From Gelria sp. Kuro-4 (GTDB taxonomy: Bacteria > Bacillota > DTU030 > DUMP01), in the NCBI RefSeq assembly GCF_019668485.1, contig NZ_AP024619.1:1177001-1241000 (forward strand): a stretch of 64,000 nt of DNA. The letters run 5' to 3'. Under the pieces are notes generated by a model, which was not told the origin of the DNA, did not search any database, and saw nothing but the letters and a program-made list of their open reading frames with translations. Below are positions 1 to 64,000 of the stretch, one piece after another (the stretch's first letter is position 1; each line of letters begins with the position of its first letter). The position numbers were made by a program, and so were the translations under genes.

Positions 1-3000
1 CTGGCGGGTAATGACCTAGAGGCGGAGTACACCTTCAGCTTCACCACGGCGGCTGCGACGGACACCGACGCTCCGACGGTAGCTGCCACCTCCTGGGCCG
101 ACTATGAGGGCGCGGGGACCGAAGGCGACCGAAAAGCTATCACCGATCCTGCGGCAGTGACCGAGCTGCGGCTGACCTTCAGCGAACCGATTAAATTCGC
201 TGGTACGATCCAAGAAGAGCAGCAGCAGGGCGCAGCGGTGCAGGTCACAGCTGCCTACGTCGATGAAAGCGACAACAAGGTACTGGTACTCGAACTGAAC
301 AACAAGGCCGGCTTACCGTACGACCATGCTGGCTTTGTCTGGCTCGAGGCCACGGACGTAGAGGACCTGGCGGGCAACCCCATGGAAGCCCCCTACGTGA
401 TCTACTACCAGACGGCCAAACAGCCTGTACAACAAGGCGTCTGGGAGGCCACGACCGGGATCGGTGCCCATGAAGGCAAGGTCTACGAAGAGTACGCGCT
501 CAAGGTCGGCGACAAGGTCATCGACCTGAGCGCGGGCAAGGTCAAGAGCATCACCGTGCTTGAGCCGAATGCTGCCGAGCCCAAGACACTCGAGCCCAAC
601 ACCGACAGCACCCTCTGGTTCAAGGTCGAGAAAGCGGCGGGCGACTACGAGTTCACCATCGTCGACAACAGCGATATCACCTACACCGCCACCCTGAATT
701 GGAGCGGGCCGACGGAAGTTGCGGCTACGACAACGGGTCAAGAGGGTGAGCACGCAGGCGCATACTACGTCGAGTACAAATTCATGGTGGACGAAGATAC
801 GCAGCTTGACCTGTCGAGCTTCACCAAGATGTACCAGCTGAAGCCGGATGACAGCGTGGCCGAGCTCACCGCCAATACCGACCAGACCCTCTGGTTCAAG
901 ACCACGGGCCAGATTCCAGGCACCCACGTCTTCCTCGTGAAGAAGGACGGCGTCTGGTACCGGGCCGAGATCGAGTGGGGCGCCGTTGAGGCTGCCTGGG
1001 AGGCTACGACCGGGATCGGAGCCCACGACGGCAAGGTCTATGAAGAGTACCAGCTCAAGGTTGGCGACAAGGTCGTCGACCTGAGCACGGGCAACGTCAA
1101 GAGCATCAAGGTGCTTGAGCCTGGCGCCACCGAGCCCAAGACGCTCGAGCCCAATGCTGACAGCACCCTCTGGTTCAAGATCCAGAACAAGGGCGGGGAC
1201 TATGTCTTCACCGTCGTCGATAAGAATGATATTACCTACACCGCGACCCTCAAGTGGACTGCCCCGACGGAAGTAACTGCTACCAAGACCGGTTTGGAAG
1301 GAGACCACGATGGAGTTCACTACGTCGAGTACGAGTTCTTCAAGGCCGATAACAGCAGGCTCAACCTCTCCGAGTTTACCAAGATGTACCAGATCAAGCC
1401 GGATGACAGCGTGGTTGAGCTTACTGCCAACACTGACAGCACCCTCTGGTTCAAGACCACCGGTCAGGTGGAAGGGACCCACACCTTCCTCGTGAAGCAG
1501 GGTGGCACCTGGTATGTGGCCACCATCGAGTGGGGTGCCATCGAAGCCAGCTTTGCTGGTACCGAGAGGATCGGCGCCCACGACGGCAAGGTCTACGAAG
1601 AGTACCAGCTAAAGGCGGGCGACAAGGTCATCGACCTGAGCGCGGACAACGTCCAGAGCATCACGGTGGTTGAGCCTGGCGCAACCGATCCCAAGACGCT
1701 CGAGCCCAACACCGACAGTACTCTCTGGTTCAACGTCCAGAGCGCGGCGAGTGACTATAAGTTCACCGTCGTCGACAAGAACGACATCACCTACACCGCG
1801 ACCTTGGTCTGGGCCGGGCCGACGGCAGTGACCGCTGAGACTACCGGCCAGGAGGGCGAGCACGAAGGGAACTACTACGTCGAGTACGAGTTCCTCAAGA
1901 CGGACGGTAGCCGGCTTGACCTCTCGAGCTTCGACGCCATGTACCAGATCAAGCCGGACGGCAGCGTCTACGAGCTCACCGCCAACACGGACGCGACCCT
2001 CTGGTTCAAGACCACGGGCCAGATGGAAGGCACCCATACCTTCCTTGTGAAGAACCCGAAAAATGGTCAGGGTTGGTACGTTGCCAGCATTAGCTATCCG
2101 TTGCCTGCTGTAGCAGCAACCTGGGAGGCCACGACCGGGATCGGTGCCCACGACGGGAAGGTCTATGAAGAGTACGCGCTGAAGGTGGGCACGAGGGTCA
2201 TCGACCTGAGCGTGGACAACGTCACGAGCATCAGCGTGCTTGAGCCGGGTGCGACCGAGCCCAAGAGACTCGAGGCCAACACCGACAGCACCCTCTGGTT
2301 CAACGTCGAGAAAGCGGCGGGCGACTACGAGTTCACCATCGTCGACAACAACGGTATCACCTACACCGCCACCCTGTCTTGGGTGGGGCCGACGACAGTA
2401 ACAGCCAAAACCACAGGGCAGGAAGGCTACAACCAAGAGCTTCAAGCCTACTACGTCGAGTACGAGTTCCTCAAGACGGACGGTAGCCGGCTTGACCTTT
2501 CGAGCTTCGATGCCATGTACCAGATCAAGCCGCTGGCCGAAGGCCAGGATGTGCCGGATGTTTTCGAGCTCACCGCCAATGCCGACCAGACCCTCTGGTT
2601 CAAGACCACGGGCCAGATTCCGGGCACCCACGTCTTCCTCGTGAAGAAGGACGGCGTCTGGTACCGGGCCGAGATCGAGTGGGAAGTGGCGAAGCCCACG
2701 GTCACAGTGGAAGCGCCTGCGACCCTTTACAAGGGTGTAGAGGCGGCCGTGACCTCGCAGAGCAGCAACCCGGCGGAGGGCTTGGCCTACGACAACGTGC
2801 GCTTCAACATCACCGTGGCTGGCCCGGCGGACTTTGCGGCCGGAACGGCCCGTGAGAGCGTCTTTACCATCACCAAGGTGGACGGCAGTACCGACACGCA
2901 GGGGATCAACGAGACCTTCGTCCTCGTGGACGGCAAGTTCCAAGGATACTGGGGCCCGGTAGTCGGCTTTCCGATGCCGGCTGGGTACACGGCAGAGACG

Positions 3001-3129
3001 AGTTTCAGCGTAGTTCTGGCTAATACGGCGCCTCTCGGGACCTACACGGTGACCGTCGAGCTTGTGGACCTGAACACGAACACGGTTCTGGCTAGTGCCA
3101 GTGACACGTTTACACTAGCGGAAAAGTAA
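1..3129 (+). CDS. Secreted multi-domain repeat protein, 5'-truncated by window edge
   Basis: The frame is open from base 1, so the true start lies outside the window; at least 1042 codons are visible. The first ~140 codons resemble a bacterial Ig-like (Big_5/SbsA type) domain, with a 'LAGN..EAEYTFSFTTA' edge and a second copy ending 'VEDLAGNPMEAPYVIYY'. Four tandem units of about 185-190 residues follow, beginning near nt 442, 997, 1552 and 2122. Each is a type A domain (GIGAHDGKVYEEY, TLEPNTDSTLWF) followed by a type B domain (YYVEYEF, FKTTGQ.EGTHTFLVK). A different beta-rich domain of ~140 residues ends the protein. No catalytic motif and no C-terminal sorting motif are seen. An S-layer-like or adhesive surface role is inferred. 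Near-identical DNA between units suggests recombination among them. Confidence 0.8.
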   Translation: MAGNDLEAEYTFSFTTAAATDTDAPTVAATSWADYEGAGTEGDRKAITDPAAVTELRLTFSEPIKFAGTIQEEQQQGAAVQVTAAYVDESDNKVLVLELNNKAGLPYDHAGFVWLEATDVEDLAGNPMEAPYVIYYQTAKQPVQQGVWEATTGIGAHEGKVYEEYALKVGDKVIDLSAGKVKSITVLEPNAAEPKTLEPNTDSTLWFKVEKAAGDYEFTIVDNSDITYTATLNWSGPTEVAATTTGQEGEHAGAYYVEYKFMVDEDTQLDLSSFTKMYQLKPDDSVAELTANTDQTLWFKTTGQIPGTHVFLVKKDGVWYRAEIEWGAVEAAWEATTGIGAHDGKVYEEYQLKVGDKVVDLSTGNVKSIKVLEPGATEPKTLEPNADSTLWFKIQNKGGDYVFTVVDKNDITYTATLKWTAPTEVTATKTGLEGDHDGVHYVEYEFFKADNSRLNLSEFTKMYQIKPDDSVVELTANTDSTLWFKTTGQVEGTHTFLVKQGGTWYVATIEWGAIEASFAGTERIGAHDGKVYEEYQLKAGDKVIDLSADNVQSITVVEPGATDPKTLEPNTDSTLWFNVQSAASDYKFTVVDKNDITYTATLVWAGPTAVTAETTGQEGEHEGNYYVEYEFLKTDGSRLDLSSFDAMYQIKPDGSVYELTANTDATLWFKTTGQMEGTHTFLVKNPKNGQGWYVASISYPLPAVAATWEATTGIGAHDGKVYEEYALKVGTRVIDLSVDNVTSISVLEPGATEPKRLEANTDSTLWFNVEKAAGDYEFTIVDNNGITYTATLSWVGPTTVTAKTTGQEGYNQELQAYYVEYEFLKTDGSRLDLSSFDAMYQIKPLAEGQDVPDVFELTANADQTLWFKTTGQIPGTHVFLVKKDGVWYRAEIEWEVAKPTVTVEAPATLYKGVEAAVTSQSSNPAEGLAYDNVRFNITVAGPADFAAGTARESVFTITKVDGSTDTQGINETFVLVDGKFQGYWGPVVGFPMPAGYTAETSFSVVLANTAPLGTYTVTVELVDLNTNTVLASASDTFTLAEK

Positions 3130-3152
3130 GTAAGATGGTTAACATGTTGGTG

Positions 3153-3182
3153 GGGCACGAGCTGCGATTGCAGCTCGTGCCC
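3153..3182 (+). terminator. Perfect 13-bp hairpin after the repeat protein
   Basis: The arms GGGCACGAGCTGC and GCAGCTCGTGCCC pair perfectly around the loop GATT, 23 bases after the stop codon. No T-run follows, so it is either an atypical terminator or an mRNA 3'-end stabiliser. Confidence 0.55.
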
Positions 3183-3490
3183 TGGGGCAGACCCAAAACG
3201 TATGCGATGAATAGCTAACGGAGTCGAGCCCTGTCGACTCAAGGCCAAGACAGACTTCGACATGCTTCGATGGATACAAGGCTCTTTTCGAGGAGGATAA
3301 AGCCAGGAGTTCCCCACGGTCCATTAGTGTAACGGGGTCCTTCGGGTAGAGCGCAGCGTGAGTAGCGTGCCATAGTACGCAGGTTATTGCCAGACGCTCG
3401 CTACAGTTAAGGTTCTATTTCTAATCTAACGTGTTTTTTCATCCGTGGATTTTGGTGCTGGAGGCTTGGAAATTGCATGCATAAGACTTG

Positions 3491-3510
3491 GTGCCGAGCA
3501 CCTGGGAAGT
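3491..3510 (+). repeat. Half copy of dispersed palindromic element
   Basis: The bases GTGCCGAGCACCTGGGAAG match the left arm of the palindrome found complete at 25031, 25876 and 48117, with one change. The right arm is not recognisable. It is read as a decayed copy. Confidence 0.5.
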
Positions 3511-3668
3511 GTTGGAACCAGACTCTGGGTGTCTACCATACGAATTCATAGCGCGGACTAGAGGACTCCGATTCCATTAAGTTAAGTAGGAGCCCTCTTT
3601 TGGTAATAAGGCTTACAGGACAGGGGCGTTGCGCCTTTTAAAATAGTTCGCGGGAGTGGTAATTAAGG

Positions 3669-5528
3669 ATGTTCTCTTCAGCTGTAAACCTATGGGACCT
3701 TTTTAGGGGCAAGGCATTTGTTATCCCCGACTACCAGCGATCCTTTGCCTGGACACGGCAACAGGTCGAAGCGTTGTGGGAAGACTTGTGTGATAATACG
3801 GCGAGCTCTCGGAGGCACTTCATGGGGACAATAATCATGAAGGAAGTGAAAAAAGCCGACCGTGCCGCCCTTGCTAAGACCTACGAGATAGTCGATGGCC
3901 AGCAGCGCCTCACTTGCCTGGTCATGCTTGTAGCAGCGGCGTGCAGAAAACTGTGGGCAGAGTCGCAATTTCATGGTTTGGCGCGATATTGGTACGAGAA
4001 TCTGGTCTGTGGCTTTGAGAACAAAGCTCCCAACAATACCTTACGAAAATTGAATCTGGGAGGCGAAGACGACGCCTACTTCTGGCAGGCAATTGCCACC
4101 ATTAACCCACCGCTGGTAAGGAGCCCTCAGAGTGCCGGGCAAAGGCGGTTGCGCAATGCCAACATTTTCTTTGAAGAGAAGCTAAACAAACCTGCTGAGG
4201 AACTGGTAGCGTCCCTGCATAAGGGCCTGGGGCTCCCCACCGAACGGAAAGATACCACAGATCGGGTGCTCTTCCTTGTTTACGAAGTATCAAACGATCT
4301 TGATGTCGGCCTTATATTTGAAACACTTAACGACCGAGGAAAACCACTTTCACAGCTGGATAAGATAAAGAACCATCTGATGTACATTGGATCAAAAGCT
4401 AATTCAGAGGTCCTTATTAAGACCGTAAATGAAGGCTGGGGCGAGGTGCTCCGCAACCTCGCGGCAATAGAGGAGGAGAAGGAAGATACTGAACCTGAGG
4501 AAAATGCCCTTGCCAGGTATCACTGGATCCTATGGAAAGGCGAGCTGAAAGGCGAAGTGCACCATGCGGTCAAGGAAACGTTCCGTTCGAGTGATCCGGC
4601 TGCCGTGGTTGATCAGGCCGTAATGTATACCAACAGTCTGGTGGAAGCCTCCGAGCTCTACCTTGCCATTCGGCGGCCAGAGAAGCGCCTTAGCTTTCTA
4701 TCCTCGCTGCTCTCCCCCCAAAACACGGACGATTTGTGGACCTATCTCGAACTACTTAACGACGAGGCTCTCGGAACGATGGCCAGCTTTGCTCCTCTGC
4801 TCATGGCCAGTGTGAAGGCCTGTGCACGTAACCAGCCCGATCTCTTGGTGAAGATCGCCAAGCTGTGCTACCTGCTGGCCTGGCGGGGATACCGGGTATG
4901 CAACCGAAGGAGTGACGCGGGTATAGATAGGCTGTCTAGCCATGCCCACAAGTTGGCTAATGGCTCCATTTCCGCTGAAGACGTCATTACCACGCTGGAA
5001 GAGCTAGTCAGCAAATACGGTAGTGACAGCGACTTCCGTGAGAATCTGCAAAAGAACACCCTCAGTATCCCCGAACGAAGGTACCTGCTGTGGTGGTGGG
5101 AGGTATCCATCGCTAGAAAACAAAAGCTTGCGCCGAACATTGTTCGGTGGGCAGATGCCAGAGAGCTTGAGGTTGAACATATTTGGCCGCGAAATCCCGA
5201 AGGGTTTGATACATGGCCGGAGGAATGGAAAAGAAAACACTTCGAAATTGTTGACCAGCTTGGCAACCTGGTACTCATGCAAAAGCCTTGGAACGCTTCC
5301 ATGTCCAACAGGCTGCCGTGCTCTAAGAGGGAGGACTATCGCAGGTCCAGCCAAGCGTCGGTCCGCCAATTGGAGGATGACATTAATTTCAACGAACTGT
5401 GCGGACACCGTGAGTTCGGCGCGCGGCGAACCAGGTGGGCACTTGCTGCAGCCGAAAAGTTCATTGCTGCCAGGACGGCGATGCTGGTGGACTTCGCCCT
5501 TAAGGAGTGGGAACTCGATAAGCCATAG
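3669..5528 (+). CDS. DUF262/DUF1524 protein, GmrSD/SspE-like modification-dependent nuclease
   Basis: The protein is 619 residues. The N-terminal DUF262 domain shows 'IPDYQRSFAW' (about residue 19) and 'YEIVDGQQRLT' (about residue 75), the DGQQR motif linked to NTP use in GmrS and SspE. The C-terminal DUF1524 domain carries the His-Me nuclease signature 'EVEHIWPRN' (about residue 500) followed by 'LGNLVLM' and an Asn (N..S.SNRL). Relatives act as type IV restriction enzymes against modified DNA or as the effector of phosphorothioate defence. No dnd/ssp modification genes are seen nearby, so a solitary GmrSD-type role is inferred. Downstream lie HEPN-MNT and DUF4268 remnants, consistent with a defence-type accessory region. 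The ATG at 3669 begins just before the conserved domain. Confidence 0.85.
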   Translation: MFSSAVNLWDLFRGKAFVIPDYQRSFAWTRQQVEALWEDLCDNTASSRRHFMGTIIMKEVKKADRAALAKTYEIVDGQQRLTCLVMLVAAACRKLWAESQFHGLARYWYENLVCGFENKAPNNTLRKLNLGGEDDAYFWQAIATINPPLVRSPQSAGQRRLRNANIFFEEKLNKPAEELVASLHKGLGLPTERKDTTDRVLFLVYEVSNDLDVGLIFETLNDRGKPLSQLDKIKNHLMYIGSKANSEVLIKTVNEGWGEVLRNLAAIEEEKEDTEPEENALARYHWILWKGELKGEVHHAVKETFRSSDPAAVVDQAVMYTNSLVEASELYLAIRRPEKRLSFLSSLLSPQNTDDLWTYLELLNDEALGTMASFAPLLMASVKACARNQPDLLVKIAKLCYLLAWRGYRVCNRRSDAGIDRLSSHAHKLANGSISAEDVITTLEELVSKYGSDSDFRENLQKNTLSIPERRYLLWWWEVSIARKQKLAPNIVRWADARELEVEHIWPRNPEGFDTWPEEWKRKHFEIVDQLGNLVLMQKPWNASMSNRLPCSKREDYRRSSQASVRQLEDDINFNELCGHREFGARRTRWALAAAEKFIAARTAMLVDFALKEWELDKP

Positions 5529-5611
5529 TGGGTTTGGGCTACGTTAGAGGATTGCCGGAAGTAACAAGGATCTGATCGTTCGCGATTCATTCCTTTCAGT
5601 TTGAATCCCCA

Positions 5612-5935
5612 AAAACGCCAACGCCTTCTCGGTTCTGTCTCACAGAATAAGAAGCGGAGGAGGCAGGTACAGCCTTATAATGGGCACGGAGGGTAATGAG
5701 TTTTGTCAAGAAACACCTTGGAGGCAATCTGCCGCACGAATGGCGAGACGGAGTTCAACGGTTTGTCTCGCGGGTGAAAGACCGGTTTTCTCCTTGTTGT
5801 ACTATTCTCTACGGTTCGGTGGCGAAAGGGGCCTATACGGTAGAGAGCAACATCGACGTAATCGTGATCGCCGAGGGCCTGGCGAGGGCAAGACTTCTGT
5901 GCCGGGCACCTGGGAATGCTGCCTGGTGACGTGCT
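5612..5935 (+). pseudogene. Decayed duplicate of the HEPN-MNT pair
   Basis: Bases from about 5612 align with the 3' end of the HEPN gene at 7820-7910 (shared ACGCCTTC.CGGTTCT, GCGGAGGAGG, ATGGGCACGGA). From 5696 they align with the 5' half of the MNT gene at 7868. The frame still reads 'MSFVKKHLGGN..' then 'TILYGSVAKGAY...NIDVIVIAE', keeping the GS and DxD-like positions as N-I-D-V. Most of the HEPN gene is gone and the MNT frame ends at 5929, where a degenerate palindrome is inserted. This locus cannot make either protein. Confidence 0.75.
5899..5934 (+). repeat. Palindromic element copy inside the MNT relic
   Basis: The left arm GTGCCGGGCACCTGGGAA is intact; the right part GCCTGGTGACGTGC is degenerate. 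It lies where homology to the intact MNT gene stops, so it either caused the truncation or marks a deletion endpoint. Confidence 0.6.
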
Positions 5936-6028
5936 ACGAAAGAGTCCCGTCGTTCGGTGCTCAAGCCACATTGATGGGGTGGCGAATCGTAAGGGCATCC
6001 AAACGAACGGCCGGAGGAGGTATTTCCA

Positions 6029-6691
6029 GTGGCGTTTTCTCCGTTTAGTGTACAAGATTTCGAACTTATGAAAACTGTACGGGAGGATCAGCCCTTACCT
6101 CAGCTGCTGGAAGCGAAGATCAATGACTTGCGTCAGGAACTGGGGCAGTACCCTGAATTCCAGCTCGACTTCTTCAGTAAGCGGATTGTTCGCCGGCCGG
6201 GCATGAGGGGAAAAGACGGGTTGGTTTTCGGGCAGGCGAAAACTCTTAACCAGCATTGGTACCTGTACGTGGTCGGCGGCGAGGGCGACGAGGTGTAACT
6301 GAACATTGGGATGTGGGAAGATCATGTCCGGGTAGGTCTGGGCTTTCACATAGGCTACGCGAGGACATCGCCCTTCCGGGTTTTCCAGACGTTCCTTGGC
6401 ATAAGGGCGCCGTTGCCTTTTCGCGATGCCTTCTATCGCTGCGTGGAAAGAAACGGATTTGGAATCGAGGACGTTGCGACAAAGGATGCAGGCGAAGTTC
6501 TTTACCGGCTTGAGACATTCGCCTTGCCGCCCGATGACCGAACGGCTTTCGTCTTCGTCGGAGCCCTTTGGGATGTTTCTGAGGCCAGCACCAAGAGCAC
6601 CGAGGATTACCGTAACGTCTTCTTGGAACTTATGCCTTTTTATGAGGAGCTGCTGCTTGCCAGGGGGCGTTACGACTTTTATCCCTCATAA
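6029..6691 (+). pseudogene. Unrecognised protein gene interrupted by one in-frame stop
   Basis: Two open stretches, 6029-6298 and 6299-6691, are in the same frame and are separated only by TAA at 6296-6298. Read through, the product would be about 220 residues: an N-terminal helical part, 'HWYLYVVGG...V', then 'VRVGLGFHIGYART', and a C-terminal 'YRNVFLELMPFYEELL'. The context reads naturally as a single beta-strand-rich domain interrupted by a CAA-to-TAA type change. A GTG start at 6029 follows GGAGGAGG with 8 bases spacing, so the 5' signal is intact. I do not recognise the family. It may be a recent nonsense mutation, a recoded stop or a sequencing error. Confidence 0.55.
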
Positions 6692-6788
6692 GTACGTAAG
6701 TGGGGGGCGCTGAAAGGGACCGAGGAAGGGCGAGAAAAAGAGCGCAAACACTCTACACCGGTTGAGACAACAGGAATGAGGAGTTTCC

Positions 6789-7410
6789 CTAAAGGGTCCT
6801 AATGCGTTTCCCCAACACCTCTTTGAACCTTATGAGCGTGGATACTGCCCAATCCCGAAGTTTGTCCAACTCGGCCTCAGTGCTATCAATGGTGCCTGCG
6901 CGATAAGTGGCAACGCGTGACAGGCGGGCGGTATCCAGCCGCTCCCACTCCAACGGCATGTTTAGTTCTTGCTCTATGTTGTCTTTTTCCCTGTAAAGCC
7001 GGTCAAAGAACACTTTGTTCTTGTCCTTGTCGCCTGTATCAATGCAGAGCTCTACGGCGAATCGCTCCTTCTGCTAGAAGGCTGCGCCGTAGGCAAAACC
7101 ACTCCTTCCGGCACCGATGGTATACCAATTTTGGGGGAGGCCCTTTTGAGCATTCGTAAAACCTGGGGCCTCTGCGATACAAGCTTGGAAAACAGGGCGG
7201 GTCTGAAGTCGTCAATGCTGACTAATTTAATTTCCACGCCAAAAAACGCTTGGCCTTCTCCCGTGTTTTCGTTAAGCCAGTCCAGGGCTTGCCGGTGTTC
7301 TTCACGAAATTGGGGAGAGATCCAGATTACTTTTTTCGCTCCGCGGCCAGCGGCATACGTAAGGAGTTGCCCCAGATGGGTATGGTCGATGGGCTTGCCT
7401 TGACACTAAC
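6789..7410 (-). pseudogene. DUF4268 (nuclease-like) protein relic
   Basis: On the minus strand the first part reads 'DHTHLGQLLTYAAG', 'KVIWISPQFREEHRQALDWL' and 'VEIKLVSIDDFRPAL', the N-terminal nuclease-like part of DUF4268 proteins. A frame change and deletion follow near 7140, then 'WYTIGAGRSGFAYGAAF', a stop, and 'RFAVELCIDTGDKDKNKV' running into the intact DUF4268 tail (FFDRLYREKDNIEQEL, RDWAVSTLIRFKEVLG). The N-terminus is cut at the shared motif GCCTTGACACTAAC (7397-7410). The gene has at least one frameshift, one stop and a lost 5' end. Such proteins occur in defence-type neighbourhoods; function here is lost. Confidence 0.75.
7397..7410 (+). repeat. Recurrent 14-base motif (candidate IS terminus)
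   Basis: GCCTTGACACTAAC occurs exactly here and at 8959-8972, and with one change at 33965-33978 just outside the ISLre2 element. Here it abuts the truncated start of the DUF4268 relic. It may be the end of a lost insertion sequence (GTTAGTGTCAAGGC on the other strand). Confidence 0.4.
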
Positions 7411-7508
7411 CCGAGTTCCGCCGGCGCTTGCCTTACGGGAACAATTGGTATATATTTGAAGAGAAAAGAAGTGAAGAACAGCACCATTCAAGCATCACGT
7501 TGGGGGCT

Positions 7509-7910
7509 ATGGAAGTGAGTTCGGAAGAACGGGTCAGTAACTGGCTCGAGGAGGCTATGGCCGACCTGAAGACGGCTGAGATCTTGCTTAATGCCGGCCG
7601 GTTTAACGCCTGTGCCTTTCACTCCCAGCAAGCTGCCGAGAGAGCCATGAAGGCTTTGCTTCTGAAGCTGCACCTGGCTCCCTGGGGACACTCAGTGTGG
7701 AACCTCTACCTGAATGCCGCCGAAGAACTTGGGATTGAGGATCCGCCGACGGAAGAAGCAGCTAAGGGCCTTGATTGGCACTATATCCCGTCGCGGTATC
7801 CCGATGCTTTGCCCGCAGGAACGCCTTCCCGGTTCTACGACAGGGGTAAAGCGGAGGAGGCCTTGGAATGGGCACGGAAGGTAATTACCTTCGTCAAAGA
7901 ACACCTTTAA
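7509..7910 (+). CDS. HEPN-domain toxin of a HEPN-MNT pair
   Basis: About 133 residues from ATG 7509; GTG 7515 is a better-spaced alternative after GGGGG at 7502. The protein has the HEPN (PF05168) pattern: 'WLEEAMADLKTAEILL', 'FHSQQAAERAMKALLL', 'GHSVWNL' and the C-terminal 'IPSRYPDALP'. It overlaps the following MNT gene by 43 bases. HEPN proteins paired with minimal nucleotidyltransferases are toxin-antitoxin modules in which the HEPN partner is usually an RNase and the MNT partner modifies and silences it. The classical R-x4-6-H motif is not evident, so RNase activity is uncertain. Confidence 0.8.
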   Translation: MEVSSEERVSNWLEEAMADLKTAEILLNAGRFNACAFHSQQAAERAMKALLLKLHLAPWGHSVWNLYLNAAEELGIEDPPTEEAAKGLDWHYIPSRYPDALPAGTPSRFYDRGKAEEALEWARKVITFVKEHL

Positions 7911-8317
7911 ATAATCTACCGGGAAAATGGCGGGCCGGCGTTCAGCAGTTTGTTCTGCAGGTGGAAGAACGCTTTCAGCCCCTTTGTGTCATCCTTTACG
8001 GCTCAGTGGCTAAAGGAACCCATACTACAGTGAGCGATGTGGACATGATCGTCATTGCGGAGAACCTGGCCAGCGACTTCTGGGAAAGGTTGCGCGCCTT
8101 CAATGACTTACGACCGCGAGGCGTCCCGCTCGAGGCTTTGGCGTACACGCCGGCAGAATTTGCACAGATGCTGGATGATTACAGCATTACCGCGCTCGAC
8201 GCGGTGACGCAGGGTTACCCTCTCTCCGGGGGGCTGTATTTTGCGGGACTGCAGCAGAAAGTGGAGGAGCTCAAGGCTAAAGGCCTGCGGCGTACGGCTC
8301 GTGCCTGGCGCTGGTAG
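7868..8317 (+). CDS. MNT-domain nucleotidyltransferase, antitoxin partner of HEPN
   Basis: 149 residues. The polymerase-beta-type motif is clear: 'VILYGSVAKGTHTTVSDVDM' gives G-S and D-x-D (residues about 38-56), followed by 'IVIAENL'. An ATG at 7868 follows GGAGG (7855) with suitable spacing and lies inside the 3' end of the HEPN gene, so the pair is translationally coupled. In MntA/HepT systems the MNT protein AMPylates the HEPN toxin; that activity is inferred here. The 3' end runs against the vapC relic on the other strand. Confidence 0.8.
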   Translation: MGTEGNYLRQRTPLNNLPGKWRAGVQQFVLQVEERFQPLCVILYGSVAKGTHTTVSDVDMIVIAENLASDFWERLRAFNDLRPRGVPLEALAYTPAEFAQMLDDYSITALDAVTQGYPLSGGLYFAGLQQKVEELKAKGLRRTARAWRW

Positions 8318-8336
8318 TTTAGGTAAGATGGATGAC

Positions 8337-8475
8337 GGGATTCTGCGTAAACCAGGCCGCTGATGAACAGTCTGCCTTGGGCTTGGGCGGTAAACAGAGC
8401 CTGAGCAACCTGTGCGGCTCCAGGTTCACCGTTAAGCAAGCAGACGAGAACGTTGGTATCTACCGCTGTGCGCAT
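8337..8475 (-). pseudogene. VapC PIN-domain toxin, N-terminal remnant
   Basis: The minus-strand frame starts 'MRTAVDTNVLVCLLNGEP' with the first PIN-domain Asp, continues to 'LFISGLVYAES' (the conserved Glu) and then loses homology after about 46 residues. PIN toxins are about 130 residues, so two-thirds including the last acidic residues is missing. It begins 1 base after the stop of the upstream AbrB-type gene, a normal vapB-vapC arrangement. Confidence 0.65.
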
Positions 8476-8476
8476 G

Positions 8477-8755
8477 TTACTTTTCCTTTTGACCTGAGGA
8501 AGGTGTTGCGCCGCGTATTTCGTTCAAGAATTCGTCGCCGGACATACCTTGCAGGGCATCACGCCGGCGCAAAGCACCCACGTAGCGTTGAAAGACATTT
8601 TCGCTCTGGTGTTTAGCGATCACCCGACCTACAGCGGAAGGACGAAACTCAACACGATCTCCTTCGCGCAGGCTCAGCGACTCACGAAGCTCTGCAGGCA
8701 AAACGATTTGTCCCCGGCTGCTCACTTTACAGGTAACAAAGGTTTTCCTTACCAA
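8477..8755 (-). CDS. AbrB/VapB-type antitoxin
   Basis: 92 residues from a TTG start at 8755; a GTG shortly downstream is an alternative because no clear ribosome binding site precedes 8755. The SpoVT/AbrB swapped-hairpin motif is 'VSSRGQIVLPAELRESLSL' then 'EGDRVEF'. The C-terminal tail (GALRRRDALQGMSGDEFLNE) is typical of VapB antitoxins that bind a PIN partner. The partner is broken (8337-8475), so this is an orphan antitoxin and possibly still a DNA-binding autoregulator. Confidence 0.7.
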   Translation of the reverse strand: MVRKTFVTCKVSSRGQIVLPAELRESLSLREGDRVEFRPSAVGRVIAKHQSENVFQRYVGALRRRDALQGMSGDEFLNEIRGATPSSGQKEK

Positions 8756-8958
8756 GCTCGACTTGCCTGGTATAGAAATCCCTCCTTCTTACCATTATTG
8801 TAAGACAGCATAAATAAGATGTCAAAGATTCGTTGTCGGGCGCTCCAGGGTGCTGAGGCTAGGGGGCTGCCGGAGGGACGGTTCTTGTGGCGGGCTAATA
8901 CTACGTTCTCATTAGGACTACGGTAAGGCAAGGTTTTCTCTGCCGTATAACCTACAGT

Positions 8959-8972
8959 GCCTTGACACTAAC
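8959..8972 (+). repeat. Second exact copy of the 14-base motif
   Basis: GCCTTGACACTAAC, identical to 7397-7410. The two copies are direct repeats flanking the HEPN-MNT and vapBC stretch. Confidence 0.4.
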
Positions 8973-9045
8973 TTGTACCCCTGCATTGACACGACCAAGA
9001 TCCATGAAGTGTGGTGAGTACAGGAAGGTGAGGGTAATATCGACA

Positions 9046-9315
9046 ATGGAGTCAGTGAATGCCCAGGCAAAGATCACGGGAAAGGGACAAGTTCAGCTCC
9101 CGGCCGTAATCCGAAAAAGACTTGGTGCGGAGGTCGGTGATTTTTTGGTGTTCAAGTCCACGGAGAATGGCCACGTGCTGCTGGAGCTCAGGAAGCAAAA
9201 GCGCCTAACCAAGCTGGCAGGAGCCCTGAAAGCCACGCAACCGTTTCCTGGAGTTGAGGCTGAAGAAGAGGAGACCCGCCGCTTATGGACTGAAGCGAGG
9301 CAGCATAAGGCATGA
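9046..9315 (+). CDS. AbrB/MazE-like antitoxin-type DNA-binding protein
   Basis: 89 residues from ATG 9046, downstream of GGAAGGTGAGGG. The swapped-hairpin motif is 'AKITGKGQVQLPAVIRKRLG' followed by 'VGDFLVF'. The tail (KQKRLTKLAGALKATQPF) resembles antitoxins paired with PIN toxins. No toxin gene follows; a terminator does, so it is a single-gene unit. Confidence 0.7.
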   Translation: MESVNAQAKITGKGQVQLPAVIRKRLGAEVGDFLVFKSTENGHVLLELRKQKRLTKLAGALKATQPFPGVEAEEEETRRLWTEARQHKA

Positions 9316-9358
9316 AAAAAGCTTGGTTGGATGCTGGGAAGGCGGATGGAGCTCCTGA

Positions 9359-9390
9359 TCCCTGGGTGAAAACCCCAGGTTTTCTTTTTG
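9359..9390 (+). terminator. Rho-independent terminator of the AbrB-like gene
   Basis: CCTGGG and CCCAGG pair around TGAAAAC and are followed by TTTTCTTTTT. It sits 44 bases after the stop codon. Confidence 0.7.
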
Positions 9391-9410
9391 CTAGTTATTA
9401 GTAAAAGGTA

Positions 9411-9439
9411 TTGCTTTTAACAGTTGGTGGTGTTATAAT
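9411..9439 (+). promoter_or_regulatory. SigA-type promoter for fprA block
   Basis: TTGCTT (9411-9416), a 17-base spacer and TATAAT (9434-9439). It precedes a leader of about 140 bases before fprA. Confidence 0.7.
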
Positions 9440-9588
9440 CAAGACCGCAGACAGGCGGTGGCACGCGGTGCGTACCAATGATTTTGGGCAACCGAAGGAA
9501 TGGGGAACTTGTTGCTGAATTATTTAATTAGGGAACACTTGGACAAGTCTGGGTGAACCTGACATGCTGAAAGGATGGGGTGCATAAA

Positions 9589-10755
9589 ATGTCAACGTTT
9601 CCGGTGAGTGAACACGCAAGCTGGGTGGGGGCGCTGGACTGGAACCTCCGGGACTTTCACGGCCTTTACTGCCCGCGCGGTGGCTCCTACAATGCCTACC
9701 TGGTACGCGGGACGAAGGCGGCGCTGATCGACAGCGTGTACACCCCCTTTGCCGGCCAGTTGCTTCAACACCTTAAGGAGCTGGTGGACCCGGCTGAGAT
9801 CAGCTACATAGTGGCCAACCACGCGGAAATCGACCACTCCGGGGCACTGCCGCAGCTGCTTACGGCTGCCTCTGAGGCTACGGTGGTATGCACGGCGCGC
9901 TGCCGTGACATGCTCATGGCCTGCCACCAGGTCCCCGCGGCGCGCTTTCAGGTGGTGAAGGACGGCGACACCCTGGACCTGGGCGGGGCGACCCTGCGTT
10001 TTTACGAGGTGCCGCTGGTGCACTGGCCGGAGACCATGTTCACCTACCTCGTGGAGGACCAGGCGCTCTTTCCCTGTGACTTCCTGGGGGCTCAGGTGGC
10101 GGCGCTGCCCTTCTTCGCCGACCAGGTGCCGGGGGTGCTGAACGAAGCGCGCGACTACTACACCTTCCTCATGCGCGCCTACGCCAAGGCCGCCCTCACC
10201 GGGGTGGCCCGCGTGCGCGAGCTGGCGCCGCGGGTGATCGCCCCTTCCCACGGGCCCATTTGGCGCGACGGCGGTGAGGACATCCTGGCGGCCTACGAGC
10301 GCTGGAGTGCCAGCCCGGAACAGAACCTGGTGGTGGTGGCCTACGCCTCCCTCTGGGGCGGGACCGAGGCCATGGCCCGGGCCGTAGCCGACGGGGCCGG
10401 GGAAAGCGGCGCCACGGTTAAGCTGTACCGGCTCAGTGCCTGCCCCGTGAGCCGGGTCCTGGGCGACATCCTGGAGGCCAAGGCGGTGGCGCTGGGGACA
10501 CCCACCTTCGTCGGCGGGATCCACCCGGCCCTGGCGGGGTTCTTCCCGTTCCTCAGCATGATCCGCCCGCAGGGCAAGCGCGGCCTCACATTCGGCACGG
10601 CCGGCTGGGCCGGGGGTGGGGCGCGCAAGCTCTGGAAGGAACTGCAGGGCCTGGGGCTCAACCTGCTGGAAGATGTACCGGAAAGCCGCTTCGTCCCCGG
10701 GCCGGCAGAGACGGAGCGCCTGCGGGAGCTGGGACGCAAGCTGGCGCAGGGGTAA
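9589..10755 (+). CDS. fprA: A-type flavoprotein (flavodiiron protein)
   Basis: About 388 residues from ATG 9589; GTG 9580 in the same frame is an alternative. The N-terminal metallo-beta-lactamase-like domain carries the diiron ligands 'HAEIDHSG' (H-x-E-x-D-H), 'FPCDFLG' and 'PSHGPIW'. The C-terminal flavodoxin domain begins 'LVVVAYASLWGGTEAMA', a typical FMN phosphate loop. Flavodiiron proteins reduce O2 or NO to harmless products in anaerobes, taking electrons from rubredoxin-type donors. Zinc-ribbon, rubredoxin-like and peroxidase genes follow, so an oxygen-stress operon is likely. Confidence 0.92.
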   Translation: MSTFPVSEHASWVGALDWNLRDFHGLYCPRGGSYNAYLVRGTKAALIDSVYTPFAGQLLQHLKELVDPAEISYIVANHAEIDHSGALPQLLTAASEATVVCTARCRDMLMACHQVPAARFQVVKDGDTLDLGGATLRFYEVPLVHWPETMFTYLVEDQALFPCDFLGAQVAALPFFADQVPGVLNEARDYYTFLMRAYAKAALTGVARVRELAPRVIAPSHGPIWRDGGEDILAAYERWSASPEQNLVVVAYASLWGGTEAMARAVADGAGESGATVKLYRLSACPVSRVLGDILEAKAVALGTPTFVGGIHPALAGFFPFLSMIRPQGKRGLTFGTAGWAGGGARKLWKELQGLGLNLLEDVPESRFVPGPAETERLRELGRKLAQG

Positions 10756-10839
10756 GTACCGGCGGCACGCCTGGCCCCGGCGGCGGCAGGGCGGGGTTTA
10801 GTGGCTGAAAAGAGGAGCCCACGAAAGGAGGTGAAGGCG

Positions 10840-10992
10840 GTGGCGGAGGTGATGGTGCTGTGCCCGGTGTGCGGGCTGGAGTTTGCGGTTCCGGAAGGTA
10901 AGGGTGAGGGGGACGTTGTGGAGTGCCCGTATTGCCACGTGGAGTTGGTGCTCCGGCTGGAGGACGGTAAACTCGTGGCCGAGGAGGCGTAA
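10840..10992 (+). CDS. Small zinc-ribbon protein
   Basis: 50 residues from GTG 10840, preceded by AAAGGAGG at 8 bases; the upstream GTG at 10801 lacks this. Two Cys pairs, 'CPVCGLEF' and 'CPYCHVEL', form one zinc ribbon with an acidic C-terminus, resembling LysW-type carrier or structural ribbons. No lys/arg biosynthesis genes are nearby, so a carrier role is not supported. It is placed between fprA and redox genes with 2 bases to the next start. Confidence 0.65.
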   Translation: MAEVMVLCPVCGLEFAVPEGKGEGDVVECPYCHVELVLRLEDGKLVAEEA

Positions 10993-10994
10993 GC

Positions 10995-11216
10995 ATGGCC
11001 GAGACGCGACCCGAGGAGATAGTAAAGCTTCTTAAGGCGGACCCGGCGGGCGAGCGCCAGGCGATCCTACAGTACCTGCAGCACGCCTGGAGCATGAGCG
11101 ACGAAGGCCGTGCTGGAGCAGAAGCCGGCAAGTGCTGGGGAGCGTGGCCCTGCGCGTCAAGCGGCCGCAGGCCATTTGCACTCCAGAATAAGCGCTTGAG
11201 AGAGGAGCAAGGATAA
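10995..11216 (+). pseudogene. Truncated ferritin-like (rubrerythrin-type) gene
   Basis: The first ~35 residues ('EIVKLLKADPAGERQAILQY') resemble the first helix of rubrerythrin/bacterioferritin-like proteins. The rest (GKCWGAWPCASSGRRPF) has no helix pattern and reads like an out-of-frame tail, and the second metal-binding helices are absent. TAATG overlap to the next gene keeps possible translational coupling. Confidence 0.45.
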
Positions 11217-11548
11217 TGAAGATGTGGCGTTGCAGCGTCTGCGGTTACGTGCATTTCGGTGATGCGGCTCCCGTAACGTGCCCCAAGTGCGGTGCCCCGG
11301 CGGAGAAGTTCGCCGAGATTGAGCCCGATAAGGCTGAGCTGATTGAGCGGTCGGCCCTCTCCAACGCCCTGCACATGGAGCTTTACACGCTCCTGGCCAA
11401 GGTGGCCGAAGTGGGCGCCAAGGGCGAGGCCGATAACCTCGACCCCGGCTGCGTGGGGGTTTTCAAAAAGGTGCAGGCCGAGGCTCAGGTGCTCCGCCGC
11501 ATGATCATGGCGGAGATCCAGGGACACATCGGCAAGGGCAAATGGTGA
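11216..11548 (+). CDS. Rubredoxin-like domain protein
   Basis: 110 residues. The N-terminal rubredoxin-type knuckles 'CSVCGYVHFG' and 'CPKCGAPAEKF' bind one iron, as in the C-terminal domain of rubrerythrin. A helical C-terminus (ALHMELYTLLAKVAEVG, VFKKVQAEAQVLRRMIMAEI) follows. It lies between fprA and tpx, so electron transfer to a peroxide or oxygen reductase is inferred. Ribosome binding site GAGAGGAGCAAGG. Confidence 0.75.
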   Translation: MKMWRCSVCGYVHFGDAAPVTCPKCGAPAEKFAEIEPDKAELIERSALSNALHMELYTLLAKVAEVGAKGEADNLDPGCVGVFKKVQAEAQVLRRMIMAEIQGHIGKGKW

Positions 11549-11565
11549 GGATGGAAGGTGAAACC

Positions 11566-12090
11566 ATGAGCGAAGAGCGTTACGGCGACGTCACCTTTAA
11601 AGGGAAGGCCCTCACTGCCGTGGGGCCCCGGCTGAAACCCGGGGACAAGGCACCGGACTTCAGCGTGGTAAACGGCAAGCTGGAGGAAGAGACCCTGGCC
11701 GGCACGCGCGGCAAGGTGCGCCTCATCGCCGCGGTGCCCTCCCTGGACACACCCGTCTGCGACACCGAGACCCGCCGCTTCAACGAAGAGGCGGCGTCCC
11801 TGGGAGCGGATGTGGTGGTGCTCACGGTGAGCATGGACCTGCCCTTTGCGCAGAACCGCTGGTGTGCCGCGGCCGGCATCCAGCGCGTGCGCACCCTGTC
11901 CGATCACCGCACGGCCTCCTTCGGCCTGAACTACGGCGTGCTGGTGAAAGAGCTGCGCCTCTTGCAGCGGGCGGTGTTCGTGGTGGACAAAGCGGACACC
12001 ATCCGCTACGTGGAGTATGTCAAGGAGATCGGCCAGGAACCGGACTACGCCGCCGCCCTGGCGGCGGTCGAGGAAGCCCTGGCGCGGTGA
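11566..12090 (+). CDS. tpx: Thiol peroxidase (2-Cys peroxiredoxin)
   Basis: 174 residues from ATG 11566 after GGAAGGTG. The peroxidatic Cys lies in 'SLDTPVCDTETRRF' and the resolving Cys in 'NRWCAAAGI', the Tpx arrangement. The N-terminus 'VTFKGKALTAVGPRLKPGDK' is also characteristic. It reduces peroxides with thioredoxin-type donors in the cytosol. It probably forms one transcription unit with fprA and the rubredoxin-like gene. Confidence 0.93.
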   Translation: MSEERYGDVTFKGKALTAVGPRLKPGDKAPDFSVVNGKLEEETLAGTRGKVRLIAAVPSLDTPVCDTETRRFNEEAASLGADVVVLTVSMDLPFAQNRWCAAAGIQRVRTLSDHRTASFGLNYGVLVKELRLLQRAVFVVDKADTIRYVEYVKEIGQEPDYAAALAAVEEALAR

Positions 12091-12130
12091 GGTGCGAAAG
12101 GCCGGAGGGGGTGCGCGCCGCCGCCCAGTC

Positions 12131-12160
12131 ATCCTGGGAGGTTTTCCCAGGCGCCCGGCA
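12131..12160 (+). repeat. Partial palindromic element after tpx
   Basis: CCTGGGA and TCCCAGG pair around a short loop, followed by CGCCCGGCA, the remainder of a right arm. The outer left arm is missing. Confidence 0.5.
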
Positions 12161-12185
12161 TCGTAGAAAAGCAGGAGGTGGCAGA

Positions 12186-13208
12186 GTGAGTAAGCTTTTT
12201 CAAGACTTTACCCTCAAGGGGCTGGCACTCAAGAACCGGATCATGATGTCACCCATGTGCATGTACTCAGCCGGGGACGACGGCCGGCCCACCGATTGGC
12301 ATCTTGTGCACTACGGCACGCGGGCGGTGGGCGGGGTAGGGCTTATCATGCAGGAGGCCACGGCCGTGGAGCGGCGCGGGCGCATCTCGGGGAACGACCT
12401 GGGCCTCTGGGAGGACGCACAGGTGGAGCCGCTTAAGCGGTTGGTGGACTTTGTGCACGCGGCGGGCGCCAAGCTGGCGGTGCAGCTCGCCCACGCCGGG
12501 CGCAAGTGCGGCGTCCCGGGCGAACGCATCGTCGCTCCCAGCAGCCTGCACTGGAGCGATGAGTACCCGGTGCCGGCTGAGCTGACCCGGGAGGAAATCC
12601 GCACCATCGTCGCCGCTTTCGGCCGGGCGGCGCGGCGCGCCGTGGCGGCCGGTTACGATGCGGTGGAAGTGCACGCCGCCCACGGGTACTTAATCCACGA
12701 GTTCCTGTCCCCCCTCTCCAACCAGCGGACGGATGAGTACGGCGGCACCCGGGAAAACCGGGTGCGCTTCCTGCGCGCGGTGCTGGAAGAGGTGCGGGCC
12801 AACATCCCGGCGGAAATGCCCCTCTTCCTGCGCGTCTCGGCGAACGACTTCGTGCCGGGCGGCCTGGACATTGGGGAGACGGTGGAGATCGTGCGCCTGG
12901 TCAAAGAGTTGGTCGACCTGGTGGACGTGAGCTCGGGCGGGCTCCTGGCGCCGCGCATCGACCTTTACGCCGGCTACCAGGTGAACTACGCGGCGGCGGT
13001 GCGCCAGGAAGTCGGTCTTCCCACGGGTGCCGTCGGCCTCATCACCACCCCTGAACTGGCCGAGGAGATCATCGGCAACGGCCGAGCCGACCTGGTGGTA
13101 CTGGGCCGCGCTCTCCTGCGCCGGCCCTATTGGCCCCTCTATGCCGCTCACGTCCTCAAGGCTGAGATACCCTGGCCCCGAGAGTACGAGCGCGGCAGGT
13201 ACCGGTAG
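12186..13208 (+). CDS. Old yellow enzyme family NADH:flavin oxidoreductase (YqjM type)
   Basis: 340 residues from GTG 12186, preceded by AGGAGGTGG. An FMN-binding TIM barrel with 'NRIMMSPMCMYSA' (the YqjM Cys and Tyr), 'VQLAHAGRKC', substrate-binding His pair 'VEVHAAHGYLIHEFLSP' and 'NQRTDEYGG'. It reduces activated C=C bonds of enones with NAD(P)H. Its position after tpx suggests a role in electrophile or oxidative stress. Confidence 0.9.
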   Translation: MSKLFQDFTLKGLALKNRIMMSPMCMYSAGDDGRPTDWHLVHYGTRAVGGVGLIMQEATAVERRGRISGNDLGLWEDAQVEPLKRLVDFVHAAGAKLAVQLAHAGRKCGVPGERIVAPSSLHWSDEYPVPAELTREEIRTIVAAFGRAARRAVAAGYDAVEVHAAHGYLIHEFLSPLSNQRTDEYGGTRENRVRFLRAVLEEVRANIPAEMPLFLRVSANDFVPGGLDIGETVEIVRLVKELVDLVDVSSGGLLAPRIDLYAGYQVNYAAAVRQEVGLPTGAVGLITTPELAEEIIGNGRADLVVLGRALLRRPYWPLYAAHVLKAEIPWPREYERGRYR

Positions 13209-13318
13209 AGCGGGTAAACCGGTGGGGGTCATTTAGGTAATCGTCACAGCGTCGCCTCATAAGTAGATTACCTCTTTCAAGACTTGCTTCCGAATGCTCG
13301 GCCTCAGGGCGGTAGGCC

Positions 13319-13804
13319 GTGACGGCGACTCTGGACCTGGCCGCCGAAGACTTGACCCCGCAGGAACTCTATGTCGACGAAAAGTACTTGGTGGTGATAG
13401 GGGCCACCTGCAGCACCGCGCCTGTCCCCATGCCGAAGCGAAAGGGCTCGGCGATCTACCCGCCCCGCCCGCTGGACAGCACCGTCAAGGCCGTGCTCTA
13501 CGACGTTCGCAACAAAGCGGCCATCAAGAAGCTCCGGGAGCTGGAGCTGGAGGGTACCTATGTCTCCTCGCGCAGGGTCGGCCCGGCCCTGTACCTTGTG
13601 GCCAACCGCAACGTGGATTTTCGTATCCTGAAGGAAGAGGTGGAAAAGCTCACCCCCTCTTACCGGGACACCGCCCAGCAGGAGGAATTCATCGCCCTAG
13701 GGTACGATGAAATCAACAGCGCGGTGCCCGGCACCTGGGTGACTTTCCCAGGTGCCGGCTTACACTATCACCCTACGGGTGAGGTTATGTCACCAGAGGG
13801 TTGA
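13319..13804 (+). pseudogene. Fragment of a secreted beta-propeller protein, ends in a palindromic element
   Basis: The frame begins 'QELYVDEKYLVVIG' and includes 'RVGPALYLVANRNVDF' and 'PSYRDTAQQEEFIALGYDEI', typical of an internal stretch of C-terminal beta-propeller (PF09826) proteins. Signal peptide, first half and all later propeller blades are absent. The last ~25 residues are encoded by a dispersed palindrome at 13724-13759, so the open frame past 13720 is an accident of the insertion. It is almost certainly non-functional. Confidence 0.6.
13724..13759 (+). repeat. Palindromic element inside the beta-propeller fragment
   Basis: GTGCCCGGCACCTGGG and CCCAGGTGCCGG pair around TGACTTT. 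It is the clearest case of the element lying within an open frame. Confidence 0.7.
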
Positions 13805-13830
13805 TAGCAAGTGGAAGCATATGTTTGCGG

Positions 13831-13847
13831 TTATCGAATATCGATAA
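13831..13847. promoter_or_regulatory. Operator-like inverted repeat upstream of DUF2975/XRE pair
   Basis: TTATCGA-ATA-TCGATAA is a perfect 7-bp inverted repeat 7 bases before the -35 box, and a related half site TTCGATAT lies between -35 and -10. A likely binding site for the small XRE regulator encoded downstream. Confidence 0.5.
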
Positions 13848-13854
13848 GATTTTA

Positions 13855-13884
13855 TTGACATTCGATATGAGGAGCGGGTATAAT
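13855..13884 (+). promoter_or_regulatory. SigA-type promoter for DUF2975/XRE pair
   Basis: Consensus TTGACA (13855-13860), 18-base spacer, TATAAT (13879-13884). Confidence 0.8.
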
Positions 13885-13922
13885 ATACGCGAGGCCTCAT
13901 AAAAGCGCCTGGAGGGAAGAAG

Positions 13923-14495
13923 ATGCGTTACCTGGGAAGGAGATCGGTTTCGTCGGTGCTCAGTTCGATCCTAACCGTAGTGTGGTATTTCAGCTGGGTT
14001 GCCGCGGTAGTGCTGGTGATTGGGCAGTTGTACGGGGTCGTGAGGGACGGGTCGGTCCTAGGGCAGCTTAAACTGCAGATCAATACACCCGGCCTGACCA
14101 TTTCCTTTGCTGAACTGGCCCACCCAGTACCTCGGGGAATCCTCCTCTTTTCTGCCGGAGCGCTGCTACCTCTTTTTGCCGTCTACCTGATCATCATTTA
14201 TCAGCTGCGGAAAATCCTGGCCACTTTGGTAGCGGAGACACCTTTTACTGCGGCCAACGCAACCCATATCTGGTGGATCGGTATCACCGTCATTGTCGGT
14301 TCTGTCGTTAAGTCCATAGTGGTGACCGCCTTCGGTTTCTTCTTCGCGCAGAATATACCGGTACCAGGCGTAGACTTTGGTGCCAGGCTGAGCCTGGACT
14401 TTACCCCCATCTTTCTCGGCCTGGTGATACTGGTCTTGGCCGAGATCTTCCGCCAGGGAGCTGCTCTGCAGGAAGAGCAGGACCTGACCGTTTAG
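13923..14495 (+). CDS. DUF2975 membrane protein
   Basis: 190 residues with four hydrophobic segments at about residues 14-35, 77-97, 120-140 and 155-178. The pattern 'LRKILATLVAETPFTAANA' followed by a Trp pair is typical of DUF2975. Start ATG 13923 follows GGAGGGAAG. It is followed after 9 bases by a small XRE regulator, the same two-gene arrangement as yoaS-yozG in Bacillus; function in that pair is unknown. Confidence 0.8.
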   Translation: MRYLGRRSVSSVLSSILTVVWYFSWVAAVVLVIGQLYGVVRDGSVLGQLKLQINTPGLTISFAELAHPVPRGILLFSAGALLPLFAVYLIIIYQLRKILATLVAETPFTAANATHIWWIGITVIVGSVVKSIVVTAFGFFFAQNIPVPGVDFGARLSLDFTPIFLGLVILVLAEIFRQGAALQEEQDLTV

Positions 14496-14504
14496 GAGGC
14501 AGAA

Positions 14505-14738
14505 ATGGGCATTGTCGTCAAGCTGGATAGAGTCCTGCTGGAACGGAAGATTACCCTCACGGAACTGGCAGAGAGGGTAGGTATTACCATGGCCAATCTG
14601 TCGATCCTAAAAAGCAACAAGGCCCGCGCTATCCGCTTCTCCACCTTGGCAGCCTTGTGCCGGGAGCTGGATTGTCAGCCCGGCGAGCTGCTGGCCTATG
14701 AACCTGATAGCCCCCGCTGCCTCCCCCAGGATCACTAG
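14505..14738 (+). CDS. Small XRE-family regulator (YozG type)
   Basis: 77 residues from ATG 14505 with TAGGAGG upstream. The HTH runs 'LERKITLTELAERVGITMAN' and 'LSILKSNKARAIRFSTLAAL', ending 'CQPGELLAYEP', typical of the Cro/C1 family paired with DUF2975 membrane proteins. It probably controls its own promoter through the palindrome at 13831-13847. Confidence 0.85.
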   Translation: MGIVVKLDRVLLERKITLTELAERVGITMANLSILKSNKARAIRFSTLAALCRELDCQPGELLAYEPDSPRCLPQDH

Positions 14739-14799
14739 CTCCCGAAATCGCTTGAACCGAGTCCCTCAAGTACCATGTACCTGAGAGGTTTTCAGGCAT

Positions 14800-15051
14800 G
14801 GTTGGCCTTTTCGCCAGAGCTGCTGCCTCAGGAAAAGTTCCGGCCTTCAATATGGCCTGCAGCGCTTCAACTAAACGGCCTTGGTCAGTCGGCGACAGCT
14901 TTTCCAGCATGGCCGCAATCTCGCTGTGTGAACGTGCATTCAGCATGGCAAAAGCCTGCTGCCCTTCGTCGGTCAACGAGAGGAGACTCTGGCGCCCGTC
15001 GGTTTCAGAGGGCTGTTTGGCGATGAGGCCGCGTAGCAAAACCACCGCCAA
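14800..15051 (-). pseudogene. MarR-family regulator, C-terminal fragment
   Basis: The minus-strand frame reads 'LIAKQPSETDGRQSLLSL', 'TDEGQQAFAMLNARSHSEIA' and 'LSPTDQGRLVEALQAIL', the wing and dimerisation helices of MarR proteins (often the MarR-GNAT fusion type). The N-terminal half with the recognition helix is missing, cut next to the gene at 15079 on the other strand. Confidence 0.65.
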
Positions 15052-15078
15052 GAGAGAATAACCCCTGGAGGTGGTTTC

Positions 15079-15390
15079 ATGGCACGGATTATCGGGATTT
15101 TTCCGCGACAGGATCAGGCGGGCGCCTGCATCGACGCATTGAGGAACTATGGATTCGCCCGCGACAAGCTGGTGGTCTCCAGTTTCGGCCGGGCGGACCA
15201 GGAAACGCGCGGACCGGTGGCGGACCTGAAGGCGGAGCAGGACGAGATGGGCGTTGAGGGGCCGCTGGCCGGCACCGTGGACGGAGCGGGACAGGGCATC
15301 GTCATCTCCCTGGAGGACCCGCAGCGGGACCTGACGCAGGTCAAGGAGCTCATGGAGCAGTCCGGGGCGACCGACATCCGCCTGGAATAA
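15079..15390 (+). CDS. Hypothetical small protein (YflT/general-stress-like fold suspected)
   Basis: 103 residues from ATG 15079 after CTGGAGGTGG. The N-terminus 'RIIGIFPRQDQAGACIDALR' and 'GFARDKLVVSSFG' resemble the alpha-beta repeat of heat-induced stress proteins (YflT type); the C-terminus 'QVKELMEQSGATDIRLE' is similar in pattern to the second repeat. Acidic, soluble, no signal peptide. A palindromic element follows 9 bases after the stop. Confidence 0.6.
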   Translation: MARIIGIFPRQDQAGACIDALRNYGFARDKLVVSSFGRADQETRGPVADLKAEQDEMGVEGPLAGTVDGAGQGIVISLEDPQRDLTQVKELMEQSGATDIRLE

Positions 15391-15398
15391 CTCCCCAC

Positions 15399-15437
15399 GT
15401 GGCGGTCACCCGGGAGGTCCTCCCAGGTGACCGCCAC
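15399..15437 (+). repeat. Palindromic element variant, probable terminator
   Basis: GTGGCGGTCACCCGGGA and TCCCAGGTGACCGCCAC pair with one mismatch around GGTCC. The outer sequence differs from the common GTGCCGGGCAC arm, but it changed on both arms together, so pairing is preserved. Confidence 0.65.
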
Positions 15438-15445
15438 CGGCTTGA

Positions 15446-15812
15446 TCACGCTGTGGGGATGGCGGCCATGTCATGGAAAAACTGCCGCACCAGGGGATAG
15501 TAATCGAAATAATCGCGCCAAGTTGCTTCTAGGAAGGCATAGCGGGCCGGCTCATCGCGGCTGAAGAGCAGTTGGCCCTGGCTGATATGGTACCGAAGGG
15601 GCAGGGGAGCACAGTTCAAGACCTTAAGATCTACAGGTAAACCTATCAGCAACTCGATAGCCGTTCCTTGTTAGATTTCGTATCGTAGTGCTTCAGGCGG
15701 TGACAACCCTTCCCGATCAAGGTAGACGCCCACATCAAGGTCGTTGAAGGCTAAACCTGCGCTAAAAGACCCTATAGAGGTAAGCAAACAAAACCTCTGC
15801 GTCATCACGCAG
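15446..15812 (-). pseudogene. Nucleotidyltransferase (MNT-like) gene with internal stop
   Basis: The minus-strand frame reads 'IGSFSAGLAFNDLDVGVYLD' (G-S and D-x-D), then a TAA, then in the same frame 'IGLPVDLKVLNCAPLPLRYH', 'LFSRDEPARYAFLEATW' and 'YYPLVRQFFHDM', a typical C-terminal part of this family. The first helix and strand look shortened. No HEPN partner is visible next to it. Confidence 0.6.
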
Positions 15813-15917
15813 GCAGGTCACTAATAGCTCTTTCTTCCTTATTTCCCACTCGTATCATATCTTCATTTGTAACGCAATGTCGTGCCCCAGGTTGGTTAGA
15901 CGGCCGCTTCGAATCGG

Positions 15918-15950
15918 AGGCTCCGACGGCAGTCGGAGCCTCACTCTTTT
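15918..15950 (+). terminator. Terminator-like hairpin
   Basis: AGGCTCCGAC and GTCGGAGCCT pair around GGCA, followed by CACTCTTTT. No gene on this strand ends immediately upstream, so it may be a leftover or insulate the regulator at 16098. Confidence 0.5.
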
Positions 15951-16097
15951 CGGTCTGCGGACCTAGCCAATTGGTTTCATCAGAAATGCTGCCAGCAGGC
16001 CCCAAGATTTAGGACTTTATGTCTCCGGCCAGAAGGTTTTGAGCGGGAGGGCATCGAATATAGCTAAATGAAATCTATGCCTGCATGAGGAAGAAAA

Positions 16098-16793
16098 ATG
16101 ACAGGAAAGATTCGTGTCCTTATTGCCGATGATGAGGCGCTCTTACGCGACGGACTGCAGACAATTCTCAATCTGGAAGAGGACATGGAAGTGGTGGGCT
16201 TGGCTGCTGACGGCCGCGAAGCGTACGAACGGGCACAAGAGCTGCAGCCGGACGTCGTACTGCTGGACATCCGTATGCCCGGAATGGACGGGGTGGAAAG
16301 CCTGCGGCTTATCAAGCGCGCCCTGCCGCGGACCAAAGCGGTTATGCTCACGACATTCAATGATGAAGATTACATCGTCAGCGCCTTGGCCGCCGGAGCG
16401 GACGGCTACCTATTGAAAGACCTGGAGGGGCAGCAACTGATCGACGCCATACGCAGAGCGTCCCGTGACCAGCTCATGTTGCCGGCCAAGGTGGCGGGCA
16501 AACTGGCAGAACGGCTGGCTGTGCTACAGGCCATCGACGACACGAAGAAGAAGATGAAGAAGCTGGGCACGGATATAATCGATCTCACCCCCCGTGAACG
16601 GGAGATCGCCGCCTTGATGGTGCAGGGCTTGACCAACCGCGAGATAGCCGACCACTTGAGCTTGAGCGAGGGAACGGTCAAGAACTACATCAGCGTGATT
16701 TACTCTAAACTGGGAACCAGTGACCGCACTCGGGCCGTTTCCTATCTGGCTTCTTATCTGGCCAAGCACTTCGAATCACCGGAGTGTCCTTGA
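16098..16793 (+). CDS. NarL/LuxR-family response regulator
   Basis: 231 residues. The receiver domain has the acidic pair 'IADDEAL', phospho-acceptor Asp in 'VVLLDIRMPGMDG', Thr in 'VMLTTFNDED' and Lys in 'LLKDLEG'. The C-terminal LuxR HTH is 'LTPREREIAALMVQGLTNRE' with 'SEGTVKNYISVIYSKL'. Start ATG 16098 after GAGGAAG. It lies 32 bases before the giant kinase gene, whose C-terminus is a HisKA_3-type kinase, the class that pairs with NarL regulators. Confidence 0.92.
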   Translation: MTGKIRVLIADDEALLRDGLQTILNLEEDMEVVGLAADGREAYERAQELQPDVVLLDIRMPGMDGVESLRLIKRALPRTKAVMLTTFNDEDYIVSALAAGADGYLLKDLEGQQLIDAIRRASRDQLMLPAKVAGKLAERLAVLQAIDDTKKKMKKLGTDIIDLTPREREIAALMVQGLTNREIADHLSLSEGTVKNYISVIYSKLGTSDRTRAVSYLASYLAKHFESPECP

Positions 16794-16825
16794 GGATGTG
16801 AAAAAGACGGGAGGCTGGCCTGAAC

Positions 16826-19800
16826 ATGGTGCCGGGGTACCAGATAGAGGATAAGGTTTTTCAGACGCCGCATACAGCTGCCTTTCGGGCACTGGTGTCG
16901 GGCAGCGGGCGGCGGGTGCTCATTAAACTGCCGTGCAGCGGCAGTGATTTCGAGCAGGCCAAGGCACAGATCCGGCGCGAACTGGCCCTCTGTGCCCGGC
17001 TGGCCTTTCCTGGTAAACTGGCCTTCAAGGCCGTCGAGCTGGCCGACGGGACCCCGCTCTTGGAGGCTGAACTGGAGCACCGCGTCTTCCTGCGGGAGCG
17101 TCTTAACCGGGGGTTGCTCTCCCTGGAGGACGCTCTCCTTTTGGCTGTTCAGCTGGCGGAGAACCTGTTCCAGCTGCACCGGCAAAACGTGATCCTGGGC
17201 CGGCTCGGCCCTGATGTGCTGCTTTTCGACGAGCGAGACAAGGCGCTCTACTTTGCGGATCTGAGCTGCGCCGGCCGGACGGGGACGCCGGACGGCGGGC
17301 AAGACGCTTTAGGTATCGCCACTGGTTTGGAGCCTTTGGCCTACCTGGCGCCGGAGCAGACGGGGCGCTTCAGCCGCTCGGTGGACGCACGGGCCGACGT
17401 GTACGCGGCCGGCGTGCTCTGCTACGAGATGCTCACAGGTAGGCTTCCCGTTCCAGACCACAATCCCCTGGAGTGGTTTCATGCCGTGGCGACCCGGGAG
17501 ATCCCGTCGCCCTCCCAGCTGAACCCCCGGGTGCCGGAAACCGTGGCGCGCATAGTGCTGCGCTGCCTGACGCCGGACCCGGAGTCCCGCTACCAGAGTG
17601 CGTACGGCCTAAAAAAAGATCTGGAGCGCTGTCTGGCCGAGTGGCGGCGGCACGGAAGGGTTTCCTCTTTTCCGCTGGCCTGCCACGACGTCACCAGTGT
17701 GTTCCGTGTCACCGAGGGATTTTACGGCCGGGATGAGGAGCTGAAGTTTTTATGGACGGCGCTGGAGCGGGCGGCGGCTGGTGGTACCGAGGTTGTTCTT
17801 GTGGCCGGCGAGGCGGGCGTGGGCAAGAGCCGGCTGCTCCAGGAATTCCGCCGACGGGCCCGCGGGCGGGCCACCTTTGGCGACGGCAAGTTTCCACCGC
17901 TGCCTACCGAGGCCCAGTATCGCCCGGTGGCCCAGGCGTTTGAGCACGTTTTGTCCTGGATCCTGAGCCAAGGTAAAGAAGAGGCGGCAGCCTGGAAAGA
18001 GAGGCTGCTGAAACGGCTGGGGGTCAATCTTTCTCTGGTGGCGGAAATAGTGCCGGGGATTGAACAACTCACCGGCGAGCTGCCTGAGGCCCAGGTGGGG
18101 TCCTCCTTGGAAGCGGAAGAGCGCCTGCACCACGCGCTGTCCCAGTTGATGCAGCTCTCGGCCGTGAAGGACAGGCCCTTGGTGCTCATCCTGGACGACC
18201 TGCAGTGGGCCGACCCAGGGTCTTTGCGGCTGCTGGAGGCGGTTCTTGCCGAGGGCGGCCTGAGGCATGTCCTCGTACTCGGCGCGTACCGGGAGGCGGA
18301 AGTGCCCAAGGAGCATATTGTGCGGCAGACCGCGGCCAACCTCCAGGGGCTGGGGGTGAAGGTGCGGCAGCTGGCCCTCGGTCCGGTGCAGCAGGACCAG
18401 GTGGAGCAGATAGTGGCTGCTACTCTGTGCTGCAGCCGGGAAGAGGCCAAACCGCTGGCCCGGTTTCTGCAGGCGCAAACGGGCGGCAATCCCCTGTTCA
18501 TTAAGGAAGTCCTGCATACCATGTTCAGACAAGGGTTAATAGTGTATAAACCGGAGAGCGGCGGCTGGCAGTGGGATCTGCACGGGGAGAAAGACACCTT
18601 GTTCGGCGGCGATGTTGTCGGCCTTCTGCTCCAGAGGATTGAGCTGCTGCCCGCACCGGACAAGAACGTGCTCTGCTTGGCGGCGTGTATCGGTACCCAC
18701 TTCAGTCCCGATCTCGTGGCCGAGCTGGCCGGGCAAGAGCTGCCTGGCACCGCTGTGAGCCTCAGCCGCTTGGTGGAGGAGGGCCTGCTGCAGCGTGGGC
18801 CAGAGGGCACTTTCAGCTTTGTCCACGACCGGGTGCACCAGGCGGCCTACCAGCTGGTTTCCACCTCCGCAAGGCCGGCCGTTCACTACCGATTGGCCCA
18901 TCTGCTCTTAGGTGGACGCAGCCCGGCGGAGCTGGAGGGCAAGGCCGAGCGGGCTGTTTTATTGGCCGCCGTCAATCATCTGAACCTGGGCCTAGGTATT
19001 GTGCAGCAGCGGGGCGAAGAGCTCCAGGCTGCGCGGCTGAACCTCTTGGCGGGCCGACAGGCTAAACAAACGGCCGCCTTTCCGGCTGCACGGGAGTACT
19101 TCCGGACGGCCCTGGACATCCTCCCGGACAAGGCCTGGGAGGAGCACCACACCCTTGCTTTCCAGCTGAACCTGGAGTACCTGGAGTGCCTCTACCTGTG
19201 CGGCGACTTTGCAGCCGGCGATGCCTTCTACCAGCAGCTGGAAGCTCGAGTTGAACCCAAGCTCGAACGGACCAAGCTGTACCTGATCAAGATTCTTTTT
19301 GCCACCAAGAAGGGCTTTAACCGGGAGGCCATCCAAGTGGGGATAAAGGGACTGCGGGAACTGGGCTGCTTGCTCCCGGAAAAGCCGTCTCTCCCGTACA
19401 TGGTGCGAGAGTTGATAAAAGTGGAGGTACTGCTCCGCCGGGGCGGTGTCAAACGCTTAACCGCCGTAGCTCCTGCAGTCGACCCCGAAAAGCAGGCGGC
19501 TTGTGACCTCTTGATCGCCATGGGCCCCTGCGTCTACAACTTGGACGACGATCTGCTGCTCGCCCTATCCCTGAAGATTTGCGAGCTCTCCCTGCGTTAC
19601 GGCGGGTTTCCCAATTCCGCTAATGCGTATGTAACTCTGGCCATGGTCTACATTGTGCGGCTGAAAAACTTCAACTGGGGGAGGGCTCTCGGCCGCGCAG
19701 CGCTGTACCTGGCGGAACAGTACAGCAGCGAAGCGGAAAAATCCCTGGTAAACTTCCTCTATGGCGCCTTCTGTCTCCCCTGGCTGGAACATATCCGTGA

Positions 19801-21958
19801 GGCGGAGCCCTACCTGGCACGTGCCAAGGAATGCGGCCTGACCGCCTGCGACCTGACCGTCGCGGGTTATGCCATGACCTTTCAGGTGATCAACGCTCAC
19901 TTTCAGAGCGTTCCGCTGGCGGAGCTGGCCCGACAGATAGAAGAAAACCTGGCCTTCGCACCGCGGATCCGGGATCCTTACTACCGGCACACCCTGACCG
20001 TTTACCGGCAGTTCGTGCGCAGCCTGCAGGGGCTGACAAAGCAGCCGGACAGCTTCAGCGACGAGACCCTCGAGGAGGAGGATTTCCTTGGCACCTTCCA
20101 AGGTCTCAAGGTAAGGGAGCGGGACAAGTTCGATTACTACCTGTTGAAAGGGCAGCTCTGCTATCTTCTTGAGGAGTACGACCAGGCGCGGCTGCTGCTG
20201 GCCCAAGCGGATCGGCTGCGGGCGCTCTACTTCGGCGAAGTCTACCTGGCCGATCTGGATTTCTATACCTGCCTGACGCTCCTGGCCTGTTATGAGCGCC
20301 TCGGCGGAAAAGAAAGGGCTTCCGCCCGGCGCCGGGTGGCCCAAGGTTATCGCCGGCTCCGGGATTGGGCCCGGCGCTGCCCGGCGAATTTTGCGCACAA
20401 GCAGCTCTTGGTGGCGGCCGAACTCGCCCGGGTGCGACACAGGTGGCCGCGGGCGGCCCGGCTTTACGAAGCGGCCGCCGCCTCGGCCCGGCAATACGGT
20501 TATGTCCACGCGGCGGCCGTGGCCTGCGAGTGCGCGGCCCGCTTCCATTTGGCCGGCGGCCTGCCCACGGCGGCCGGGAAATACTTGGAGGAGGCTCGAG
20601 AAGGGTACCGGCAGTGGGGAGCGGTAACCAAGGTGGGGCGGCTTGATCGACAGCACCCTTGGCTGCCGAAGACGCTGGGGCCGCAGCACAATACCGAAAT
20701 ACTCGCCGCGGGTGCAGAGGCTAAGGCCCCCGACCTGACGCGGGCCATAGACATCGACGCCCTGCTGCGCAGCACCCGGATTCTGTCCCAAGAGATCAGG
20801 CTGGAAAAGCTCCTGCAGCAAATGATGTATCTCTTGGCGCAAGACGCAGGGGCGGAAAGCGCTGTTCTCTTGCTGGAAGAAAGCGGCGAGCTCTATGTGG
20901 AGGCCGTGTTCAAGAGCCACGGCGGCGAGCGCAGGATTGAAGTACTGCAGTCTCTGCCCGTGGACGCGGCGCCGTTCTTACCGCGCAAAGTAGTCTGTTT
21001 TGTGGCCGGGACGCGGCAAATGGTCGTGCTCGACAAGGCGGCAGAGGAGGAAATGTTTTACGACGACGCCTACATTGCCGAGCAGCGGCCGGCTTCACTC
21101 CTTTGCCTGCCCATTGTGCACCAGAACCAGCTTGTCGGTGTCCTGTACCTGGAAAACCGACGCACCGCCGGCTGTTTTCATCCTGCCCGGGCGGAAGTGC
21201 TGAAACTGCTCTCCGGCCAGATCGCCATTTCCATCGAAAACGCCCGACTTTACCGGCGCCTGGAGGAGCTGAACGCCACCCTGGAGGAAAAGGTGAAGGA
21301 AAGGACGGACGAACTGGCGCAGGTGCACCGGGAGACGGTGAACGCCCTGGTGGAGCAGTCCAGGTTGGAGGAGCGCAACCGTATCGCCCGGGAGATTCAC
21401 GACACCCTCGGGCACACGTTGACGGGTGTGCTGCTGCAGATAGAAGCCGGCAAGAGACTGCTGGTTCGGGACAGCCGGCGGGCACAGGAAAAAATGCAGG
21501 CGGCTTTAGAGCAAGTGCGCCGGGGTTTAGACGAAGTGCGCCGCTCGGTCCACCTGCTGCACGAGGACGACTCGGAGGATGATACCGCGCGTTTAGCGGG
21601 TCTCCTGCAGGCGATTATGCAGAGCACGGGCGTATCGATAAAGTATCGGTTTTCCCCCGGCATCAAACTGAGCCCGACCCAGCGGCACGTAATTTACCGT
21701 GCTCTGCAGGAGGGTATAACCAACGGCATTCGGCACGGCCGCAGCCGTTCCTTTGATTTCCAGCTGACCGTCGAGGGCGAACAGCTCCGGTTTGTGCTGA
21801 AGGATTATGGTCGGGGGGCGGAAAAGGTTAAGTTCGGCTTCGGCTTGAACTCCATGCGCGAAAGAGCGGAGGAGCTTGCGGGGACGCTGCAAGTTGATAC
21901 ACGGCCCGGGGAAGGCTTGAGCATTACCCTCACCCTTCCTTTGTCCCACAGCGCCTGA
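16826..21958 (+). CDS. Giant kinase-like / AAA ATPase / GAF / histidine kinase signalling protein
   Basis: 1710 residues. Residues ~1-270: protein-kinase-like fold with 'VLIKLP', 'YLAPEQTGRFSR' and 'ADVYAAGVLCYEMLTG'; the catalytic loop reads 'LHRQNVILGRLGPDVLLF', lacking the usual HxD/KxxN residues, so a pseudokinase is suspected. Residues ~290-600: ATPase with Walker A 'GEAGVGKSR' and Walker B 'LVLILDDLQWAD'. Residues ~700-1290: helical TPR-like region. Residues ~1305-1470: GAF domain. Then a coiled coil, a HisKA_3 domain with phospho-acceptor His about residue 1525 ('IAREIHDTLGHTL') and an HATPase domain ('GFGLNSMRERAEEL'). No membrane segments. It likely signals to the NarL regulator encoded just upstream. 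ATG 16826 follows GGGAGG. Confidence 0.9.
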   Translation: MVPGYQIEDKVFQTPHTAAFRALVSGSGRRVLIKLPCSGSDFEQAKAQIRRELALCARLAFPGKLAFKAVELADGTPLLEAELEHRVFLRERLNRGLLSLEDALLLAVQLAENLFQLHRQNVILGRLGPDVLLFDERDKALYFADLSCAGRTGTPDGGQDALGIATGLEPLAYLAPEQTGRFSRSVDARADVYAAGVLCYEMLTGRLPVPDHNPLEWFHAVATREIPSPSQLNPRVPETVARIVLRCLTPDPESRYQSAYGLKKDLERCLAEWRRHGRVSSFPLACHDVTSVFRVTEGFYGRDEELKFLWTALERAAAGGTEVVLVAGEAGVGKSRLLQEFRRRARGRATFGDGKFPPLPTEAQYRPVAQAFEHVLSWILSQGKEEAAAWKERLLKRLGVNLSLVAEIVPGIEQLTGELPEAQVGSSLEAEERLHHALSQLMQLSAVKDRPLVLILDDLQWADPGSLRLLEAVLAEGGLRHVLVLGAYREAEVPKEHIVRQTAANLQGLGVKVRQLALGPVQQDQVEQIVAATLCCSREEAKPLARFLQAQTGGNPLFIKEVLHTMFRQGLIVYKPESGGWQWDLHGEKDTLFGGDVVGLLLQRIELLPAPDKNVLCLAACIGTHFSPDLVAELAGQELPGTAVSLSRLVEEGLLQRGPEGTFSFVHDRVHQAAYQLVSTSARPAVHYRLAHLLLGGRSPAELEGKAERAVLLAAVNHLNLGLGIVQQRGEELQAARLNLLAGRQAKQTAAFPAAREYFRTALDILPDKAWEEHHTLAFQLNLEYLECLYLCGDFAAGDAFYQQLEARVEPKLERTKLYLIKILFATKKGFNREAIQVGIKGLRELGCLLPEKPSLPYMVRELIKVEVLLRRGGVKRLTAVAPAVDPEKQAACDLLIAMGPCVYNLDDDLLLALSLKICELSLRYGGFPNSANAYVTLAMVYIVRLKNFNWGRALGRAALYLAEQYSSEAEKSLVNFLYGAFCLPWLEHIREAEPYLARAKECGLTACDLTVAGYAMTFQVINAHFQSVPLAELARQIEENLAFAPRIRDPYYRHTLTVYRQFVRSLQGLTKQPDSFSDETLEEEDFLGTFQGLKVRERDKFDYYLLKGQLCYLLEEYDQARLLLAQADRLRALYFGEVYLADLDFYTCLTLLACYERLGGKERASARRRVAQGYRRLRDWARRCPANFAHKQLLVAAELARVRHRWPRAARLYEAAAASARQYGYVHAAAVACECAARFHLAGGLPTAAGKYLEEAREGYRQWGAVTKVGRLDRQHPWLPKTLGPQHNTEILAAGAEAKAPDLTRAIDIDALLRSTRILSQEIRLEKLLQQMMYLLAQDAGAESAVLLLEESGELYVEAVFKSHGGERRIEVLQSLPVDAAPFLPRKVVCFVAGTRQMVVLDKAAEEEMFYDDAYIAEQRPASLLCLPIVHQNQLVGVLYLENRRTAGCFHPARAEVLKLLSGQIAISIENARLYRRLEELNATLEEKVKERTDELAQVHRETVNALVEQSRLEERNRIAREIHDTLGHTLTGVLLQIEAGKRLLVRDSRRAQEKMQAALEQVRRGLDEVRRSVHLLHEDDSEDDTARLAGLLQAIMQSTGVSIKYRFSPGIKLSPTQRHVIYRALQEGITNGIRHGRSRSFDFQLTVEGEQLRFVLKDYGRGAEKVKFGFGLNSMRERAEELAGTLQVDTRPGEGLSITLTLPLSHSA

Positions 21959-21974
21959 GGACGAGATGATTACC

Positions 21975-22020
21975 AAGTCATGTGACCGAAGTAACTGGTC
22001 ATATGACTTTATTTTTATTA
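21975..22020 (+). terminator. Rho-independent terminator of the kinase gene
   Basis: AAGTCATGTGACC and GGTCATATGACTT pair (one G-U) around GAAGTAACT and are followed by a T-rich tail. Confidence 0.85.
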
Positions 22021-22394
22021 TGCTGGTGACGTAGTGAGACGAGAAGATCACCCCCGTTGCCGCACGCTTGGACGGTTAGGCACCAAACTGCAGAACTACG
22101 GTATCCAAAGAGGGCCTCAGTGAAGGACAAACCCAGCTTTTATTTCCGACCGATCGGCAGAAAAAGAGCCGTCTAAACCTGCTAATTAGCACCACTATTG
22201 TGATAACACGGCAAATACTCGATACAGAGGCTAGGATCCGCCGCCTGAATGCGGGCGTTTGTGGCAGCGGGGAGCCAGTGGCGCAACCGGCTGCTGGACA
22301 AGCAGCTTTTGATTTTTCACGTCAAGGAGGCGAGACACATACCGGCGGTTGAGGAGAACCATCATGCTGCGGAAGAATCTTGGCTGGAGCGGGG
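22021..22394. other. Leader region before the actin-like gene
   Basis: About 370 bases separate the kinase terminator from the actin-like gene. Apart from the doubtful small frame at 22249 no gene is seen and no consensus promoter is obvious. Confidence 0.5.
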
Positions 22395-22398
22395 ATGA
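22249..22398 (+). CDS. Possible small ORF coupled to the actin-like gene
   Basis: A 49-codon frame from ATG 22249 ends at a TGA that overlaps the ATG of the next gene (ATGA). The peptide is helical and charged (NRLLDKQLLIFHVKEARH, HHAAEESWLERG). No strong ribosome binding site precedes it, and a hairpin (GCTGCT / AGCAGC then TTTTGATTTTT, 22290-22317) lies within it, so the stretch may instead be a leader with a weak terminator. Confidence 0.25.
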   Translation: MRAFVAAGSQWRNRLLDKQLLIFHVKEARHIPAVEENHHAAEESWLERG

Positions 22399-23447
22399 GC
22401 AAAAGTAAAACAGCGAGGAAAGAGGTGTTTGTTTCCGTGCAGTGCGTCGTGGGTTTGGACATCGGCTATGGGTTCGTAAAGGTAACGGACGGGGAGTACG
22501 GGTACGCTTTTCCCAGCGTTGTCGGCAACGGCCACACCAAGACCATATATCGGACCTCGCTTCAGGTGGAACGCATTAACGATCTAAGGGTGGTGATCGA
22601 TAACCAATTGTATTTTGTAGGTAAAGCCGCCTTGCGGCATTCCCGGTTTGCCATCCGAGACTTGTCCGACATGCGCACCCAGAACGAAGACCTCAAGGTG
22701 CTGTTCTTGAGCGCCTTGAGCTTCTTCTGCCAGGACAAACAGAACCGGTTTAAAGTGGTCACAGGTATGCCGCCGGGCCGCATGTACCTGGCGGACGACC
22801 TGATAAACAGGTTCGCGCGCGAGTATACGGTTTCGCTTTACCGTAACCGGGCTTATCAAGAGACGACGATCCGTGTTGACGACCTGGATGTTGTGCCCCA
22901 ACCGGTGGGAACTTACTGGGCTCAGACCTTAGACCTGCAGGGCCGGGAGAAGCGTACCTTTGAGGGTCGGGTGGGGATTATTGACATCGGATTCCGGACC
23001 ACGGATTTGGCCGCCATCGAGGACGGGGAGTTTATTCCGAGCAACAGCTATACCATTCCGGTCGGCATATCCGCCACCTACACTGACATCGGTGAGCAAA
23101 TCATAAGTAATTACGGGTTGGACCGCGAGAGCTTCGCCCTGGACGAAAGCGTGATCAAGGGAATGATTACTGTATCCGGGCGGCCGATAGACATTACCGC
23201 TATCCGTAACGAAGCGTTTCAGCAACTGGCAAACAAACTGCTCATTGAAGTCACCTCTAAATGGAGGGTGCTCGACTTCGATCGCCTGCTGCTGAGCGGT
23301 GGGGGTGGTCAGGCTCTGAGCACCTACCTACTAAGCCATCTGCCGCAGGCCGAATTGGTGCCTAACCCCTCCACGGCCAACAGTCGCGGCTACCTATCCT
23401 GGGCCAATCGGCTATGGGGTGATTTTAATTCGGAGGGCGTCCAGTAG
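22395..23447 (+). CDS. ParM/StbA-like actin homologue
   Basis: 350 residues from ATG 22395. Actin-type nucleotide-binding motifs: phosphate 1 'VVGLDIGYGFVKVTDGE', phosphate 2 'GIIDIGFRTTDLAAIEDGEF' and adenosine motif 'LLLSGGGGQALSTYL'. 'VVTGMPPGRM' matches the ParM-like (Alp) group. Such proteins form dynamic filaments for plasmid segregation or other positioning tasks. Here the gene is chromosomal-looking, with no ParR or centromere repeats visible, and is followed by a bactofilin and an M23 peptidase, which points to cell-envelope or shape work rather than DNA partition. Confidence 0.85.
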   Translation: MSKSKTARKEVFVSVQCVVGLDIGYGFVKVTDGEYGYAFPSVVGNGHTKTIYRTSLQVERINDLRVVIDNQLYFVGKAALRHSRFAIRDLSDMRTQNEDLKVLFLSALSFFCQDKQNRFKVVTGMPPGRMYLADDLINRFAREYTVSLYRNRAYQETTIRVDDLDVVPQPVGTYWAQTLDLQGREKRTFEGRVGIIDIGFRTTDLAAIEDGEFIPSNSYTIPVGISATYTDIGEQIISNYGLDRESFALDESVIKGMITVSGRPIDITAIRNEAFQQLANKLLIEVTSKWRVLDFDRLLLSGGGGQALSTYLLSHLPQAELVPNPSTANSRGYLSWANRLWGDFNSEGVQ

Positions 23448-23506
23448 GGCAATGCCGGCTAACTTGGTACGAGGAAGCATCGACGGCAGGGAGGTGCGGG
23501 TAGGAC

Positions 23507-24019
23507 GTGCTGGGGCTTCGGACAAACAGACCGAAGATCAGGGAACCTGAAATGGTTGTGCCAGAGACGGTTGTAGAGGTTTACGGCAGAACGGAAGGGT
23601 CCATAACTGGAGCCGATAAGGTCATTGTGGCGCCCACGGGCTGCTGTAAGAGCAATGTTAAAGCAGCTTATCTTGATATTGCCGGGGAAGTGTACGGCGA
23701 TGTCGATGTTGAAGAGCTGGTAATCCGGCGGGAGGGCCGCTTGTACGGCCAAGTAAGGTACAAAAAGTTGATCTTGGCCGAGGGCGCGGTCTTTCGCCCC
23801 AATGACGGCGGGGATGGAACAGAAACCTCTTCAAGACCGGCAGAAAAAGTGGTTGGTCCGCGCTTGGTCTCTCAGGAGGCACAGGCACGGACAGTGCCTT
23901 TGAGGCGAGACACTTCCGCCGGACAGCTGTGCGCAGCATCCGAAGAGAACAAAAAAACGTACCGGGCTGAGGCTCTGGAAAAAGAACAGCAGGAACCTTG
24001 TTTCATCACCAGCTTTTAG
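23507..24019 (+). CDS. Bactofilin (polymer-forming cytoskeletal protein)
   Basis: 170 residues from GTG 23507; ATG 23551 is an alternative start. The core beta-helix (about residues 25-95) shows the stepped pattern 'VEVYGRTEGSITGADKVIV', 'NVKAAYLDIAGEVYGDVDVE' and 'EGRLYGQVRYKKLILAEGA'. The C-terminal ~70 residues are charged and low-complexity. Bactofilins polymerise without nucleotide and recruit peptidoglycan enzymes; a LytM/M23 gene directly downstream fits the widely conserved bactofilin-M23 pairing. Confidence 0.85.
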   Translation: MLGLRTNRPKIREPEMVVPETVVEVYGRTEGSITGADKVIVAPTGCCKSNVKAAYLDIAGEVYGDVDVEELVIRREGRLYGQVRYKKLILAEGAVFRPNDGGDGTETSSRPAEKVVGPRLVSQEAQARTVPLRRDTSAGQLCAASEENKKTYRAEALEKEQQEPCFITSF

Positions 24020-24140
24020 CCGACGACTGGGACGGAGCCGATTGCGCGGCCGTCCCTGCGCTCGCGGAGTATCGGCTGCGTTGCGGTTTACAGTATGGAG
24101 GTAGGGCCGACTGCATGCAGGTAGAACTTGGTTACGCTTT

Positions 24141-25019
24141 TTGTGCCGCTTTTTTCGTCCGGCCGCCGTCACCGTGTTGCTGGTCCCACACTGGGAAAAA
24201 GGTACGCGCCGTTGGCGGGTGCCTCTGAGCCTGGAGCAAATGGCCATGGTTGCCGTCGCTTGCCTGGCCGCCGTCCTGTGGCTCGGCTACGATTACGCGA
24301 ACCTTCGGAAAACCGTGCAGGAGGTTGTGCAGCTGCGGGCCGCCAATGCCCGGCAGGCCCGACAAATACGAGCGCTGTCGCAACAAGCCGCCGACCTGGA
24401 TAAGGAACTGGCAGCGGTAGCTGAGGTAGAGGCGAAACTGCGTCAGGAGACGCGTCTTTTAAGCCCCGAAGCAGGGAAGAAGCAGGAATCGCCCGGCGGG
24501 CTGCCGAATCGAACTCTCTCAGTCGAAGTCTTATCCCGGTCGCTAAAGATGCAATCAGAACGGGCAGGCGTGCTTAGACGAAGTTTAACCGGTTTAGTGG
24601 ATGATGTTGAACGGTATCAGAAGAAAATGGCGCACCGGCCGAACATGTGGCCTGTAAACGGCCGCATCACTTCTTCGTTCGGCAGCCGTCGTTCGCCCTT
24701 CGGTGGGGGATATGAGGTCCATGAAGGAATCGATATTGCGGCTCCTTACGGTTCGCCGGTGCGTGCCACGGCCGACGGGCGTGTAGTATTTGCCGGGTGG
24801 CGCAGTGGCTACGGACGGCTGGTGATTCTCGATCACGGGTACGGTTATCGAACGGCTTACGGGCATAACAGCCGGATCCAGGTTCGAGTCGGGCAGGAGG
24901 TCAAAGGAAACAGCGTCATTGCGTATGTCGGAAGTACCGGCCGGAGTACCGGCCCGCACGTTCATTACGAGGTCTGGTTCCAGGGGAAAAAGGTGAATCC
25001 TGTGCCGTACCTTCCGTGA
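24141..25019 (+). CDS. Membrane-anchored M23 (LytM) peptidase
   Basis: About 292 residues from a probable TTG at 24141, though the exact start is uncertain. One N-terminal membrane segment (AMVAVACLAAVLWLGY, about residues 34-50), then coiled coil (residues ~55-110 and ~125-160), then an M23 domain with zinc ligands 'HEGIDIAAPYGSPV' (H-x3-D) and 'HVHYEVW' (H-x-H), plus 'YRTAYGHNS'. The combination resembles the envelope endopeptidases partnered with bactofilins. It is predicted to cut peptide cross-links in the wall at sites set by the cytoskeletal genes upstream. A palindromic element follows 12 bases after the stop. Confidence 0.88.
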   Translation: MCRFFRPAAVTVLLVPHWEKGTRRWRVPLSLEQMAMVAVACLAAVLWLGYDYANLRKTVQEVVQLRAANARQARQIRALSQQAADLDKELAAVAEVEAKLRQETRLLSPEAGKKQESPGGLPNRTLSVEVLSRSLKMQSERAGVLRRSLTGLVDDVERYQKKMAHRPNMWPVNGRITSSFGSRRSPFGGGYEVHEGIDIAAPYGSPVRATADGRVVFAGWRSGYGRLVILDHGYGYRTAYGHNSRIQVRVGQEVKGNSVIAYVGSTGRSTGPHVHYEVWFQGKKVNPVPYLP

Positions 25020-25030
25020 GGTGTCGCCGC

Positions 25031-25068
25031 GTGCCGGGCACCTGGGGGTATCCCCCAGGTGCCCGGCG
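25031..25068 (+). repeat. Palindromic element, likely terminator of the M23 gene
   Basis: Arms GCCGGGCACCTGGGG and CCCCAGGTGCCCGGC pair around a short loop, followed by GTTTCTGG. It is a full-length copy. Confidence 0.8.
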
Positions 25069-25301
25069 TTTCTGGAGAGAGGGTGTGGGGTGAACAGGGG
25101 GAAGATGTAGGGAACCTTTGGACGGGGATTACGTCTTTAACCATGGGAGGCCCGAGCTGATCGTCTGGAGTTCCGGACTGGGACCAAGGTATGCCGTACA
25201 AGATGGAGACCGCCGACGAACGCCTGGATGCGCCTGCGGCGCCTGTTTCACTGTGAGCCAGTTCGAGGCCTGCACCTGTTGCCGGAAGAAAGGAGAGTGT
25301 T

Positions 25302-25838
25302 GTGGTGAGGGTAAAGCGACTGGGCTTCGGAGCCCTGCTTTTAGCATTGAGTATGGCGCTGGCTGCGTGTTCCCCGGCTGCACCGGCCGGGAGCGGCGCT
25401 CCGGCGCCGGAAGCGCCGGCGAGTAAGCCGGCGAACGAACAGGCCGCCGGGCCGACTGAGGGGCCGATTGACGTGCCGCCCGCGCCCCAGCGGCAAGAAG
25501 GGCCCAGCGCATTTGGAGTGCCGGAGCAGAGTGAGGCCGCCTTTCGCGGAGATCTTCAGCGGAGTGGGGTGTACCGTACCCATGGTCCCGGCGAGTCACC
25601 CCACCTCAAATGGAAGTTTTCCACCGGAGACGGCGTGTATTCTTCGCCGGCTGTGGCGGCCGGCACGGTCTACTTCGGCAGCCGGGACGGCTACCTTTAC
25701 GCCGTTAATACTCAAACGGGCCGGCTGGAGTGGAAGTTCCAGACCGGAGCCGGTATTGAGTCTTCGCCGGTGGTGGCGGAGGGGATAGTCTTTTGCGGGA
25801 GCGAAGATGGGCAGCTTTACGCGTTGAGTGACAAGTAA
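25302..25838 (+). CDS. Lipoprotein with two PQQ-like beta-propeller repeats
   Basis: 178 residues from GTG 25302 after AAAGGAGAG. A type II signal peptide ends in 'MALAACS', giving a lipidated Cys near residue 23. An Ala/Pro-rich linker follows, then PQQ-type blades 'LKWKFSTGDGVYSSPAVA', 'VYFGSRDGYLYAVNTQTG' and 'FCGSEDGQLYALSDK'. A full propeller needs 7-8 blades, so this is either truncated at the 3' end or forms an oligomer. A palindrome begins 38 bases later. Confidence 0.75.
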   Translation: MVRVKRLGFGALLLALSMALAACSPAAPAGSGAPAPEAPASKPANEQAAGPTEGPIDVPPAPQRQEGPSAFGVPEQSEAAFRGDLQRSGVYRTHGPGESPHLKWKFSTGDGVYSSPAVAAGTVYFGSRDGYLYAVNTQTGRLEWKFQTGAGIESSPVVAEGIVFCGSEDGQLYALSDK

Positions 25839-25875
25839 GTTCTGGTACTCTGGGACAGGCGCCCGCAAGAGCTGA

Positions 25876-25920
25876 CTAGTTCCGGGCACCTGGGAGGGCT
25901 TCCCAGGTGCCCGGAACTAG
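25876..25920 (+). repeat. Palindromic element with a perfect 20-bp stem
   Basis: The left arm CTAGTTCCGGGCACCTGGGA pairs perfectly with the right arm, around GGGCT. The core GGGCACCTGGGA is shared with the other copies while the outer CTAGTT/AACTAG differs on both sides. Confidence 0.85.
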
Positions 25921-26037
25921 CGGATACAGGCACACGCCGGAAACTCCGGCCTCGACTCTATACCAGAGCACCGCCACGCCATTACCCTTTTTCACAAAAA
26001 ACCAAACTGACTGTATTGCACGAGGGGGAGTGTAGCG

Positions 26038-27195
26038 TTGAAAAAGCTTCTAATCTTACTCGTCATCTTGTTAATAGCACTCACAGGTTGCCAAAGGGTG
26101 GTCGGCAGGGGAGAAGTGCCGTCCCGAAGGAGCGACCCAAATTCAATGCGTGCAACAGTACCGACCAGCAAAGCCGACGCCCTTGATTTTGTAGACATGA
26201 TCGACCGCAATAATGGTTGGGGAGTAAAAGAGAACACGGTTTACCGCCTAAGGGAGGGCGGTAAGGAGTGGGATGAAGTACTTACAATGGAACAGAGAGC
26301 TGAGTCCGGCGATGTAAATGGATGCGGGACATACTTCGCTGATGAAAAAGAGGCCTGGATTGCCTGGTTGGTCAGCCACGGTGATCGGGCCACTGTGGTG
26401 AGAGTGTATCATACCCGGGACAGCGGCAGGAGTTGGAACACCGTTAGCTTGCCTACCAAGGAACCGTGGGAAGGGGAAGGAATTTTTGTCAGCTTTGTCG
26501 ATAGACAAATTGGTTATATACTTTTAACGTCTTCTCCTGCCGCCGGCCAAATGAACAAGGCGCTCTATCGGACTAAGAATGGTGGGAACTCCTGGGTGCG
26601 GATAGGAGACATCACCTCGATGGTCGAAAGCTATCCTACAGGAATAGCGTTTCGGGATCAAGCTGTAGGCTGGATAACCAGTTCTTATCACGGCCAAGAG
26701 TACATGCTCGTCTTTAAGACCACTGATGGTGGAAAAAAATGGGATAGGATGTCACTGCCCTATCCGAAGGAATTCCAGGAGCGCGCCTATGCCAATGCCT
26801 ATCCCCCGGTTTTCTTTAAAGGGGATAGGAACAAAGGGCTGCTCCCCATAGAATTTGTCGGTGATAGAAAACGTGCCGTGGTATTCTACCTGACTGCCGA
26901 TGGTGGGAAGACCTGGGCTCTGTCTGCACCGGTCGACAATATATACCTCTATCAGCAGGTCTATTCCTTCCCCACTCCCCAAAGCGGCTTCCTGTTGGAT
27001 CATAACGGGACAATCTATAGAATCGGTGATGGCGGGAAGACCTGGAACATCGTCTGCAAATCAGCGGACCTTAAAGGCCGCACATTGATAATGGATTTTG
27101 TAGATGAGAAAACCGGATACGTTCTAAGAGACGGTGTGCTTTTCGCGACCATGGATGGCGGTAAGACATGGGAAAACGTAAACATGCACCATTGA
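26038..27195 (+). CDS. Lipoprotein with YCF48/BNR-like beta-propeller
   Basis: 385 residues from TTG 26038 after GAGGGGGAG. Lipobox 'LIALTGC' places the lipidated Cys near residue 18. Repeated Asp-box motifs 'DSGRSW', 'NGGNSW', 'TDGGKKWD', 'ADGGKTW', 'GDGGKTW' and 'MDGGKTW' mark a YCF48/sialidase-type beta-propeller. No catalytic residues can be assigned. A surface binding or photosystem-assembly-like scaffold role in a non-phototroph is unknown. Its codon usage is more AT-rich than the flanking genes, suggesting acquisition. Confidence 0.8.
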   Translation: MKKLLILLVILLIALTGCQRVVGRGEVPSRRSDPNSMRATVPTSKADALDFVDMIDRNNGWGVKENTVYRLREGGKEWDEVLTMEQRAESGDVNGCGTYFADEKEAWIAWLVSHGDRATVVRVYHTRDSGRSWNTVSLPTKEPWEGEGIFVSFVDRQIGYILLTSSPAAGQMNKALYRTKNGGNSWVRIGDITSMVESYPTGIAFRDQAVGWITSSYHGQEYMLVFKTTDGGKKWDRMSLPYPKEFQERAYANAYPPVFFKGDRNKGLLPIEFVGDRKRAVVFYLTADGGKTWALSAPVDNIYLYQQVYSFPTPQSGFLLDHNGTIYRIGDGGKTWNIVCKSADLKGRTLIMDFVDEKTGYVLRDGVLFATMDGGKTWENVNMHH

Positions 27196-27199
27196 AGCC

Positions 27200-27420
27200 A
27201 TTTCTGCGCTGGCCAACAGAGTGAAGGTCCCATCCCCAATCCTACGCCCCTCAAGCTCCTCTTGCCAGGCCGTGGGATCTTTCCTCAATTCCGCAAAAGC
27301 CTGGTTGGCCTCCTCCAGGAAGAGCTTGCGCCGGTACTCTTCTAACGCTCCGGGGCTTCTAGAAAAAGGAATTAACACCCCGCGCGGCGAAGCATAATAG
27401 CGGATTAAAAGCGGACCCCG
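27200..27420 (-). pseudogene. Relic of a small antitoxin-type protein
   Basis: A minus-strand frame contains 'EEANQAFAELRKDPTAWQEE' followed by 'LEGRRIGDGTFT'. This resembles the C-terminus of small antitoxins of the form '..AFAELRKDPEAW.E...ER..WD.TL.D'. The rest of the frame is not recognisable and there is no start signal. Confidence 0.35.
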
Positions 27421-27438
27421 AGCTGGGAGGAGGGGTGG

Positions 27439-28296
27439 TTGGAGTTGGCGATACGGGTGATCACCGATTCGGCCTGCGATCTGCCGCCGGAGTTTTTCAC
27501 AACCCATGGGATAAAATTTGCTTCGCTGGCTGTGACGTTTCCCGACCGCACGTTCACGGACGGCGTGGACCTGACGCGCGCGGAGTTCTACACGCGCCTG
27601 GCGGCGGGCGGCGCTCTGCCCATGACGGCACAGCCCTCCCCGCACGCCTTTGCCGGGCTTCTAAGGGAGGCCCTGGTGGAAGCTGACGAGGTGATAGTGA
27701 TCACGCTTTCCTCCGGGCTGAGCGGCACCTGGGAGAGTGCCTGCGCGGCCAAGGCCACCTTCAGCGCCGAGGAGCAGAATCGGATCTTCCTGGTCGATTC
27801 GCGCTCGGCCTCCACCGGGGAAGGGCTTCTGGTGCTCCGGGCGGCCAGGCTGGCGGAGGCGGGTGAGAGCGGGGCCGGGATTGCCGCTATGCTGGAGAAG
27901 GAAAGGGCGCATCTGGCTTCTATCTTCACGGTGGACACGCTGGAGAACCTGCGCAAGGGAGGCCGCATCAACCGGATTCAGGCCTTCCTGGGCACGGTGT
28001 TGGAGATTAAGCCGGTGTTTGAGCTGGATGCCGCCGGGCGCATTGCGGTGCGGGAGAAGATACGCGGCCGGCGCAAGGCGGTGCGGCGCCTCTTGGAGAT
28101 CATGGCGGAAGAGGGGAAGAACCTGGCGGCGCAGGTGGTGGGCATCGCGCACGGGCATGTGGCGGAAGCGGCGGAAGAGCTGGCCCAGGCGATCCGGGAG
28201 CGCTTCCGCGTCCGCGAGGTGGTCACCGGCGAGATCTCAGCCACCATCGGCACGCACACCGGTCCCGGCTGCCTGGCGGTGTTCTTTGCACGTTGA
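27439..28296 (+). CDS. DegV family fatty-acid-binding protein
   Basis: 285 residues from TTG 27439 or 27445, preceded by GGGAGGAGGGG. 'RVITDSACDLPPEFFTTHGI', 'SQPSP'-type motif 'TAQPSPHAF', and 'ITLSSGLSGTWESA' are typical of DegV/FakB proteins. These bind a fatty acid and present it to the FakA kinase for phosphorylation. No fakA gene is in the window. Confidence 0.92.
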   Translation: MELAIRVITDSACDLPPEFFTTHGIKFASLAVTFPDRTFTDGVDLTRAEFYTRLAAGGALPMTAQPSPHAFAGLLREALVEADEVIVITLSSGLSGTWESACAAKATFSAEEQNRIFLVDSRSASTGEGLLVLRAARLAEAGESGAGIAAMLEKERAHLASIFTVDTLENLRKGGRINRIQAFLGTVLEIKPVFELDAAGRIAVREKIRGRRKAVRRLLEIMAEEGKNLAAQVVGIAHGHVAEAAEELAQAIRERFRVREVVTGEISATIGTHTGPGCLAVFFAR

Positions 28297-28359
28297 TGGG
28301 CGGATGAAAGGTTGTGCCGGGGATAGGCGGGACAAGGCGAATATTGGGGAGACAACAAG

Positions 28360-28386
28360 AAAAGGATCCCGCTTTGGGACCCTTTT
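28360..28386. terminator. Bidirectional terminator between degV and the NlpC/P60 gene
   Basis: AAAAGGATCCC and GGGACCCTTTT pair with one mismatch around GCTTT. The A and T runs on the two sides let it serve the convergent genes. Confidence 0.75.
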
Positions 28387-28427
28387 CTATTCCTACAAAT
28401 CTTACCGGCGGCGCCGGAACGACAAGC

Positions 28428-29357
28428 CTAAAGCAATCGCCGGGCGCCCTTGTAGTTGTTGCTGTAGTACGCTTCGGCCAGGGAGGAGTACTTGACGCCG
28501 CCTGAGGTGGAGGCGTGGATGAAGCGGTTGCCGCCCACGTAGATCCCCACGTGCCGGATGTCGCGACTGCCGTAGTAGCCGAAAAACACCAGGTCCCCGG
28601 GTTCCAAAGCATCGCGGCCGACGGGCTGGCCAAAGGCGGCTTGACCGGCGGCGTTGTGGGGCAGGCTGTGGCCCCACTGGCTGAAGACGTAGGCGGTAAA
28701 CCCGGAACAGTCGAAGGCGCTGGGGCCGGATGCTCCGTAGCGATAAGGCCGCCCCAAGAGGGACGTGGCGAAGCTGAGGAGCATTTCGCTGTCGCCCCGG
28801 TCGGTCCCGCCGCGGGAAAGCTCGGCTGTAACCCGCTTGTCTTTAGCGGAATCCACGACGGGGATGACCAGCACCTGGCCGGGGTGGATCAAGTCGGACT
28901 GGAGCTTATTGGCTGCCATAATGGCTTCGGGGCTGACGCTGTATTTTTGGCCGATGCCGTGCAGGGTTTCGCCGTCCTGAACAGTATGCCGGACTTGCGG
29001 CGCCGGGGCTTTCGGTGCGGGAGCTGGAGCCTTTTGCGCTGTAGCGGTAGCAGCGGCCGCCGGAGCGGAGACGACTTTCTCCGGCACCGTGAGCTTTTGG
29101 CCGGGCATGAGGAGATCGCCCTTGAGGTTATTGTCCGCCTGGAGCTCCTCCACGGTGGTGCCGTACAGCCGGCTGATGCTCCAGAGGCTTTCACCCGGTA
29201 CCACGGTATGCACGGCAGCCCACGCCGGGGTGCCGCTCAGCAGAACCACTGCCGCCGCCGTGGCCGCGCTGAGGCGCAGGCACGGCCGGAGTACATTTTT
29301 CGCATTGGAAAAGTTGCAGGACCCACTTTCCCTTACGAAAGATCGCTTGCTGAACAT
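28428..29357 (-). CDS. LysM-NlpC/P60 cell-wall hydrolase
   Basis: 309 residues. A signal peptide (about residues 26-47, ending 'GTPAWAA') is followed by two LysM domains ('HTVVPGESLWSISRLYG', 'HTVQDGETLHGIGQKYSV') separated by an Ala/Pro linker. A C-terminal NlpC/P60 domain has catalytic Cys in 'AFDCSGFTAYVF', His in 'RHVGIYVGG' and 'RFIHAST'. It is predicted to be a secreted D,L-endopeptidase acting on peptidoglycan stems. Confidence 0.93.
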   Translation of the reverse strand: MFSKRSFVRESGSCNFSNAKNVLRPCLRLSAATAAAVVLLSGTPAWAAVHTVVPGESLWSISRLYGTTVEELQADNNLKGDLLMPGQKLTVPEKVVSAPAAAATATAQKAPAPAPKAPAPQVRHTVQDGETLHGIGQKYSVSPEAIMAANKLQSDLIHPGQVLVIPVVDSAKDKRVTAELSRGGTDRGDSEMLLSFATSLLGRPYRYGASGPSAFDCSGFTAYVFSQWGHSLPHNAAGQAAFGQPVGRDALEPGDLVFFGYYGSRDIRHVGIYVGGNRFIHASTSGGVKYSSLAEAYYSNNYKGARRLL

Positions 29358-29442
29358 AAAAATACCTACCCCTCTGCCAACTTTTCCTACATCATACTAT
29401 TCGACAGAAGGAACGAGTTTCCTGCCCGGACCCGAAAATAAT

Positions 29443-29475
29443 TGGATCCTCCGCCCAAAAGTGGCGGAGGATCCA
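29443..29475 (-). terminator. Terminator at the 3' side of the M14 relic
   Basis: A perfect 13-bp stem TGGATCCTCCGCC / GGCGGAGGATCCA with a 7-base loop, followed on the minus strand by ATTATTTT. It terminates leftward transcription from the operon at 30242-32336. Confidence 0.8.
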
Positions 29476-29504
29476 GAAGTTGTCCTGCGAGACTCTTCCT
29501 GCGC

Positions 29505-30230
29505 TTAGTCGACCGGTTCGGCTGCACCGTAGAAGATGGAGTTGAAGAGCACCTTGTACGTACCGTGCGGCTGGCCCCGGTGCTGGGTACGGAAGCCCAC
29601 GAGGATGACGCGGCCCTTGCCGTACGGCGCTTCCACCAGCGCTGCCTTGCCTTGGATGAACTGTGGCCCCATGAGCCAGCCGGAAAGGAGCGGGTCTTTC
29701 CCTTGCGGGTAGCTTCCGATCACGCGCAGGCCCTCGCCCACGGTGTAGGCCGGGCTGTGCACGAAGTAGGCGGCAGTCTGCGGGCTTAGGCCGTAAGCCA
29801 CCGGGTGCGCAGTGTCCACGTCCACTTCCAAGATGGAGCCGGGGCAGTAGAACTCCTGGTTGCTTACACCCTTGAGGACGTTGGTGGCGGCCACGCCCAG
29901 GTAATCGGTAGCAAATTCGCCGGCGCTGTCCAGCGTCACCAGGGTGCCGCCCGCTTCCACAAAAGCCTTGAGATTCGCCAGGCCCGCCTCGCCCAGGCCG
30001 CCCGTATACTCTGCAGGGTAGCTGCCCGGCTTGAGGCCTTCCTTCAGGGATTTTAACGTGGTGTCCGGGAGGATTATCACGTCGTCGGGCAGGCCGCGGG
30101 TGGATGAAGTGAGCTTCTCAAACGGAATCTCGATGGGGGTGGCAATCTTCACGCTGGCCGCCTCGGTGAGGATACCCACCATGTTGTGGTAGTAGGGGCC
30201 GCTGCGCATGCCGCCGTGCCACCAGGTGAC
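29505..30230 (-). pseudogene. M14 zinc carboxypeptidase, C-terminal fragment
   Basis: The minus-strand frame reads 'WWHGGMRSGPYYHNMVGILT', then 'GGTLVTLDSAGEFATDYLG', 'HPVAYGLSPQTAAYFVHSPA' and 'EAPYGKGRVILVGFRTQHRG'. This matches the C-terminal domain of large secreted M14 peptidases, including the 'TWWHGGMR' region. The catalytic zinc domain and signal peptide (several hundred residues) are absent; sequence immediately upstream is the end of the PEP-hydrolase-like gene. It is read as a remnant kept at the 3' end of the operon. Confidence 0.7.
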
Positions 30231-30241
30231 ACAAGACTTAA

Positions 30242-31075
30242 TCAGAAGCTGATGCCCTTGAAGCGCTTGGCCTGTTCGGTGATGGCGCGCTCGGTGGCCA
30301 GGCGCTCAATGGAGGAGGCGCCGAAGAAGCCGGCGATGCCCTGGGTGTGCTGCAGGATGTACTGGGCGTCCTCCGGCTCGGCGATGGGGCCGCCGTGGCA
30401 AAGGACGATGATGTCCGGGTTCACTTCCTTGGCGGCGTCGTGCATGGCCTGGACGCGCTCCGCCGCCTCGTCCAGAGTAACGGCTGTGTGGGCGCCGATG
30501 GAGCCCTTGGTGGTCAGGCCCATGTGCGGCACCAGCACGTCTGCTCCGGCCTCGGCCATGGCGCGGGCATCCGCAGGGCTGAAGACATAGGGGCAGGTGA
30601 GGAGGTCGAGCTCGTGGGCCTTGCGCACCATCTCTACCTCGAGCCCGTAGCCCATGCCGGTTTCTTCCAGGTTCTGGCGGAAGACGCCGTCGAAGAGCCC
30701 TACGGTGGGGAAGTTCTGCACGCCGCTGAAGCCGGCGGCCTTCACTTCCTCGAGGAAGACGTCCATGAGCCGGAAGGGGTCGGTGCCGCAGACGCCGGCC
30801 AGTACCGGGGTGTGGTCCACCACCGGCAGCACCTCGCGGGCCATGTCCATGACAATGGCGTTGGCGTCGCCGTACGGGAGCAGCCCCGCCAGGGAGCCGC
30901 GGCCGGCCATGCGGTAACGGCCGGAGTTGTAGATGATGATGATATCCACGCCGCCCTTCTCCGCGAACTTGGCGGAGATACCGGTACCGGCGCCGGCGCC
31001 GATGATCGGCCGCCCGGCGGCAATCTCGGCCTTAAGTTTCGCCAGGGCTTCGCTGCGCGAAATACGCTTTCCCAT
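30242..31075 (-). CDS. PEP-hydrolase-like TIM-barrel protein (PF09370)
   Basis: 277 residues from ATG 31075, preceded by AAGGAGG. TIM-barrel motifs are '[20 protein letters not shown]', '[15 protein letters not shown]', '[11 protein letters not shown]', '[13 protein letters not shown]' and '[19 protein letters not shown]'. The family is annotated as signal-transduction or phosphoenolpyruvate hydrolase-like; the reaction in this organism is unknown. It is 49 bases downstream of the UPF0261 gene, the conserved pairing also fused in plant Tm-1. Confidence 0.88.
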
Positions 31076-31124
31076 TGTGTTTACCTCCTTCACAAGTTGA
31101 CTGCTTGCCGGGAGACGGATTAAC

Positions 31125-32336
31125 CTACTCAGCTTCCAGGAGTTCCTCCAGGATGCGCGCCATGGTAAGGGCAAACTCCGGGTCATTGATGTGGGCGTCC
31201 AGCTCCACCAGGCGGATGTCCGGGCGCAGGTGCTCGCGCAGGGCGTCGAAGAGGGCGGCATCGGCTTCCGGGTCATAGAAGGGTTTGCCCTGCGCGTCGA
31301 TCATGGAGACGCCCTTTAAGGGCAGCACCACCACGGTGGGGCCGGTGGCCGCGTTGAGCTTCGCGGCGATAATGCGTCCCAGCTCCGCGCACTCTTCCGG
31401 TGTGGTGCGCATGAGGGTCACCGTGGGGTTGTGCGGGTAGAAGCGGCGGCCCTTGAACTTTTCCGGTACGGTGTCCGGCGGGCCGAAGTTCACCATGTCA
31501 AGGGCGCCGACGGAGACCACCTGGGGGATCCCCTTTTTCCCGGCCGCCTCCAGGCGGTGCGGCCCGGCAGAGAGTACCCCGCCCACGAGCTCGTCACACC
31601 ACTCGGTGGTGGTGATGTCCAGCACGCCGCTGACGAAGCCGTCTTCAATCAGCCCTTCCATGGCGCGGCCGCCGGTCCCGGTGGCATGGAAAACCAGCAC
31701 CTCGTAACCCCGACCCTCCAGATACTCACGGGCGGCGGTGACGCAGGGCGTTGTCACGCCGAACATGGTGGCGGTGATGATGGGTTTATCCGCCGCAGCT
31801 TCCTCCGCCTGGCCCTGGACCATTCCGGCCACGGCGCGGGCGGCGTTGCCCAGGATGCGGCGCGACAGGCGGTTGAGCCCGGAGATGTCCACCACCGAGT
31901 ACATCATGGTGATGTCCTTGGTCCCCACGTAGGGCCGGGTGTCGCCTGAGGCCAGGGTGGAGACCATCACCTTGGGCACGCCCACAGGCAGGGCCTGCAT
32001 GGCGGCGGTGCCGATGGTGGTCCCGGCCGAACCGCCCAGGCTGATGATGCCGTCCAGCCGGCCCTCAGCGTAAAGCCGGCGGGCGATCACCGCGGCGGCG
32101 CGCGTCATGGCGGCCACGGCCTCGCCCCGGTCGCGCCCGGCGGCAAGGGCGGGCAGGTCAATTCCGGCGGTCGCAGCCACCTCTTCGCGCGTGACGTCGG
32201 GTGCCACCGCCGGCGGCTCCAGCACCCCCATATCCACGAGCAGGGTGTCCACGCCCTGGGCGCGGATGACGTCGCGGACGTAACCCAGCTCTTTTCCCTT
32301 GGTGTCCATGGTTCCCAGAACAACAACGGTCGGCAT
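31125..32336 (-). CDS. UPF0261 / Tm-1-like ATP-binding protein
   Basis: 403 residues from ATG 32336 after GAAGGGAGGGG; earlier in-frame codons lack a ribosome binding site. The N-terminus '[20 protein letters not shown]', '[19 protein letters not shown]' and '[19 protein letters not shown]' are UPF0261 signatures; '[19 protein letters not shown]' lies in the second domain. Tm-1 binds ATP and a viral replicase in tomato, but the bacterial role is unknown. The gene heads the operon, and an ISLre2 element ends 102 bases upstream. Confidence 0.88.
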
Positions 32337-32437
32337 GCTGCTCCCCTCCCTTCGTTTGCTGTTCCAACCCGAGAAACGTCCGTCAGTTCGCTGGCCACCA
32401 CCTCCTCGCTCCGAGGCGGAGGGTTGGTCTGGAAGGC

Positions 32438-33948
32438 CACCCAAATCCCGCCAAGGAGCGTGAGATCTCTCATGTTAAGTATTCGCCACGCTGTTGATGC
32501 AGTCCTTCTTCTGATCAAAGGAATTCTAACCCTTCTACGCGAGAGCCACGATATGTCAGAACTAGAGCGGGGAGTGCAGGCTCTCACCCAGCAGGTGGCG
32601 GCCGACCTCCTGGGAGCAATCTTGGAAGCCATGGACCAAGAACTTATGGCCCAGCGAGAAGACTCCCTTCGCCTGGTCGGAACTCGCTCCCGAACGATAC
32701 TGACACTGTTTGGCGCCCTCAAGATAAAGCGCAGGCTCTATCGGGACACCGAGACCGGTAAGACAGTGTTTCTCCTGGATGAGGTGCTCGGGCTGCCCGC
32801 TTATGCCCGAATTTCCGGGAACCTCGCCCAGATGTGCCAGCTGATCGGTCTTGATGTTCCCTTCCGGCAGGCCGCCAAGATCATCGGCCTGCTGGTTCCC
32901 CGGGTAAGCGCCATGACCGTGTGGAAATGCTTCCAACAGGCCGGCGCAGCAGCGGCCAAAGAAGCCCAGGCTAGACGCGAAGCAGTTTTCGAAGATGGAG
33001 TAGTGCCGGACGGCACCCGGCGGCCGCCGGAGCTTTACATCGAAGCCGATGGAGTAGCGATCAAGCTGCAGCGGGCCGCCGCCCGGCGCGCTGAGGTCCG
33101 CGTCGTTGTGGGCTACGAAGGCAAAGAGAACGTCGGAACCAAGAAGAAGCCGCGGCGCGTGCTCAAGGAAAAGCACCAGGTCGCCGGTCTTGTAAACAGC
33201 AGGGCGATCTGGGAAGAGGCCAGTGCCGCCTTCGGAGAGGTCTGGGATATGTCGGGCATACCTTCGGTTCACATCGGCGGCGACGGAGCAGAATGGGTCA
33301 AAGAGGGCCAGGAATACTTCCAGAACGCTACCTACCACCTCGACCCCTTCCACCTCAAGAAGCGCGTGACCGAGGCCTTGGGGGACGATTCTTCCGCCCG
33401 CGAAGCGTTAGCGGCAGCCCTCAGGGACAATTCTAAGCGCAAGGCGGAAGAAGCTCTGCGCTTGGCCGCCAAGACACGAAAGGGGGCAGCTCGCAAACGG
33501 GTACAAGCCCTGGCTGCCTACATACTCGGCAACTGGGATGGTATCCAAGCGACCCTCGATGGTCCGACCCTGGGTACCATTGAAGGCCATAACTGGCGTA
33601 TTGTCGCGCGGCGGATGAAGCGCCGCGGAGCCCGCTGGGGGCTTAAGGGAGGCGATTACATGCCCCGCCTTCTGGCACTGCGGGAAGAAGGGACCCTCGA
33701 AAACCTCTTGAAGCATACTCGGCCCCTGGACACCGAGAGGATTACCAACCTGACCCAACGGATGGCCGACCGGAACCAAGCAACTAGGAAGAAGGGCAAG
33801 GAGGAGGGAGAGTGGCTCAAAGCCATCGTTCCGGCCATCAGCGGCCCCTCGGCCGGTGAGGCCTGGATAAAGCACGTGCTTAGGCCGCTGGTGGAAGCCG
33901 GTTACGTTGCCTGATACGTTCCCATTCATCAATCTCGGGATTTGGGTG
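32438..33948 (+). mobile_element. ISLre2-family insertion sequence
   Basis: Inverted repeats CACCCAAATCCCG (32438-32450) and CGGGATTTGGGTG (33936-33948) match perfectly and bracket a complete transposase gene. That gives an element of about 1.5 kb, the usual size. No convincing target duplication is visible, so the true ends may lie a little further out. It sits upstream of the UPF0261 operon and may have displaced its promoter. Confidence 0.75.
32472..33914 (+). CDS. ISLre2 family (UPF0236) transposase
   Basis: 480 residues from ATG 32472; the frame is open further upstream but that lies outside the inverted repeat. Family features include 'KIKRRLYRDTETGKTVFLLD', 'LPAYARISGNLAQM', 'LYIEADGVAIKLQRA', 'KHQVAGLV', 'IPSVHIGGDGAEWVKEG' and 'TYHLDPFHLKKRVTE', with the acidic residues D/E spread as in this DDE-type family, and 'GTIEGHNWRIVARRMKRRG' near the end. 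The length is full, with no stop or frameshift, so it is probably active. Confidence 0.92.
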   Translation: MLSIRHAVDAVLLLIKGILTLLRESHDMSELERGVQALTQQVAADLLGAILEAMDQELMAQREDSLRLVGTRSRTILTLFGALKIKRRLYRDTETGKTVFLLDEVLGLPAYARISGNLAQMCQLIGLDVPFRQAAKIIGLLVPRVSAMTVWKCFQQAGAAAAKEAQARREAVFEDGVVPDGTRRPPELYIEADGVAIKLQRAAARRAEVRVVVGYEGKENVGTKKKPRRVLKEKHQVAGLVNSRAIWEEASAAFGEVWDMSGIPSVHIGGDGAEWVKEGQEYFQNATYHLDPFHLKKRVTEALGDDSSAREALAAALRDNSKRKAEEALRLAAKTRKGAARKRVQALAAYILGNWDGIQATLDGPTLGTIEGHNWRIVARRMKRRGARWGLKGGDYMPRLLALREEGTLENLLKHTRPLDTERITNLTQRMADRNQATRKKGKEEGEWLKAIVPAISGPSAGEAWIKHVLRPLVEAGYVA

Positions 33949-33964
33949 CAATCTTGCCTACTAG

Positions 33965-33978
33965 GTCTTGACACTAAC
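33965..33978 (+). repeat. Third copy of the 14-base motif beside the IS
   Basis: GTCTTGACACTAAC, 13 of 14 identical to the copies at 7397 and 8959, lies 16 bases beyond the right inverted repeat of the ISLre2 element. It contains a TTGACA-like -35 element. Confidence 0.4.
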
Positions 33979-34013
33979 AAAATTGGTTTGTCCTGGTAGC
34001 AAGGGGCAGGATT

Positions 34014-34022
34014 TGGTATAAT
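34014..34022 (+). promoter_or_regulatory. Extended -10 promoter for acpS
   Basis: TGGTATAAT is an extended -10 box; no good -35 lies 17 bases upstream. It is 23 bases before the acpS start. Confidence 0.55.
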
Positions 34023-34045
34023 AGCGAAGAGATGAAGGACAAAAG

Positions 34046-34468
34046 ATGCAGGAAGGACAGGCTGAAGGAGCGAAGACTGTGGTAGGTTGCGGCATCGACC
34101 TGGTGGAGGTGGAGCGCATCCGGCGTGCCCGGGAGCGCTGGGGCGAACGTTTCCTGGTGAGGCTTTTCACCCCCGGGGAGCGCGCGTACTGCGCGGCCAA
34201 GCGGGAAGGGGACGGGTCCCTGGCGGCGCGCTTTGCCGCCAAGGAGGCGGTGGCCAAGGCCCTGGGCCTGGGACTGGGGGGCTTTCGCTGGCGCGAGATT
34301 GAGGTGGTGAACGCGGCCTCGGGCCGGCCGGCGGTGCGCCTGGCCGGGGCCACGCTGGCGCGCGCCCGGGCGCTGGGGGTGGAGAAGATCCTGCTCTCGC
34401 TCTCGCACACCCGGGAGCACGCCCTGGCGCAGGCCATGGCCCTCAAGGCCGGGCCTGAGATGAACTAA
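34046..34468 (+). CDS. acpS: Holo-[acyl-carrier-protein] synthase
   Basis: 140 residues from ATG 34046; GTG 34080 would give the more usual N-terminus. Magnesium-binding 'GIDLVEVERIRRA' (Asp) and 'RFAAKEAVAKALG' (Glu/Lys) are intact, with 'LSLSHTREHALAQAMA' at the end. It transfers 4'-phosphopantetheine from CoA to ACP. It is followed by nnrD and the endoAI-endoA pair, a conserved Bacillota gene order. Confidence 0.93.
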   Translation: MQEGQAEGAKTVVGCGIDLVEVERIRRARERWGERFLVRLFTPGERAYCAAKREGDGSLAARFAAKEAVAKALGLGLGGFRWREIEVVNAASGRPAVRLAGATLARARALGVEKILLSLSHTREHALAQAMALKAGPEMN

Positions 34469-34486
34469 AACTGGGGGGAAGACAAG

Positions 34487-36079
34487 GTGCGGTTGGTGAC
34501 AGCGGCCCAGGCGCGGGCGGCGGACCGTTACGCCATAGAGGAGGTGGGGCTCCCGGCTGCGGTGCTCATGGAGGAGGCCGGCCGGCAGGTGGCGGAACTG
34601 TGCCTTAAGCTCCTCCAGGAGAAGCCGGGGCGGGGCCGCATTTTCGTGTGGGCCGGTAAGGGGAATAATGGGGGCGATGGCTACGTGGCGGCCCGGCGAC
34701 TGGGCCTGGCCGGCTACCATGTGGAGGTGTTCCTGGTGACGGCGCACCCGGAGGAGATCACGGGGGCGGCGCGGCAGAACCTGGAGGTGCTGCGGCGCCT
34801 GGCCATCCCGGTGAACCAGGCCTGGAGCGAGGCGGAGATCGCCGCCGCCGGGGTGGTGGCGGCTTCGGGCGACCTCCAGGTGGACGCCCTTCTGGGTACC
34901 GGCGGGCGCGGGCCGGTGAGCGGGCCGCCGGCCGCTGCCATTGCGGCCATCAACGGCGCCGGCGTGCCGGTGGTGGCGGTGGACCTACCCTCGGGGCTCA
35001 ACGCCGATACCGGCGAAGTCACCGGACCGGCGGTGCGGGCGCGCTACACGGTGACCGTGGGACGGCCTAAGGCCGGCCTATTCACCTATCCCGGCGCAGC
35101 GCTGGCGGGGGACGTATACGTGGCCGACATAGGTATCCCTGCTGCGGCGTACTGCGGGCAGGAGCCGGGTGTCTTCCTCACCGAGGGCGCGGACGTGGCC
35201 GGCTGGCTTCCGGCTTGGGGCCCGGCCGCGCACAAGGGCGAACGCGGGCGGGTGTTCGTGGCGGGCGGCTCGCCCGGCCTCACCGGCGCGGCCTGCCTGG
35301 CCAGCGAAGCGGCGCTGCGCGCGGGCGCAGGGCTGGTGACCCTGGGCGTGCCCGAGAGCCTGCACGACCTGATGGAGGTTAAACTCACCGAGGTGATGAC
35401 GGCGCCGCTCCCGGAGGCGGAGGACCGCACCCTGGCGGCCGCCGCGGCAGGGACTATCCTCGAGCGCGCCGCGCAGGCGGGCGCCCTGGCGGTGGGCCCG
35501 GGCCTGGGACGCGGTGAAGAGCTGCCGGAACTTATCACCCAACTGGTGCGGGAAAGCCCCGTGCCGCTGGTGGTGGACGCAGATGGGCTTAATGCCCTGG
35601 CCGGGCGGACCGAGGTGCTGAGCGAGGCGGCAGCGCCGGTTATCCTCACCCCCCACCCGGGCGAGCTGGCACGGCTCACCGGCAGCACGCCGGCCGAGGT
35701 GCAGGCGCACCGCCTGCCGCTGGCGCGCGAGGTGGCCGAGAGCTGGAACGCCACCGTAGTGCTCAAGGGGGCGCGCACCGTTATTGCCGCCCCGGACGGT
35801 ACCTGCTACCTTAACCCCACCGGCAATCCCGGCCTGGCCACCGGCGGCACGGGCGACGTGCTCACCGGCGTGATCGCGGCCCTCCTGGCCCAGGGGCTGC
35901 AGCCGCTTAAGGCGGCCGCGGCGGGGGCCTTTCTGCACGGGCTGGCCGGTGATTTGGCGGCGGAACAGGCCCGGGGTGCGCGCGGCCTCACGGCTGGGGA
36001 TGTCCTCCAGGCGTTGCCGGCGGCGCTCGCCGCCGTACTGCGGAGTGAAGTGCCTGGCCCGGTGATGTACACCCGCTAG
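34487..36079 (+). CDS. nnrD: Bifunctional NAD(P)HX epimerase/dehydratase
   Basis: 530 residues from GTG 34487. The N-terminal YjeF_N epimerase domain has 'EEAGRQVAELC', 'VWAGKGNNGGDGYVAARRL' and 'VAVDLPSGLNADTGEV'. The C-terminal ribokinase-like dehydratase domain has 'HKGERGRVFVAGGSPGLTGA', 'VVDADGLNALAG', 'ILTPHPGELARL' and 'GNPGLATGGTGDVLTGVIAA'. It repairs hydrated NADH and NADPH. Full length, 18 bases after acpS. Confidence 0.95.
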   Translation: MRLVTAAQARAADRYAIEEVGLPAAVLMEEAGRQVAELCLKLLQEKPGRGRIFVWAGKGNNGGDGYVAARRLGLAGYHVEVFLVTAHPEEITGAARQNLEVLRRLAIPVNQAWSEAEIAAAGVVAASGDLQVDALLGTGGRGPVSGPPAAAIAAINGAGVPVVAVDLPSGLNADTGEVTGPAVRARYTVTVGRPKAGLFTYPGAALAGDVYVADIGIPAAAYCGQEPGVFLTEGADVAGWLPAWGPAAHKGERGRVFVAGGSPGLTGAACLASEAALRAGAGLVTLGVPESLHDLMEVKLTEVMTAPLPEAEDRTLAAAAAGTILERAAQAGALAVGPGLGRGEELPELITQLVRESPVPLVVDADGLNALAGRTEVLSEAAAPVILTPHPGELARLTGSTPAEVQAHRLPLAREVAESWNATVVLKGARTVIAAPDGTCYLNPTGNPGLATGGTGDVLTGVIAALLAQGLQPLKAAAAGAFLHGLAGDLAAEQARGARGLTAGDVLQALPAALAAVLRSEVPGPVMYTR

Positions 36080-36133
36080 GGGGGATTCCGGCACCCTGCC
36101 ACTTAATACCACCGGCCGGGGCGCCGACGCGCG

Positions 36134-36163
36134 TTGACAGGACCTGCCAGCCACATATATAAT
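36134..36163 (+). promoter_or_regulatory. SigA-type promoter for endoAI-endoA
   Basis: TTGACA (36134-36139), 18-base spacer, TATAAT (36158-36163). Confidence 0.8.
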
Positions 36164-36176
36164 TAAGCTGTCACCG

Positions 36177-36198
36177 CGTATATACCGCTTGCTATACG
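36177..36198. promoter_or_regulatory. Inverted repeat at the endoAI transcription start
   Basis: CGTATA and TATACG are inverted repeats 10 bases apart, between the -10 box and the ribosome binding site. It is a candidate operator for the ribbon-helix-helix antitoxin. Confidence 0.4.
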
Positions 36199-36211
36199 GA
36201 GGTGCCTTCTT

Positions 36212-36493
36212 GTGGCCGAGCTCAAGCGCATCATGATAACGGTGCCCACCAACCTGCTCCAGGAAGTGGACGGGATGGTCGCCTTGGAAAAAGGAAGCCG
36301 GAGTGAGTTCATCCGCGAGGCGCTGAACCGTTTCTTAGAAGAGCGCAAGCGGCGGGAACTGCGCGATCGCATGAAAAACGGGTATCTGGAGATGGCTAGA
36401 ATAAATCTCGAGCTGGCCGAGGAAGGGCTTCCCAGCGAGGACGATACCGACGAGGTGTTGCAGTCCTTCCTGACCAAAGTGGAGAGTGAGTAA
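36212..36493 (+). CDS. ndoAI: Ribbon-helix-helix antitoxin EndoAI
   Basis: 93 residues from GTG 36212 after ACGGAGGTG. The RHH domain 'RIMITVPTNLLQEVDGMV' and 'GSRSEFIREALNRFLEER' is followed by a helical tail that neutralises EndoA. The stop at 36493 is immediately followed by the toxin ATG, so the two are co-translated. Autoregulation is likely through the site at 36177-36198. Confidence 0.92.
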   Translation: MAELKRIMITVPTNLLQEVDGMVALEKGSRSEFIREALNRFLEERKRRELRDRMKNGYLEMARINLELAEEGLPSEDDTDEVLQSFLTKVESE

Positions 36494-36847
36494 ATGGTGA
36501 TAGTTCAGCGCGGCGACATTTTTTATGCGGACCTACGCCCGGTGATAGGGTCGGAACAGGGAGGGATCAGGCCTGTGCTGGTGCTGCAAAACGACATCGG
36601 CAACCGGTACAGCCCCACCACCATTGTGGCGGCGATTACCTCCCAAATCAACAAGGCGCGCCTGCCCACCCACGTGGAGCTGAAAGCGGAGGAGTTCAAC
36701 CTGGAACGCGATTCGGTGATCCTCCTGGAGCAGATCCGCACCATCGACAAGAAGCGCCTTAAGAGCCGCATCGGTCACCTGGAAGGCGACATCATGGAAA
36801 AGATCAACCACGGGCTGATGATCAGCCTGGGTTTGATCGAGCTCTGA
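36494..36847 (+). CDS. ndoA: MazF/EndoA type mRNA interferase
   Basis: 117 residues. '[20 protein letters not shown]' and '[19 protein letters not shown]' carry the catalytic Arg and the Thr of '[12 protein letters not shown]'; '[17 protein letters not shown]' is the conserved end. It cleaves mRNA at specific sequences (UACAU in Bacillus) and is blocked by EndoAI. Complete and probably active. Confidence 0.94.
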
Positions 36848-36882
36848 TACATACTTGCCGAGAGCGTCGAGAGGAAGAAACT

Positions 36883-37740
36883 ATGGAGGTTTACGCCCTG
36901 GTTGGCCCGAGCGGTACGGGCAAGAGCCACCACGCCCAGGCCGTGGCCTACGCGCACGACATCGACACCATCTTGGACGACGGCCTGCTTATCCAGGGAA
37001 GCCGCATTGTGGCCGGCTTTTCGGCCAAGCGCGAGCCCACCAAGCTCCAGGCGGTACGGCGCGCCATCTTCACAGATCCGGAGCACGCCGCCGGCGTGCG
37101 CAGCAAGCTCGCGGAGCTCAACCCGCCCCGCCTTTTGGTGATCACCACCTCCGAGCGCATGTTGGAGCGGGTTGAGGAGCGACTCGGCCTGCCGCCGCCG
37201 GTACAGGTGATTCACATCGAGGAGGTCGCCACGCCCCGGCAGATCGCCCGCGCCCGCGAGGCCCGCGCCCGCGAAGGCAAGCACGTGATTCCCGTACCGA
37301 CGATAGAGGTGAAAAAGAACCTACCCGGAATCCTGGTGGACCCCTTGCACTACTTTTTCCCCTCCGCCGGGCGGGAGCGTAGCCTGCGGCGCGAGGAAAA
37401 GAGCATTGTGCGGCCCACCTTCAGCTACATCGGGCGGCTGTCCATCGCCGAGGGAGCGCTCGGCAGCCTGGCGCGGGAGCTGTGCCGGGGAACGCCCGGT
37501 TTGGCGCGCGTGCTCAAGGTTGCAGTACAAGACGAAAGGCACGAGCTCCGGCTGGACGTGGAGGTGGCCGTGGAAGGGTTCACCCTGATTCCACCGCTCC
37601 TTACTGAGATCCAGCGCCGCATCAAGGGGGGGCTGGAGGAACTCACGGGCCTGGTGGTGCGGGAGGTAAACGTCACCGCGCGGGCGCTGGTACTTCGGAT
37701 GGGACAGGAAGAAGGCTCCGTGCTGGATGATCTCTGGTGA
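36883..37740 (+). CDS. P-loop ATPase fused to an Asp23/Gls24 domain
   Basis: 285 residues from ATG 36883. Residues 1-160 form a P-loop domain with Walker A 'LVGPSGTGKSHHAQAVAY', 'DTILDDGLLIQGSRIVAG' and 'PPRLLVITTSERMLERV'. A basic linker follows ('AREARAREGKHVIP', 'VKKNLPGILVDPLHYFFP'). Residues ~180-280 match Asp23/Gls24: 'SYIGRLSIAEGALGSLAREL', 'LDVEVAVEGFTLIPPLLTEI' and 'GLVVREVNVTARAL'. Asp23 proteins link to envelope stress. The fusion to a nucleotide-binding domain is uncommon and its role unknown. It lies between endoA and hisC. Confidence 0.75.
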   Translation: MEVYALVGPSGTGKSHHAQAVAYAHDIDTILDDGLLIQGSRIVAGFSAKREPTKLQAVRRAIFTDPEHAAGVRSKLAELNPPRLLVITTSERMLERVEERLGLPPPVQVIHIEEVATPRQIARAREARAREGKHVIPVPTIEVKKNLPGILVDPLHYFFPSAGRERSLRREEKSIVRPTFSYIGRLSIAEGALGSLARELCRGTPGLARVLKVAVQDERHELRLDVEVAVEGFTLIPPLLTEIQRRIKGGLEELTGLVVREVNVTARALVLRMGQEEGSVLDDLW

Positions 37741-37796
37741 GCCTTCTTTCCCGGCCCTTCTTTTATGCTGCCGTGTGGGGGCCTGTCCAAAACCCC

Positions 37797-37826
37797 TTTA
37801 CCCGCGCTGCGGCAGCGTATTATAAT
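37797..37826 (+). promoter_or_regulatory. Probable hisC promoter
   Basis: TTTACC (37797-37802), 18-base spacer, TATAAT (37821-37826). Confidence 0.5.
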
Positions 37827-37866
37827 GAAAGAGGAAACCTTACAGCAATTTTGAGGGGAGGCTGCA

Positions 37867-38973
37867 TTGGTGGGCGAGAAGGAGAAACTGTTCCGCAGGG
37901 GGATCGCGGAGATCAAGCCGTACGTGCCGGGTAAACCCATCGAGGACGTGCAGCGGGAGTTGGGTCTTACGGAAGTCATTAAGCTGGCGTCCAATGAAAA
38001 CCCGCTCGGCCCGTCGCCGAAGGCGCTTCAGGCCATGCATGCGGCGCTGGAGACGGCGAACATCTACCCGGACGGGGCCTGCACGGAACTGGCTCAGAAA
38101 CTCGGCGCGAAGCTCAACGTCGATCCCAGCTGGATCGTCTTTGCCAACGGCGAGGACAACATCATCACGCTCATCTCCAAGACGTTCCTCAATGAAGGCG
38201 AAGAGATGATCATGGCCGATCCCAGTTTCTCCAGCTTCGAAATCAGCGCCCGCGCCGTGGGAGCGAAGGTTGTCATGGTACCGGTGCGGCCCGATTTCAC
38301 GACGGACCTGGGAGCGCTGGCCGCCGCCATCACCGACCGGACGAAACTGATCTTCCTCTGCAACCCCAACAATCCCACGGGAACCATCAGCACCCGTAAA
38401 GAAGTGGAGGCGTTCTTGGACAAAGTTCCCGAGCACACGATTGTGGTGCTGGACGAGGCGTACAAGGAATTCGTCGACGATCCCGAGTACCCGGACGGGC
38501 TGAATTACGTGCGGGCCGGGCGCAACGTAATCGTCAGCCGGACCTTCTCCAAGATTTACGGCCTGGCCGGGCTGCGCATCGGCTACGCCATCGGGCACCC
38601 GGACTTCATCGGCGGCATGAAGCGCATCCGCGAGGCCTTCGCCGCCAACCGCATTGGGCAGGCAGGGGCGCTGGCGGCACTCGACGATGACGAGTTCGTG
38701 AAGAGGGTCCACGATATGAACAGCGCCGGGCGCGATTACCTGTACAAGGAGTTCGAGCGCCTGGGGCTGCCGTATGTGAAGAGCCAGACCAACTTCATCC
38801 TGGTGGACACCAAGCAGGACATCAAGCGCGTCTTCCAGGACCTGCAGCGCGAGGGGATCATCATCCGCCCGGGCCACATCTGGAACCTGCCGACGTACGC
38901 CCGTGTCACCGTGGGCACACCTGAGCAGAACGAAAAGTTCATCCGCGCACTGGAAAAAGTGTTGGGCCTGTGA
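37867..38973 (+). CDS. hisC: Histidinol-phosphate aminotransferase family
   Basis: 368 residues from TTG 37867 or GTG 37870 after GAGGGGAGG. Class I/II aminotransferase with 'KLASNENPLGPSPKALQAM', 'ANGEDNIITLISKTF', 'LCNPNNPTGT', 'VVLDEAYKEF' and the PLP Lys in 'RTFSKIYGLAGLRIGYAIG'. Closest to HisC type. No other his genes are in the window, so it may be a stand-alone HisC or an aromatic/phenylalanine aminotransferase. Confidence 0.88.
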   Translation: MVGEKEKLFRRGIAEIKPYVPGKPIEDVQRELGLTEVIKLASNENPLGPSPKALQAMHAALETANIYPDGACTELAQKLGAKLNVDPSWIVFANGEDNIITLISKTFLNEGEEMIMADPSFSSFEISARAVGAKVVMVPVRPDFTTDLGALAAAITDRTKLIFLCNPNNPTGTISTRKEVEAFLDKVPEHTIVVLDEAYKEFVDDPEYPDGLNYVRAGRNVIVSRTFSKIYGLAGLRIGYAIGHPDFIGGMKRIREAFAANRIGQAGALAALDDDEFVKRVHDMNSAGRDYLYKEFERLGLPYVKSQTNFILVDTKQDIKRVFQDLQREGIIIRPGHIWNLPTYARVTVGTPEQNEKFIRALEKVLGL

Positions 38974-38979
38974 TATAAT
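38974..38979 (+). promoter_or_regulatory. Possible -10 box of the folT leader
   Basis: TATAAT begins directly after the hisC stop codon. The -35 position (38951-38956) reads TGGAAA, a weak match. Confidence 0.45.
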
Positions 38980-38992
38980 CGCTGCAAGGTTT

Positions 38993-39085
38993 GGCAGAGT
39001 AGGCACCGTGCGTTAAGTGCCAAGGGATGGGACGTGGCCTTTGGACGAAGGGCTGGACCCGCGGTGCGGTGCCGCGTTCGCTGTC
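38993..39085 (+). ncRNA. THF (tetrahydrofolate) riboswitch aptamer
   Basis: The conserved THF-I blocks appear in order: GAGTAG (38997-39002), CGTTAAGTG (39011-39019), GGGATGGGACG (39024-39034), GACGAAG (39044-39050) and GCGGTG (39061-39066). P1 is GGCAG/CTGTC (38993-38997 with 39081-39085). P2 is GGCACCG/CGGTGCC (39002-39008 with 39067-39073). GGACG in the P3 loop (39030-39034) can pair with CGTTC (39075-39079), the family pseudoknot. It precedes a FolT-type transporter gene, the usual target, and folate binding should lower expression. Confidence 0.9.
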
Positions 39086-39097
39086 ACATCAGAGGGG

Positions 39098-39139
39098 CCC
39101 TTCCCTTTGGTGTGGCTCTGCCACGACCAAAGGGAAGGG
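39098..39139 (+). promoter_or_regulatory. Expression-platform hairpin overlapping the folT ribosome binding site
   Basis: CCCTTCCCTTTGGT (39098-39111) pairs perfectly with ACCAAAGGGAAGGG (39126-39139), with an inner stem GTGGC/GCCAC. The right arm runs into the GGGAGG ribosome binding site (39137-39142). No T-run follows, so translational control rather than termination is inferred. Confidence 0.75.
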
Positions 39140-39150
39140 AGGTGAAGCTG

Positions 39151-39690
39151 GTGCTGAAAGGTACACAGCGGCTGGCTTACCTGGCGCTGCTGGTGGCTCT
39201 GGGTGTGGTGCTGACGCGCGTGGCCAGCCTGCGCGTGGCCATCGGCGGCGTGGAAGGCATCCGCATAGGCTTTGGGGGGCTGCCGGCCATCCTCGCCGGG
39301 GTGCTGTGGGGCCCGGGCGCAGGAGCGCTGGTGGGCGGACTGGGGGACGTGATCGGCTACTTCGTGAATCCTATGGGGGCGTACATGCCGCACTTCACCC
39401 TCACCGCCGCCCTCACCGGGGTGCTTCCGGCCTTGGTTTTAAAGCTGGTGCGCCAGGAGCGGCACCCCGGCCTGGGGGCGCTCCTTCTGGCCATCCTGGT
39501 AGGGCAGACGGTGACTTCCCTCATCCTGGTGCCGTATTTCCTGCAGGTTCTCTTTGGGATTCCCTGGCAGCCCCTGCTGGTGCCGCGCCTCATCGGGCAG
39601 GCCATCCACGTTCCGGTTTACGCCTTCTTCATCTACGCCCTGGTCCGGCGCGCCGACCTGGCGGGCAAACTGGGGTGGAACCACCAGTAG
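39151..39690 (+). CDS. folT: ECF transporter S component, folate (FolT)
   Basis: 179 residues from GTG 39151, 9 bases after GGGAGG; GTG 39142 is too close to that site. Six hydrophobic segments in the S-component pattern start 'LAYLALLVALGVVLTRVASL'. 'GFGGLPAILAGVLWGPGAGA', 'VGGLGDVIGYFVNPMGAYMP' and 'HFTLTAALTGVLPALV' are typical of FolT-type proteins. It binds folate at the membrane and docks with the shared EcfAAT energising module, which is not in this window. The THF riboswitch directly upstream supports the folate assignment. Confidence 0.88.
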   Translation: MLKGTQRLAYLALLVALGVVLTRVASLRVAIGGVEGIRIGFGGLPAILAGVLWGPGAGALVGGLGDVIGYFVNPMGAYMPHFTLTAALTGVLPALVLKLVRQERHPGLGALLLAILVGQTVTSLILVPYFLQVLFGIPWQPLLVPRLIGQAIHVPVYAFFIYALVRRADLAGKLGWNHQ

Positions 39691-39709
39691 GACCACAGGA
39701 CCAGAGAAC

Positions 39710-39740
39710 AAAAGGAGCGGTTAACGCCGCTCCTTTTGGT
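39710..39740 (+). terminator. Terminator of folT
   Basis: AAAAGGAGCGG and CCGCTCCTTTT pair around TTAACG. Confidence 0.85.
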
Positions 39741-39860
39741 GTTCTTGGCAGGGCGCAGGGGGGTGCCCTTGGCCGCTTGCGAAAAGCCCGTCCTTCATTT
39801 GTGGCAGATCGGCGGGGCGAACAATATTATGGAGTGAGAAGGAATGCGGGAGGTGGGCCT

Positions 39861-40295
39861 ATGCCTTTGACGCTGGAGCAGATCATCTGGCTCCTTAACC
39901 TGGACCTTTCCTGGGAATACGCCGCCATGATCCAGTACATCCAGCACGCTGCCATGCTCACGGGGCCGGAATACACTTACGTGATCCAGGAGGAACTGCA
40001 GCACGCCCAGCAGGAACACGAGCACGCCGTGCGGCTGTCCGAGAAAATTCAGTACCTGGGCGGGGTACCTACGGTGCAGGTGCAGCAGATCCTCACTTCC
40101 CTGGATAACGTGGAGATGCTGCAGCAGGACCTGCAGGCCGAGCGCGATGCCTTGGCCCGTTACCTGCAGCGCATCGAGCAGCTTGAGACCCTGCACATGT
40201 ACGACGTCGCCCAGGTGATCCGCGAGATCGCCGTGGTGGAGCAGGACCACACCATCGACCTGGAGAAGGCCCTGGGCATCCAAAAGGTCCGGTAG
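39861..40295 (+). CDS. Ferritin-like four-helix protein (bacterioferritin-type)
   Basis: 144 residues from ATG 39861 after GGGAGGTGGG. Helices carry the diiron-type ligands: 'LDLSWEYAAMIQYIQHA' (E), 'VIQEELQHAQQEHEHAVRL' (E..H), 'LDNVEMLQQDLQAERDALAR' (E) and 'IREIAVVEQDHTIDLEKAL' (E..H). This is the ferritin-like pattern of bacterioferritin/rubrerythrin relatives that handle iron or peroxide. No heme-binding Met can be assigned. Confidence 0.8.
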   Translation: MPLTLEQIIWLLNLDLSWEYAAMIQYIQHAAMLTGPEYTYVIQEELQHAQQEHEHAVRLSEKIQYLGGVPTVQVQQILTSLDNVEMLQQDLQAERDALARYLQRIEQLETLHMYDVAQVIREIAVVEQDHTIDLEKALGIQKVR

Positions 40296-40516
40296 ATTCT
40301 TATTCGTGGCGGCGATTAGGCGGGCCGGGCCGGAAGGATTGTGGCCGCCTTTACCTGGCCGATCGTAGGGCCCTTTGCTTCGCCGGATGGAGTAAATGGC
40401 CACAGCCAGTTTGCGCAAACGGGAAGAAGCTGTCCGGTGGAAGAAGCCGCTCCGCCGGTGGAAGCGCCTACTCCGCCGACGGCGGCTCCGCAACAGTAAC
40501 GAAGTCTTACTTTCCG

Positions 40517-40542
40517 CCCTGCCCGGATATTGGGCAGGGTTT
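40517..40542 (+). terminator. Rho-independent terminator-like hairpin
   Basis: CCCTGCCC and GGGCAGGG pair around GGATATT, followed by TTTCTG. Confidence 0.65.
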
Positions 40543-40719
40543 CTGCGTGTCCCCGGCCACAGCCCGGCGGCGATGAGGCGATAAGAGTGCTCTTCTCAGC
40601 TTCAGAGTAGAGGGCGGTACAGTAAAATCATCGTAGGCGGTGGGGGCCGGCGCAGCAGCGGTCCCTTTTACCTGCACTGATAACCTACGGGCCCGACGCG
40701 ATCACCTGAAAGAGGGGGG

Positions 40720-40747
40720 TTGCATTTCAGCGAAAATGTGGTATATT
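40720..40747 (+). promoter_or_regulatory. Candidate promoter for the SorC cassette
   Basis: TTGCAT (40720-40725), 16-base spacer, TATATT (40742-40747). The AT-rich flank just downstream (TAAAGTGTAACAAGTG) could hold the SorC operator. Confidence 0.5.
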
Positions 40748-40841
40748 TAAAGTGTAACAAGTGATCTACCAGTGAGCAAATGTTATAGCGGTGCCGGCTC
40801 AGAGACTACCACCTTGTGAGACCTGTAGTGGAGGAAGACAC

Positions 40842-41786
40842 ATGGAAGGCTTTGATAAGCGGTGCCTTGTGAAAATCGCCACGTATTACTACATTGACGG
40901 CTTAACTCAACAGGAAATCGCCCAGAGAATGCACATGTCGAGGCAGCGAGTGAGCCGAATGCTTAAGAAGGCCCAGGAACTGGGCATCGTCCGGATAGAT
41001 ATTGCACAGGTCAGCGAGTACTGCACAGAAATCGAGACCGAGCTTGAGAGGAGATTTGGGCTTAAGGAGGCAGTGGTTTTCAATCGGGGAGAGACGGAAG
41101 ACCTTCTCGCGGCACTTGGACGTGAAAGCGCCAAGTTCGTTCTCGGCGTCGTAAAAGACGGCGATGTCATCGGTGTAACCTGGGGACGCGCGCTGGCATC
41201 TCTTGCGGACCATCTTGAGGGTGTTCCGCCTCGAGAAGTATCCGTGGTTCAACTGGTAGGTGGAGTAAACACGAAGAACGTTTCGATAAAGATGGACGAG
41301 ATTACCCGAAGGATTGCCCAAAATCTCGGCGGCATTCCTTACCTTCTTTACGCGCCGGCTGTCGTGGACAGCGAGACGGTGAAGGAGTCGTTCATGTCGG
41401 ACAATAGCATCCAATCAGTACTCGAGATGGCCAGGCGGTGTCGGTTGGCCCTTGTGGGCATCGGCAGTATGGATGCAGAGTCTACATTGGCCAGGGAACA
41501 ATTCCTCTCGGGAGAGAAGCTTGAGGCACTGAGCAGGTATGGAAGTGTTGGAGACGTATGCCTTGAGTTCTTCGACATTCAGGGACGGCCGCTCAACAAA
41601 GAGTCGGGGCTTAACGTCGTCGGCATAGACCGGTCCACACTGAAAGAGATAGACGTGGTTGTGGGCATAGCTGCCGGACGGGAGAAGACCAGGGCCATAC
41701 TGGGGGCCCTACGAGGGGGTTACCTGGATGTTCTGATCACCGACAGCGGGACGGCGGGCGAGGTCCTCAAGTTGGACAGGGCCTGA
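40842..41786 (+). CDS. SorC/DeoR-family sugar-binding transcriptional regulator
   Basis: 314 residues from ATG 40842 after GGAGGAAG. The N-terminal HTH is 'VKIATYYYIDGLTQQEIAQR' and 'MHMSRQRVSRMLKKAQELGI'. The C-terminal sugar-phosphate-isomerase-like effector domain has 'VGVTWGRALASLADHL'-type motif ('VIGVTWGRALASLADH'), 'LVGIGSMDAES' and 'VVGIAAGREKTRAILGAL'. SorC proteins respond to phosphorylated sugars. It heads a same-strand cassette that includes an FGGY kinase, which could make its inducer. Confidence 0.9.
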   Translation: MEGFDKRCLVKIATYYYIDGLTQQEIAQRMHMSRQRVSRMLKKAQELGIVRIDIAQVSEYCTEIETELERRFGLKEAVVFNRGETEDLLAALGRESAKFVLGVVKDGDVIGVTWGRALASLADHLEGVPPREVSVVQLVGGVNTKNVSIKMDEITRRIAQNLGGIPYLLYAPAVVDSETVKESFMSDNSIQSVLEMARRCRLALVGIGSMDAESTLAREQFLSGEKLEALSRYGSVGDVCLEFFDIQGRPLNKESGLNVVGIDRSTLKEIDVVVGIAAGREKTRAILGALRGGYLDVLITDSGTAGEVLKLDRA

Positions 41787-41899
41787 AATCTGGCTGACAC
41801 CTCGCCTGGGAGAAAGCTGGGGGGGTGAAAGATGGACAGGCAGACGGCTGTCGGGCATGGGAGGTAGGTAGGAGGCTAGATGCGTAGGGGGGAGATGCG

Positions 41900-43234
41900 A
41901 TGAAACGGAAGAACGGAAATAGCTTTGCTGGCTTGCTTCCACTGATTGTATTCCTGGCTCTTTTCGTGGGAACAGGTGTTATCACCGGAGATTTCAGTAA
42001 AATGCCGCTCCTGGTTGCCTTCATGATATCCGCGGGCTTTGCTCTGGTTCTGAATAAGCCAGGGGAACGGCTTTCTGTAACCAAAAAGATCGACATCTTC
42101 ATGAGGGGTGGAGGGGAGCCGACTATCATTCTCCTGGTCGTAATCTTCCTGCTCGCGGGAGCGTTCTACTCGGTGGCTGACGCCATGGGCGCGGTCAAGT
42201 CCACTGTAAACCTGGGCTTGAGCATCCTGCCGCGCAACTTCATCCTGGCCGGCGTGTTTATGATCGGCTGCATAATCTCGTTTGCAATGGGCACGTCGAT
42301 GGGAACGGTCACCGCAATTGCTCCCATAGCAATCGGCATCTCTCAGCAGAGCGGTATCTCGCTTCCTTTGATACTTGGAACCGTGATCGGTGGGGCGATG
42401 TTTGGAGACAACCTTTCATTTGTCTCTGATACCACTATCGCGGCCACAAGGACTCAAGGAGTGGGACTCAGGGACAAGTTCAAGATGAACGTCTTGATAG
42501 TGCTCCCGGCGGTTATTCTAACGATCGTGATTCTAATGTTTATCCCCGTTGGGAGTGCCACGATTCAGGTAGGTGAGTACTCAATCGTAAAGGTGCTCCC
42601 CTATCTCGCGGTTATCGTGACCGCGTTGGCCGGTCTGAACGTTATGGCCGTGCTTGGAGTTGGCGTTCTCATCGGGGCCGTTATCGGACTTGCGGATGGG
42701 TCCTTCAACCTCGTTGAGCTTCTGGGTTACATCCAGCGCGGAATGGGGTGGATGGAGGATCTCGCCGTAATAGCGATCATTATCGGCGGCATCGTGGAGC
42801 TGATGAAACACTATGGAGGAATAGGGTTCCTTCTCGAGCAGGTCACCAAGGGCATACGGGGCAAGAAGGGTGGAGAACTCGGAATTGCGGCTCTTGTGAG
42901 CCTCGTAGACATTGCAACGGCCAACAACACCATATCCATCATAACTGTGGGTCCGCTGGCGAAGAACATGTCGAAGAAATATGACATCGATCCGAGAAGG
43001 ACTGCAAGTCTCCTGGACATCTTCTCTTCGGCATTTCAGGGTATCTTGCCGTATGGCGGCCAGCTGCTCGTGGCCGGTGGAATGGGTTCGATCTCCCCGA
43101 TAGCCATTGCTCCGTACTGCATATACCCTATACTCATGGGCGTCATGGGCCTGTTGTCCATCGCTACTGGGATTCCCCGGTTTAAGGAACCGGCGGAGAA
43201 CGTCTTTGAGGTAGACCAGGACAGTGAGGACTAG
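41900..43234 (+). CDS. NhaC-family transporter
   Basis: 444 residues with about eleven hydrophobic segments. 'ISFAMGTSMGTVTAIAPIAI', 'IGGAMFGDNLSFVSDTTIAA' and 'ATANNTISIITVGPLAKNMS' are NhaC-superfamily signatures. Some members exchange Na+/H+; others carry organic acids (MleN) or are predicted sulfur amino acid carriers (MetT). Within this catabolic cassette a substrate-uptake role is more likely than pH control. This is inference from context. Confidence 0.85.
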   Translation: MKRKNGNSFAGLLPLIVFLALFVGTGVITGDFSKMPLLVAFMISAGFALVLNKPGERLSVTKKIDIFMRGGGEPTIILLVVIFLLAGAFYSVADAMGAVKSTVNLGLSILPRNFILAGVFMIGCIISFAMGTSMGTVTAIAPIAIGISQQSGISLPLILGTVIGGAMFGDNLSFVSDTTIAATRTQGVGLRDKFKMNVLIVLPAVILTIVILMFIPVGSATIQVGEYSIVKVLPYLAVIVTALAGLNVMAVLGVGVLIGAVIGLADGSFNLVELLGYIQRGMGWMEDLAVIAIIIGGIVELMKHYGGIGFLLEQVTKGIRGKKGGELGIAALVSLVDIATANNTISIITVGPLAKNMSKKYDIDPRRTASLLDIFSSAFQGILPYGGQLLVAGGMGSISPIAIAPYCIYPILMGVMGLLSIATGIPRFKEPAENVFEVDQDSED

Positions 43235-43353
43235 GATTGCGTCTTGTCTCCCCCGGCCGCGTTCCGGGGGAGACCGATTCTCGCCAAAGCTCTAGAATGA
43301 CAATGGGCGTGGGGCCAACTCGTGTAACCATGGCCCACAGAGGGGGGTCTTCT

Positions 43354-44901
43354 GTGGCTGCACCCTATTTCTTGGGAATCGATGCAGGCACATCCAAGAT
43401 CGGAGCAGTCCTATTCGACGTGAACGGGGAGGAGGTGGCCGGTGCTGAGGCGCGGGCTGAAGCGATCTACGACGGATGCGTAGCTGAACAGAACATGCGT
43501 AGGACCTGGACCATCCTTGCCGAAACGATCAGGCGGCTGATTGAAAAGTCGGGGGTTTTTCCGGACGAGATAGCGTGTGTGGGATTGGCCGCTCAGGGCG
43601 AAGGGTGCTGGCTTCTCGACAATTCGGGGGAGCCAGTGCGAAATGCCGTCCTCTGGAATGATGGACGGGCAGCAGAGCTGGTGAGGCGGATCAAAGAGAA
43701 CCGCTCCCTGTATTCACGAATCAAGCAGGTGACCGGATCATTCCCTTTCCCGGGCGCTACGTCAGTGATACTGGCTTGGCTCAGGGCCAATGAGCCTGAG
43801 ACTCTTCAACGCGCAAAGCACTGTGTGTTCGCCAAAGACTGGCTGCGCTACAAGTTGACCGGTGAAGTGTACCTCGAGGCTACCGACAGCTCGTCTTCCA
43901 TCCTCGACCTGACCACCGGCGATATCGCCTTTGAGATTTTGACCGAGCTCGGCCTAGGCGATCATCTGGACATCTTTCCCAAGATCCTCAAGTCCGCGGA
44001 CATTGCAGGGCACGTGACTTGCGAGGCCGCTCGTGCTACCGGGCTGAAGCCCGGGACGCCGGTGGTAGCCGGCATGTTTGACATCGTCGCGACCGCAGTA
44101 GGGGCTGGTGCCGTCAGGAAAAACGACACTTGTACCATCCTCGGAACCACGTGCGTCAACGAGATCGTGCGCGGCAGTATCGTTGACACTCCTGACAACG
44201 CTTCGGGGTTTGAATACCACGCCGTACCCGGGTTGTATCTCAATGTCATCGCCCCTATGGCGGGGACGCCTAACCTGGACTGGGCTGTCGGCAGCCTTTT
44301 CGCTCATGAGCTTGAGGCTGCTCGGAAGGACGGGAGAAGTATATTCGAGGACTTGGAGATGGGCCTTCAGGCCACACGCCCCGGAGCGTCCGGGGTGATA
44401 TACCAACCCTATATTAGCTCCGGCGGAGAGCGGGCCCCGTTCTACAACCCCAATGCCAAAGCGGGATTCTTTGGGATATCATCGCAAACAACAAGGTTCG
44501 ATCTCCTTCGTGCCGTCTACGAGGGAGTTGCCTTTTCGATAAAGGACTGCCTGCAGGGTGCCGAGGGCTCAGGCACAGTATTCCTGAGCGGTGGCGGAGC
44601 ACGGAGCAGGTTCTGGGCTCAGATCATCGCCGACTGCACTGGCAAGGAGGTGGTGGTTCAAGATGCGAGCAACCTTACCGCAAAAGGTGCAGCCATTGCG
44701 GCCGGTATTGCGGCCGGGCTCTATGAGGACTTTGCGAAGGCTGCGACCGCAATGAGCAAGGAGAAGTATCGCCTGAGCCCAACCGAAAGGAACGTCGAAC
44801 TGTACGACAGGCTGTTTGCGGTCTACAAGGAACTCAGGCTCCGCCACATGGAACTGTGGGACATGCGAAAAGAGATACTGGATGGCTTCAGCAGGGGTTA
44901 G
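43354..44901 (+). CDS. FGGY-family carbohydrate kinase (YoaC-like)
   Basis: 515 residues from GTG 43354 after GAGGGGGGTC; the open frame reaches back to 43237 but has no better signal. The actin-like kinase fold has 'FLGIDAGTSKIGAVLFDVNG' (phosphate 1), 'EQNMRRTW', 'GLAAQGEGCWLLD', 'NAVLWNDGRAAELV', 'TCTILGTTCVNEIV' and 'VFLSGGGARSRFWAQIIADC' (adenosine motif). The substrate is not predictable with confidence. Its partnership with a 2-hydroxyacid dehydrogenase recalls B. subtilis yoaD-yoaC, a sulfur-regulated operon of unknown function. Confidence 0.87.
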   Translation: MAAPYFLGIDAGTSKIGAVLFDVNGEEVAGAEARAEAIYDGCVAEQNMRRTWTILAETIRRLIEKSGVFPDEIACVGLAAQGEGCWLLDNSGEPVRNAVLWNDGRAAELVRRIKENRSLYSRIKQVTGSFPFPGATSVILAWLRANEPETLQRAKHCVFAKDWLRYKLTGEVYLEATDSSSSILDLTTGDIAFEILTELGLGDHLDIFPKILKSADIAGHVTCEAARATGLKPGTPVVAGMFDIVATAVGAGAVRKNDTCTILGTTCVNEIVRGSIVDTPDNASGFEYHAVPGLYLNVIAPMAGTPNLDWAVGSLFAHELEAARKDGRSIFEDLEMGLQATRPGASGVIYQPYISSGGERAPFYNPNAKAGFFGISSQTTRFDLLRAVYEGVAFSIKDCLQGAEGSGTVFLSGGGARSRFWAQIIADCTGKEVVVQDASNLTAKGAAIAAGIAAGLYEDFAKAATAMSKEKYRLSPTERNVELYDRLFAVYKELRLRHMELWDMRKEILDGFSRG

Positions 44902-44916
44902 ATTGGAGGTATTGCG

Positions 44917-45957
44917 TTGAAGGCGCTACTGACTGCCGAGTTCGACATGGAATACCTTCCGCGGCTGGAATCTCTATGCGAGGTTACTGTTGCCGGATGG
45001 GGGAAGGAACATAGGAAGCTTAGTGAGGACGAGCTGATAGACCTTCTTCAAGGTCAAGACATCTTGATAACAAGCTACGACCCGGTGACCGAGAAAGTCA
45101 TTCGGTCCTCGAACTCACTCAGGCTGATCATGTGTACCCGTTCAAACCCGGTGAACATCGATGTTCCTGCGGCATCCCGGCGTGGCATCCCGGTGGTCTA
45201 CACTCCGGGACGCAACTCCGACTCCACCGCGGAATTCACCATAGCGATGATGCTCAATATTGCTCGCCAGATCCCCATGGCTTATAAGAGCCTGAAGGAC
45301 GGCAAGTATCTAGCCAAAGGCGGGGTTAAAGGCAACAAGGCGTATGTTCTAGGCGAGGATGTGACGTGGGCGCTGGGGGAGGAAAGCCCTTACGTGGTTT
45401 TCAAGGGCGTTCAGCTCAAGGGCAAGCGTTTGGGCGTCATAGGCTACGGGAGAATTGGTCAAAAGGTGGCAGCGATAGCACGGGCGCTGGGAATGTACAT
45501 CTACGTTTATGATCCGTACATGCCTGCCGTTTTCATCGATGACAACACGACAAAGAAGGTCTCCCTTCAGACCCTGTTGACCGAGTCTGACTTCGTAACA
45601 TGCCACGTGAAGGTGACTAAGGAGACGAAGGGCCTTATCGGGCGCGAGGAGCTCAAGCTCATGAAACCGACCGCCTTTTTCATCAACACGTCGCGCGGAG
45701 CAGTGGTTGATGAGGAAGCCCTCATTGAGGCTCTAAGAAACCGGAAGATCCGGGGGGCTGCCCTTGACGTGTTCGAGTCAGAGCCCCTCGATCCGGACCA
45801 TCCATTTGTCAAGGAGCTGGATAACGTTGTCATTACCCCTCACTTAGCCGGCGCCACTTACGATGTGCTCACGATCCACACGAAGATGATCCTGGATGAG
45901 CTGGAGAGGTTCATGAACGGTCAAAGGCTTCTATTCCAGTACACGGAGGTGCTGTGA
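44917..45957 (+). CDS. D-2-hydroxyacid dehydrogenase family (YoaD-like)
   Basis: 346 residues from TTG 44917 after GGAGG. The NAD-binding Rossmann motif is 'LGVIGYGRIGQKVAAIARAL'; the catalytic triad region includes 'INTSRGAVVDEEALIEAL' (Arg), 'AALDVFESEPLDPDHPF' (Glu) and 'ITPHLAGATYDV' (His). It resembles phosphoglycerate dehydrogenase relatives without the C-terminal ACT domain. An insertion (about residues 125-150, 'KDGKYLAKGGVKGNKAYVLG') separates it from ordinary SerA. Start is 15 bases after the kinase stop. Confidence 0.88.
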   Translation: MKALLTAEFDMEYLPRLESLCEVTVAGWGKEHRKLSEDELIDLLQGQDILITSYDPVTEKVIRSSNSLRLIMCTRSNPVNIDVPAASRRGIPVVYTPGRNSDSTAEFTIAMMLNIARQIPMAYKSLKDGKYLAKGGVKGNKAYVLGEDVTWALGEESPYVVFKGVQLKGKRLGVIGYGRIGQKVAAIARALGMYIYVYDPYMPAVFIDDNTTKKVSLQTLLTESDFVTCHVKVTKETKGLIGREELKLMKPTAFFINTSRGAVVDEEALIEALRNRKIRGAALDVFESEPLDPDHPFVKELDNVVITPHLAGATYDVLTIHTKMILDELERFMNGQRLLFQYTEVL

Positions 45958-45960
45958 GCG

Positions 45961-47145
45961 ATGGATTACAGGAAACTGGGCTTCTGCAGCAAGGCGGTGC
46001 ACGTTGGTTCTGATCCGTGTCCGGTCACCGGCGCACTGGTATCGCCGATATACCAGACATCGACTTACACCTATGAGAATACCGAAGAAGCAGGAAAGAT
46101 ATTCTCGGGAGAGAAGTTCGGATATCTCTACGGTCGCGACCACAGCCCTACGGAATACCAGCTGGAAGAGAAGATAGCCGCCCTGGAGGGCGGGGAGGAT
46201 TGCAAGGCTTTTGCGTCGGGAATGGCGGCAATCGCTGCCACCATGTTTGCTCTCCTTGAGGCAGGTGACCACGTCATCTGCACAGACGTAGTGTATGGGG
46301 GAACGTACGGGCTGTTTACGAAGATCTTCAGCAAGTATAAGGTCGACGTCACCTTTGTGGATACCTCTGATGTTGCGGCAGTTGAAAAAGCCGTTCGCAA
46401 GAACACCAAGCTTGTCTATGTTGAAACTCCCGCAAATCCGACCTTGAAGTTAACGGACCTGGCAAAGGTTTCGGCTCTCTGCAGGAGTTTCGGCCTCAAG
46501 CTTGTGGTAGACAACACCTTCATGACGCCGTATTTCCAGCGTCCCCTCGAGTTCGGCGCAGACCTCGTGATTCATAGCGCCACGAAGTACCTTGGCGGGC
46601 ATGGAGACGCCATTGCGGGTGCAGTGGTGGGACCCAGGGAGTTCATCAAAGAGGGACTCCACCAGCCTGTCACGAAGATCGGAGCCCTCATTTCGCCGTT
46701 TACGGCTTTCTTGATCCGTAGAGGGATTCAGACTCTTCCTCTCAGGATGGAGAAGCATAACGCGAATGCGATGAAGGTTGCGGAGTACCTGAGTTCTCAT
46801 CCCAAGATCGAAAGGGTGAACTATCCCGGACTGCCTTCCCATCCCCAACATGAGCTGGCAAAGAAACAAATGTCCGGATTTGGCGGGCTCATAAGCTTTG
46901 AGGTCAAGGGTGGACTCGAAAAAGCACGAGCCTTTGTGGATGGCCTCGAGATGATAAGGTTGGCAGTTAGCCTTGGTGACGTCGGCTCATTGATACAGCA
47001 TCCTGCGTCGATGACCCACAAGTCGGTTCCGCCGGAGGTCAGGCGGGCTACCGGAATCACGGACGGGCTAATACGGATATCTTGCGGCATCGAGGATGTG
47101 GAGGACATCATCGCTGACATCGACCAAGCTCTGAGCCGAATCTAG
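45961..47145 (+). CDS. PLP-dependent trans-sulfuration family lyase/synthase
   Basis: 394 residues from ATG 45961, 3 bases after the dehydrogenase stop. Cys/Met metabolism fold: 'SPIYQTSTYTYENTEEAG', 'YGRDHSPTEYQLEEKIAALE', 'ASGMAAIAATMFALL', 'VDNTFMTPYFQRPLEFGADL' and PLP Lys in 'VIHSATKYLGGHGDAIAG'. 'SLGDVGSLIQHPASMTHK' ends the fold. It could be a methionine/homocysteine gamma-lyase, cystathionine gamma-synthase or beta-lyase; sequence alone does not decide. In this cassette it would release a thiol or ammonia from an incoming sulfur amino acid (inference). Confidence 0.87.
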   Translation: MDYRKLGFCSKAVHVGSDPCPVTGALVSPIYQTSTYTYENTEEAGKIFSGEKFGYLYGRDHSPTEYQLEEKIAALEGGEDCKAFASGMAAIAATMFALLEAGDHVICTDVVYGGTYGLFTKIFSKYKVDVTFVDTSDVAAVEKAVRKNTKLVYVETPANPTLKLTDLAKVSALCRSFGLKLVVDNTFMTPYFQRPLEFGADLVIHSATKYLGGHGDAIAGAVVGPREFIKEGLHQPVTKIGALISPFTAFLIRRGIQTLPLRMEKHNANAMKVAEYLSSHPKIERVNYPGLPSHPQHELAKKQMSGFGGLISFEVKGGLEKARAFVDGLEMIRLAVSLGDVGSLIQHPASMTHKSVPPEVRRATGITDGLIRISCGIEDVEDIIADIDQALSRI

Positions 47146-47447
47146 GGGGCATCTCAGTGAAAGTCGAGTTCCCGGCGGTATTTGGGCCTGTGGTGCCTAA
47201 ACGAGGTGGGGCACCGGAAGAGGGCCGTGCGGAGTTGAAGTCCACTATCAGCGGACTTCGCTGACCCGAATGTGACTGAGATCGATGCCAAGGAAAACCT
47301 GGCCGAGTCAGCTGCCATCCTGCACGGGCATAAAAGGCTGTTTCACGTGCGCATCACCGTGCGCTGCCGCGGCTCGGTCAGGCTGTCGTAGAACCGATAT
47401 ACCAGGGAGCCGAAGTGGCCCACTATACCTAAGGAGGGTGCAGCAGG
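47146..47447. other. Intergenic region inside the catabolic cassette
   Basis: 302 bases between the PLP enzyme and aldolase genes. A frame near 47230-47330 reads 'DPNVTEIDAKENLAESAAIL', which looks like a scrap of a decayed gene (racemase-like), but no intact gene is seen. AAGGAGGGTG at its end is the aldolase ribosome binding site. Confidence 0.45.
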
Positions 47448-48110
47448 GTGCAGCAGATGTCGTTGCGGGTGAGCAAGGCTTTCAAAAGGCTCGTTGTAGA
47501 AGGCGGGCGAGAGATGATGAAAATGGGATTCACTGTGGGGACTTGGGGCAATATCAGCGTGAGAGACCCGGAGACTGGATATATATACATCAAGCCGAGC
47601 GGCATTGATTATAACAGGATAACTGAGGACGACGTGGTGGTCCTGGACAGCCGGGCTGAAGTCATCGAGGGGACCAGGAAGCCTTCTATAGAGAAGTACA
47701 TGCATGTCGGCATCATGAATGCTCGGAAAGACGTCAATGCGGTCATTCACACTCATCCAGTCTACTCTTCAGTACTGGGTGTGAATCGAATGGAATTGCC
47801 AGGCATCAGCGAGGACTTCGTTCAGATCGTTGGTGAGAAGATGACGCTTTCCGATTATGCTCTTCCCGGGACGCGGGAGCTGGCTGATAACGTCGTGAAA
47901 GCTCTGGGCCCAAGAAACGCCGTGATGATTCCGAATCATGGAACAGTAGCCGTAGGTCCAGACCTTGGGACTGCCCTGAAGGTATGTCAGGTGGTGGAGA
48001 AAACCGCCCAGATATACATCCTAGCCCGGTCCATCGGGACTCCTCATTGTATATCTTCGGAGGACATCCGCGCCATGCAGGAGTTTGTACGAACTTCCTA
48101 TGGGCAGTAA
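47448..48110 (+). CDS. Class II aldolase/adducin-family protein
   Basis: 220 residues from GTG 47448. Zinc ligands are 'VIHTHPVYSSVLG' (H-x-H) and 'IPNHGTVAVG' (H), with 'GNISVRDPETGYIYIKPSG' as substrate-phosphate loop and catalytic Glu in 'PSIEKYMHVGIM'-type position ('KPSIEKYMH'). Relatives include L-fuculose-1-phosphate and 5-deoxyribulose-phosphate aldolases. It probably splits the phosphorylated product of the FGGY kinase (inference). A palindromic terminator begins 7 bases after its stop. Confidence 0.88.
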   Translation: MQQMSLRVSKAFKRLVVEGGREMMKMGFTVGTWGNISVRDPETGYIYIKPSGIDYNRITEDDVVVLDSRAEVIEGTRKPSIEKYMHVGIMNARKDVNAVIHTHPVYSSVLGVNRMELPGISEDFVQIVGEKMTLSDYALPGTRELADNVVKALGPRNAVMIPNHGTVAVGPDLGTALKVCQVVEKTAQIYILARSIGTPHCISSEDIRAMQEFVRTSYGQ

Positions 48111-48116
48111 CAGGAC

Positions 48117-48160
48117 GGTGCCGGGCACCTGGGAAGAAGTCCCAGGTGCCCGGCACCTTT
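48117..48160 (+). repeat. Palindromic element, likely terminator of the cassette
   Basis: GGTGCCGGGCACCTGGGA pairs perfectly with the 18-base right arm around AGAAG, followed by TTT. It is the canonical full-length copy. Confidence 0.85.
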
Positions 48161-48211
48161 AAACGCAGGTTGCGGCTGGGAAGTTGGGAAGGAGGCGGCG
48201 GATCTTAAGCA

Positions 48212-49000
48212 TCACACGCCCGCGGGGGTGGACAAGGCGCGGTAGACGACCTCAGAGATGCGGGCGATGGTCTCGACGCCGGCGGCGTTGGTGCTGAGCT
48301 GGTCAGTGAGTACCACCAGGATGTACGAGCGCTCCGGCAGGAAGAAGATGCCGGCGTCGTGCTCGAGGCGGTCCAGGTCCCCGGTCTTGTGGGCGATCAC
48401 CACATCCTCGGGAAGATAGGCCGGGAGCTTGTTCCGGAGCTGCTGGCGCTTCATGATGTCGATGATGGTGGCGGAGGCGGCTGCGCTGACCACTTTTCCT
48501 TTCACCAGGAGCTTGAGGAGGCGGCCCAGGTCGCCGGCGGAGGTAAGGTTGTTGCGCCCGGCGCGCGCCGCCTCAAAGTCCATCATCTTGCGTTGGAGTA
48601 CGGTGTTTTTGAGACCCAGCTCCGCGGCCAGCGTATTCACCGCCGCCATGCCGGCCAGGTCGATAAGCTGGTTCGTGGCGGCGTTGTCGCTCTGGATGAT
48701 CATGAGGGTGGCCAGGTCGCGGATGGTAGGGCGAAGGTTCGGGTTGAGTTCGCTCAGCACGCCGCACCCGCCGACACGGTTGGCGGGGTCGATGGACACT
48801 TCGTCGTCCAGGCCGAACTTACCGGCCTCCGCCGCCTTGAGCACCGCCGCCAAGAGGGGGATCTTGATGGTGCTGGCGGAGGGAAAGACCCGCTCGGGGT
48901 TTATCGTAAACAATTCTCCCTGGCTGAGGTCCTCCAGGTAGACGGCGCTCCTCCCTTCCAACTGCCCCAGCAGGGCGAAGATTTCTTTTTCCGGAAACAT
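48212..49000 (-). CDS. Class A beta-lactamase-fold serine hydrolase, cytosolic
   Basis: 262 residues from ATG 49000 after GAGGTGG. The three active-site motifs are 'SASTIKIPLL' (S-x-x-K), 'QSDNAATNQL' (S-D-N) and 'AHKTGDLDRLEHDAG' (K-T-G). There is no signal peptide or lipobox, unlike true beta-lactamases, so it is probably an intracellular peptidase or esterase. It overlaps no neighbour and lies 15 bases downstream of a transporter on the same strand, suggesting a transported peptide or beta-lactam-like substrate. Confidence 0.85.
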   Translation of the reverse strand: MFPEKEIFALLGQLEGRSAVYLEDLSQGELFTINPERVFPSASTIKIPLLAAVLKAAEAGKFGLDDEVSIDPANRVGGCGVLSELNPNLRPTIRDLATLMIIQSDNAATNQLIDLAGMAAVNTLAAELGLKNTVLQRKMMDFEAARAGRNNLTSAGDLGRLLKLLVKGKVVSAAASATIIDIMKRQQLRNKLPAYLPEDVVIAHKTGDLDRLEHDAGIFFLPERSYILVVLTDQLSTNAAGVETIARISEVVYRALSTPAGV

Positions 49001-49015
49001 GCTACCACCTCGCAA

Positions 49016-50311
49016 TCAGAAGAGTGAGTAGACGAGCACGTAAAGGACCGTCCCCGCCACCAGACTTAATCCCAATTTGATCATCGACTTTAAGTCCTTG
49101 GAGCGGGCCAGGCCCATCTGGCCCAGCATGTCGGCACCGGGGTAGGCGAAGGAGGTCATCTGGGAACCGATGAGCAGGATGGCCGCCCATAACCCCATGG
49201 GGATACTCAGTTCACTGAGGAAAGCGCTGAACATCTTGTTGAGCAGTACGGCCTGGGCGACGGCCGCCCCGGAGATGCCGAACACGCCCACCAGGGTGGT
49301 GAAGAGGGCGAACACCGTCTTGCCGCTGGACTCGATGATGGGCTTTAACAGCTCGACCAGGGCCGCGAAGGCTCCCGATTTCTCGACAAAGGCCAGGAAG
49401 GGTTCGAAGAGCACGAACATGATAAAGAGCCAGACCAGGCGGCCGCAGCCTTCCATCATGGCATCGAAGATTTCGCCCATCTTCAGGCCACCGGCTAGGC
49501 CGGTGGTGATGGCCGCAGTGAACATAACCACGACGGCGTAAGAGGCGCCACCCTTGACGATCATACCGTAAACGAGAAGGGCTGCCAGGGTGAGGAGAAA
49601 AGTTGCCGTAGCCCGTTTTACCTCGGGGGTGGCTACGTAAGTGTCACTGACTCTCACCACATCCGCCCCATAGGTGTAAACGTCGCGCGTAGCGCGCTGG
49701 ATGCGGAGGGCCATAAAATAGGTGATCACCCAGCAGATGACGGAAACGGGGAGACCGGCCGTCAAGAGCACCTGCGGGTAGCTGAGCCCGGTTAGTTCCA
49801 TGAGCGTCACCATCGGCGGGGTGAACGGTCCCAAGAAAAGCCCGGACTGGCCTGCCCCCTGGAAGATGGCCGCCAGTGTGCTGGGGGTGATGCCGATGGC
49901 GGCCACCAGCGGGATGACGATGGGCGCCAGGATGGCGTTGGCCCCGGCCAGGGTGCCCAGGAGTGAGACCAGGATGACCGAGGTGGCCATGGCGGCGACA
50001 ACGGCCTTGGCTTCGGTATTGACGCCGATGCGGTGCATTACCACATTCACGATGTTTTCGGCGACCCCGGTGCGCCTCAGCACTGCCCCCAGGCCGGAGC
50101 CGAGCATGATGATCAAACCGATAAGTGAGAGAAAGGAGCCGAGGGCCTCGGCAATGACGCCGCCTAAACCGAGCAGGGGCTGGTTGGTCATGATGGCTCC
50201 GAGGAGCACGCAGACGAAGACGTTTACCACCGGGTGCACTTCTTTGAAGGCCAGGATGATGTAAATGATGAGTGGCAAGAGGCCGAGGATGGGCGGAAGT
50301 CCTAGGATCAT
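49016..50311 (-). CDS. NhaC/GntP-like permease
   Basis: 431 residues with about twelve hydrophobic segments, starting 'MILGLPPILGLLPLIIYIIL' after AAGGAGG. 'GTLAGANAILAPIVIPLVAA', 'FQGAGQSGLFLGPFTPPMVT' and 'LFGISGAAVAQAVLLN'-like stretch near the end ('VFGISGAAVAQAVLLNK') mark an ion-transporter superfamily permease. Substrate is unknown. Likely co-transcribed with the serine hydrolase downstream. Confidence 0.75.
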   Translation of the reverse strand: MILGLPPILGLLPLIIYIILAFKEVHPVVNVFVCVLLGAIMTNQPLLGLGGVIAEALGSFLSLIGLIIMLGSGLGAVLRRTGVAENIVNVVMHRIGVNTEAKAVVAAMATSVILVSLLGTLAGANAILAPIVIPLVAAIGITPSTLAAIFQGAGQSGLFLGPFTPPMVTLMELTGLSYPQVLLTAGLPVSVICWVITYFMALRIQRATRDVYTYGADVVRVSDTYVATPEVKRATATFLLTLAALLVYGMIVKGGASYAVVVMFTAAITTGLAGGLKMGEIFDAMMEGCGRLVWLFIMFVLFEPFLAFVEKSGAFAALVELLKPIIESSGKTVFALFTTLVGVFGISGAAVAQAVLLNKMFSAFLSELSIPMGLWAAILLIGSQMTSFAYPGADMLGQMGLARSKDLKSMIKLGLSLVAGTVLYVLVYSLF

Positions 50312-50390
50312 GCCGGTTACCTCCTTTTGTGGGGTTTGGTGATCGGGTTGAGCCGCTGCGTTACACCATGGATCACCCCCTTAACAAGAA

Positions 50391-50440
50391 AATCCAACCC
50401 GAAGGGCCGGCGGCAGCACCGTGCCCTTTCAGGCTGGATT
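50391..50440 (-). promoter_or_regulatory. Long hairpin in the leader of the permease gene
   Basis: On the minus strand AATCCAGCCTGAAAGGGC can pair with GCCCTTCGGGTTGGATT, followed by TTCTTGTTAAG. It lies about 80 bases before the permease start and could be an attenuator or the end of an upstream transcript. The element does not match T-box or other known riboswitch consensus. Confidence 0.45.
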
Positions 50441-50629
50441 TCGCCTGCGCAAGCCCCCCGACCAGGAGGGGGAAAGGTTCAGGCAAAGCAGCCTTTTATC
50501 TCACCCTCGTCTCGTCCCGACTGCCATATTCGCCGCCCTGCTTTTATATTCCTGCTACTCGCCGCATTTTTCTGTGTAGGTTAAGTTACGGGGCGGGTGG
50601 GAAACACGTCGAAACAAGGCAGGAGGAAC

Positions 50630-50652
50630 TGGCTTCCATAATGTGGAAGCCA
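50630..50652. repeat. Perfect inverted repeat before the FxLYD gene
   Basis: TGGCTTCCA - TAATG - TGGAAGCCA, 34 bases before the start codon. It is a candidate regulator site or mRNA hairpin. Confidence 0.5.
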
Positions 50653-50685
50653 TGAATGGAAAAACTTGTATAAGGGGTGTTGCAG

Positions 50686-51708
50686 GTGCTGAGGCGGCAG
50701 AGGAGCGCCTGGTTGTACCTTGCGGTGGCGGCTGGGCTGTTCTTAACGGCGGCTCAGTCAGGCCGACCGGTTTTGGGTGCCGCCGGTACGGCCGGCAGGG
50801 CCCAGGGCGCCCCGGAAACGGGTAGAGGGAATCTTCAGGAAGGAAGAGGCCTTCCCGACGCCACCGGCGTGCTGCTGGCTGCAACGGGAGAAACCGCCGG
50901 CCTTTGTCCCGCCAAGGCCCTGGTTCTGGCGCTGGGCGGGCAGGTGTGCGCGAGTGCGGAGGGGGAGCTTGTGGCCCGTTTGCCGGGAGGGGAATTAAGG
51001 CTGGCGGCGGGAGAGCAGCGCGCGCTGTACGGCGGGGACCAGTATGTTCTGGCTTCGAGCCCGGTGGCGGGCGAGGACGGCTTGTACCTGGCGGCACCGG
51101 AGCTGGCCAGGCTCCTCAACCTCGAGGTTAGACAGCAGGTAGAGGAAGCGCTCTTTTTTGCTCCCGGAGGGAAGGAGGAGGCGAGGCTGCTTGAGGCCCG
51201 GACGTACGCCGACGGACCGGCCTGGTACCTCGTCGGGCGCGTGCGGAACGCTGGGAAACGGGCTCAGGAACTGGTACGGGTCTCGTGGGAGGTCGGAAAC
51301 AGCGCCGGGGAGGTGGTTTCGTCAACGGCCGGGTACATCAACCACCTCAATCAGGGCGAGGCCAAGGCTTTCAAGCTGCCGGCGCCGCTCAGGGGCGATG
51401 CAGCCTGGTATCGCATCGACACGGCCGCCGGCTTTCCGGGGGGACCGCGCGAACTGCAACTGACAGCTACGGCAGAACGGTATGACGACCGCCCGGCCAG
51501 CTACCTGAGTCTTCTTGGCCGGGTACAGAGCACAGGGCGTGCGGGTTACGACTTCCTTAAGGTGGTGGTGGAATTCTATGACGCGCGCGGCCGGCTGGTG
51601 GACGTGGACAGCGCCTTCATAAACTGCCTGGACCCCGGGACGAGTGCGTCCTTCACGGTTTACACGCCGCGCCTGGAGGCGACCAGCTGGCGGATAAAGT
51701 TCGATTAA
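50686..51708 (+). CDS. Secreted protein with two FxLYD-type domains
   Basis: 340 residues from GTG 50686, 8 bases after AAGGGG; GTG 50677 is too close to it. A signal peptide (about residues 8-32, 'LYLAVAAGLFLTAAQSG') leads to a copper-amine-oxidase-N-like domain ('ALVLALGGQVC', 'APELARLLNLEV'). Two FxLYD domains follow: 'PAWYLVGRVRNAGKRAQELV' with 'AGYINHLNQGEAKAF', and 'ASYLSLLGRVQSTGRAGYDF' with 'SAFINCLDPGTSASF'. These are beta-sandwich domains of unknown ligand. Extracellular scaffold or binding role inferred. Confidence 0.75.
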   Translation: MLRRQRSAWLYLAVAAGLFLTAAQSGRPVLGAAGTAGRAQGAPETGRGNLQEGRGLPDATGVLLAATGETAGLCPAKALVLALGGQVCASAEGELVARLPGGELRLAAGEQRALYGGDQYVLASSPVAGEDGLYLAAPELARLLNLEVRQQVEEALFFAPGGKEEARLLEARTYADGPAWYLVGRVRNAGKRAQELVRVSWEVGNSAGEVVSSTAGYINHLNQGEAKAFKLPAPLRGDAAWYRIDTAAGFPGGPRELQLTATAERYDDRPASYLSLLGRVQSTGRAGYDFLKVVVEFYDARGRLVDVDSAFINCLDPGTSASFTVYTPRLEATSWRIKFD

Positions 51709-51718
51709 GGAGATTTGC

Positions 51719-51747
51719 TTGACCCGGCCCGGGGCCCAGCCTATAAT
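51719..51747 (+). promoter_or_regulatory. SigA-type promoter for tsaE-tsaB-rimI
   Basis: TTGACC (51719-51724), 17-base spacer, TATAAT (51742-51747), 45 bases before tsaE. Confidence 0.75.
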
Positions 51748-51791
51748 TGAAGCGAGGAACGGCGTGAACAAGCACGGGAGGAGAGTGTGAG

Positions 51792-52298
51792 GTGCAGGTA
51801 ACCACACACAGCGTTGCGGAGACGGACGCAATGGGCACCCTCCTGGGCGAGAAACTGGAGCGGGGCATGGTGGTGGCACTTACCGGTGAACTGGGCGCCG
51901 GCAAGACCGCCTTCGCCCGGGGGGTGGCCCGCGGGCTTGGGGCGAACGGCCCGGTGACCAGCCCTACCTTTACCTTGATTCAGGAGTACGCCGGCCGGTT
52001 GCCGTTGTATCATTTTGATGTTTACCGTCTAACAGACCCGGCCGAGCTGGAAGAACTCGGCTACGAGGAGTATTTAGAAGGTGACGGCGTGTGCCTCGTT
52101 GAATGGGGCGACACGGTGCGGGACTGGTTGCCGGCGTCCTACTTGGAGGTACACCTCAGCGGGTACGACACCACCCGGACCCTCACCTTTATTCCCCACG
52201 GCAGCCGTTACGAAAAGTTGGTTGAGGAGCTGAAGGTACTTGTGGATGCTGGCTTTAGAGACGGCCACCCCGGCCGCCAGCGTGGCCCTGCTGAATGA
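51792..52298 (+). CDS. tsaE: tRNA t6A biosynthesis ATPase TsaE
   Basis: 168 residues from GTG 51792 after GGGAGGAG. Walker A 'LTGELGAGKTAFARGVARGL', 'VTSPTFTLIQEYAGRLPLYH', 'FDVYRLTDPAELEELGYEEY' and 'CLVEWGDTV' are TsaE hallmarks. It is the energising subunit of the complex with TsaB and TsaD that makes t6A37 in ANN-decoding tRNAs. Its 3' end overlaps tsaB by about 50 bases. Confidence 0.95.
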   Translation: MQVTTHSVAETDAMGTLLGEKLERGMVVALTGELGAGKTAFARGVARGLGANGPVTSPTFTLIQEYAGRLPLYHFDVYRLTDPAELEELGYEEYLEGDGVCLVEWGDTVRDWLPASYLEVHLSGYDTTRTLTFIPHGSRYEKLVEELKVLVDAGFRDGHPGRQRGPAE

Positions 52299-52962
52299 TG
52301 ACCAGGTGGTGGTGGAACACCACGAACGCTCCCGGCGGCGTCATGCCGAGAGCGTTGTTCCCACAATTGAGGCGCTGCTCAAGGAGCAGGGCCTGAAGCC
52401 GGCGGATCTGGGCGCCGTGGCCTGCGGCCGGGGACCAGGCTCTTTCACCGGGCTCAGAATCGGCCTCAGTACGGCTAAAGGGCTGGCCCAGGCTCTAGGG
52501 CTCCCCCTTATCACCGTGAGCACGCTCGATATCCTGGCGGCCGCTGTTTTTTTCCCGGACGGTTTGGTGGCCCCGCTGCTCGATGCCAAGCAGGGACACA
52601 TTTATGTGGCCTTTTATGAGGGAATTGAGAACATGGGATCCTGCGTCCGCCCTGCGGGCGGCTACCTGGCCCTGCGCCCGGCGGAGGTGGCCGCCGAGGC
52701 AGCGCGGCTGGCGGCGGGGAGGGAAGTGACGGTGTGCGGCGATGGCGCGCCCTTGGTGCGGGAGGCGCTGGCGGCGGCCGGGGTGACCGTGCGGGAGCTG
52801 CCGCCTGCCTTTAACTACCCGCGGGCGGGGGTACTGGGCAGGCTTGCTTTGGCCCGGCTGGGGCGCGGCGTGAGCGGCGATCCGGCGGCAGCCGAGCCGC
52901 TCTACGTGCGGCGGGCTGCGGCTGAACTGGCCCGGGAGGCCGAGCATGGAACCTGCTCGTGA
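52246..52962 (+). CDS. tsaB: t6A biosynthesis scaffold TsaB
   Basis: 238 residues from ATG 52246; TTG 52240 is possible. The ASKHA fold starts 'MLALETATPAASVALLNDDQ', with 'CGRGPGSFTGLRIGLSTAKG' and 'LDAKQGHIYVAFYE'. It dimerises with TsaD and lacks its metal site. It overlaps rimI by 17 bases. Confidence 0.94.
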   Translation: MLALETATPAASVALLNDDQVVVEHHERSRRRHAESVVPTIEALLKEQGLKPADLGAVACGRGPGSFTGLRIGLSTAKGLAQALGLPLITVSTLDILAAAVFFPDGLVAPLLDAKQGHIYVAFYEGIENMGSCVRPAGGYLALRPAEVAAEAARLAAGREVTVCGDGAPLVREALAAAGVTVRELPPAFNYPRAGVLGRLALARLGRGVSGDPAAAEPLYVRRAAAELAREAEHGTCS

Positions 52963-53404
52963 GGTGCGGATAGAACCCATGACGGTGGACGATATCCCCG
53001 GCGTGCTGGAGGTGGAGGTGGAGTCCTTTACCACGCCGTGGAAGCGGGACGCCTTTTTCTTTGAGCTCCTGCACAACAAAGTAGCCCACTACCTGGTGGC
53101 CAAGGCCGGCGACCGGGTGGTGGGCTACGGCGGGATGTGGATCCTGGTGGACGAGGCGCACGTGACGAATATCGCCGTTCACCCGGACTGGCGCCGGCGC
53201 GGCGTAGGCGAGACGCTGCTTAAGCGCCTCCTGGCCGAGGCCAAGGAGCACGGTGCGGACCGCATGACCCTGGAGGTGCGCAAATCCAACTGGAGCGCGC
53301 GCCGGCTTTACGAAAAGCTCGGCTTCGTCGTCCTCGGCTGCCGCCGCAACTACTACAGCGAGACTCACGAAGATGCGTTGATAATGTGGAAGTACGACCT
53401 GTAA
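52946..53404 (+). CDS. rimI: Ribosomal-protein N-acetyltransferase RimI
   Basis: 152 residues from ATG 52946. The GNAT acetyl-CoA loop is 'IAVHPDWRRRGVGETLLKRL', followed by 'LEVRKSNWSARRLYEKLGF' and 'RNYYSETHEDALIMW'. RimI acetylates the N-terminus of ribosomal protein S18. The gene order tsaE-tsaB-rimI is conserved; tsaD is usually next but here is 5.7 kb away. Confidence 0.93.
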   Translation: MEPAREVRIEPMTVDDIPGVLEVEVESFTTPWKRDAFFFELLHNKVAHYLVAKAGDRVVGYGGMWILVDEAHVTNIAVHPDWRRRGVGETLLKRLLAEAKEHGADRMTLEVRKSNWSARRLYEKLGFVVLGCRRNYYSETHEDALIMWKYDL

Positions 53405-53413
53405 ACGTGCAAA

Positions 53414-53460
53414 AAGGGAGCCCCCTGCCTTGAGCCGGGCAGGGAAAGGCTCCCTTGTTT
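53414..53460 (+). terminator. Terminator of tsaE-tsaB-rimI
   Basis: AAGGGAGCC and GGCTCCCTT form the outer stem, with an inner CCCTGCC / GGGCAGGG pairing, followed by GTTTGTT. Confidence 0.85.
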
Positions 53461-53493
53461 GTTGCGGGCGTGCTCAGGGCTGCGCGGGCGCCG

Positions 53494-54684
53494 CTAGTCG
53501 GCGGCAAGGAACCTTGCCGCCACCCCGGCCAGGATGGTGACGCCGGTTTCCAGCGCCGCTTCGTCGAAGGTGTACTTGGGGTGGTGGGCCAGGGGTAGGA
53601 TGCCCCGGCTTTCGTTTTTCGCGCCCAGCCAGAAGAAGGCGCCGGGCACCTGCTCCAGGTAGTAGGCAAAGTCTTCGGAACCCATCACCGGGCGCGACAG
53701 GCGCTCGACGTTTTCGGCTCCTAAAAGGTCGCGGCCGACTTCCTCCACCAGGGCCACCAGGGTGTCGCTATTGATCACCGGCGGCAGACCCCACTCGTAG
53801 CGGCAGGTGCAGGCGGCGCCGGCGCTCTGGGCGATGCCCCGGGCCGTGCGCTCGATGAGTGCGGGCAGTTTCTTTCTGACTTCCGGGGTTAGGGTGCGCA
53901 CAGTGGCGGCGAATTCCACCTCGCCGGGGATGATATTGGGCGCGGTGCCCCCGTGAACGGTGCCCACGCTGATGACCGCCTGGTCGAGCGGGTCCACCTG
54001 GCGGCTGACGATGGTCTGTAGACCCAGGATCACCTGGGCCGCGGTTACCACCGGGTCGATCGCCAGGTGGGGCGTGGAGCCGTGGCCGGCCTGCCCGGTG
54101 ATAGTGAGGTAGGCGTAGTCGGCGGCCGCCATCATGGGACCGTAGGTTACCCCGATGTGGCCCGCCGCTACGCTGGGCCAGAGGTGCAGGCCGAAGACGG
54201 CGTCGACACCCTCAAGGGCGCCGGCCTCGCGCAAGGCTAGGGCACCGCTGGGAAGCTTCTCTTCCGACGGCTGGAAGATGAACTTCACGTTGCCGCCAAG
54301 GCTTTTCCGCAGCCCCGCCAGGACCTTGGCCGCGCCCAGCAACATGGCGGTATGGCCGTCGTGGCCGCAGGCGTGCATCACGCCGGGGTTTTCTGAGGCG
54401 AAAGGCAGCCCCGTGTCCTCGCTGAGCGGGAGGGCATCCATGTCCGCCCGGAGGGCCACGGTCTTGCCGGGCCTCCCACCTTCGAGGACGGCCAGAACAC
54501 CGGTCCCGGCGACGCCCGTCTCGACCTTAAGGCCCAGGCGGGCCAAGTAATCCGCCGCCACCTGGGCGGTGCGCTTTTCGGCGAAGGCCAATTCCGGGTG
54601 GCGGTGAAAATCCCGCCGCAGAGCCACCACCTCGGGGAAAAGAGCGTGCGCCCGCTCCCGAATGGCGTTTAAGAGATCGTTCAC
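53494..54684 (-). CDS. M20 family amidohydrolase/aminoacylase
   Basis: 396 residues. Di-metal ligands: 'VMHACGHDGHTAMLLG' (Cys/His and H-D-x-H), 'FIFQPSEEKLPSG' (E-E), 'GLHLWPSV' (His) and 'PVMGSEDFAYY'. The lid domain has 'GQAGHGSTPHLAIDPV'. The group includes AbgB/AbgA-type p-aminobenzoyl-glutamate hydrolase and N-acyl amino acid amidases. It is directly downstream of an AbgT-type transporter gene on the same strand, so p-aminobenzoyl-glutamate is a plausible substrate (inference). Confidence 0.9.
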   Translation of the reverse strand: MNDLLNAIRERAHALFPEVVALRRDFHRHPELAFAEKRTAQVAADYLARLGLKVETGVAGTGVLAVLEGGRPGKTVALRADMDALPLSEDTGLPFASENPGVMHACGHDGHTAMLLGAAKVLAGLRKSLGGNVKFIFQPSEEKLPSGALALREAGALEGVDAVFGLHLWPSVAAGHIGVTYGPMMAAADYAYLTITGQAGHGSTPHLAIDPVVTAAQVILGLQTIVSRQVDPLDQAVISVGTVHGGTAPNIIPGEVEFAATVRTLTPEVRKKLPALIERTARGIAQSAGAACTCRYEWGLPPVINSDTLVALVEEVGRDLLGAENVERLSRPVMGSEDFAYYLEQVPGAFFWLGAKNESRGILPLAHHPKYTFDEAALETGVTILAGVAARFLAAD

Positions 54685-54745
54685 CTTAAGGACTTCCTTT
54701 CCGGACTAAGAGTGGGTAACGCAGAAAGGCCGGGCCGTCTGTGCC

Positions 54746-56280
54746 TTAGAGGTTGATGAAGGCACCGGGACCGAGCGGCAGGCCGAGGAAGAACCAGGCC
54801 ACAAAGAGCAGGATCCAGAAGATGGCAAAGAAGATGGTGTAAGGCAGGAGTAAGGAGATCAGGGTGCCCATGCCGAGGTCTTCGTCGTACTGCTGAGCGA
54901 ACCCGAGGAGAATGGGGAAGTACGGGAGCAGCGGCGTAATGGGGTTGGTGATGGAGTCGCCGATACGGTACGCCAGCTGGGTGAAGGCCGGGTGGTAACC
55001 CAGCAGCATGAACATGGGGACGAAGATGGGTGAGAGGATGGCCCACTTGGCGGAGGCGTGGCGATGAGGATGTTGATGAGGCAGCTCACGACGATAAAGC
55101 CGATCAAGAGCCCCAGCCCGGTGAGGCCGATGTTTTGTAGAAACTCCGCGCCCTTGATGGCGATGATGGGCCCCAGGTTGCTCCACTGGAAGAAGGCGAG
55201 GAACTGCGCGGCGACGAAGGCCAGCGCCATGAAGGGCCCCATCTCAGCCAGCGCTTTGCTGATCATGGCGCTGGTGTCTCTTCCGGACTTGATGGTGCCC
55301 GCGGCGTAACCATACGCCAGACCTGGAATGAGGAAGAGAAACATGGTGATGGGGATGATGCTGTCCATGAAGGGGGAAATCACCAGGGAGTGGGTCTTGG
55401 GGTCGCGCAGGAGGCCGTTCGTGGGAACCGTTAGGAGAAGGAGAAGGGCCACGTAGAGGACCGTCGCCAGTGCGGCGGCCTTGAGGCCGCGCGCTTCGCC
55501 GGCCTTGAGCGGCTCAGCGGTAACTGACTCGCCCTGCCAGGGGCCGAGGCGCGGTTCGACGATGTGGTTGTTGACCCAGGTGGCGAGCGGGGTGAAAACC
55601 AAGGTGGCCGCAATGAGGAAGAACCAGTTGTTGGCCGGGTTGGTGATAAAGTTGGGGTCGATGAGCTGGGCGGCTTTCTGGGTGAAGCCGGCGGCCAGAG
55701 CATCGGTCATGGTGATGAGAACATTGGCAGAAAAGCCGCCGGCGCACGCCGCGTAGGCCAGGGCCATGCCGGCCAGGGGGTGGCGGTGCAGACTGAGAAA
55801 GACCATGGCCGCGATGGGTGGAAGGACGATGAAGGCGGAATCACCGGCAGCATTGCCGAGAATGCCGAAAAAGATGATGGTAGGAACAATGAGGGCTTCC
55901 GGTGCTTTAATCACGGCCGTGCGCATGAGGGCGGAGATAAGGCCGGACTTGTCCGCCACGCCGACGCCGACCATGGTGACCAGGACGAGGCCCAAGGGCG
56001 GGAAAGAGGTGAAGTTTTTCACCAGACCGGTGAGGATTTTTACCAGGCCCGGGCCGCTGAGGAGGTTCACCGCCTTGATGACCTCCTTGGTACCCGGGTT
56101 GACCGCCTCCAGGCCGGCGCCGGCCGCGACGTAGGAACCGATGAGTGCCAGGACGCAAAAAACGGTGAAGAGGGTCAGGGGATCCGGCAGCTTGTTGCCG
56201 AGGTACTCAACCACGTCGAGAAAGGCATTAAACAAGCCGCTGGGTTTCGCCGCCTTGACAGGCGGTGCCACGGTGCGCAC
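54746..56280 (-). pseudogene. abgT: AbgT-family transporter with a frameshift
   Basis: From GTG 56280 (after GAAGGGAG) the minus-strand frame reads a typical AbgT protein: 'NKLPDPLTLFTVFCVLAL', 'GNAAGDSAFIVLPPIAAMVF', 'GFSANVLITMTDALAAGFTQ' and '[20 protein letters not shown]'. At about 55050-55066 the frame breaks after 'INILIAT'. The remaining family sequence, '[20 protein letters not shown]' to '[12 protein letters not shown]', continues in another frame to 54746. One missing base explains it. A full protein would be ~510 residues with about twelve membrane segments. It imports p-aminobenzoyl-glutamate in relatives. It may be a sequencing error or a recent inactivation. Confidence 0.8.
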
Positions 56281-56755
56281 AGCTAACAGCTCCCTTCGTA
56301 TGCATGTCTGCCGGCGCTGCGGGGCGCCGACGTACCGTAGCAACACAACGAACATATTAAATTCAACCTTCACCTGGCGATTTCCTGCTGAGGCACCAAC
56401 AGCGTAAGGTATGCTGACAAATAAAAGCGTACCGCGGCAGGGAGCCGCCTGCCGACACGGCTACGGTCCGGCGCTTGGGCGGCGCCGCTTCCGTGAGGGA
56501 GCGGAACGCATAGGCCAGGGGTATCGCGAGCGGTTGCCCCGCCTCCCCTTAGACCGCCGGGGCGACGGATGCTGCGGCCTTGTTTGCGGCGTCTTCCGGC
56601 ACGCCGGTTGGCGATGGCCGCCGGCGCGAAGGACGCCGCAGAAAAGAGTTCCCCCAGGGCAAGCGTGGTATCCGGGTACGCCCCCGTGCCGAACGGATTC
56701 GCGGTCTTGCCGTCCGCCCCGGAAAAATAGGCCCCCCAGGTGGGCGCAAGAAAAT

Positions 56756-56763
56756 GGTATAAT
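56756..56763 (+). promoter_or_regulatory. -10 region before the CitA-like kinase
   Basis: GGTATAAT, with TG one base before, is an extended -10 box; an ATG overlaps it, which argues for the later ATG at 56780 as start. No -35 match is seen. Confidence 0.45.
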
Positions 56764-56779
56764 GGCCTCAGGTGATAAC

Positions 56780-58375
56780 ATGCGGGGTAAAGCCTTAAGC
56801 CTAAGGACACTGATCATCATTCTGGTGACGGCGGTGGTGGTATCTTCCCTCGCCTTGGTGGCCTTTCTTACTGCGCAGGTCATGGAGCGCAACATGAAGG
56901 ACCAGATCGGCCAGAATGCCTTGAGCGTGGCCCGCCTGGTGGCCTCCCTCCCCGAGATCCGCGCGGCCTGCCAGGCGCCGGACCCGGCGGCGGCCTTGGG
57001 CCCCCTGGTGGACAAAGTGCGGGAGCGCAGCGGGGCGGGCTTCGTGGTGGTCATGAATATGAACGGTATTCGCTACACGCACCCCAACCCGGATCTGGTG
57101 GGCCGGCGTTTTACCGGCGGGGACGAAGGCCCCGCCCTTAGAGGCGCCGAGTACTACTCGGCGGCGGTGGGGGTGTCCGGGCCGTCCATCCGCGGGTTTG
57201 CGCCGGTGTACGACGCCGGCGGCCGGCAGATTGCCGTTGTGGCCGTAGGCATCTTCCAGAGCGGCCTCTACCGGGCGCTGCGGGAGCTGCGCTGGGCCGT
57301 CCTCAGCACGGCGGTCTGGGGGCTGGTGGTGGGCCTTATCGGCGCCGTGCTCCTGGCGGCGCGGATCAAGCGGGCCATCTTCAACCTGGAACCGCTGGAG
57401 ATCGCCACGTTGCAGCAGGAACAGCAGGCCATGCTTTACTCCCTGCGCGAGGGCATCATCGCCATCGGCAGCGACCAGCGCATTGCCCTCATCAATGAAG
57501 AAGCGCGGCGCATCATGGGCCTGGGACCGGAGTGCGTGGGCCGGCCCATCGAAGAACAAGTCCCATCGACGCGGCTACCCGAGGTGCTGGCCAGCGGACG
57601 GCCGGAGTACGACCAGGAGCAGCTCATCAACGGCCGGGCCATTCTCACCAACCGGGTACCCGTGGTGGTAAACGGGCGGGTGGTGGGGGCACTGGCGACC
57701 TTCCGGGACCGTACCGAGATCCAGGGGCTCATGGAAGAACTGACCGGCGTCAAGCAGCTGGTGACGGCGCTCCGGGCCCAATCCCACGAGTTTATGAACA
57801 AGCTGCACACCATACTGGGCCTCATTCAGCTGGGAGAATACGAGGAAGCAGCGCGTTTCATCAACCAGACCAGTCACCAGCAGCAGCGGCTGGTAAGCCT
57901 GGTGGTGCGGCGGATCAAGAACCCGGCCGTGGCCGGGCTGCTTCTGGGCAAAATCGCCGAGGCGCGCGAGCGTCAGGTGAAGCTTGTCATCCGCCCGGAC
58001 AGCCACCTGGAGGAGCTGCCGCCCCTGTTTGACACCTATCAGATGGTGGCGGTGCTGGGCAACCTGGTGCAGAACGCCATCGAGGCGGTGGAGCAGCTGC
58101 CGCCGGCGCGGCGCGAGGTGGCAGTGTCGGTCTATAGCCGGCCGCACCGCCTGGAGCTTTTTGTGCATGACCGCGGCCCTGGCATCCCGCCGGAGCTCCG
58201 CGCCCACATCTTCACGCCCAACTTCTCTACCAAGGAAGGGGCGCGCGGTTTGGGCCTGCACCTGGTGAAGGAGCACGTGAACGCCGCCGGCGGGCGCATC
58301 CAGCTGCGCACCTCGCGGCGCGGCACTTCCTTCCGGATCACCATCCCGGGCGGGGAAGGGGGGCAGGCAGCATGA
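56780..58375 (+). CDS. CitA/DcuS-type sensor histidine kinase
   Basis: 531 residues from ATG 56780. Two membrane segments (about residues 8-32 and 166-188) flank an extracellular PAS-like sensor ('FVVVMNMNGIRYTHPNPDLV', 'GRQIAVVAVGIFQSG'). A cytoplasmic PAS follows ('ALINEEARRIMG'), then a SpoOB-type dimerisation helix with His in 'SHEFMNKLHTILGL' and an HATPase ('FSTKEGARGLGLHLVKEHV'). The group senses C4-dicarboxylates, citrate or related acids. It overlaps the regulator gene by 4 bases (ATGA) and is divergent from the AbgT/M20 genes, which it may control (inference). Confidence 0.9.
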   Translation: MRGKALSLRTLIIILVTAVVVSSLALVAFLTAQVMERNMKDQIGQNALSVARLVASLPEIRAACQAPDPAAALGPLVDKVRERSGAGFVVVMNMNGIRYTHPNPDLVGRRFTGGDEGPALRGAEYYSAAVGVSGPSIRGFAPVYDAGGRQIAVVAVGIFQSGLYRALRELRWAVLSTAVWGLVVGLIGAVLLAARIKRAIFNLEPLEIATLQQEQQAMLYSLREGIIAIGSDQRIALINEEARRIMGLGPECVGRPIEEQVPSTRLPEVLASGRPEYDQEQLINGRAILTNRVPVVVNGRVVGALATFRDRTEIQGLMEELTGVKQLVTALRAQSHEFMNKLHTILGLIQLGEYEEAARFINQTSHQQQRLVSLVVRRIKNPAVAGLLLGKIAEARERQVKLVIRPDSHLEELPPLFDTYQMVAVLGNLVQNAIEAVEQLPPARREVAVSVYSRPHRLELFVHDRGPGIPPELRAHIFTPNFSTKEGARGLGLHLVKEHVNAAGGRIQLRTSRRGTSFRITIPGGEGGQAA

Positions 58376-59052
58376 ACGAGCTTGTCCGGGTACTCATTGT
58401 GGAAGACGATCCCATGGTGGCGGGAATAAACCGGAAATACACGGAGAAGGCGGGCCGTTTTCAGGTGATCGGCCTGGCCGCGAGCGGCGAAGAGGCGGTG
58501 GCGGCGGTGCGGGAGAAACGCCCCGACCTGGTGCTGCTGGACGTCTACCTCCCGCGCGGCAACGGCCTGGAGGTGCTCAAGGGCATTCGGGCGGCGAACA
58601 TCGCTGCCGATGTCATCCTCATTACGGCGGCCCAGGATGTGGCCACGGTGGAGGAGGCGCTGCGCTACGGCGCGGTGGACTACATCATCAAGCCGTTCGA
58701 TTTTGAACGGCTGGCCCGGACGCTCAGCGCGTACTGCGAGCGCCGGCGGCGCCTGGCGGAGCACCAGAAGCTGGCCCAGGAAGAGATCGACCGCTTGGTG
58801 CAGGGCGCAGCCGTAACGGCGGCTCCTACGGGGCTGCCCAAGGGGATCGACCCGTACACCTTGGAACAGGTGCGCGATTACCTGGCCCAAAACGCGCGCG
58901 GCTACTCGGCGCAGGAGACGGCGGCCGGCCTCGGACTGTCGCGGATCACGGCGCGCCGCTACCTGGAGTTCCTGGCGGCCGCCGGGGAAGTGGAGGTGGA
59001 GCTGGAGTACGCCGCCGTAGGGCGGCCGGTAAAACGATATCGCAAGGCTTAA
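58372..59052 (+). CDS. CitB/DcuR-type response regulator
   Basis: 226 residues. Receiver: 'LIVEDDPMVAGINRKY', phospho-Asp in 'LVLLDVYLPRGNGLEV', Thr in 'VILITAAQDV' and Lys in 'YIIKPFDFERL'. The C-terminal HTH ('GYSAQETAAGLGLSRITARR') and 'VGRPVKRYRKA' tail match the CitB/DcuR family. It pairs with the kinase upstream. Confidence 0.92.
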   Translation: MNELVRVLIVEDDPMVAGINRKYTEKAGRFQVIGLAASGEEAVAAVREKRPDLVLLDVYLPRGNGLEVLKGIRAANIAADVILITAAQDVATVEEALRYGAVDYIIKPFDFERLARTLSAYCERRRRLAEHQKLAQEEIDRLVQGAAVTAAPTGLPKGIDPYTLEQVRDYLAQNARGYSAQETAAGLGLSRITARRYLEFLAAAGEVEVELEYAAVGRPVKRYRKA

Positions 59053-59100
59053 CTTTTGCCCGCCCACTGGGTGGGCCATACTAGGCATGAGGTGAAGGGA

Positions 59101-60171
59101 TTGGACGGCGGAGAGATCATTCTTGGCATCGAGACTTCGTGCGATGAAACCTCGGCGGCGGTGGTCCAGGGCGGGCGGCGCCTCCTGGCCAACGTCATCT
59201 CCTCGCAGGTAAACCTGCATGCCCTTTACGGCGGCGTAGTGCCGGAGCTGGCGTCGCGGCGGCATGTGGAGCTTATTGTCCCGGCTGTGGCAGAGGCGCT
59301 GAAAGAAGCCGGCTTAAGCTTCGCCGACCTGGATGCAGTGGCGGTGACCTGCGGCCCCGGGCTGGTGGGGGCGCTCCTGGTGGGCCTCTCCTACGCCAAG
59401 GCGGTGGCGCTGGCGCGCGGCGTGCCTCTGGTGGGGGTGCACCACACCGCAGCTCATATTTACGCCAACCTGCTGGTGCACCCGGAGCTGGAGCCGCCTT
59501 TTCTCAGCCTGGTGGTCTCAGGCGGGCACACGTCCCTGGTGTATGTGCGCGCCCCAGGGGCCTACGACCTTTTAGGTCAGACGGTGGACGACGCCGCCGG
59601 TGAGGCCCTGGACAAGATTGCGCGCGCCCTGGGACTGGGCTATCCCGGTGGCCCGGCCATCGAGCGGCTGGCGCGGGAGGGCGACCCCGAGGCTTTGCCG
59701 CTGCCGCGGGCGGTGGTGCGGGAGCACCCGCTCGACTTCAGCTTCAGCGGGCTCAAGACGGCAGTGCTGAACTACCTTAACCACCTGAAGCAGCGGGGGG
59801 AGGAGCCGAACAAGGCCGATGTGGCGGCCAGCCTGCAGCGGGCGGTGATGGAAGTGCTGGTGGAGCGGGCGCTTACGGCGGCCGAGCTCACGGGCGCCCG
59901 TCGGCTTGTGCTGGCCGGCGGCGTGGCGGCCAACGGTGAGCTGCGCACCCGGCTGGCGGAGCAGGCGGCCCGGGCGAATCTCCAGGTGCTGGCGCCGCCG
60001 CCGGCGCTCTGTACGGACAACGCGGCCATGGTGGCCTGCGCCGGGTACTTCTACCTTCAGCATGGTCTTACGGCGCCCCTGTCCCTGAATGCTTTCGCCA
60101 ACCTGCCGCTGGGGGCGGAGCAGGGCTGGGGAAAACGTGGGGAAAAAGAGAGCGCCCGCGGCAAAAAATAA
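59101..60171 (+). CDS. tsaD: tRNA t6A transferase TsaD
   Basis: 356 residues from TTG 59101, preceded by GAGGTGAAGGG. 'ILGIETSCDETSAAVVQ', the metal-binding 'GVHHTAAHIYANLL' (H-x3-H), 'LSLVVSGGHTSLVY', 'DDAAGEALDKIARAL' and 'CTDNAAMVACAGYFYL' are all present. It transfers threonylcarbamoyl to A37 with TsaB and TsaE, whose genes are at 51792-52962. The C-terminus is Lys/Glu-rich and extends past the family core. Confidence 0.95.
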   Translation: MDGGEIILGIETSCDETSAAVVQGGRRLLANVISSQVNLHALYGGVVPELASRRHVELIVPAVAEALKEAGLSFADLDAVAVTCGPGLVGALLVGLSYAKAVALARGVPLVGVHHTAAHIYANLLVHPELEPPFLSLVVSGGHTSLVYVRAPGAYDLLGQTVDDAAGEALDKIARALGLGYPGGPAIERLAREGDPEALPLPRAVVREHPLDFSFSGLKTAVLNYLNHLKQRGEEPNKADVAASLQRAVMEVLVERALTAAELTGARRLVLAGGVAANGELRTRLAEQAARANLQVLAPPPALCTDNAAMVACAGYFYLQHGLTAPLSLNAFANLPLGAEQGWGKRGEKESARGKK

Positions 60172-60216
60172 GGCCGCTGCCCGGCCGGTTTTCCCCGCCT
60201 AGGCGGCAGGTCTTCC

Positions 60217-60297
60217 TGTGGATTCTGGGGAAAGGTGGGCAAAACCCGCCCAGCCCCAGGGGTTTTCTGTGGATAACCCTGTGGATTTTGTGGATTG
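60217..60297. promoter_or_regulatory. Cluster of DnaA-box-like sites
   Basis: TGTGGATAA (60268-60276) is a perfect DnaA box on the minus strand (TTATCCACA). TGTGGATTC (60217), TGTGGATTT (60280) and TGTGGATTG (60289) are near matches in the same orientation, the last three spaced 12 and 9 bases. They lie in the tsaD-lgt gap. Confidence 0.55.
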
Positions 60298-60394
60298 TGG
60301 GAATGATTGTTCGCTGAGTAGCCTCTTTTTACGGTATATGTGGGGCGAATAGTAAATAGAACCTGAAAACGGGAAAAAGGTGAGGTGAAGTGCG

Positions 60395-61168
60395 ATGCGG
60401 CCGGTGCTCCTTTCTTTTGGCTCCCTACACATCTACAGCTGGGGTTTTCTCCTGGCGCTGGCCACGCTGTTGGGCGCCTTGGGGGCGGTCGAGCTGGCGC
60501 GGCGCTCGGGCTGGGAACACCCGGACGCCGTCCTTGACGTGGCGCTGGGGGCGGTGCTGGCGGGAGTGGTGGGGAGCCGCCTCAACTACCTGCTCTTGTA
60601 CCGGGCGGCCGAGTTCTGGCGGCGGCCCTGGATCTTCTTTCAGTTTTCCGCCGGCGGCCTGGTATTTCACGGCGGCTTGGCCCTGGGCATACTCGCAGGC
60701 GGGTATCTCGCCCGGCGGCGGGGCCTGGGCTTTTGGACCACGGGCGATGTGCTGGCGCCTTTTCTCGCGGCCGGGTACGGCCTGGTGCGCGTGGGCTGCT
60801 TTCTTAATGGCTGCTGCTACGGGCGTGTAACCCACGTCCCCTGGGCGGTGGTCATTCCCGCCCTGGCCGACGGCCTGCCCCGCCACCCGTCGCAGCTTTA
60901 TGCCGCCGCCCTGGGGCTTTTCCTCGGCGTGCTCCTCCTTCTTTTCTACCGGCGGCGGCCCTTCAGCGGGGCGGTTTTCCTGGCCTATATGGGCGGTGGC
61001 GCCCTGGAACGCATCATTGAGGACTTCTTCCGGGATACGCTGATGTATAGCGCCAACTTTACCCTGGCGCAGGTGGTGAGTGCGGGCGTTTTCCTGGTGG
61101 CCGTCGCGCTTTACATCTGGCGCAGCCGCCGGGCGGCGCGGGAGAAAAGCCTGGGGGCGACCCAGTAG
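60395..61168 (+). CDS. lgt: Prolipoprotein diacylglyceryl transferase
   Basis: 257 residues from ATG 60395 after AAAGGTGAGG. Seven membrane segments with the Lgt signature 'GYGLVRVGCFLNGCCYGRVT', essential 'GGLVFHGGLALGILAG', 'RHPSQLYAAALGLFLGVLLL' and the C-terminal 'GGALERIIEDFFR' (Arg). It attaches diacylglycerol to the lipobox Cys of lipoproteins, such as those at 25302 and 26038. Confidence 0.94.
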   Translation: MRPVLLSFGSLHIYSWGFLLALATLLGALGAVELARRSGWEHPDAVLDVALGAVLAGVVGSRLNYLLLYRAAEFWRRPWIFFQFSAGGLVFHGGLALGILAGGYLARRRGLGFWTTGDVLAPFLAAGYGLVRVGCFLNGCCYGRVTHVPWAVVIPALADGLPRHPSQLYAAALGLFLGVLLLLFYRRRPFSGAVFLAYMGGGALERIIEDFFRDTLMYSANFTLAQVVSAGVFLVAVALYIWRSRRAAREKSLGATQ

Positions 61169-62496
61169 TGGCGCGCCGGCCGGCACCGGAGTGGGAGCTG
61201 GCGGCGGCTGCGGCCCGGGGCATTCTACCTGTAACCTCGGCCTGCAACGTGCGCTGCCTTTTCTGCAGTCACCGCCAGAACCCGCCCGGCCTGGAGACCT
61301 ACTTTCTGCCGCACCAGTCGCTGGCTGCCATTAAAGAGCGCGCGGCCCTGCTCGACCCCGAAAAGCCGATCGTGGTCGGTGAATCGGTGACCCGCATCCT
61401 GGAGGGAGAACCATTCCTCAACCCTGACCTGCTTGCCATCCTGACCTGGCTGCGGCACCGCTTTCCAGAGACGCCGCTGGCGCTCACCACCAACGGCACG
61501 CACCTCACGGCCGCAGCGGTGGCGCGCCTGGCGGAGCTTAAGCCGCTGGCAGTCACCCTCTCGCTCAACAGCGCCAGCGAGCGCGGCCGGCGCCTGCTTA
61601 TGGCCGACCCGGACCCCGCCGTGGCCCTGGAAGCACCCGCGCGGCTGGCGGCGGCCGGCCTGCCTTTTACCGGGAGCGTGGTGGCCATGCCGCACGTGGT
61701 GGGCTGGCGGGATGTGGAAGAAACGGTGCGCTTTCTCGCCCGGGCTGGGGCGGAGACGGTGCGCGTGTTCCTGCCGGGCTACACCCGCCTGGCGCCGCCG
61801 GAGCTCAGGCTGCCGGCGGGCATGTGGAACCAGCTGCGCAGGCGGGCGGCAGCCTGGCAGGAGGGACTAGGGACGCCGGTTCTTGTCGAGCCGCCGGGTT
61901 TAACCGACCTTAAGGCCAGCATTCACGGCGTGCTGCCTGCTACGCCGGCGGCTGCCGCCGGGCTGAAGGCGGGGGAGACCATCGTTCGCCTCGCCGGGAA
62001 GGCGGTGTTTTCGCGCGTGGCCGCCTTCCAGTGCCTGAAGGCGGGCGGGGCAGTGGAGGTGGAGGTGCTCTCAGAAGGCGGGACCCGCGCCGTGCGGCTG
62101 GAAAAGGAGCCCGGAGCGCGCTCCGGGCTCGTCTTCGATTACGACCTGGCTCCCGAGGCGTGGCAGGAGTTTTGCCGCCTTATCCGGCGGGAGCGGGCGC
62201 AGCGGGTGGTGGTGGCGACTTCCGAGCTCGCGGCACCGCTGGTGGCGGCGGCCGCCGGACGCGAGAACCTTCCCTGTGAGCTCAAGCTGTTGCCGGTGCC
62301 CAGCCGCTTCTTTGGCGGCAGCATCGCCTGTGCCGGGCTCCTCACGGTGGCCGATTTCCGGGCGGCCATCGGCGAGCTGGCGGCGGATCTTATTGTCCTG
62401 CCCGGCATCGCCTTCGACCAAAAAGGCCGGGACCTGGTAGGGGAGCTCTACCTGGAAGCGGCGCCGGGACGGAAGGTGGCTCTGCTGGAGACCTGA
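61168..62496 (+). CDS. Radical SAM protein with PDZ and DUF512-like domains
   Basis: 442 residues from GTG 61168, overlapping the lgt stop by one base. The iron-sulfur motif is 'CNVRCLFCSH' (C-x3-C-x2-C) near residue 26, with 'ESVTRILEGEPFLNPDLLAI' and 'PLALTTNGTHLTAAAVARLA' in the barrel. A PDZ-like domain ('TPAAAAGLKAGETIVRLAGK', about residues 250-300) and a C-terminal DUF512-like domain ('FFGGSIACAGLLTVADFRAA', 'LIVLPGIAFDQKGRDLVGEL') follow. DUF512 proteins usually place PDZ first; here it lies between the SAM barrel and DUF512. Substrate unknown. Confidence 0.8.
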   Translation: MARRPAPEWELAAAAARGILPVTSACNVRCLFCSHRQNPPGLETYFLPHQSLAAIKERAALLDPEKPIVVGESVTRILEGEPFLNPDLLAILTWLRHRFPETPLALTTNGTHLTAAAVARLAELKPLAVTLSLNSASERGRRLLMADPDPAVALEAPARLAAAGLPFTGSVVAMPHVVGWRDVEETVRFLARAGAETVRVFLPGYTRLAPPELRLPAGMWNQLRRRAAAWQEGLGTPVLVEPPGLTDLKASIHGVLPATPAAAAGLKAGETIVRLAGKAVFSRVAAFQCLKAGGAVEVEVLSEGGTRAVRLEKEPGARSGLVFDYDLAPEAWQEFCRLIRRERAQRVVVATSELAAPLVAAAAGRENLPCELKLLPVPSRFFGGSIACAGLLTVADFRAAIGELAADLIVLPGIAFDQKGRDLVGELYLEAAPGRKVALLET

Positions 62497-62537
62497 TCCG
62501 GCGGCCGGTGAGTCAGTGCACGTGGTAGGTAAGGCGA

Positions 62538-63131
62538 TTACACCCCGCCCTTAATTTCAGCGTATTTCCCCACCTGCGCGCAGAAGGTTTCCACCTGTGA
62601 CCGGGGTAAGGCTACGGTGAGCTGCGCCTCTTCCCCGTAAGCGGAAGCGACGACCGTCCCGCCCAGGCGCCCCAGCCAGTACAGACAGCGGTCCAGGTGC
62701 GGGTAGGCCACCCGCAGGCTGAGGCGGCGGGTGATCACCTTGTCGACCTGACCGGCGGCGTCGAGCGCGGCGCCGGCTGTACCGCCGTAGGCGTCGATGA
62801 GGCCGCGCACTCCCAGCTTCTTGCCGCCGAAGTAGCGCGTCACCACCACCGCCGTCTGGGTGAGGTCCCGGCTGAGGAGGGCACGGAGGATGGGCTCGCC
62901 GGCGGTGCCGCTCGGTTCGCCGGCGTCGCTGGCGAAGCGAATGTCACGCTCCGGGTCCACGCGGTAGGCCCAGGCGTTGTGCGTGGCCTGGCGGTGTTCC
63001 TGGCTCACCTGAGCGATAAAGGTTTTGGCTTCGGCTTCACTTTCCACCGGGCGCGCCCGCCCGATAAAGCGGGAGCGCTCGATTTTTATTTCCACCTGCG
63101 CCTCGTGGGCGCTGGTGCGGTAAGTGTCCAT
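62538..63131 (-). CDS. YigZ/IMPACT family protein
   Basis: 197 residues from ATG 63131. 'IERSRFIGRARPVESEAEAK', 'HNAWAYRV', 'SDAGEPSGTAGEPILRALL' and 'VVVTRYFGGKKLGVRGLIDA' are the conserved UPF0029 N-terminal motifs; the C-terminal DUF1949-type domain follows. The family binds ribosomes or nucleic acid in E. coli YigZ relatives; role is not settled. Confidence 0.92.
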   Translation of the reverse strand: MDTYRTSAHEAQVEIKIERSRFIGRARPVESEAEAKTFIAQVSQEHRQATHNAWAYRVDPERDIRFASDAGEPSGTAGEPILRALLSRDLTQTAVVVTRYFGGKKLGVRGLIDAYGGTAGAALDAAGQVDKVITRRLSLRVAYPHLDRCLYWLGRLGGTVVASAYGEEAQLTVALPRSQVETFCAQVGKYAEIKGGV

Positions 63132-63224
63132 ACGTTCAACCTCCCAGCAGCTAGGAAACGCCTGCTTTTATTCTATATCAGGATCTGAGTGCGGCAAAAG
63201 CCCTCTGCCGGGACAAGTCTCCTA

Positions 63225-63254
63225 TTGACTTCCAGGAAACTTGGACTGTATAAT
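63225..63254 (+). promoter_or_regulatory. SigA-type promoter for the ABC transporter
   Basis: TTGACT (63225-63230), 18-base spacer, TATAAT (63249-63254). A leader of about 120 bases follows. Confidence 0.75.
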
Positions 63255-63374
63255 TAAGTTGTCGGCAACCGTGACAAGGAAGACAAGTTATGGGAGGAGC
63301 GGCAGGTGGGCAGGGCGCTGCACGGGTATTCCGGCAGGGAAGGAATACGGACTGTAAGGTGAGGGGGGAAGCCA

Positions 63375-64000
63375 GTGGTTACCTTTGAGCATGTGACCAA
63401 AACTTACAAGGGCGGCACCCAGGCGGTGCGCGATCTCAACTTGACCATCGAAAAGGGCCGGTTTGTCGTCTTAATCGGCCCGAGCGGCTGCGGCAAAACC
63501 ACGACCCTTAAGATGGTCAACCGGCTTATCGAACCCACGTCGGGCGAGATCTACCTGGAGGGGCGGAAAACAAGCACCCTCAATCTGGTGCAGATGCGGC
63601 GCAACATCGGCTACGTTATCCAGCACATCGGGCTCTTGCCTCACCTGACGGTGGCTGCCAACATCGCCTTGGTGCCGGAGCTAAAGGGCTGGCCGCGCAA
63701 AAAGCGCGAGGAACGGGTGGACGAATTGCTTGCCATGGTCGGCATGGACCCGGCCGTGTACCGTAACCGTTTTCCGGCCCAGCTTTCCGGCGGGCAGCAG
63801 CAGCGCATAGGGGTGCTCCGGGCGCTGGCGGCGGACCCGGAGCTTATTCTTATGGATGAACCCTTCGGCGCGCTGGATCCTTTGACGCGCGAGCAGCTGC
63901 AGCTTGAGTTCAAGCGCCTCAAAGAGCGGCTCAAGAAAACCATTATCTTTGTAACCCACGACATGAACGAGGCCCTGCTCCTGGCCGACCGCATCATCCT
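63375..64000 (+). CDS. opuCA: OpuCA-type ABC transporter ATPase, 3'-truncated by window edge
   Basis: At least 208 residues from GTG 63375 after GAGGGGGGAAG. Walker A 'LIGPSGCGKTTTLKMVNRLI', Q-loop 'VIQHIGLLPHLTV', signature 'LSGGQQQRIGVLRALAADP', Walker B 'LILMDEPFGALDPLTRE' and His in 'IIFVTHDMNEALLLADR' are all seen. The 'IGYVIQHIGLLPH' segment is typical of glycine betaine/carnitine/choline (OpuC/ProV) ATPases. CBS domains would lie beyond the window. Inferred osmoprotectant import. Confidence 0.88.
   Translation, partial: MVTFEHVTKTYKGGTQAVRDLNLTIEKGRFVVLIGPSGCGKTTTLKMVNRLIEPTSGEIYLEGRKTSTLNLVQMRRNIGYVIQHIGLLPHLTVAANIALVPELKGWPRKKREERVDELLAMVGMDPAVYRNRFPAQLSGGQQQRIGVLRALAADPELILMDEPFGALDPLTREQLQLEFKRLKERLKKTIIFVTHDMNEALLLADRII

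Follow-up and report, generated by a model that had tools for sequence, protein, structure and literature searches.

A ParM-class actin gene followed by a tagged bactofilin gene: an apparently undescribed two-gene cytoskeletal module

Introduction

What does an actin of the plasmid-segregation class do on a chromosome when the gene behind it encodes a bactofilin? Bactofilins polymerise at the membrane. On plasmid R1, the actin ParM is bound by the C-terminal peptide of its adaptor ParR. Chromosomal ParM-ParR pairs are known in Bacillota (PMC12270681), and in filamentous cyanobacteria the FcmB/FcmC system includes a ParM-derived actin that serves cell shape (PMC12645912). On the bactofilin side, LmdC-type peptidases bind their bactofilin through a cytoplasmic N-terminus (PMC10945521), and the bactofilin BacP binds PadC with its C-terminal tail (PMC12448750). 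In the window (the whole 64,000-nucleotide stretch of Gelria sp. Kuro-4 DNA analysed here), an initial annotation recognised genes for an actin-like protein, a bactofilin and an M23 peptidase. It proposed a three-part machine for envelope remodelling, possibly coupled to a signal by a giant kinase immediately upstream. Here we examine which of these genes belong together and how they may be controlled.

Results

Layout of the locus

The actin, bactofilin and M23 genes are consecutive on the + strand (Table 1), at the place that had been claimed for them and with Pfam matches to suit; the upstream regulator is indeed of NarL type and the kinase has the 1710 residues ascribed to it. The kinase is, however, not immediately upstream of the actin gene: 436 bases lie between the two, and these contain a terminator and a c-di-GMP-II riboswitch. 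The start of the M23 gene is uncertain, as the ATG at 24115 behind the best SD sequence, GGAGGT (~24098), is out of frame; the in-frame options are CTG at 24111 or TTG at 24141 (region window:24098-24141).

Table 1. Features of the locus, in window positions
Feature	Position	Strand	Evidence
NarL-type response regulator	16098..16793	+	Pfam Response_reg + GerE
Sensor histidine kinase, 1710 residues	16826..21958	+	Pfam domains
Intrinsic terminator behind the kinase gene	21975..22009	+	14-pair stem, U-run; 16 bases past the kinase stop
c-di-GMP-II riboswitch aptamer, actin-gene leader	22217..22300	+	Rfam RF01786
Terminator-like hairpin + U-run, overlapping the aptamer 3' end	22289..22317	+	Pattern scan
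ParM-class actin, 350 aa	22395..23447	+	Pfam ALP_N E 3.9e-28, MreB-like_C E 1.3e-16
Tailed bactofilin, 170 aa	23507..24019	+	PF04519, 59.8 bits vs gathering cut-off 27.9; probable start codon GTG, from SD-like GGAGGTG
Bactofilin C-terminal tag EPCFITSF	23993..24016	+	Tail motif
Membrane-anchored M23 (LytM) peptidase	24141..25019	+	PF01551 E 1.8e-37

A ParM-class actin

In a PDB profile search the top match of the window actin was pCBH ParM (E 6.6e-30), and the nearest solved sequences were those of pCBH ParM, Dh-cParM1, pSK41 ParM and CorM. Foldseek with one family member also ranked pCBH ParM first (E ~1e-21, TM 0.73 by target length), and the ParM-ParR peptide structure 4a62 appeared among its matches. 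An AlphaFold2 model of the window actin alone had a mean pLDDT of 69.7. The protein nevertheless stands well apart from the curated families, scoring 85 bits against the NCBIfam plasmid ParM model (cut-off 417) and 22.7 bits against the FcmB model (cut-off 300). MreB offers the likeness of a bacterial actin able to organise the cell wall, but the window actin is of the ALP_N type and not an MreB: the Pfam search gave it no match to PF06723 (MreB_Mbl). Separate MreB genes were present in 12 of 12 genomes, two of them elsewhere in the source genome. The ATP-binding motifs GLDxGYGFVK, DIGFRTTD and GGGG are invariant or nearly so across the actin family.

We found no plasmid and no phage member of this family; the best-ranked plasmid and phage matches share 29% and 28% identity, respectively. 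A plasmid or phage origin was rejected on this ground, there being no close member and no best match above 29%. Sister groups of ParM-class chromosomal actins, at ~35% identity or less, occur without a bactofilin (L025-L030, L077-L086), and some of these groups are conserved within one family. The actin of genome G399 is split across two frames (L134:8012-9105), through either a sequencing error or a real break.

The actin and the bactofilin form the conserved core

A profile built from six close actins was searched over 398 genomes of the host phylum. The scores fell into two groups with a clear gap: 14 matches reached at least 443 bits, and the remainder lay at ~300 or less. Relatives of genome G341 and two named genome contigs supplied further family members. 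The resulting 20 family actins are split from all others in a maximum-likelihood tree by a branch with 100/100 support. A bactofilin gene lies directly downstream of the actin gene in all 20 family loci (19 genomes), compared with 0 of 19 outgroup actins with a bactofilin nearby. Conserved adjacency of these two genes, whose lack the initial annotation would have taken as a refutation, was kept throughout. Chance cannot account for it, because every locus is paired although the source genome (2.88 Mb) holds just three bactofilin genes in total. The source genome also encodes a second actin, 64% identical to the window actin and likewise followed by a bactofilin. This second pair (L021:8627-10193, C1:1051627-1053193), whose bactofilin is also tailed, sits directly upstream of rpoB and rpoC, with neither an M23 gene nor a kinase gene adjoining. 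The contrast of 20/20 among family loci with 0/19 among outgroup actins indicates that the core module consists of two genes.

The paired bactofilins carry a C-terminal tag

Compared with 30 canonical and three second bactofilins, the actin-linked bactofilins form a separate subfamily (split support 99/93). The linker between their core and their C-terminus is highly variable in length and sequence, yet 19 of the 20 end in the tag F-x-[STIC]-[SV]-[FY]-COOH, which none of 34 other bactofilins carries, canonical ones from the same genomes included. All 19 tailed proteins end in an aromatic residue and carry F at position -5, and their mean pairwise identity is 45% over the last eight residues but only 11% over the preceding 30. 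Fisher's test on the tag counts gives 1e-13, a value that merely illustrates the contrast, since the sequences are related and the tail counts are not phylogenetically independent. The pattern itself was drawn up after the tails had been viewed and so describes them without being a blind test; four members found later matched the aromatic-F frame noted earlier. The single exception (L076) lacks the tag, but its C-terminus would be different if the frame shifted behind a run of C, so that the tag may possibly have been lost there through a frameshift. One further bactofilin (L130, 5963-6376; genome G022) groups with the actin-linked subfamily on a long branch and has no tail; the actin profile found no match in G022 at E 0.001. 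This protein represents a natural control: an untailed member of the subfamily in a genome without such an actin.

Of all neighbours, the actin alone is shared by every tailed-bactofilin locus and is therefore the best candidate partner of the tail. Judged from these sequence patterns, the tag would dock on the actin, with the bactofilin standing in for ParR. We modelled the actin and bactofilin of L096 with AlphaFold2 as one chain, reading the intergenic stop codon as Gly and using 25 alignment rows. Both cores were predicted well, but the tail was disordered (pLDDT ~30) and did not dock. Structure prediction of the complex, a check put forward in the initial annotation, thus returned no docking, although a single-chain model built from few sequences, and lacking a filament interface, makes for a weak test.

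No segregation partner accompanies the actin

Surveys of short ORFs and profile searches over the 20 loci found no ParR gene adjoining the actin gene and no conserved small gene for a DNA-binding protein. No parC iteron array was found in six upstream regions, which held just two-copy repeats of the kind expected by chance. The earlier description of an actin without ParR or centromere repeats thus held up, the position of ParR being taken by the bactofilin in 20 of 20 loci. With no ParR, parC or plasmid relative, a role other than segregation, as originally suggested, is also the better reading. The module shares with ParMRC systems and the chromosomal cParMs (pCBH ParM, Dh-cParM1) its actin class, with the best sequence and fold matches, and the two-gene order of actin then adaptor; it differs in that ParR, parC and plasmid relatives are absent and a bactofilin occupies the adaptor position.

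The M23 peptidase is an optional neighbour

An M23 gene follows the bactofilin gene in six of the 20 loci (the window, L023 and L068-L071), spread over five families. A giant kinase gene precedes the actin gene in seven, namely these six and L024. Both counts are lower bounds, since some contigs are short (e.g. L075). Given adjacency in just six loci, the M23 peptidase was rejected as a constant component of the module, and a three-part machine as the conserved unit is not supported. Where present, at the window locus and in five relatives, the peptidase adjoining the bactofilin is bitopic. Its short cytoplasmic N-terminus, transmembrane helix and coiled coil, the last two read off the sequence, precede an M23 domain, which in the window protein has HxxxD and HxH. 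The conserved N-terminal stretch of the window protein, TVLLVPHWEKGTRRWRVP, resembles that of the M23 in the canonical bactofilin pair and those of relatives. The BacA-LmdC module has the same build, a bitopic M23 protein that has a short N-terminus in the cytoplasm, a transmembrane helix and a coiled coil and adjoins a bactofilin (PMC10945521). It differs in that the window bactofilin belongs to the separate tailed subfamily, with an actin ahead of it and an optional M23. By this likeness, the N-terminus of the window peptidase would bind the bactofilin. A short canonical-type bactofilin comes next after the M23 gene in three loci (L023, L069, L070), and the source genome also has a canonical bactofilin-M23 pair (L022:7744-9201).

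The giant kinase is separate from the operon

The kinase has the domain order degenerate Ser/Thr kinase, AAA_16, GAF, HisKA_3 and HATPase. The first of these domains is probably a pseudokinase, to judge from LGRLGPDV / LGNLNPDI where HRDxKPEN is expected and from a DFG motif that is not conserved. The NarL-type regulator is probably the partner of the kinase. While the window kinase is of the HisKA_3/NarL type, those at the other loci are HisKA-REC-Hpt hybrids beside an OmpR-type regulator. Near-full-length relatives of the kinase occur without the actin (L150-L154), and L155, to which the window kinase is most closely related, is from a genome that also lacks it; the kinase tree requires three label changes between kinases with and without an actin. 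In view of the actin-less relatives and the label changes, the kinase was rejected as an obligatory part of the module. Direct coupling of the module to a signal through this kinase, as first proposed, is also not borne out: the kinase is present at only seven of 20 loci, has relatives without the actin, and is separated from the actin gene by a terminator and the latter's own c-di-GMP-II riboswitch. The giant NarL-class sensor kinases at L153 and L154 lie beside type IV pilus/secretion-like genes, without an actin, and the kinase gene of G120 is broken by a TGA (L068:11477-17407), by sequencing error or in reality.

A c-di-GMP-II riboswitch precedes the actin gene

The leader of the actin gene matches RF01786 over its full length (1-84) with 56.8 bits against a gathering score of 53.5 (E 1.4e-10). 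It resembles known c-di-GMP-II riboswitches in this score and in its conserved core, which is intact; the outer P1 is weak, and several pairs are flagged as non-standard. A pattern scan found a hairpin of seven pairs (stem 22289-22307) that overlaps the aptamer and is followed by TTTGATTTTT; this hairpin is the probable expression platform. Because aptamer and hairpin share bases, ligand binding should favour read-through, a direction deduced from the overlap and with the outer P1 weak. Binding of c-di-GMP would thus probably block the terminator and switch the operon on in the source genome. A sigma-70 promoter scan at the locus gave no site. Since a terminator cuts the kinase off from the operon and the riboswitch lies ahead of the actin gene, the likeliest signal at the window locus is c-di-GMP. 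None of the other 19 family loci has this riboswitch at the gathering score, and c-di-GMP control is therefore not general.

The source genome has just one further c-di-GMP-II riboswitch (L178:1604-1687, C1:1116603-1116686; 73.8 bits). It lies upstream of a gene whose 275-aa product resembles a BTAD-type transcriptional regulator, and G005 (L179) has a similar arrangement of riboswitch and regulator-like gene. In G258, such a riboswitch (L182:686-769) stands before pilB/pilT-like genes, and an actin-bactofilin pair is found elsewhere in that genome. We found no open paper naming both a c-di-GMP-II riboswitch and a bactofilin.

Discussion

The computations establish the fold class of the actin, its adjacency to a bactofilin in 20/20 loci, the single clade, the conservation of the tail, the riboswitch match, and the absence of ParR and parC. 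The module is apparently a widespread and undescribed two-gene cytoskeleton of a ParM-class actin and a tagged bactofilin, and we infer for it a role in envelope remodelling. The best explanation overall, which we hold with slightly better than even confidence, is that of a ParM-class actin whose ParR has been replaced by a bactofilin bound through its tail, with the peptidase placed where present and a c-di-GMP switch at this locus. An actin of this class would have been recruited to the chromosome, its DNA-binding adaptor being swapped for a bactofilin. Polymerised at the membrane, the bactofilin core would expose numerous flexible tails with F-x-S-S-[FY]-COOH at their ends, an array along the polymer analogous to ParR peptides. 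These tails would bind the end or side of the actin filament as ParR C-termini do on ParM. The cargo of the ATP-driven filaments would then be the bactofilin scaffold and not a plasmid, and they would position it, orient it or cluster it. Where the locus encodes an LmdC-type M23, the scaffold would grip the peptidase by its cytoplasmic N-terminus and so place peptidoglycan cleavage. The bactofilin would thus link the actin to the membrane and, where present, to the hydrolase. In the source genome, c-di-GMP on the riboswitch would block the terminator and turn the operon on. As a composite cytoskeleton, in which bactofilin polymers replace ParR, the C-terminal peptide does the coupling, the actin moves or orients a membrane scaffold (with M23 where present), and c-di-GMP switches it on in this lineage, the proposal is tentative and falls somewhat short of an even chance.

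Most loci lack an M23 gene, and for this reason the main rival is intracellular positioning: the actin would move or anchor the bactofilin scaffold for the chromosome, the poles or other cargo, as with Myxococcus bactofilins, PadC and ParABS, and the peptidase would be incidental. The 14 of 20 loci without an M23 next door fit this idea, as do the location of the second pair of the source genome upstream of rpoB-rpoC and the recorded binding of a bactofilin C-terminal tail to PadC (PMC12448750). It is nonetheless unlikely: six loci from five families share the M23 neighbour, three of them with a canonical-type bactofilin behind it, and no DNA-binding partner is conserved alongside. A lower likelihood again attaches to mere co-expression, in which actin and bactofilin would be physically separate, share a growth phase, and leave the tail to some other purpose, such as binding another client. 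The undocked tail of the AlphaFold2 read-through chain agrees with it, but the actin clade is accompanied by a bactofilin subfamily of its own, and neither the other bactofilins in these genomes nor the lone subfamily member without an actin has the tag. Chromosomal DNA segregation of ParMRC type, with ParR and parC gone unrecognised, would suit the ParM class of the actin and the chromosomal ParM-ParR pairs of Bacillota (PMC12270681). We consider it very improbable, given that a bactofilin holds the post-actin position in 20/20 loci, that an upstream iteron array and plasmid or phage members are absent, and that the sister actins have no bactofilin.

For the preferred reading of a ParM-class actin coupled to a bactofilin, the closest precedents are FcmB/FcmC and the LmdC-bactofilin module. 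FcmB/FcmC likewise comprises a chromosomal ParM-derived actin with a dedicated membrane-localising partner, serving morphology and not plasmid segregation (PMC12645912). It differs from the present module in the actin (22.7 of 300 bits), in the partner, here a bactofilin, and in phylum. Judged from names and organisms only, FcmB/FcmC is probably the same as CorM/CorR (PDB 9rmi), on which we found no open papers. A search of a library of open papers found no actin-bactofilin operon. To our knowledge, this is the first module joining an actin to a bactofilin.

The actin-bactofilin module is found in many families of the host phylum. If our reading is true, it would be a further case in which plasmid-segregation actins are put to use beyond DNA segregation, here through an adaptor of a new kind. 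Bactofilins have no nucleotide cycle, and the actin would then be a possible dynamic driver for them. In this lineage, the assembly of the cytoskeleton would moreover be tied to c-di-GMP.

Follow-up and report, generated by a model that had tools for sequence, protein, structure and literature searches.

How does the binding of a folate at the start of a message reach the ribosome binding site of folT? In the window (the whole stretch of 64,000 nucleotides that we analysed), a preliminary description had placed a tetrahydrofolate (THF) riboswitch upstream of folT and a hairpin at the ribosome binding site, and had left the connection between them unstated. We propose that this connection is supplied by an anti-sequestor helix, 39083–39096 with 39103–39116, predicted from the sequence to compete both with the base of the aptamer and with the hairpin.

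The folT leader carries a THF-I aptamer

The call of a THF riboswitch held up in a covariance-model search, which matched the THF-I family RF01831 over all of its positions (1–99 of 99) with 75.9 bits against a cut-off of 36 (E = 1.3e-15). This is the sole RF01831 match in the 2.88-Mb genome. The aptamer comprises the following parts:

38993–39085, forward strand: THF-I riboswitch aptamer, P1–P4 (RF01831, 75.9 bits)
38993–38997, forward strand: segment A, the P1 5′ strand GGCAG; with its flank (38988–38998) it can pair with 39117–39128
39030–39034, forward strand: L3 half of the pseudoknot, GGACG
39075–39079, forward strand: J2/1 half of the pseudoknot, CGTTC

All 29 pairs of the model are standard pairs in the window, and both P1 (GGCAG/CTGTC, 38993–38997 with 39081–39085, one G–U) and the P2/P3/P4 junction are present. 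P1, P2 and the P3-loop pseudoknot, which had previously been drawn by inspection, are thus recovered and the pseudoknot pairs located. In an alignment of 110 related leaders the pseudoknot is paired in 93.1% of cells, compared with 33–68% for slid versions, and four of its five pairs show changes on both sides. By every feature tested here the element is a THF-I riboswitch, ordinary in kind, and its ligand in the folT leader is expected to be THF or a derivative.

Genomic context and folate supply

The leader that contains the aptamer is that of a folate gene, whose assignment to folT was borne out by a match well above threshold:

38951–38979, forward strand: promoter-like site TGGAAA-17-TATAAT with TG before the second box (10 of 12 matches), overlapping the end of hisC
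39151–39690, forward strand: folT, folate ECF transporter S component, 179 aa, GTG start (TIGR04518, 126.6 bits, cut-off 60)
39709–39738, forward strand: terminator-like hairpin after folT, 13 pairs, loop of 4, T-rich tail

In L003 and L006, the two closest relatives, the chosen start is likewise a GTG, and the one at 39151 aligns with it. Upstream lies hisC (TIGR01141, 357.8 bits, cut-off 276.55). Promoter-like sites of this quality occur twice in 1,301 bases, against 0.2 expected, and from its position the one listed would place the transcription start a few bases 5′ of the aptamer. The promoter-like site overlaps the hisC stop codon, and the same letters are found 5′ of the aptamer in L003 and L006.

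We searched the genome for other sources of folate. One FolT and four CbiQ/EcfT-like places scored above cut-off (the ECF module was searched by CbiQ/EcfT only), and FolC is present (411 bits). DHPS, FolE, HPPK and FolE2 gave no match in the genome; the same searches were positive in 13, 11, 11 and 5 of 14 control genomes, respectively. The absence of these matches indicates that the organism probably lacks the usual folate synthesis and depends on FolT. Within a search limited to the usual synthesis route, uptake is therefore probably the folate source and the switch probably guards the only route for folate; feedback control of a sole importer makes sense.

Other features were noted elsewhere in the window. 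A c-di-GMP-II riboswitch (22217–22300, forward strand; RF01786, 56.8 bits, cut-off 53.5) lies upstream of an actin-like ORF (22380–23447; PF17989, 98.9 bits), which is followed by a bactofilin ORF (23507–24019; PF04519, 59.7 bits), and c-di-GMP control of these two cytoskeletal genes is predicted. Nearer to folT are a toxin–antitoxin pair (36212–36847, forward strand), in which a ribbon-helix-helix protein (PF01402) is directly followed by a PemK/MazF-like protein (PF02452, 127.7 bits), and an ORF (36883–37740, forward strand) whose C-terminal part matches Asp23 marginally (28.9 bits, cut-off 28) and whose N-terminal part matches IPT below the cut-off (19.5 bits against 20).

Two mutually exclusive pairings follow the aptamer

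The sequence between P1 and the start codon can be divided into three further segments and the ribosome binding site:

39081–39096, forward strand: segment B, the P1 3′ strand (39081–39085) plus linker; 39083–39096 is the 5′ arm of the anti-sequestor (14 pairs)
39098–39116, forward strand: segment C, the 5′ arm of the sequestor by pairing; 39103–39116 is also the 3′ arm of the anti-sequestor
39117–39139, forward strand: segment D, the loop and 3′ arm of the sequestor; 39118–39122 (CTGCC) is a second strand resembling the P1 3′ strand
39137–39142, forward strand: ribosome binding site GGGAGG, identified by sequence and pairs; 39137–39139 lie inside the hairpin

The sequestor hairpin has 14 perfect pairs (39098–39111 with 39126–39139), a bulged G39125, five more pairs (39112–39116 with 39120–39124) and a UCU loop, and alone it is worth −35.3 kcal/mol. 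The fold of the leader (38985–39165) has z = −3.06, with 1 of 200 shuffles equally stable. The perfect 14-bp helix of the preliminary description is exact. It covers GGGAGG in part: only GGG at 39137–39139 is paired, leaving just two of the five bases of GGAGG covered. Positions 39140–39144 are mostly unpaired in both states (folds with P1 or the anti-sequestor enforced), and any block to the ribosome must therefore be partly steric.

The competing helix joins GTCACATCAGAGGG (39083–39096), whose first three bases are the last three of P1 and the remainder linker, to CCCTTTGGTGTGGC (39103–39116) by 14 contiguous pairs, three of them G–U (−23.3 kcal/mol alone). Because 39103–39116 lies wholly within the sequestor 5′ arm, P1 plus sequestor and the anti-sequestor are mutually exclusive. 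Energies computed with a fixed aptamer core change as the transcript grows: for 3′ ends from 39116 to 39135 the anti-sequestor beats P1 by 3.5 to 10.6 kcal/mol, and from 39139 on P1 plus sequestor is the more stable by 4 to 5 kcal/mol. The unpaired probability of 39136–39139 is 0.90–0.97 with the anti-sequestor enforced and 0.00–0.02 with P1 enforced. The dependence of these energies on transcript length suggests an early decision during transcription, with ligand holding P1 until the sequestor forms; stabilization of P1 by ligand at the pseudoknot is described in published work (PMC11477058).

Two other pairings were considered and dropped. In the first, the P3 5′ strand (CCAAGGGATGGG) would pair to the 5′ arm of the sequestor; by eye, this is lost in divergent relatives such as Halanaerobium. 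In the second, the linker CATCAG pairs with the region of the start codon in the platform fold of the window, as it does in a few leaders.

Both pairings recur in related leaders

A first set of 61 genomes, made up of relatives and the window's own, gave RF01831 matches in 20, and 398 genomes sampled from the phylum gave them in 89. Named genomes supplied 65 folT loci; the aptamer scan covered 60 of these (L082–L086 were left out), and 39 have it. Removal of copies reduced 133 aptamer loci to 122 distinct leaders, 114 of which have a folT relative within 800 bases (tblastn, E < 1e-3). Start codons were chosen with a distance penalty, a lower penalty having put some (for example, those of L052 and L116) too far downstream. 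Twelve leaders with at least 95 bases from aptamer to chosen start were left out of the alignment, which holds 110, and also out of the P1-decoy tests described below.

We used an alignment-free test to ask whether each leader has a binding-site zone in a hairpin, a P1 3′ strand that pairs downstream before the hairpin 3′ arm is made, and folds that share bases. The strict form was passed by 103 of 122 leaders (19 failed) and 288 of 2,440 dinucleotide shuffles, and the looser form by 104 leaders and 636 shuffles, counts that are not independent, as the leaders are related. After thinning, the strict test was passed by 51 of 59 leaders at <75% identity and 34 of 41 at <65%. The window passes both forms.

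In the alignment, P1 plus sequestor is paired in 72.5% of cells (slid versions, 46–60%) with 192 double-change cells against a shuffled mean of 95.4, and the anti-sequestor in 66.2% (slid, 43–56%) with 108 against 65.7. Two measures for the anti-sequestor did not exceed those of the shuffled alignments: how many of its pairs show double changes (307 of 500 shuffles as high) and how many pair types occur (175 of 500). The apical part of the sequestor is paired in 40.1% of cells, in a region where the alignment, judged by eye, is off by one base for the window's group. RNAalifold, run on the same alignment, returned only the aptamer, leaving the platform unpaired and giving no support for its helices, which may be explained by the competition between two helices.

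Exchanging arms between leaders gave a further measure. In 108 leaders (14 of the 122 were left out), in which each leader's own arm was compared with arms of dissimilar leaders, the anti-sequestor energy was −18.4 kcal/mol with the own arm and −12.2 with swapped arms, and the corresponding values for the sequestor were −19.4 and −13.6; a swap thus costs either helix about 6 kcal/mol. Own arms ranked in the best 5% in 40 of 108 leaders for the anti-sequestor and 45 of 108 for the sequestor. The covariation and swap tests mostly agree with the alignment-free test. Sequence and comparison together thus support the aptamer, the two exclusive pairings, and their conservation and covariation.

The 5′ strand of P1 may also be exchanged

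When the anti-sequestor is enforced in the window, 38988–38998 pairs with 39117–39128, in the sequestor's loop and the upper part of its 3′ arm, through 11 pairs and one bulge. Of 110 leaders, 56 have in their trailing platform an exact 5-base complement of the P1 5′ strand (50 set shuffles: mean 5.9, maximum 12). Among leaders with P1 GGCAG/CTGTC, 17 of 20 have CTGCC, and the P1 3′ strand recurs in 2 of 20. The second P1-like strand in the hairpin follows changes of the P1 5′ strand, and both strands of P1 may thus be exchanged.

In a simpler account, B–C against A–B plus C–D is the whole switch, and the P1-like strand in D arises only in passing: C has to be complementary to the P1 3′ strand, and D in turn to C. 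Part of the likeness does follow from these other two pairings. The GCC of CTGCC is explained in this way; in many leaders these bases are paired within the sequestor. The simpler account also fits the absence of exact complements from leaders with P1 AGCAG (0 of 8), GGTAG/CTGCC (0 of 4) and GGTAG/CTACC (0 of 2), and the A–D pairing seen in 55 of 110 anti-sequestor-enforced folds is also seen in 137 of 550 shuffles. However, in 25 of the 56 leaders the sequestor fold leaves the site's first two bases unpaired, and these still match P1. Moreover, 7 of 9 GATAG/CTGTC leaders have CTATC, which fits the P1 5′ strand and not the P1 3′ strand, and in a thinned set without GGCAG the match is exact in 8 of 31 leaders, against 1.45 when P1 strands are redealt (0 of 2,000 as high). 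On this evidence we regard a single exchange as having about an even chance of being the whole switch. That THF-I folT leaders across the phylum keep a four-segment platform in which both P1 strands are re-paired without ligand (B–C and A–D) is plausible, although we lean somewhat against it. If true, the conserved RNA would extend over about 160 nt instead of stopping at the 99 positions of the aptamer, and switching would involve exchange of both P1 strands.

A model for control of folT translation

When reduced folate is abundant, the THF-I riboswitch very probably represses folT translation through four competing segments, A–D. Without ligand, B would pair with C once C is transcribed (the 14-pair anti-sequestor), the binding-site end of D would stay open and folT would be translated; in this state the P1-like part of D may be a partner for A. 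Binding of THF or a derivative at the pseudoknot beside P1 would keep helix A–B in place, C would pair with D, and the resulting 19-bp hairpin would hinder ribosome loading. The OFF response to ligand, the co-transcriptional timing and the use of A–D pairing are the steps that we infer. Translational control is reportedly also what the 2010 discovery paper on THF-I proposed for most cases.

The hairpin could instead be a terminator or pause site, with the switch acting mainly on transcription. In 39 of the 122 leaders at least five consecutive T lie between the binding site and the start codon, and the same hairpin could end transcription there; in these leaders (L018, L104, L021 and others) the sequestor could double as a terminator whose stem contains the binding site. 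In the window, however, no T-run lies 3′ of the hairpin (GGAGGTGAAGCTGGTG), as the preliminary description had observed, and its preference for translational over terminator control fits for that reason; a terminator scan reported no terminator there. We consider an action mainly on transcription improbable for folT here. A decayed switch, in which a constitutive hairpin (−35.3 against −23.3 kcal/mol for the anti-sequestor, and the winner at full length by 4–5 kcal/mol) has removed folT from aptamer control, is very improbable, as the aptamer core and the 14-pair anti-sequestor are intact in the window and kept in the near relatives L003, L006 and L008.

What makes the element of interest is its platform, which is unusually conserved and testable: with comparison supporting two mutually exclusive structures, the switching step could be probed with a few compensatory mutants.

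Comparison with known systems

THF-I riboswitches (RF01831) are described upstream of folT, folE and folC in Gram-positive bacteria, with the pseudoknot, and a defined switching sequence is described as joining aptamer and platform (PMC9881143). The window shares with them the aptamer sequence, P1–P4, the pseudoknot and the downstream gene. Whereas the Rfam model stops at P1, sequence and comparison show that the next ~65 bases here form a conserved bistable platform. Riboswitch expression platforms are said to be usually too variable for covariation study (PMC13273304); here the comparison of about 120 leaders supports two mutually exclusive structures. In the parts of that whole-riboswitch covariation study considered here, tetrahydrofolate is named in the reference list only (PMC13273304). 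A search of the open literature by title and start of abstract, a scope outside which the founding THF-I papers fall, found no description of the platform, and we therefore claim no novelty for it.

THF-II riboswitches (the folE motif), as described, also sense reduced folates and hide a ribosome binding site; they differ in that the site lies in the aptamer's own P1, and in having another structure, in other bacteria, upstream of folE (PMC6800512, PMC9881143). A likeness in mechanism is to the yxjA purine riboswitch, in which the decision is reported to be made by exchange of strands during transcription (PMC9756952). That riboswitch controls transcription, whereas the folT leader is predicted to control translation, possibly with both strands of P1 taken over.
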